From: Gemmatimonadota bacterium
GTDB lineage: Bacteria; GCA-2686955
Length of the DNA: 13,551 nt
NCBI GenBank assembly: GCA_002686955.1
Contig: NYZA01000121.1
Location: 1-13,551 of the forward strand
Direction: 5' to 3'
Shown piece by piece: positions 1 to 13,551 of this stretch. Numbering within the stretch: position 1 is the stretch's first letter; each line of letters begins with the position of its first letter. The translations under genes and the position numbers were made by a program. The notes beneath the pieces are model-generated. The model saw only the letters and a list, made by a program, of their open reading frames with translations, was not told where the DNA came from and ran no database searches.

Positions 1-214
1 CGCGACGAAATCCGGTGAGAAGTCCGGGCTAGCGCAACCCACCTGCTTCGGTGACATAGCCGGCAATGACGGAGTGATCAACGCCGCCGATTTCCGGCTC
101 ATGCAAGCCGCCGCCGGCTTCGCCCCCAGCCATTCCGCCGACCTCGATGAGAATGACGTAGTCGATATCGCGGGCGCCGCCGTCTTGCAGGGCTTGATCG
201 GGCCATGCCCCTGA
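1..214 (+). CDS. C-terminal end of a dockerin-like secreted protein (5' truncated by window)
   Basis: An open frame enters from the left edge (codons start at position 2) and ends at a TGA at 212-214, giving about 70 visible residues. The tail holds two calcium-loop-like segments: GDIAGNDGVINAADF near residues 17-31, and ADLDENDVVDIAG about 26 residues later. Each is followed by a short hydrophobic helix. This is the paired layout of type I dockerin-like modules. A cysteine just before the first loop (about residue 15) and one in the final GPCP bracket the module, as is common at the C-termini of planctomycete and related secreted proteins. The first loop has one residue more than the classic D-x-N-x-D-G spacing. 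The module probably mediates calcium-dependent folding or surface attachment. The main domain lies outside the window, so the protein's function cannot be stated. Confidence 0.75.
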   Translation, partial: ATKSGEKSGLAQPTCFGDIAGNDGVINAADFRLMQAAAGFAPSHSADLDENDVVDIAGAAVLQGLIGPCP

Positions 215-394
215 GAGTCGGCATAGGTCCATGTGCCCATAGTCCCCATTTGTCGGGGCGCCAAGGCTGCGCGCGAGGCAAGGCCGCCCCCAAAAAGGGA
301 AGCGCCTCCACGTGTCTCATATCCCAGAGCACTTGGGCAGCGCGCGAAGCGCGGCCCCAACAAAAGGAAAGCGCGTCCAAGTACCGAATCTCCC
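215..394. other. Gene-free stretch downstream of the dockerin-like gene
   Basis: No convincing coding sequence was found. Several frames stay open but translate to low-complexity Arg/Pro/Ala sequence typical of GC-rich non-coding DNA. The stretch holds the imperfect direct repeat listed separately and leads into the twin hairpins at 395-474. Confidence 0.6.
269..379 (+). repeat. Imperfect direct repeat, two ~41-bp units offset by about 70 bp
   Basis: Unit 1 (269-310) begins GCGCGCGAGGCAAGGCC and ends AAGCGCCTCCA. Unit 2 (340-379) begins GCGCGCGAAGCGCGGCC and ends AAGCGCGTCCA. Between these ends both units carry a run of A residues flanked by C and G. Similarity continues weakly into the following bases (CTCATATCCC versus CGAATCTCCC). 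This looks like a diverged tandem duplication in an intergenic region. Confidence 0.5.
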
Positions 395-438
395 GGGGCG
401 ATTATGCTGGCGCGCCAGCGCGCAGCATCAATCGCCCC
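395..438. terminator. Hairpin 1: 15-bp stem with one bulged C
   Basis: Bases 395-409 (GGGGCGATTATGCTG) pair perfectly with 423-428 plus 430-438, leaving C429 as a single bulge. The 13-nt loop region can form a further small CGCG/CGCG stem. It lies between the ends of two convergent genes, which suggests a bidirectional transcription stop or RNA 3'-end protector. There is no T-run on either side, so a classical Rho-independent mechanism is not shown. Confidence 0.6.
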
Positions 439-474
439 AGTTATTGCTGCGGGCTCCGCCCGCCAGCAATAACT
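439..474. terminator. Hairpin 2: 15-bp stem with one bulged C, overlapping the sulfatase stop codon
   Basis: Bases 439-453 (AGTTATTGCTGCGGG) pair with 459-462 plus 464-474, with C463 bulged and a 5-nt loop CTCCG. It abuts hairpin 1 directly, and its last two bases overlap the stop codon of the minus-strand sulfatase gene (473-475). The position between convergent genes fits a terminator, but no U-tract follows on either strand. Confidence 0.6.
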
Positions 475-2002
475 ACCAATAGCCTCGTTCCCTCAAAGCC
501 TCCCGAACCTCCTCCGGCGGCACCATCCCAGGATCGTCGCTCATCTCCAGGCCCAAGCGCCACTCCGCCAGCTCCCGCCTCAGCGAGTCCGCCAGCTCGG
601 GCTCCAGATACGCAATATCCAGCTGCTCGTCCGGATCTTCCACCGCATCGAACAGAGCGATCCGCTCACAGCTCACCGGCTCCCGAATCAGTTGGAGCAG
701 ATAGTCCGGATCGAGCAAGGAGGGCCCTGCGAAGGTCAGGCGGTGCCTCGCGGTACGAACCGACACCTGCCCCAGCACACCCTCCTGGAACACGGGCGGT
801 GGGTCGGTCTCCGCGTCGCCCGGAGCATGCCAGAGACTGCGCCCCCGCTGGCTGGCCGGGCTTCGCATCCCCACCGCGTCGCACAAGGTCGGGACGACAT
901 CGATCGCGGAGACCAGCTCGTCGCTCACCCTGCCGCGCCACTGCCGGGGCACCGCGCCCCCACCGATCAGCAGAGGCACCCGGGTCGTCGAGTCGAAGAG
1001 GACCGCTCGGTGATTGCTGAATCCGTGGGTCTGCAAGTCTTCACCGTGGTCTGCTGTGATCAACACGATCGTGTTGTTGAGCACGCCGCCGTACTCGAGC
1101 CATTCCAGGAAGAAGCCCACGTAGGTGTCGGCCGAGAATGCGCCGGAATCGTAATGATCGAGGATGTGGCAGAGGTCGGTGTCGGAAAGGGGCAGAGGCT
1201 TACCTCGAGCCAGCGATTCGAAAGCTTGCGGATCGGTCTGGTAGATCTTCGGATCGAGCATCTTCTCGCCCACCGCGTGCCAGATCCGCGGAAAGTCGAG
1301 ACCGGGGTAATAGGTCTTCCCGTAGATCCGTTCGGTGTCGTTGCGGGAGTGGGCGATCGTGTCGGCGATCCCGGAGTACTCCTGCCCGAAAGGATGGTTG
1401 AACACCCCGCGGTGCAGATAGGGCCGGTGGCAGTCGTAGCCGTGCACGAAGGCGAAGAAGGGCTCCCCGATCGGAATCGAGTCGATCCAGGCCATCGCGG
1501 CCATGGTGGATTCTCTTAGTGACCCGAAATCCGCCCTGGTTTCGTTGAAGCGGTCGAATCCCTGATCGAAGCCGAACACCCCCTTCACGTGGCCCCCGCC
1601 GACGAACGCACCGGTCCGAAAACCGTATTCCCGCAAGATCTCTTGCAGCATCATCTCGCCGTCGTCGACGATGAAGGTTTCGTAATCGGGGCGCGAGATC
1701 TCGGAGGCGTAACGACCGGTCAATAGGGCGGCGTGGGAGAGAAGCGACTCGTTCGACTGACTGAAGGAGAGGGGGAACTGGACCGCATCCTCCGCGAAGG
1801 CGCTGAGGCTGGGCGTGGGATCGTTCACATTGCCTGCAAGGCTCGTACGATCGTAGCGGAGCCCGTCGATCGATATCAGAATGACATTTGGACGCGTGCC
1901 GGAACCACGCTCCGCCTCTCCGGCACAACCGGCAACCCACGCCACCAGACACAACGCCGGAACGAGCCCGATCCGGGCCGCCGTGCCTCGAGGAACGTGC
2001 AC
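473..2002 (-). CDS. Sulfatase/alkaline-phosphatase-superfamily lipoprotein
   Basis: The 509-residue protein starts at a GTG (2000-2002), 9 nt after the stop of the upstream EF-hand gene, so translational coupling is likely; no clear ribosome site is visible. An N-terminal signal with lipobox VAGC (Cys26) predicts a lipid-anchored envelope protein. Sulfatase-fold markers appear in order: PNVILISIDGLRYD (metal Asp46), SLLSHAALLTGRY (86-98) at the nucleophile site, FFAFVHGYDCHRPY (182-195), ITADHGED (315-322), and SNHRAVLFDSTTRVPLL (329-345), which holds His331. The nucleophile position reads S-L-L-S-H rather than C/S-x-P-x-R, so formylglycine maturation is doubtful. The enzyme may instead use the hydroxyl of Ser86, as Thr-nucleophile phospho-transferases and hydrolases of this superfamily do, or it may be catalytically altered. 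The substrate cannot be read from the sequence. Superfamily membership is firm; arylsulfatase activity is not. Confidence 0.88.
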   Translation of the reverse strand: MHVPRGTAARIGLVPALCLVAWVAGCAGEAERGSGTRPNVILISIDGLRYDRTSLAGNVNDPTPSLSAFAEDAVQFPLSFSQSNESLLSHAALLTGRYASEISRPDYETFIVDDGEMMLQEILREYGFRTGAFVGGGHVKGVFGFDQGFDRFNETRADFGSLRESTMAAMAWIDSIPIGEPFFAFVHGYDCHRPYLHRGVFNHPFGQEYSGIADTIAHSRNDTERIYGKTYYPGLDFPRIWHAVGEKMLDPKIYQTDPQAFESLARGKPLPLSDTDLCHILDHYDSGAFSADTYVGFFLEWLEYGGVLNNTIVLITADHGEDLQTHGFSNHRAVLFDSTTRVPLLIGGGAVPRQWRGRVSDELVSAIDVVPTLCDAVGMRSPASQRGRSLWHAPGDAETDPPPVFQEGVLGQVSVRTARHRLTFAGPSLLDPDYLLQLIREPVSCERIALFDAVEDPDEQLDIAYLEPELADSLRRELAEWRLGLEMSDDPGMVPPEEVREALRERGYW

Positions 2003-2011
2003 TTGCGGCGA

Positions 2012-2422
2012 CTACGCGTCGGGTGCTTCGGCGGCCTTGGTCTTTCCGTCCTCAGGGGCCGGCTTCGGCCATGGAGTAGAAGCCGGGGGACGGAAGGTCT
2101 GGGCACTGTCGCCGGGTAGATAGGCCTGCACCGGACCGTGGATGATCGGGTTGAGGCCGCCGGTGAGCGGAGTCTTCTCGAGAAGCAGCGCCTCCAGCTC
2201 TTCGACCGTGATCGTCCCGTCGGAATCGAGATCGGCCTTCTTGAAGGCGATCGATCCGCGGGTGATCCGTTCGTACTCGGTGGTGTCTAGAACCTGGTCC
2301 TCGTTCGTGTCCAGACGGTCCATCACCCGCTGCACGGTTCGGGGGAAACGCAGCTCACGGGCTCCAAGCGCCAAAGCAGGTATCGCCAAGATCGCGATCA
2401 GAGTGATCGGGCGGATGGTCAT
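2012..2422 (-). CDS. Small secreted EF-hand calcium-binding protein
   Basis: This 136-residue protein has an N-terminal signal sequence (hydrophobic residues about 6-20, likely cleavage after ALALGA). Two EF-hand loops follow. Loop 1 at 38-49 reads DTNEDQVLDTTE (D38, N40, D42, D46, E49). Loop 2 at 64-75 reads DLDSDGTITVEE (D64, D66, D68, G69, E75), close to the canonical 12-residue pattern. The rest is a Pro/Lys/Glu-rich tail ending in AEAPDA with no recognisable fold. The ATG at 2420-2422 is preceded by GGAGAG with 4-nt spacing. The stop lies 9 nt before the sulfatase-family gene, so the two are almost certainly cotranscribed. A role as a periplasmic calcium-binding partner is inference from this pairing, since sulfatase-fold enzymes are metal dependent. 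Confidence 0.85.
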   Translation of the reverse strand: MTIRPITLIAILAIPALALGARELRFPRTVQRVMDRLDTNEDQVLDTTEYERITRGSIAFKKADLDSDGTITVEELEALLLEKTPLTGGLNPIIHGPVQAYLPGDSAQTFRPPASTPWPKPAPEDGKTKAAEAPDA

Positions 2423-2592
2423 GGGACTCTCCAGCCTTCCTTTTTGGAGGGGGACGACGGCTAGCTCTTCCTCGCGCTCGGCCGATTCGCCCGCGCGAGA
2501 AGTCGCGCCCTGAACTCCACTAACGAAAATAATATCCCCGAATCGAGCCGGCGTCCACCCTTCTGTGCCGCCGAAGCGTAGTATTGGCGGCC
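2423..2592. promoter_or_regulatory. Divergent intergenic region between the EF-hand and membrane-protein genes
   Basis: This 170-bp gap separates two divergent transcription units and must hold a promoter for each. The clearest signal is an AT-rich island at 2526-2535 (AAAATAATAT) in otherwise GC-rich sequence. It could supply a -10 element or an upstream element for either direction. No -35 box at standard spacing could be matched, so exact promoter coordinates are not claimed. Confidence 0.4.
2427..2432 (-). promoter_or_regulatory. Ribosome binding site of the EF-hand gene
   Basis: On the minus strand GGAGAG lies 4 nt before the ATG, with a second purine run (AAAAAGGAAGG) a little further upstream. 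It supports the chosen start. Confidence 0.6.
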
Positions 2593-4839
2593 ATGACGGA
2601 CGGGCATCCGATTGAATCCGCCGGGGGGCGGGCCGTGTGGCGGTGGAAAGACCGCCAGACCCTCTTCCACATCGGCCTCGCTTTGGGGCTGCTCCATCTG
2701 CCCCTATCGCTCGAGTTCTCGATCACGCTCACCCACCATGGTGCGCTGATCCAGTCCCTGGTCCTTTTCCTCTACCCCCTCGCCATCGCCTTGATGGGCC
2801 TGGGGGCGGCCCTCGCGCGAATCCGGCCGGAGCTGGCGCTCGGAACGACGCCGATGCGCATCGCGGGGGCGTCGCTGCTCGTCTTTCTCTGGGCGGCTCT
2901 GCGCGCGAACTTCCTGGTCAACGATTCCGGCTCACTCGTCTGGGCCGGATTCAGCCACCTCGCATCGCTCGGCGCGTGGTTTCTGGCCCTGGGCATGGGA
3001 CTTGCCGGGGCGCTCCAGCGGGTGCGCTCCGCCGATCCGAAAGAGGTGGGGTCGGGGTGGGCGATCCATTTGGCCGGGATCGTCCTGGGCTATCTGGTGA
3101 CCGAGTCGGCGATCGTTCACGTGGGTCCGAACGCCCTGATAGCGGCGAGCGGCCTGGCCTTTCTCGTCCTCCCGCGCCTTAGCCTCATCGCGCTGCCGCT
3201 GCTTCTGCTCGTCCTGCTCCCCACCGGATTGGAGCACCGCCTCGAGGGGTTGAGAGAGCTGGAGAGCTGGGACGAAGGGGTCACCGTCGGGATCGGGACC
3301 GAAGGGAATCTGTCAGACGAGGTCGAACGCGAGATGCTCGACGAGATGCGCGCTCCCCTCTTCGAAGGGTGGAGCCGCTACGGGCAGGTGCGGATCGTTC
3401 CGGTCGATGCGCGCAGATTGCTCGTGCTCTACAACCTCAAGCGGCAGTATGTGTACCGGCCGTACACGCTTCGGGAGAATGCGATGGACCCGGCCGAGCT
3501 GCGCAGGCGGGGCACCGCATCGGGGAGCGGCATGGCGGTTCGCACGCTCCTGTACACCAGCTTCGAGCCGACCGAGCGGCTCCTTTTCTCCGGAGTCGGC
3601 TCGGGTCGCAGCTTCACGCGCCTGACATTCCGCCCCGGCAAGCAGGTGACCGCGATCGAACGAGATCCGGCGGCCGCCCGCTACTTCAGCGAAGTGCGTC
3701 CGACCGACACCGACCATATCTTTTCCGATCTCGATTTCGTTGTTGCCGACGGACGGCACGCGATCGAGATCCAGACCGAGCCGCTCGATGCGATCGTCAT
3801 GGAGTCGAGCCGATATCAGCCACCGCACTCGATGCTGCCGGTCACGACCCCGCACTATCTCTACACACGTGACGCGATGGCGACCTGCATCAGGAAGCTC
3901 CGGCCGGAAGGGCTGCTCGCCATCGAGTTCTCGCGGACGGCGGACGATGAAACCCATCGCCTCGTTCCATACCAGGTGATCGAATCGCTGCGCGCGCTCG
4001 AGGTTCCATTCACGGTGATGCGAGCGGGCGCGCTCGACGATCTGACCCTCTTCGCGAGTCCGACCCAGGCGGGGCTCGATTCCTGGATGGAGAGGGTGGG
4101 GGGGGACGACCTGCCGGGTGTCGCCGGCGACTGGGATCCACAACCCTTGGCCCGGTGGATCGACTACGAGCTCACGGACGACACGCCCTTGGTCGGGTGG
4201 ATCTCGATGTCGGACGAAGACCGGCATCTGCTGATCACGGTCGCCTCGGGAGCGGTCGCGCTCACCCTCCTGCTGGTTCTGCTGCTCTATTTCTGGGAAG
4301 GGCGGGAGAGGAGATGGAACCCGATCCCCTTCTTTTTCGCGATCGGGTTGGGCCATTCGATCGTCCAGTTTCACGCCTTCTATGCGTGGCGCTCCTTCTT
4401 CGGGGACGACCTTCTCACCATCATTCGGCTGATCGTGTACTTCCTGCTCTTCGGTGCGGTCGGCAGCTGGCTCGCCCCGCGACTTCCGAAATCGCTTCTT
4501 CGAACCGCTCCGAGAAGCGCATTCGTCGTGGTTCTTCTCGCGCTTCATTTCGCGGGGATCGCGAACATCCCCTTCGAGGAGGGAAGTGCATCGATTCGTG
4601 AGCTCTACGGTCTGTTCGCACTCCTTCCCGGTGGGGTTCTGTTGGGTGCGTACTTTCCGCTGGGGATTGCAAGGGCGAGGCGCGAAGCAGTGGCACCCAG
4701 CTTTGCCGCCGACGCCTTCGGCACGCTCGCGGGATATGCGCTGATGTATCTTGTGTACGTTCCGGTCGGCGCCACCGCCTTCGCGGCGGTAGGAACGGCG
4801 TTCTACGCGGCCGCGACACTTCTCTTCAGCGACGAATGA
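2593..4839 (+). CDS. Polytopic membrane protein with central spermidine-synthase-like (SAM-binding fold) domain
   Basis: This is a 748-residue protein when started at the ATG at 2593; an in-frame TTG at 2584 would add three residues, and neither has a strong ribosome site. About seven membrane segments occupy residues 25-215. A soluble Rossmann-type domain follows, with LLFSGVGSGRSF (about 329-340, glycine-rich cofactor loop), VTAIERD (about 353-359), a VVADGRH segment and LDAIVMESSRYQPPHSML. TDDTPLVGW (about 528-536) matches the TDDxP element common in membrane-fused spermidine-synthase-like proteins. About seven more membrane segments end the protein. The polyamine gate motif DSSDP is replaced by MESSRY, so it is probably not a true aminopropyltransferase. 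Family members are often annotated as fused MFS/spermidine synthase; the substrate is unknown. The stop overlaps an in-frame alternative start of the following lipoprotein gene. Confidence 0.8.
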   Translation: MTDGHPIESAGGRAVWRWKDRQTLFHIGLALGLLHLPLSLEFSITLTHHGALIQSLVLFLYPLAIALMGLGAALARIRPELALGTTPMRIAGASLLVFLWAALRANFLVNDSGSLVWAGFSHLASLGAWFLALGMGLAGALQRVRSADPKEVGSGWAIHLAGIVLGYLVTESAIVHVGPNALIAASGLAFLVLPRLSLIALPLLLLVLLPTGLEHRLEGLRELESWDEGVTVGIGTEGNLSDEVEREMLDEMRAPLFEGWSRYGQVRIVPVDARRLLVLYNLKRQYVYRPYTLRENAMDPAELRRRGTASGSGMAVRTLLYTSFEPTERLLFSGVGSGRSFTRLTFRPGKQVTAIERDPAAARYFSEVRPTDTDHIFSDLDFVVADGRHAIEIQTEPLDAIVMESSRYQPPHSMLPVTTPHYLYTRDAMATCIRKLRPEGLLAIEFSRTADDETHRLVPYQVIESLRALEVPFTVMRAGALDDLTLFASPTQAGLDSWMERVGGDDLPGVAGDWDPQPLARWIDYELTDDTPLVGWISMSDEDRHLLITVASGAVALTLLLVLLLYFWEGRERRWNPIPFFFAIGLGHSIVQFHAFYAWRSFFGDDLLTIIRLIVYFLLFGAVGSWLAPRLPKSLLRTAPRSAFVVVLLALHFAGIANIPFEEGSASIRELYGLFALLPGGVLLGAYFPLGIARARREAVAPSFAADAFGTLAGYALMYLVYVPVGATAFAAVGTAFYAAATLLFSDE

Positions 4840-4843
4840 CAAG

Positions 4844-4849
4844 AGGAGA
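4844..4849 (+). promoter_or_regulatory. Ribosome binding site deciding the lipoprotein start
   Basis: AGGAGA lies 10 nt before the ATG at 4860. It sits downstream of the earlier in-frame ATG at 4836 and therefore favours 4860, which also gives a cleaner lipoprotein signal peptide. Confidence 0.6.
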
Positions 4850-4859
4850 GAGATCGACA

Positions 4860-5174
4860 ATGCCGCATTCGAAGATCTTGCTCGCGACACTGCTTCCGGT
4901 CTTCGTCGTGTTCGGCTGCGTGCGGGTGGGCAGGGACTTCCCCGCGACCGATGTTCCCGATATCGAGATCGGCGAGACCACCCGGGCCGACGTGAGGGTG
5001 ATGTTCGGAGAGCCCTGGAGGACGGGAATCGAAAACGGTGACCCTACCTGGACCTTTGGGCGCTACGAATACAAGCTCTTCGGCGAAACTGAGACCAAGG
5101 ATCTGGTGATCCGTTTCGATTCACGTGGCGTCGTGAGCGGTTACTCTTTCAATCGCTCGAATCCGCAGGAGTAG
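4860..5174 (+). CDS. SmpA/OmlA (BamE-like) domain lipoprotein
   Basis: This 104-residue protein has a short lipoprotein signal: MPHSK, a hydrophobic stretch, then VVFGC with the predicted lipidated Cys at residue 20. The mature part resembles the SmpA/OmlA fold of BamE. It contains IEIGETTRADVRVMFGEPW (about 36-54), in which a helix after IGxTTxxDV leads into a FGEP turn. Aromatic strands (TWTFGRYEYKLFG) and a final strand (LVIRFDSRGVVSGYSFN) follow. Such small lipoproteins usually sit at the periplasmic face of the outer membrane and can assist outer-membrane protein assembly, but many SmpA-domain lipoproteins are not BamE itself. An ATG at 4836 overlapping the upstream TGA (4837-4839) is an alternative start adding 8 residues; the ribosome site favours 4860. 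It is probably cotranscribed with the upstream membrane-protein gene. Confidence 0.75.
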   Translation: MPHSKILLATLLPVFVVFGCVRVGRDFPATDVPDIEIGETTRADVRVMFGEPWRTGIENGDPTWTFGRYEYKLFGETETKDLVIRFDSRGVVSGYSFNRSNPQE

Positions 5175-5202
5175 TAGGCGCTTTCTCTTCGGTATCGCCA
5201 GC

Positions 5203-8200
5203 TCAACGGGGCACAAGCAGCAGCGGAGCCACAAGCCGCTCGATCACCGATCCCCCGCCGTGGCGATAGGAGCGCCCGTCGCGAGAGATCCGAAAACCGT
5301 GATCCGCGAAGAGCAGAATCGGTCGCTCCGTATCGAGTCGGGAGACGATCCGTCGCAGCTCGATCGCCAGCTCCGCGACGGCCAAGCGGGCCAGATCATC
5401 GAAGCCGGGGAAGCGTTCGTGGATCATTTCATCGATCCGGTCGATCTTCTCGATCGCGTGGTTGAGTCCCTCATCGGCGAGGCTGCGATACCAGGCGTCG
5501 GTCGTTGTTGCCGGCACAGTGAGGGCATGAGTGCTCTCGCCGGAACGCCATCCCGGGAACAGGTCGACGATCTCCGCTCGAATCGCTTCGAACAGCACGG
5601 CGCCCATGGCATCAACCACGATCCAAGATGCATCGGTGTTTCGGCGAAGCAGGTCGGCCAGAGGCAAGGGTTCCGGGTCGAGGGGGAGCGACGCCATCTC
5701 GTCGAGGTGCGCCAGCCATCGTTCGCCGCCCGGGCCGCTAAGTCGATCGTGGTGCCGGTAGAGCTCGGCCAGAAGCGCGGCCCGTTCCGCTGGCGGGGCG
5801 GGTGGCGCCGGTCGTATCGCGTCGCCTGCAGTCTGCACCAGCGCCGTGCGCTTGCCCTTGGCGGGCGGCGGGATCGTTCCTTCGAAGAGCCAGCCCAGAA
5901 CCAGGTCCTCCGCATCGCGGCCGAGCCCTAGCTCGTCGAGGCGCGCGCTCGCTTTTCGGCCTACCCAGTCGGGACGGATCGCCGCGGCCATCGTCGCGAG
6001 ATCGCCCGCCCCGAAACCGGGGGGCAAGGGCGTGCCGCCGCGGAGACATTGCTCAGCACACCAGCGAGCCAGATCCTCCCGCGTTTCAGCCGAATCCGGC
6101 GATGAAAAGCGCAGCCGTTCACTCGATCTCCGCTCCACCCACGCGGTGATCTCCGATCGGAGCTCCTCTTTCGACCAAGTGCGCCCGCCGAGAAGATCCA
6201 CCACCTCGCCGACATCGATCGCTTCCACAACGTCGAGCTCCGCGAGGCGGCGATCGAGACGCTCCACGTCTTGTGTATCGGGGTAGCTCGCCCTTCCATC
6301 CACGTACTGCAGCAGTGTCGGATGATCGTCGATGCCATCCCGGGTCAACGCGCCGACCCGATCCCGCACCTCTCGCCTGTCGAAGAAACGGCCCAGGGCG
6401 CCCTCGATCTCGCCGCGCAGACGCTCCAGCTCTTCGACCGAATCGGCGTAGGGCGCTCTGCGTCCGTCGAAGTCGCACGTGCAGATCGGCTGAAAACGCA
6501 GATCGATCAGGCCGCGACACTTCAGCTCTTCGGCGCACGCCATCGTCGTCGACCACTGCGCCATTAGGGTGTCGATCCCAAGATTGCGGCTGCGCGCCAC
6601 CGCGGGCGGCTTCCAGGCCGCGGCGCGATCGATCCACTCCTTCCACCACTGCGCGTGCAGACGTGCGTACGCTTTTTCGTAGCGTGCGTACAGATCCTCG
6701 GCCCCCTCGATCCAGCGGGCGAGCTCATCCGGAGCCGCGATACCGGGCGGATCTCCCAGCTCCTCCACCGCCGCGACCATCTCGGGTTGAGACTGCGTTT
6801 CGAGCCCCTTGTGGCCGAAGAGGAAGAGAAAACGTTGTCGCTCACTCGAGAGCCGATCGACCCGTCCCGGTAGCTGCATCAGCTCGCGCATCCGCGCGAC
6901 GAACTGTTCCGGGCTTGCTATCTCGCGAAGGAAGAGTCGCAATCCCGCGATCTCGTCCGATCCGGTGTCGAGGACCGTCCACGTGCTCATGATCTCGCGG
7001 ATCTCGTTCACCAACTCGTTGGCGCCCTCAGTCTTCTCGAGTCGCTCCGCGAAGACCAGGAGCTTGGCGCGGGTTTTCCCTCCGATCTCCCGGATCCGTC
7101 CCGCGGTCTTCCGCTGGGCGAGCACCGTCCATCGATCGGGCCGGCGCATTCGCAATCCGTCGAGCAGCCTTTCCAGCGCGCGAAGCTCCTCCACCGCCAG
7201 GGCGCGTCCGGCGACGATCCTGTCGTACTGAATCGGCCGTGGCAGTGTTTCGTACAGCTCCCGATAGCTCTTCCGCCCTTTGACAAGGTCGATCTCGCCC
7301 TGAAAGACGAGGAAGAGCAGAAGCAGATCGATCTGGTCGTCCACCAGCCCGAAGATCGGCTCTCTCGCGACCTGATAGAGATGCTCGGGAGCGGGCTCGA
7401 CATCGAGGCGAGAGGTCACGAGCTGAACGAGCTCGTGCTTGTCGAGGGTGGCCGATATCTTATAACCGCGCCCCTGTCTCTCGATGAGCCGCATCGGCAC
7501 CCAGTACCCCTCGCGGATCACGGCAATGGTGTCGCTTCCGCCCCCTTCCAGCGAATCGTCGGCGTTCGCGAAGCGACCCAGCTCGATGTAGCTGCGTTTC
7601 GGAAGTGGACCTTCCGCGGGCGCGAATCGCTCGAAAGCGGGGTAGATCCGGCGCGTCATCTGGATCGCCAACCCCTCGAGCCAGGGGCCGGATTCGCTGG
7701 ATTCGGCGCGCTGGGCCGGCGTTCGCTCACCTCGGGGGGAGATCAGCTCCGCGTCGAGATAGGCCGCCCGCAAGCGCGCCACGAGAGTGGAGCAGCGATC
7801 GTCGATCCGCGCGTCGAGCCTCTCTCGCGCCCTCTTCGACCAGGGCCGCCGGGCGACGGCGAGCAGCGCCGCCAGCTCCAGGAGCTCTGGGCCCGGCTCG
7901 ATCGGTGCGGGCCGAAGCACGAAGAGATCCCCGGAGCCCTCGGCGGAGCCCCACGGCAGTCGAATACAGAGGGCCGGCCCGATATCGGGCGGGGGAGGGG
8001 GAGCGTCGTTTCCGACGTAGACCGCGAAATGGCGTTCGTGGAAATGCCATCGAAAACGGCGGCTCTGCCACTCCTCCCAGGGAAGGTCGAAGGGCGCGAT
8101 CCCCCGACGCGCCAGCTCCGGCGCCACCCGTTCGAAGAGGGCCTCTTTACGACCGCTCAGCTCGGACTTTTCGGTCGCGAGCGCACGTTCCACCGCCGCG

Positions 8201-9516
8201 ATATCGTCATCGTCGAGATCGAGCCGAAATATGTTGCCGTCGCGAGAGACGTAGCGACCGCGATCGCGGAGCTCCCGCAACACACCCTCGACGATCGCGA
8301 CATTCTTCGCCGGATCGGTGCGGCTCGCGCGGATCATCAGCCACCGGGCGGCCTGCTCCGCGCTCACACCATCGTGGTCGGGTGTCAGATGGGCCAGAAT
8401 CAGCAGATCGACCACCCGCCGGGCCAGCGCCGCCCGCGCCGGAGCGGGAAAGAGCGTCGCCAGATTCTTCTCGTAGTAAGGAAATAGGCGTTGGGCGATC
8501 GGCAGAAACTCCGACTGCACGTCGAGCAGATCGCGGAAATGGTGAACGATCCGTTCCGGAGTGAGGAACTCGCCCCAGGGTCGATCGAGAAAAGGCTCGA
8601 TCCCCCGCTCCGGCTTCCCCGCGAGCTGCGCCGTGACGAAATCGACCGCCCCCCGCGCTTGCGAAAAACGGTCCCTAATCGACTCGAGGAAATCGATCGT
8701 GGCCGGATGAAGCGGATAGACTTGGCGAAGCGCCCCCTCGTCGAGCCCGAACGCGGGAAGTGTCTCTTCTACGCGTTGTTCGAGTTGAGCAATCGCCGCG
8801 TCGTAGCCCTCTTTGCGCACCAAAACGGCCGAGCCAAGCAGATCGCGCAGGTGCGAGGGCCCGAGCAGATAGCGAAGGGGGTAGCGATCGCGGATCTTGC
8901 GATAGAGCGTGCGCTCGATCTCGCCGGTGTGCTCGATCTGCTCTTGCAGCGCCGCGATGACCCAGAAGCGATTGCCCATCGCCCATTCGCCCATGTACTG
9001 CAGAAAGCGCACATCTTCGTTGAATCGCTGCGCATCCGGCTTCGAGCGGAGAAACTCCGAGAGCTCGTCGAGCACGAGCACCACACCTTGCTCCTCCCGT
9101 TCCTGCAGCCGAGCCCACGCGGGGCGCCGGTCCCCTGGCGCCTGGTCGATGCCGAGCGCCTCGCGGACGATCTTCTCGAGGGCCAGCTCGGCGGGGTAGT
9201 TCAGAAGAGAGATCGGAACAACGGCGCTGCTCCGGGGCGAGAGTTCGGCCCGGCGGATCGAGCGCGTGACGAAGGCGAGAAAATGCGATTTGCCCGAGCC
9301 GTACGGCCCGATCAGGAAGATTCCCGTGCCTTGCGGCCGATCGAGCACCTTGCGCAGCGACGAGAGGTGGTTCTCCACCTCCGCTGTCAGGTGATACGAT
9401 TCGACGATCCACTCTTCGTCGAGATTGGCCAGCCGAACGACGGTCGGATGGCTGCGCACGTCGATCCAGCGGCGGATCGCGGGGTTGGCGCGGTCGGTGG
9501 TCGAGCTCGTGGACAT
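5203..9516 (-). CDS. Large BrxC/PglY-like P-loop ATPase fused to a C-terminal PglZ-like phosphatase-fold domain
   Basis: This is a 1437-residue cytosolic-looking protein. The N-terminus carries a P-loop ATPase with Walker A GPYGSGKSHFL (70-80, written from IGPYGSGKS) and Walker B VVLVLDELSEF (145-155). A helical ATPase extension runs to about 430. This resembles the large ATPases BrxC/PglY of BREX phage-defence systems. A long helical middle region contains Cys994, Cys1000, Cys1012 and Cys1014, a possible zinc site. The last ~140 residues look like a compact PglZ/alkaline-phosphatase-fold domain: WIVVDAMG (Asp1302), TVPATTTDAW with candidate nucleophile Thr around 1337-1339, LLFADHGF (Asp1405, His1406) and RHGGGSVIE (His1419). 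The ATG at 9514-9516 is chosen because the frame further upstream runs antisense to the TPR gene; no good ribosome site is seen. BREX normally encodes ATPase and PglZ separately. Domain calls are from motifs only, and function in defence is inferred. Confidence 0.75.
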   Translation of the reverse strand: MSTSSTTDRANPAIRRWIDVRSHPTVVRLANLDEEWIVESYHLTAEVENHLSSLRKVLDRPQGTGIFLIGPYGSGKSHFLAFVTRSIRRAELSPRSSAVVPISLLNYPAELALEKIVREALGIDQAPGDRRPAWARLQEREEQGVVLVLDELSEFLRSKPDAQRFNEDVRFLQYMGEWAMGNRFWVIAALQEQIEHTGEIERTLYRKIRDRYPLRYLLGPSHLRDLLGSAVLVRKEGYDAAIAQLEQRVEETLPAFGLDEGALRQVYPLHPATIDFLESIRDRFSQARGAVDFVTAQLAGKPERGIEPFLDRPWGEFLTPERIVHHFRDLLDVQSEFLPIAQRLFPYYEKNLATLFPAPARAALARRVVDLLILAHLTPDHDGVSAEQAARWLMIRASRTDPAKNVAIVEGVLRELRDRGRYVSRDGNIFRLDLDDDDIAAVERALATEKSELSGRKEALFERVAPELARRGIAPFDLPWEEWQSRRFRWHFHERHFAVYVGNDAPPPPPDIGPALCIRLPWGSAEGSGDLFVLRPAPIEPGPELLELAALLAVARRPWSKRARERLDARIDDRCSTLVARLRAAYLDAELISPRGERTPAQRAESSESGPWLEGLAIQMTRRIYPAFERFAPAEGPLPKRSYIELGRFANADDSLEGGGSDTIAVIREGYWVPMRLIERQGRGYKISATLDKHELVQLVTSRLDVEPAPEHLYQVAREPIFGLVDDQIDLLLLFLVFQGEIDLVKGRKSYRELYETLPRPIQYDRIVAGRALAVEELRALERLLDGLRMRRPDRWTVLAQRKTAGRIREIGGKTRAKLLVFAERLEKTEGANELVNEIREIMSTWTVLDTGSDEIAGLRLFLREIASPEQFVARMRELMQLPGRVDRLSSERQRFLFLFGHKGLETQSQPEMVAAVEELGDPPGIAAPDELARWIEGAEDLYARYEKAYARLHAQWWKEWIDRAAAWKPPAVARSRNLGIDTLMAQWSTTMACAEELKCRGLIDLRFQPICTCDFDGRRAPYADSVEELERLRGEIEGALGRFFDRREVRDRVGALTRDGIDDHPTLLQYVDGRASYPDTQDVERLDRRLAELDVVEAIDVGEVVDLLGGRTWSKEELRSEITAWVERRSSERLRFSSPDSAETREDLARWCAEQCLRGGTPLPPGFGAGDLATMAAAIRPDWVGRKASARLDELGLGRDAEDLVLGWLFEGTIPPPAKGKRTALVQTAGDAIRPAPPAPPAERAALLAELYRHHDRLSGPGGERWLAHLDEMASLPLDPEPLPLADLLRRNTDASWIVVDAMGAVLFEAIRAEIVDLFPGWRSGESTHALTVPATTTDAWYRSLADEGLNHAIEKIDRIDEMIHERFPGFDDLARLAVAELAIELRRIVSRLDTERPILLFADHGFRISRDGRSYRHGGGSVIERLVAPLLLVPR

Positions 9517-9579
9517 ATTCCGGAGGATCGAAGGAGTGACAATCGCCCGCACATTAGCACAGGCTCTGGAGGACGAAGT
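9517..9579. promoter_or_regulatory. 63-bp divergent promoter region between the ATPase-PglZ and TPR genes
   Basis: The two start codons are only 63 bp apart on opposite strands, so both promoters must lie here or extend into the coding regions. ACATTAGCA (9551-9559) is the most AT-rich spot; read on the minus strand it gives TAATGT, a weak -10 candidate for the ATPase gene. Matching -35 elements are not evident. Confidence 0.35.
9568..9572 (+). promoter_or_regulatory. Ribosome binding site deciding the TTG start of the TPR gene
   Basis: GGAGG lies 7 nt before the TTG at 9580. The open frame continues far upstream, but that upstream part is antisense to the ATPase gene and has no comparable site, so this element fixes the start. 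Confidence 0.7.
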
Positions 9580-10551
9580 TTGAGCGAGCCGCACGAAGTC
9601 GTTCGGCGCAACGTGCGCAGCGCGATTCAGGCGCGCAACTACGCCGAAGCGGAGCGTGGGCTCCATCTTCTGCGCCGGGACGATCCTCTCGCTTTCGAGA
9701 CCCGCATGCTCGAGCTGGAGCTGCTCTCGTCGACCGGGCGCATCGACGAGGCGCGCCGCTGCGCCGATCGCCTTCTCGATCGCTTCCCCGAGTCGGCGCG
9801 GGCGCACTATCTGGCCGGCAGATCCGCCTATCTGGCGCGGGAGTACGGGCGCGCGGAACCGATGCTCCGCGAGAGCATATCGCTCGAGCCGAGGTGGTGG
9901 AACCAACGTTACCTTGGAAAAACGCTGACGCAGGTGGGCCGTTTTGACGAGGCCGAGGCGATACTAATAGAGTTGGTCGAACAACACCCTTTGTGCAAGA
10001 AAGACCTGGCGTGGCTGTACGAGAGAAGGGGGCGTTTTGCTTCCGCTTGCAACCAGGTCGAGTCGTTTTTGCGTGATCGTCCCAACGATCGAATGGCCCA
10101 AGACCAGCTCCGCAGATTGAAGGCCAAATCTCTCGATCCGGATGCACTCATCGAAGAGGCGGAGACACTGATCCAGCTCGGTGAGACCCTCTCGGACGAC
10201 CTTTGGCCCGCCTATGTCCGTTCCCTTCTGGAGCGCGGGAGGCGAGAAGACGCCGCGACGATCATAGCCGAAAACCTCAGCTGTTTCTCGACGAAGCTCG
10301 CCTGCACTATCGGTTGGGAGTGTCGCGCACTGCAGGCGCTCGATCTGACCTGCGAGCTCTTTCTGCGAGGATTCGGCCACGGCGTGCGCAACGTCAAGTT
10401 TCTCAACGCTTTGGAGTCGGCGGCCAGGCTGTGCGACAGATCGAGCGACCTGATTCCGGTGTACGAAGCGCACGCGGACGAACATCGAAATCTGTACGGA
10501 CGTTTGCATGGCGTGCGCGCCAGCGCATCCAAGGAGGCTGGGTCGACGTGA
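9580..10551 (+). CDS. Tetratricopeptide-repeat protein, cytosolic
   Basis: This 323-residue protein starts at a TTG with a strong ribosome site. It has no signal peptide or membrane segment. About five TPR-like helical pairs cover residues 8-172. Clear units include residues 39-72 (LSSTGRIDEARRCADRLLDR), 73-106 (AHYLAGRSAYLAREYGRAEP) and 107-139 (RYLGKTLTQVGRFDEAEAIL). The C-terminal half (about 180-310) is helical and cysteine-containing but lacks clear TPR consensus, and may be diverged repeats. TPR solenoids bind protein partners; no catalytic motif is seen. The stop codon overlaps the start of the OPT transporter gene by 4 nt, so the two form an operon. It is divergent from the ATPase-PglZ gene. 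A link to either neighbour's function is possible but not shown. Confidence 0.8.
   Translation: MSEPHEVVRRNVRSAIQARNYAEAERGLHLLRRDDPLAFETRMLELELLSSTGRIDEARRCADRLLDRFPESARAHYLAGRSAYLAREYGRAEPMLRESISLEPRWWNQRYLGKTLTQVGRFDEAEAILIELVEQHPLCKKDLAWLYERRGRFASACNQVESFLRDRPNDRMAQDQLRRLKAKSLDPDALIEEAETLIQLGETLSDDLWPAYVRSLLERGRREDAATIIAENLSCFSTKLACTIGWECRALQALDLTCELFLRGFGHGVRNVKFLNALESAARLCDRSSDLIPVYEAHADEHRNLYGRLHGVRASASKEAGST
10531..10537 (+). promoter_or_regulatory. Ribosome binding site of the OPT transporter gene
   Basis: AAGGAGG lies 10 nt before the GTG at 10548, inside the end of the TPR gene. It decides the start, because the frame is open further upstream in TPR-gene shadow. Confidence 0.7.
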
Positions 10552-12434
10552 GCTTGCCGACACCAGCGGGTCCGGATCCCCTCCCACCCGAAGCCCGCGC
10601 CGCCGCCTCTCGCCTCGGCGTTCTCGCCGGCCTGGTCGTCTCGATCCTCGTCGCCGCCGCCCTGGTCATCTCGGCCGCCAAGGTCGGAATCACGCCCGGA
10701 GTCAGCCCCCTCGTCGTCCTCCTCGGCTGGGTCGTGCTCGGCGCCCTCCTCGGCCCCCGTCTCAAACGCTTCCTCGCCATCTTCCAGGTCACCGGATCGG
10801 CGGGCGCGGCGGTCACCGCCGGCGTCGTCTTCACAGCCCCGATCCTGCAGATCATCGCCGCCGAGCAGGGCGCCCCCGTTCCCCCGGTCGACGTGCCGTT
10901 GCTCATCGTCGCCAGCCTCTCCGGCGCCCTCCTCGGCTTCGGATTCGTCGGCCTCGCCACCCGCCGCTTCCTCAGCGACCCCCGCCTGCCCGCCCCCGAG
11001 GCCGTTGCCGCCGACCGCCTCATCGAAACCGCCGTCGAGCGCCCCGAAGCCCGCCCTCGCCTCGGCCCCTCCCTCTTCGCCGGACTTCTCTCCGGCTTCC
11101 TCGTCCAGGCCGCGCTCCTCCTCGGTTGGCTCGCCGAAGAGATCCACACCCTCGTCCTGCGCCCGCGCCTGCCCCTGCTCGGCCGCATCGAGCTCGACCT
11201 CCCGCTGCCCGCCGCCCCGATCTACCTCGGCATCGGCGCCTTGCTCACCCTCCCGACCGCCCTGCTCGTCTTCTCCGGCGGCCTCGTCAACGCCGTCACC
11301 ACCGGCTACGCCGCCGCCCACGCCATGCCCCCGACCACCTTCCGCTGGGTCGGCGGAGCCGCGATGGTCGTGGCGGTGCTCTACAGCCTCATCCACTACG
11401 TCGCCGAAGGTCGTGCCGCCGCCCGCGCCGCCTCGTCCCACGCCGCGCCCACCGCCCCCAACTCCCTTACCGACGTCACCCTGCTCGAGCTCTCCGACGA
11501 GACCCGCCGCGCCCTGTACGCCTCGATCGCCCTCGGACTCGTTCTGCTCGCAGCGCTCATGGCGATGGTCGGCGCCCCCCCCGGCACCATCGCCGTCCTC
11601 GGCGCCGTCTCCTTCATCCTCGTCTCCCTCCTCTCCGGCCTCGGCGGACTCCTCTCCCTCCAGGTCGGCAGCTCCGCTTCACCGGTCAGCGGCACCGTCT
11701 TCATGGGCATGCTCGTCCTCAGCATCACCGCCCTCGGCATCGGCCTCTCCGGCATGGCCGGCGTCGCCCTCCTGGTCCCGATCGTCGTCGCCGCCTGCGT
11801 CGCCATCTGCGCCGCCAACGACTCCAGCCAGGACTATAAAACTATGCAGCTCAACGGCTACCGCGTGTCCGACGGCTTCACCGGTCAGCTCGCGGGCCTC
11901 ATCGGCGGCGCCGTCATCGTGCCGATCACGCTCTGGATGGCCCACGAAGCCTACGCCCTCGGCAGCCCCGACCTCCCCGCCCCCCAGGCCAGCTTCTTCT
12001 CCACCGTCCTCGCCTCCCTCTTCCTCGACGCCGAGATCCCGATCGGCCCTGTCGCCGCCGGCGCCTGCCTCGGCCTCCTCGCCGTCGCCATCGAAACCGC
12101 CGGACGCCGCCGCGGACTGATCCTCAGCTCTCTCGCCTTCGCCGTCGGCATCTACCTCCCCTCCGTCATCGGCACCGGCATCATGCTCGGCGCCACCGCC
12201 CGTTTCCTCGCCAACCCCCGCGCCCCCACCGCCCCCCACGCCGGAATCCTGAACGCCGCGGGCCTCATCACCGGCGACGCCTTCGCCGCCCTCACCCTCG
12301 GCGTCCTCATCATCGCCGGAGTGGATCACACTGGGTGGGGGCCGGGATCCGGGGCCGGGCTGCCGGGTCTGGTGGGGTGGGTGGCGCTGGTGGCGATGCT
12401 CGGGTGGATCGGCTGGAACCATCGGAAGGGGTAG
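10548..12434 (+). CDS. OPT-family (oligopeptide transporter-like) membrane permease
   Basis: This 628-residue polytopic membrane protein begins at a GTG that overlaps the TPR stop (10548-10551). Many hydrophobic segments span the length, consistent with the roughly 14-16 helices of the OPT family. Family signatures are visible: LPAPEAVAADRLIE in the first large cytoplasmic loop, NDSSQDYKTMQ at 424-434 (the OPT NDSSQDxKTG-like element), GIYLPSVIGTGIMLG, and AAGLITGDAFA near the C-terminus. OPT proteins take up oligopeptides or metal-chelate complexes using the proton gradient; the substrate here cannot be read. Codon use is strikingly C-ending (CTC, GTC, GCC, ATC) from the start to about 12315. 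It then switches abruptly to G-rich sequence for the last ~115 nt, which encode the final membrane segment and short tail. The reading frame is intact through the switch. Confidence 0.9.
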   Translation: MSLPTPAGPDPLPPEARAAASRLGVLAGLVVSILVAAALVISAAKVGITPGVSPLVVLLGWVVLGALLGPRLKRFLAIFQVTGSAGAAVTAGVVFTAPILQIIAAEQGAPVPPVDVPLLIVASLSGALLGFGFVGLATRRFLSDPRLPAPEAVAADRLIETAVERPEARPRLGPSLFAGLLSGFLVQAALLLGWLAEEIHTLVLRPRLPLLGRIELDLPLPAAPIYLGIGALLTLPTALLVFSGGLVNAVTTGYAAAHAMPPTTFRWVGGAAMVVAVLYSLIHYVAEGRAAARAASSHAAPTAPNSLTDVTLLELSDETRRALYASIALGLVLLAALMAMVGAPPGTIAVLGAVSFILVSLLSGLGGLLSLQVGSSASPVSGTVFMGMLVLSITALGIGLSGMAGVALLVPIVVAACVAICAANDSSQDYKTMQLNGYRVSDGFTGQLAGLIGGAVIVPITLWMAHEAYALGSPDLPAPQASFFSTVLASLFLDAEIPIGPVAAGACLGLLAVAIETAGRRRGLILSSLAFAVGIYLPSVIGTGIMLGATARFLANPRAPTAPHAGILNAAGLITGDAFAALTLGVLIIAGVDHTGWGPGSGAGLPGLVGWVALVAMLGWIGWNHRKG

Positions 12435-12461
12435 AGGGAGAGGGACGGGGGAGTAGGGGGG
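12333..12461 (+). other. Two G-quadruplex-type motifs around the OPT stop codon
   Basis: At 12333-12367 there are six runs of at least three G separated by 1-5 nt, and at 12428-12461 there are five such runs separated by 2-4 nt. The second cluster begins inside the last codons and extends past the TAG at 12432-12434. Both match the simple G3+N1-7 rule on the coding strand, so both the DNA and the mRNA 3' end could fold. Whether they do so in the cell is unknown. Confidence 0.5.
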
Positions 12462-12569
12462 AGGCGATACGCGATTTCGGGGTGCCGCGTGCGGTAGCGA
12501 CGCAATTCTTCGGTAGCTGCGAGCCACGGCGGGGCGTGGGGTGTTTGCTTTTGAACGGGTTTGCGGGGG

Positions 12570-12596
12570 GCAGCTCGTAGTGAGCTGCACAGTTTT
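12570..12596 (+). terminator. Probable intrinsic terminator of the TPR-OPT operon
   Basis: GCAGCTC (12570-12576) pairs perfectly with GAGCTGC (12582-12588) around the loop GTAGT, and ACAGTTTT follows. The 7-bp GC-containing stem plus a short T-run, about 135 nt after the OPT stop, fits an intrinsic terminator. The T-run is short. Confidence 0.5.
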
Positions 12597-12689
12597 CGGC
12601 ATCGCTCCTTTGGGTTCGAGATCAGCCCACATTATTCACCGGGAATTCGAGAAGTCGGCTACACTTGGAACAGATGCAGCATAAGAAAA

Positions 12690-12830
12690 GTGTCTACGAA
12701 AACGGGGGAACATCCCACGCTCACTCCCCCGGATTCGAGCAAAACCCGGCTCGGCGGTGTTCTGGCACAGGACCCGGTGAAGGAGAGCTTCCTAGCCACG
12801 GGGGGGAAGACATTCATGAGGGGAGCTTGA
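12690..12830 (+). CDS. Doubtful 46-residue ORF, possible gene remnant
   Basis: A GTG-started frame encodes a hydrophilic peptide beginning MSTKTGEHPTLTPP and ending FLATGGKTFMRGA. Third positions are moderately G/C-rich and the composition looks protein-like rather than the Arg/Pro-rich pattern of shadow frames. There is no ribosome site, no recognised domain, and the frame stops abruptly 25 nt before the convergent TPR gene ends. It could be the preserved N-terminus of a decayed gene or chance. No function is assigned. Confidence 0.2.
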   Translation: MSTKTGEHPTLTPPDSSKTRLGGVLAQDPVKESFLATGGKTFMRGA

Positions 12831-12855
12831 TCGTTCCACCTCGGTCTGTATCGCG

Positions 12856-13551
12856 TCAGCCCGCTTCTTTGAATCCGCTCAGGAATTCCTGGGCGAACAC
12901 TCGCTCTTCCACTGCGAGCGGATGGAGGGCATCACCGGCTCCACCAAGATGGGCGCGAACCGCAACCAGAGGCCCGAGATTCTCTTGAATTGGAGCATTT
13001 TCCAGAGCAACCAGGTAGTCCCAGGATTCACACCACAGTCGCGCATCGCCGTGGCGCTGAGCGATGGTCAAGAAGGCGGTGCCTAGAGCCAGCTTCGCCG
13101 TTTCTTGCATCGTTCCAAAAAGCGCATCGATTTTGCCTTTGAGTCGGCGACGCTCCTCCGTTGCAGCGGGGAGGCGCCAACATGTTTTGGCGAGAGCGTG
13201 AATGAGATTGTGCATTTGAAGCGTGGGGTCGCGAGCACTGAGCTCGAGCGCGGCGAGCAGATCTTCGGTCTCCGATCGAGCGTCTCCCAAAACACTGTGG
13301 GCGGTCGCACGATTGACGAGGGCCAGGACCATGTGTTCCGGAGGTGCCTCCTTCAGCTCGACGATGCGTGTGTAGTCAGCGAGCGCCGCCGCGGCGTTTC
13401 CTAGCTGCCCTTGGGTGACTCCGCGGTTCAAGAGAGCATTCGCTATCTGGGGTGGCGCCGCGTCCTCCAACTCGATCGCACGCGTATAGTCGGCAATCGC
13501 TGCCTCGTTGTCGCCAAGTCTGTCATGGCAGATGCCTCGGTTGTTGCAGGC
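12856..13551 (-). CDS. TPR-repeat protein, N-terminus beyond the window edge
   Basis: The frame is open from the right edge to a TGA at 12856-12858, giving 231 visible residues; the true start lies outside. Three tandem TPR units are seen: NNRGICHDRLGDNEAAIADY, then NRGVTQGQLGNAAAALADY, then NRATAHSVLGDARSETEDL. Each of the first two is followed by TRxxELxxAPP-type linkers. The ~40-residue period and NRG...LGD...AxADYTR consensus match a TPR subtype found in long multi-repeat bacterial proteins, some carrying N-terminal signalling or STAND-type NTPase domains. The C-terminal ~120 residues form a helical, non-repeat domain ending EFLSGFKEAG. Whether an enzymatic domain lies upstream cannot be seen. 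A TTG at 13468-13470 is an internal candidate start, but homology of the upstream codons to a TPR unit argues against it. Confidence 0.8.
   Translation of the reverse strand, partial: ACNNRGICHDRLGDNEAAIADYTRAIELEDAAPPQIANALLNRGVTQGQLGNAAAALADYTRIVELKEAPPEHMVLALVNRATAHSVLGDARSETEDLLAALELSARDPTLQMHNLIHALAKTCWRLPAATEERRRLKGKIDALFGTMQETAKLALGTAFLTIAQRHGDARLWCESWDYLVALENAPIQENLGPLVAVRAHLGGAGDALHPLAVEERVFAQEFLSGFKEAG

What the first reader, a model, noticed from the sequence alone, without database searches (positions are those of the whole stretch)
5203..9516. Single-protein fusion of a BrxC/PglY-like ATPase and a PglZ-like phosphatase-fold domain without other BREX genes
Seen: Walker A and B motifs at 69-76 and 145-155, and at the C-terminus an Asp1302 / Thr1337-1339 / ADHG 1404-1407 / His1419 set in the order expected of alkaline-phosphatase-fold PglZ domains. 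Known: BREX systems encode the large ATPase (BrxC or PglY) and PglZ as separate genes beside a PglX methyltransferase. Inferred: this is a minimal stand-alone relative of the BREX core, possibly a one-gene (or one-gene plus TPR partner) defence or DNA-surveillance module. The PglZ part is unusually short, about 140 residues.
Basis: partly seen in the sequence, partly recalled or inferred. Interest (0 to 1): 0.75.

Follow-up and report, generated by a model that had tools for sequence, protein, structure and literature searches.

The report
Two-gene BrxC–PglZ fusion with TPR partner
The gene is one protein that joins two core parts of the BREX anti-phage machinery, a DNA-loader-type ATPase and a metal-dependent nuclease-like enzyme, and it travels through more than a dozen bacterial phyla with one repeat-protein partner, which makes it an unreported stripped-down relative of BREX.

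Summary
The 1437-aa protein (5203-9516, minus) is a BrxC/DUF6079-type AAA+ ATPase fused to a C-terminal PglZ domain. Profiles and AlphaFold models of its two halves match solved BREX BrxC, and PorX/BREX PglZ. The PglZ part keeps the whole seven-residue two-metal site (D1302, T1339, D1362, H1366, D1405, H1406, H1419), invariant in PglZ-bearing relatives, and is among the shortest seen.

The fusion is not a one-off. Complete fusions occur in at least 13 phyla. A specific TPR protein (window 9580-10551, plus) lies beside the fusion in 45 of 51 cases with enough upstream sequence; in four of six exceptions a TPR homologue is elsewhere in the genome. In a 192-genome scan, strong TPR hits appeared only where the fusion subfamily occurs. 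Some lineages add a RecQ or SNF2 helicase. No methyltransferase or BrxB was found at the locus or in the (84% complete) genome.

Best reading: a minimal BREX-related, ATP-gated, metal-dependent nuclease/phosphodiesterase module with a TPR regulator, probably anti-invader. The defence role is inferred: neighbourhoods are mostly not defence islands. New variant of a known kind; not described in the literature searched.

The parts
5203..9516 (-). BrxC(DUF6079)-PglZ fusion CDS, 1437 aa, ATG at 9516
   Evidence: homologues in 50+ genomes
8197..9516 (-). N-terminal ORC/Cdc6-type AAA+ ATPase region, residues 1-440
   Evidence: Pfam DUF6079 1.3e-15; profile to BrxC 9zdx 1.8e-18; Foldseek BrxC rank 1, 3.8e-10
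9286..9309 (-). Walker A, GPYGSGKS, residues 70-77
   Evidence: G70, K76, S77 invariant in 63 of 63
9064..9084 (-). Walker B, VVLVLDE, residues 145-151
   Evidence: D150 and E151 invariant in 63 of 63
8884..8886 (-). R211, probable arginine finger (aligns with the R of BrxC KIAGRF)
   Evidence: invariant in 63 of 63; profile alignment to BrxC; role inferred
6475..6519 (-). conserved Cys cluster C1000/C1012/C1014, probable zinc site in the DUF6079 C-terminal part
   Evidence: invariant in 42 sequences
5626..6099 (-). helical linker before PglZ, residues ~1140-1297 (its end resembles the PorX linker)
   Evidence: model aligned to PorX from window residue 1195 on
5206..5625 (-). minimal PglZ (NPP/alkaline-phosphatase fold) core, residues 1298-1437
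   Evidence: VIA Z 13.4 to PorX, 10.1 to BREX PglZ, 7.8 to Xac NPP; profile hits
5611..5613 (-). D1302, metal ligand
   Evidence: invariant
5500..5502 (-). T1339, nucleophile; equals PorX T272 and E. fergusonii PglZ T538
   Evidence: invariant in PglZ-bearing relatives; correspondence by the profile alignment and PMC11974810
5419..5433 (-).
   Evidence: invariant
5299..5304 (-). D1405-H1406, metal ligands
   Evidence: invariant
5260..5262 (-). H1419, metal ligand; equals PorX H500 and E. fergusonii PglZ H741
   Evidence: invariant; PMC11974810
9580..10551 (+). TPR partner gene, 323 aa, TTG start at 9580
   Evidence: TPR by Pfam; 37-44% identical to TPR proteins beside clade relatives of the fusion; only copy in the genome, 390 bits against 77 for the next
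9568..9572 (+). GGAGG, likely ribosome-binding site of the TPR gene
   Evidence: sequence
9517..9579 (.). 63-bp divergent intergenic region between the two genes
   Evidence: sequence; divergent order kept in 18 of 18 clade members with a linked TPR gene

Best explanation
This is a minimal BREX-related module of two genes. The first encodes one chain that carries a BrxC-like ORC/Cdc6-type AAA+ ATPase at the N end and a PglZ two-metal phosphodiesterase/nuclease at the C end. The second encodes a dedicated TPR protein. Shown: the two domain identities, the intact ATPase and metal sites, and the conserved partnership. Inferred: the ATPase part assembles on DNA or on a foreign nucleoprotein in an ATP-dependent way; the TPR protein senses the trigger and takes the bridging and regulating place that BrxB has in BREX; the tethered PglZ core then nicks DNA or cuts oligonucleotides with T1339 as nucleophile and two metal ions. 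No methyltransferase is linked, so self/non-self choice would rest on the trigger and not on DNA marking. In some lineages a RecQ or SNF2 helicase joins the operon. The most likely purpose is defence against phages or other invading DNA.
For: N half: profile of 42 sequences hits BREX BrxC at 1.8e-18; the predicted structure (pLDDT 88) has BrxC as its six best PDB matches, then ORC/Cdc6. C half: profile of 55 sequences hits PorX and BREX PglZ; the model (pLDDT 88) aligns to PorX at Z 13.4 and BREX PglZ at Z 10.1. The seven metal/nucleophile residues are invariant in PglZ-bearing relatives. [quoted passage not shown] TPR partner: beside the fusion in 45 of 51 PglZ-bearing loci with at least 1 kb upstream, and in 1 of 5 relatives without PglZ; in 4 of the 6 exceptions a TPR homologue is elsewhere in the genome (3 strong hits of 318-358 bits, one of 177 bits); TPR and ATPase distances correlate at r 0.92, n 43, against at most 0.14 in 999 permutations; in 192 genomes the strong TPR hits fall in exactly four genomes, all with this ATPase subfamily. 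Spread: complete fusions in 13 phyla, phyla mixed in the tree, patchy within a genus and a phylum. RecQ helicase in 8 loci and SNF2 helicase in 4.
Against: No activity was measured. Of 111 neighbouring proteins only a few match defence models, and most of those are generic helicases; the flanks look like ordinary chromosomal genes. Nothing like it was found on plasmids or phages or in viral contigs beyond weak DUF6079 matches. Some Halanaerobiales copies share flanking genes, which fits vertical descent there. The PglZ core lacks the inserts of PorX and BREX PglZ, so its substrate may differ.
Confidence: 0.6

Rival explanations
1. A chromosomal DNA-maintenance or repair module: an ORC/Cdc6-like ATPase with a tethered nicking enzyme and a TPR adaptor, sometimes with RecQ or SNF2 helicase, acting on stalled forks or damaged DNA of the cell itself.
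For: Flanks are mostly housekeeping genes and few defence genes are near; never seen on plasmids or phages; RecQ/SNF2 partners in some lineages; structural likeness to ORC/Cdc6.
Against: Patchy presence: the sister genome of G075 in the same genus (99% complete) lacks it, and 3 of 40 genomes of that phylum have it; phyla are mixed in the tree; closest relatives of both halves are BREX proteins or PorX.
Confidence: 0.2
2. A signalling phosphodiesterase: like PorX, the PglZ core cleaves cyclic or linear oligonucleotides to switch off or modulate a nucleotide signal, with the ATPase and TPR protein as regulators.
For: Best structural match of the C half is PorX, and PorX and BREX PglZ both cut cyclic oligonucleotides (PMC11974810). 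The substrate of this short core is unknown.
Against: No receiver domain is present, and no cyclase or CARF-like partner recurs beside the loci; the ATPase half is of the DNA-loading BrxC type.
Confidence: 0.13
3. A decayed or split remnant of an ordinary BREX operon that lost its other genes in this genome.
For: Other BREX genes are absent here and BrxC/PglZ are core BREX parts.
Against: The same fusion with intact motifs and the same TPR partner recurs in over 50 genomes of 13 phyla; the fused PglZ lacks the BrxB-binding N-terminal part, a settled architecture.
Confidence: 0.02

Closest known systems
BREX core BrxC and PglZ (Type I, e.g. Acinetobacter, E. fergusonii)
   Same: BrxC-type AAA+ ATPase and PglZ two-metal domain; in BREX the two sit in one ATP-dependent complex through BrxB (PMC13326643).
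   Different: Here they are one chain; no PglX, BrxB, BrxA or BrxL; the PglZ part lacks the N-terminal BrxB-binding domain and the C-terminal beta domain and is cut to about 140 residues; a TPR protein is the constant partner.
BREX-related (BR) and BREX-related capture (BRC) systems of Rakesh and Krishnan 2026 (PMC12839542)
   Same: DUF6079 ATPase and PglZ recruited outside canonical BREX.
   Different: There PglZ and the ATPase are separate genes, with HerA/FtsK, DUF4007 and STAND NTPase (BRC) or a DUF499 ATPase with helicase and methyltransferase (BR); the main text mentions neither TPR, RecQ nor an ATPase-PglZ fusion.
SspC of Ssp phosphorothioation systems / Type 4 BREX
   Same: ATPase region matches PADLOC SspC models (6e-13).
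   Different: No SspB/SspD/PAPS reductase/DUF4007 gene at the locus; Walker B motif DELSEFL and not DELLDYL.
PorX (receiver-PglZ response regulator)
   Same: Same fold and metal site; best structural match of the C half.
   Different: No receiver domain; PorX has about 160 more residues in loops around the core.

Membership tests
DUF6079 / BrxC-like ATPase | Pfam PF19557 match over the curated cut-off (23 bits) | tested here: met
   56.4 bits, 1.3e-15
DUF6079 / BrxC-like ATPase | BrxC fold by structure | tested here: met
   Foldseek ranks 1-6 all BrxC, 3.8e-10 to 1.7e-7
BREX BrxC equivalog | NCBIfam NF033441 over its cut-off of 400 bits | tested here: not met
   31.7 bits
PglZ domain | sequence profile match to known PglZ proteins | tested here: met
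   A3 profile: PorX 4.4e-11, BREX PglZ 9nv3 3e-7 and 9zn5 1e-4. The window domain alone does not reach Pfam PF08665; 11 of 55 members do at E up to 0.01
PglZ domain | NPP/alkaline-phosphatase fold with D, T, D, H, D, H, H metal site | tested here: met
PglZ domain | metal-dependent phosphodiesterase or nuclease activity | not testable with these tools
   needs purified protein
BREX system | PglX/BrxX methyltransferase with the ATPase and PglZ | tested here: not met
   none in the window and no NF033452 match in the genome, 84.5% complete; other PglX types not searched
BREX system | BrxB (PF08747) | tested here: not met
   no match in the genome, 84.5% complete
BREX system | ATPase and PglZ as separate genes | tested here: not met
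   one open frame in 50+ genomes
BREX system | phage exclusion | not testable with these tools
   needs phage challenge
BRC system | HerA/FtsK translocase at the locus | tested here: not met
   not in the window; not a recurrent neighbour in the relatives
Ssp / Type 4 BREX | PAPS reductase and DUF4007 genes at the locus | tested here: not met
   not in the window; not a recurrent neighbour

The most novel reading that the evidence does not exclude
A distinct, widespread two-gene immune system (TPR sensor plus BrxC-PglZ fusion) that carries out BREX-like restriction without any DNA modification, and so isolates the ATP-gated effector core of BREX in one polypeptide.
Probability: 0.45. Interest if true: 0.88.

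Novelty: new variant of a known kind. Interest (0 to 1): 0.74.

Why it matters
How BREX stops phages is unsettled because six or more proteins share shifting complexes. A natural single chain that tethers the BrxC ATPase to the PglZ nuclease, with only one constant partner, is a much simpler object to purify, solve and mutate. It also shows that PglZ effectors occur outside the systems catalogued in 2026, and the invariant metal site and near-obligate TPR partner make the key predictions directly testable.

Tried and rejected
Peptide-pattern scans with the window protein alone found no relative, nor did 60 relatives; relatives came only through a DUF6079 profile survey and an ATPase-domain alignment. 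Single-sequence phmmer against PDB gave nothing; profiles were needed. Viral contigs, plasmids and phages hold only weak DUF6079 matches or none. Defence-island context was looked for and not found. No sigma-70-type promoter or terminator in the 9300-9800 stretch. Family-level patchiness around Methylococcaceae could not be measured because those genomes carry no group data. The idea of a broken BREX remnant was rejected on conservation. Simple ORF picking hid the window's TPR gene behind an overlapping frame of the OPT transporter; a profile search of all frames recovered it.
Full report
Observation. The minus-strand frame 5203-9516 gives 1437 aa. Pfam finds DUF6079 (PF19557, 56.4 bits, 1.3e-15), PADLOC finds SspC and BrxC models (6e-13 and 7e-10), NCBIfam finds BREX_BrxC far below its cut-off (31.7 of 400 bits). 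The window's C-terminal domain alone matches no Pfam family, so the PglZ claim had to be tested with relatives.

Relatives. The window's genome is an isolated lineage; its family-mate and 58 other genomes lack the protein. A DUF6079 survey of 386 genomes turned up a 1754-aa fusion in another phylum (L033), directly matching the window in the ATPase (36% over 296 aa, 1e-51) and again in the last 78 residues (2e-4). An alignment of the ATPase part (A2) then brought 80 named loci out of at least 513 relatives. Almost every complete frame there (about 1420-2150 aa) ends in the same PglZ tail. The subfamily carries DELSEFL[KR] and FSQxRGxVDF motifs that ordinary DUF6079/SspC proteins lack. The tree puts the window in a fully supported clade of 16 with Acidobacteriota, Pseudomonadota, Planctomycetota and Myxococcota members (best identity 57% in the ATPase). 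Complete fusions occur in 13 phyla: those four and Actinomycetota, Verrucomicrobiota, Spirochaetota, Bacillota, Thermodesulfobacteriota, Nitrospirota, Bacteroidota, Vulcanimicrobiota and Fidelibacterota.

Domain identity. A profile of 55 C-terminal domains hits PorX (4.4e-11) and BREX PglZ (9nv3 3e-7, 9zn5 1e-4) in PDB. A profile of 42 N halves hits BREX BrxC (9zdx 1.8e-18). AlphaFold models of residues 700-1437 and 1-760 have pLDDT 88 each. The N model's six best PDB matches are BrxC, followed by ORC/Cdc6. In the C model, window residues 1195-1437 align to PorX at Z 13.4 and to BREX PglZ at Z 10.1; NPP enzymes follow at Z 8 to 9 (low values there may reflect fold only, but the PglZ rows stand clear of them).

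Active site. D1302, T1339, D1362, H1366, D1405, H1406 and H1419 are invariant in the PglZ-bearing relatives: the complete two-metal set of the NPP branch of the alkaline-phosphatase superfamily (that set is own knowledge). T1339 and H1419 correspond to PorX T272/H500 and E. fergusonii PglZ T538/H741, whose mutation lowers nuclease activity and phage defence (PMC11974810). The window clade has the shortest core, 23 residues from T to D against 31-95 elsewhere in the family, so the inserts of PorX are gone. The fused PglZ also lacks the N-terminal part that binds BrxB in BREX, in keeping with the absence of BrxB.

The TPR partner. The divergent gene at 9580-10551 (TTG start, GGAGG upstream) encodes a 323-aa TPR protein, 37-44% identical to the TPR proteins beside clade relatives of the fusion. 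Across loci the TPR gene lies upstream of the fusion: divergent in 18 of 18 cases in the window clade and co-directional in 44 of 44 elsewhere (a few loci are the same genome fetched twice). It is present in 45 of 51 PglZ-bearing loci with at least 1 kb upstream and in 1 of 5 loci whose ATPase lacks PglZ. In four of the six exceptions a TPR homologue lies elsewhere in the genome, three of them strong (318-358 bits) and one weaker (177 bits); of the other two, L059 has only weak generic TPR hits and L104 was not searched. TPR and ATPase distances correlate (r 0.92, n 43), which shows shared inheritance, not contact. In a scan of 192 genomes with the TPR profile alone, hits above 150 bits fall only in G000, G075, G149 and G088, all of which carry this ATPase subfamily; G149 and G088 are cut by contig ends before the PglZ part, and G078, which lacks PglZ, gave no strong TPR hit. 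In the phylum of G075 the strong TPR hits are again the two genomes with a full fusion, while G416, which has a fusion fragment of another branch, has none.

Other neighbours. RecQ-like helicase in 8 loci (7 of them directly upstream of the fusion) and SNF2 helicase in 4. No other family recurs beside the PglZ-bearing loci across distant lineages. PADLOC models hit few of 111 other neighbours, mostly helicases (only the 25 most frequent families were shown). The relation to defence islands is therefore weak, and the element was not found on plasmids or phages. Presence is patchy: G216, same genus as G075 and 99% complete, lacks it.

Mechanism. In BREX, BrxC, BrxB and PglZ form an ATP-dependent core complex (PMC13326643), and PglZ nuclease activity adds to defence (PMC11974810). 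The fusion makes that association covalent and drops BrxB. I infer that the TPR protein supplies the regulatory or sensory input and that ATP state gates the PglZ core. Absence of a methyltransferase means that self-marking, if any, is different. Defence is the most likely purpose but unproven; repair and nucleotide signalling remain open.

Novelty. The 2026 census of BREX-related systems that looked for PglZ elsewhere reports Type-3 BR and BRC, with separate genes, and its main text does not mention TPR, RecQ or this fusion. Searches for PglZ with TPR, RecQ or tetratricopeptide found no description. Only open-licence papers were searchable, and supplements were not.

Noticed in passing
L001 (same genome, contig C144, 13745-17326): A PorX-like protein with receiver-type N part and PglZ C part (535-aa open frame, PF08665 7.5e-14), followed by a P-loop gene resembling tsaE; it is the only Pfam PglZ match in the genome.
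   Followed up: partly
L035, L036, L085, L091 (CSSED10-310 and a relative): Same ATPase subfamily without PglZ and without TPR, in conserved synteny with a small predicted membrane protein upstream and a cyclophilin-like gene downstream: the two extras are missing together.
   Followed up: partly
L064:7907-11950 (Clostridia MAG): ATPase that keeps the TPR neighbour but has no PglZ extension; a DNA methyltransferase-like gene lies at 14648-16219.
   Followed up: no
L039, L040, L041: Operons with a BrxC-like ATPase (about 1400 aa), a separate protein of about 800 aa with a PglZ-like HGG motif, and a further 790-aa protein: look like another BREX-related arrangement.
   Followed up: no
L053:6387-9821 (G416): A further fusion fragment with tail TDHGL...HGTGG, like L075/L080 (Verrucomicrobiota, Spirochaetota): a divergent branch of the PglZ part; no strong TPR hit in this genome.
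   Followed up: partly
window 473-2002 (-): A sulfatase-family lipoprotein-like gene, another alkaline-phosphatase superfamily member, not part of the module.
   Followed up: no
window 2584-4839 (+): A 751-aa membrane protein with a methyltransferase-like (spermidine-synthase type) middle.
   Followed up: no
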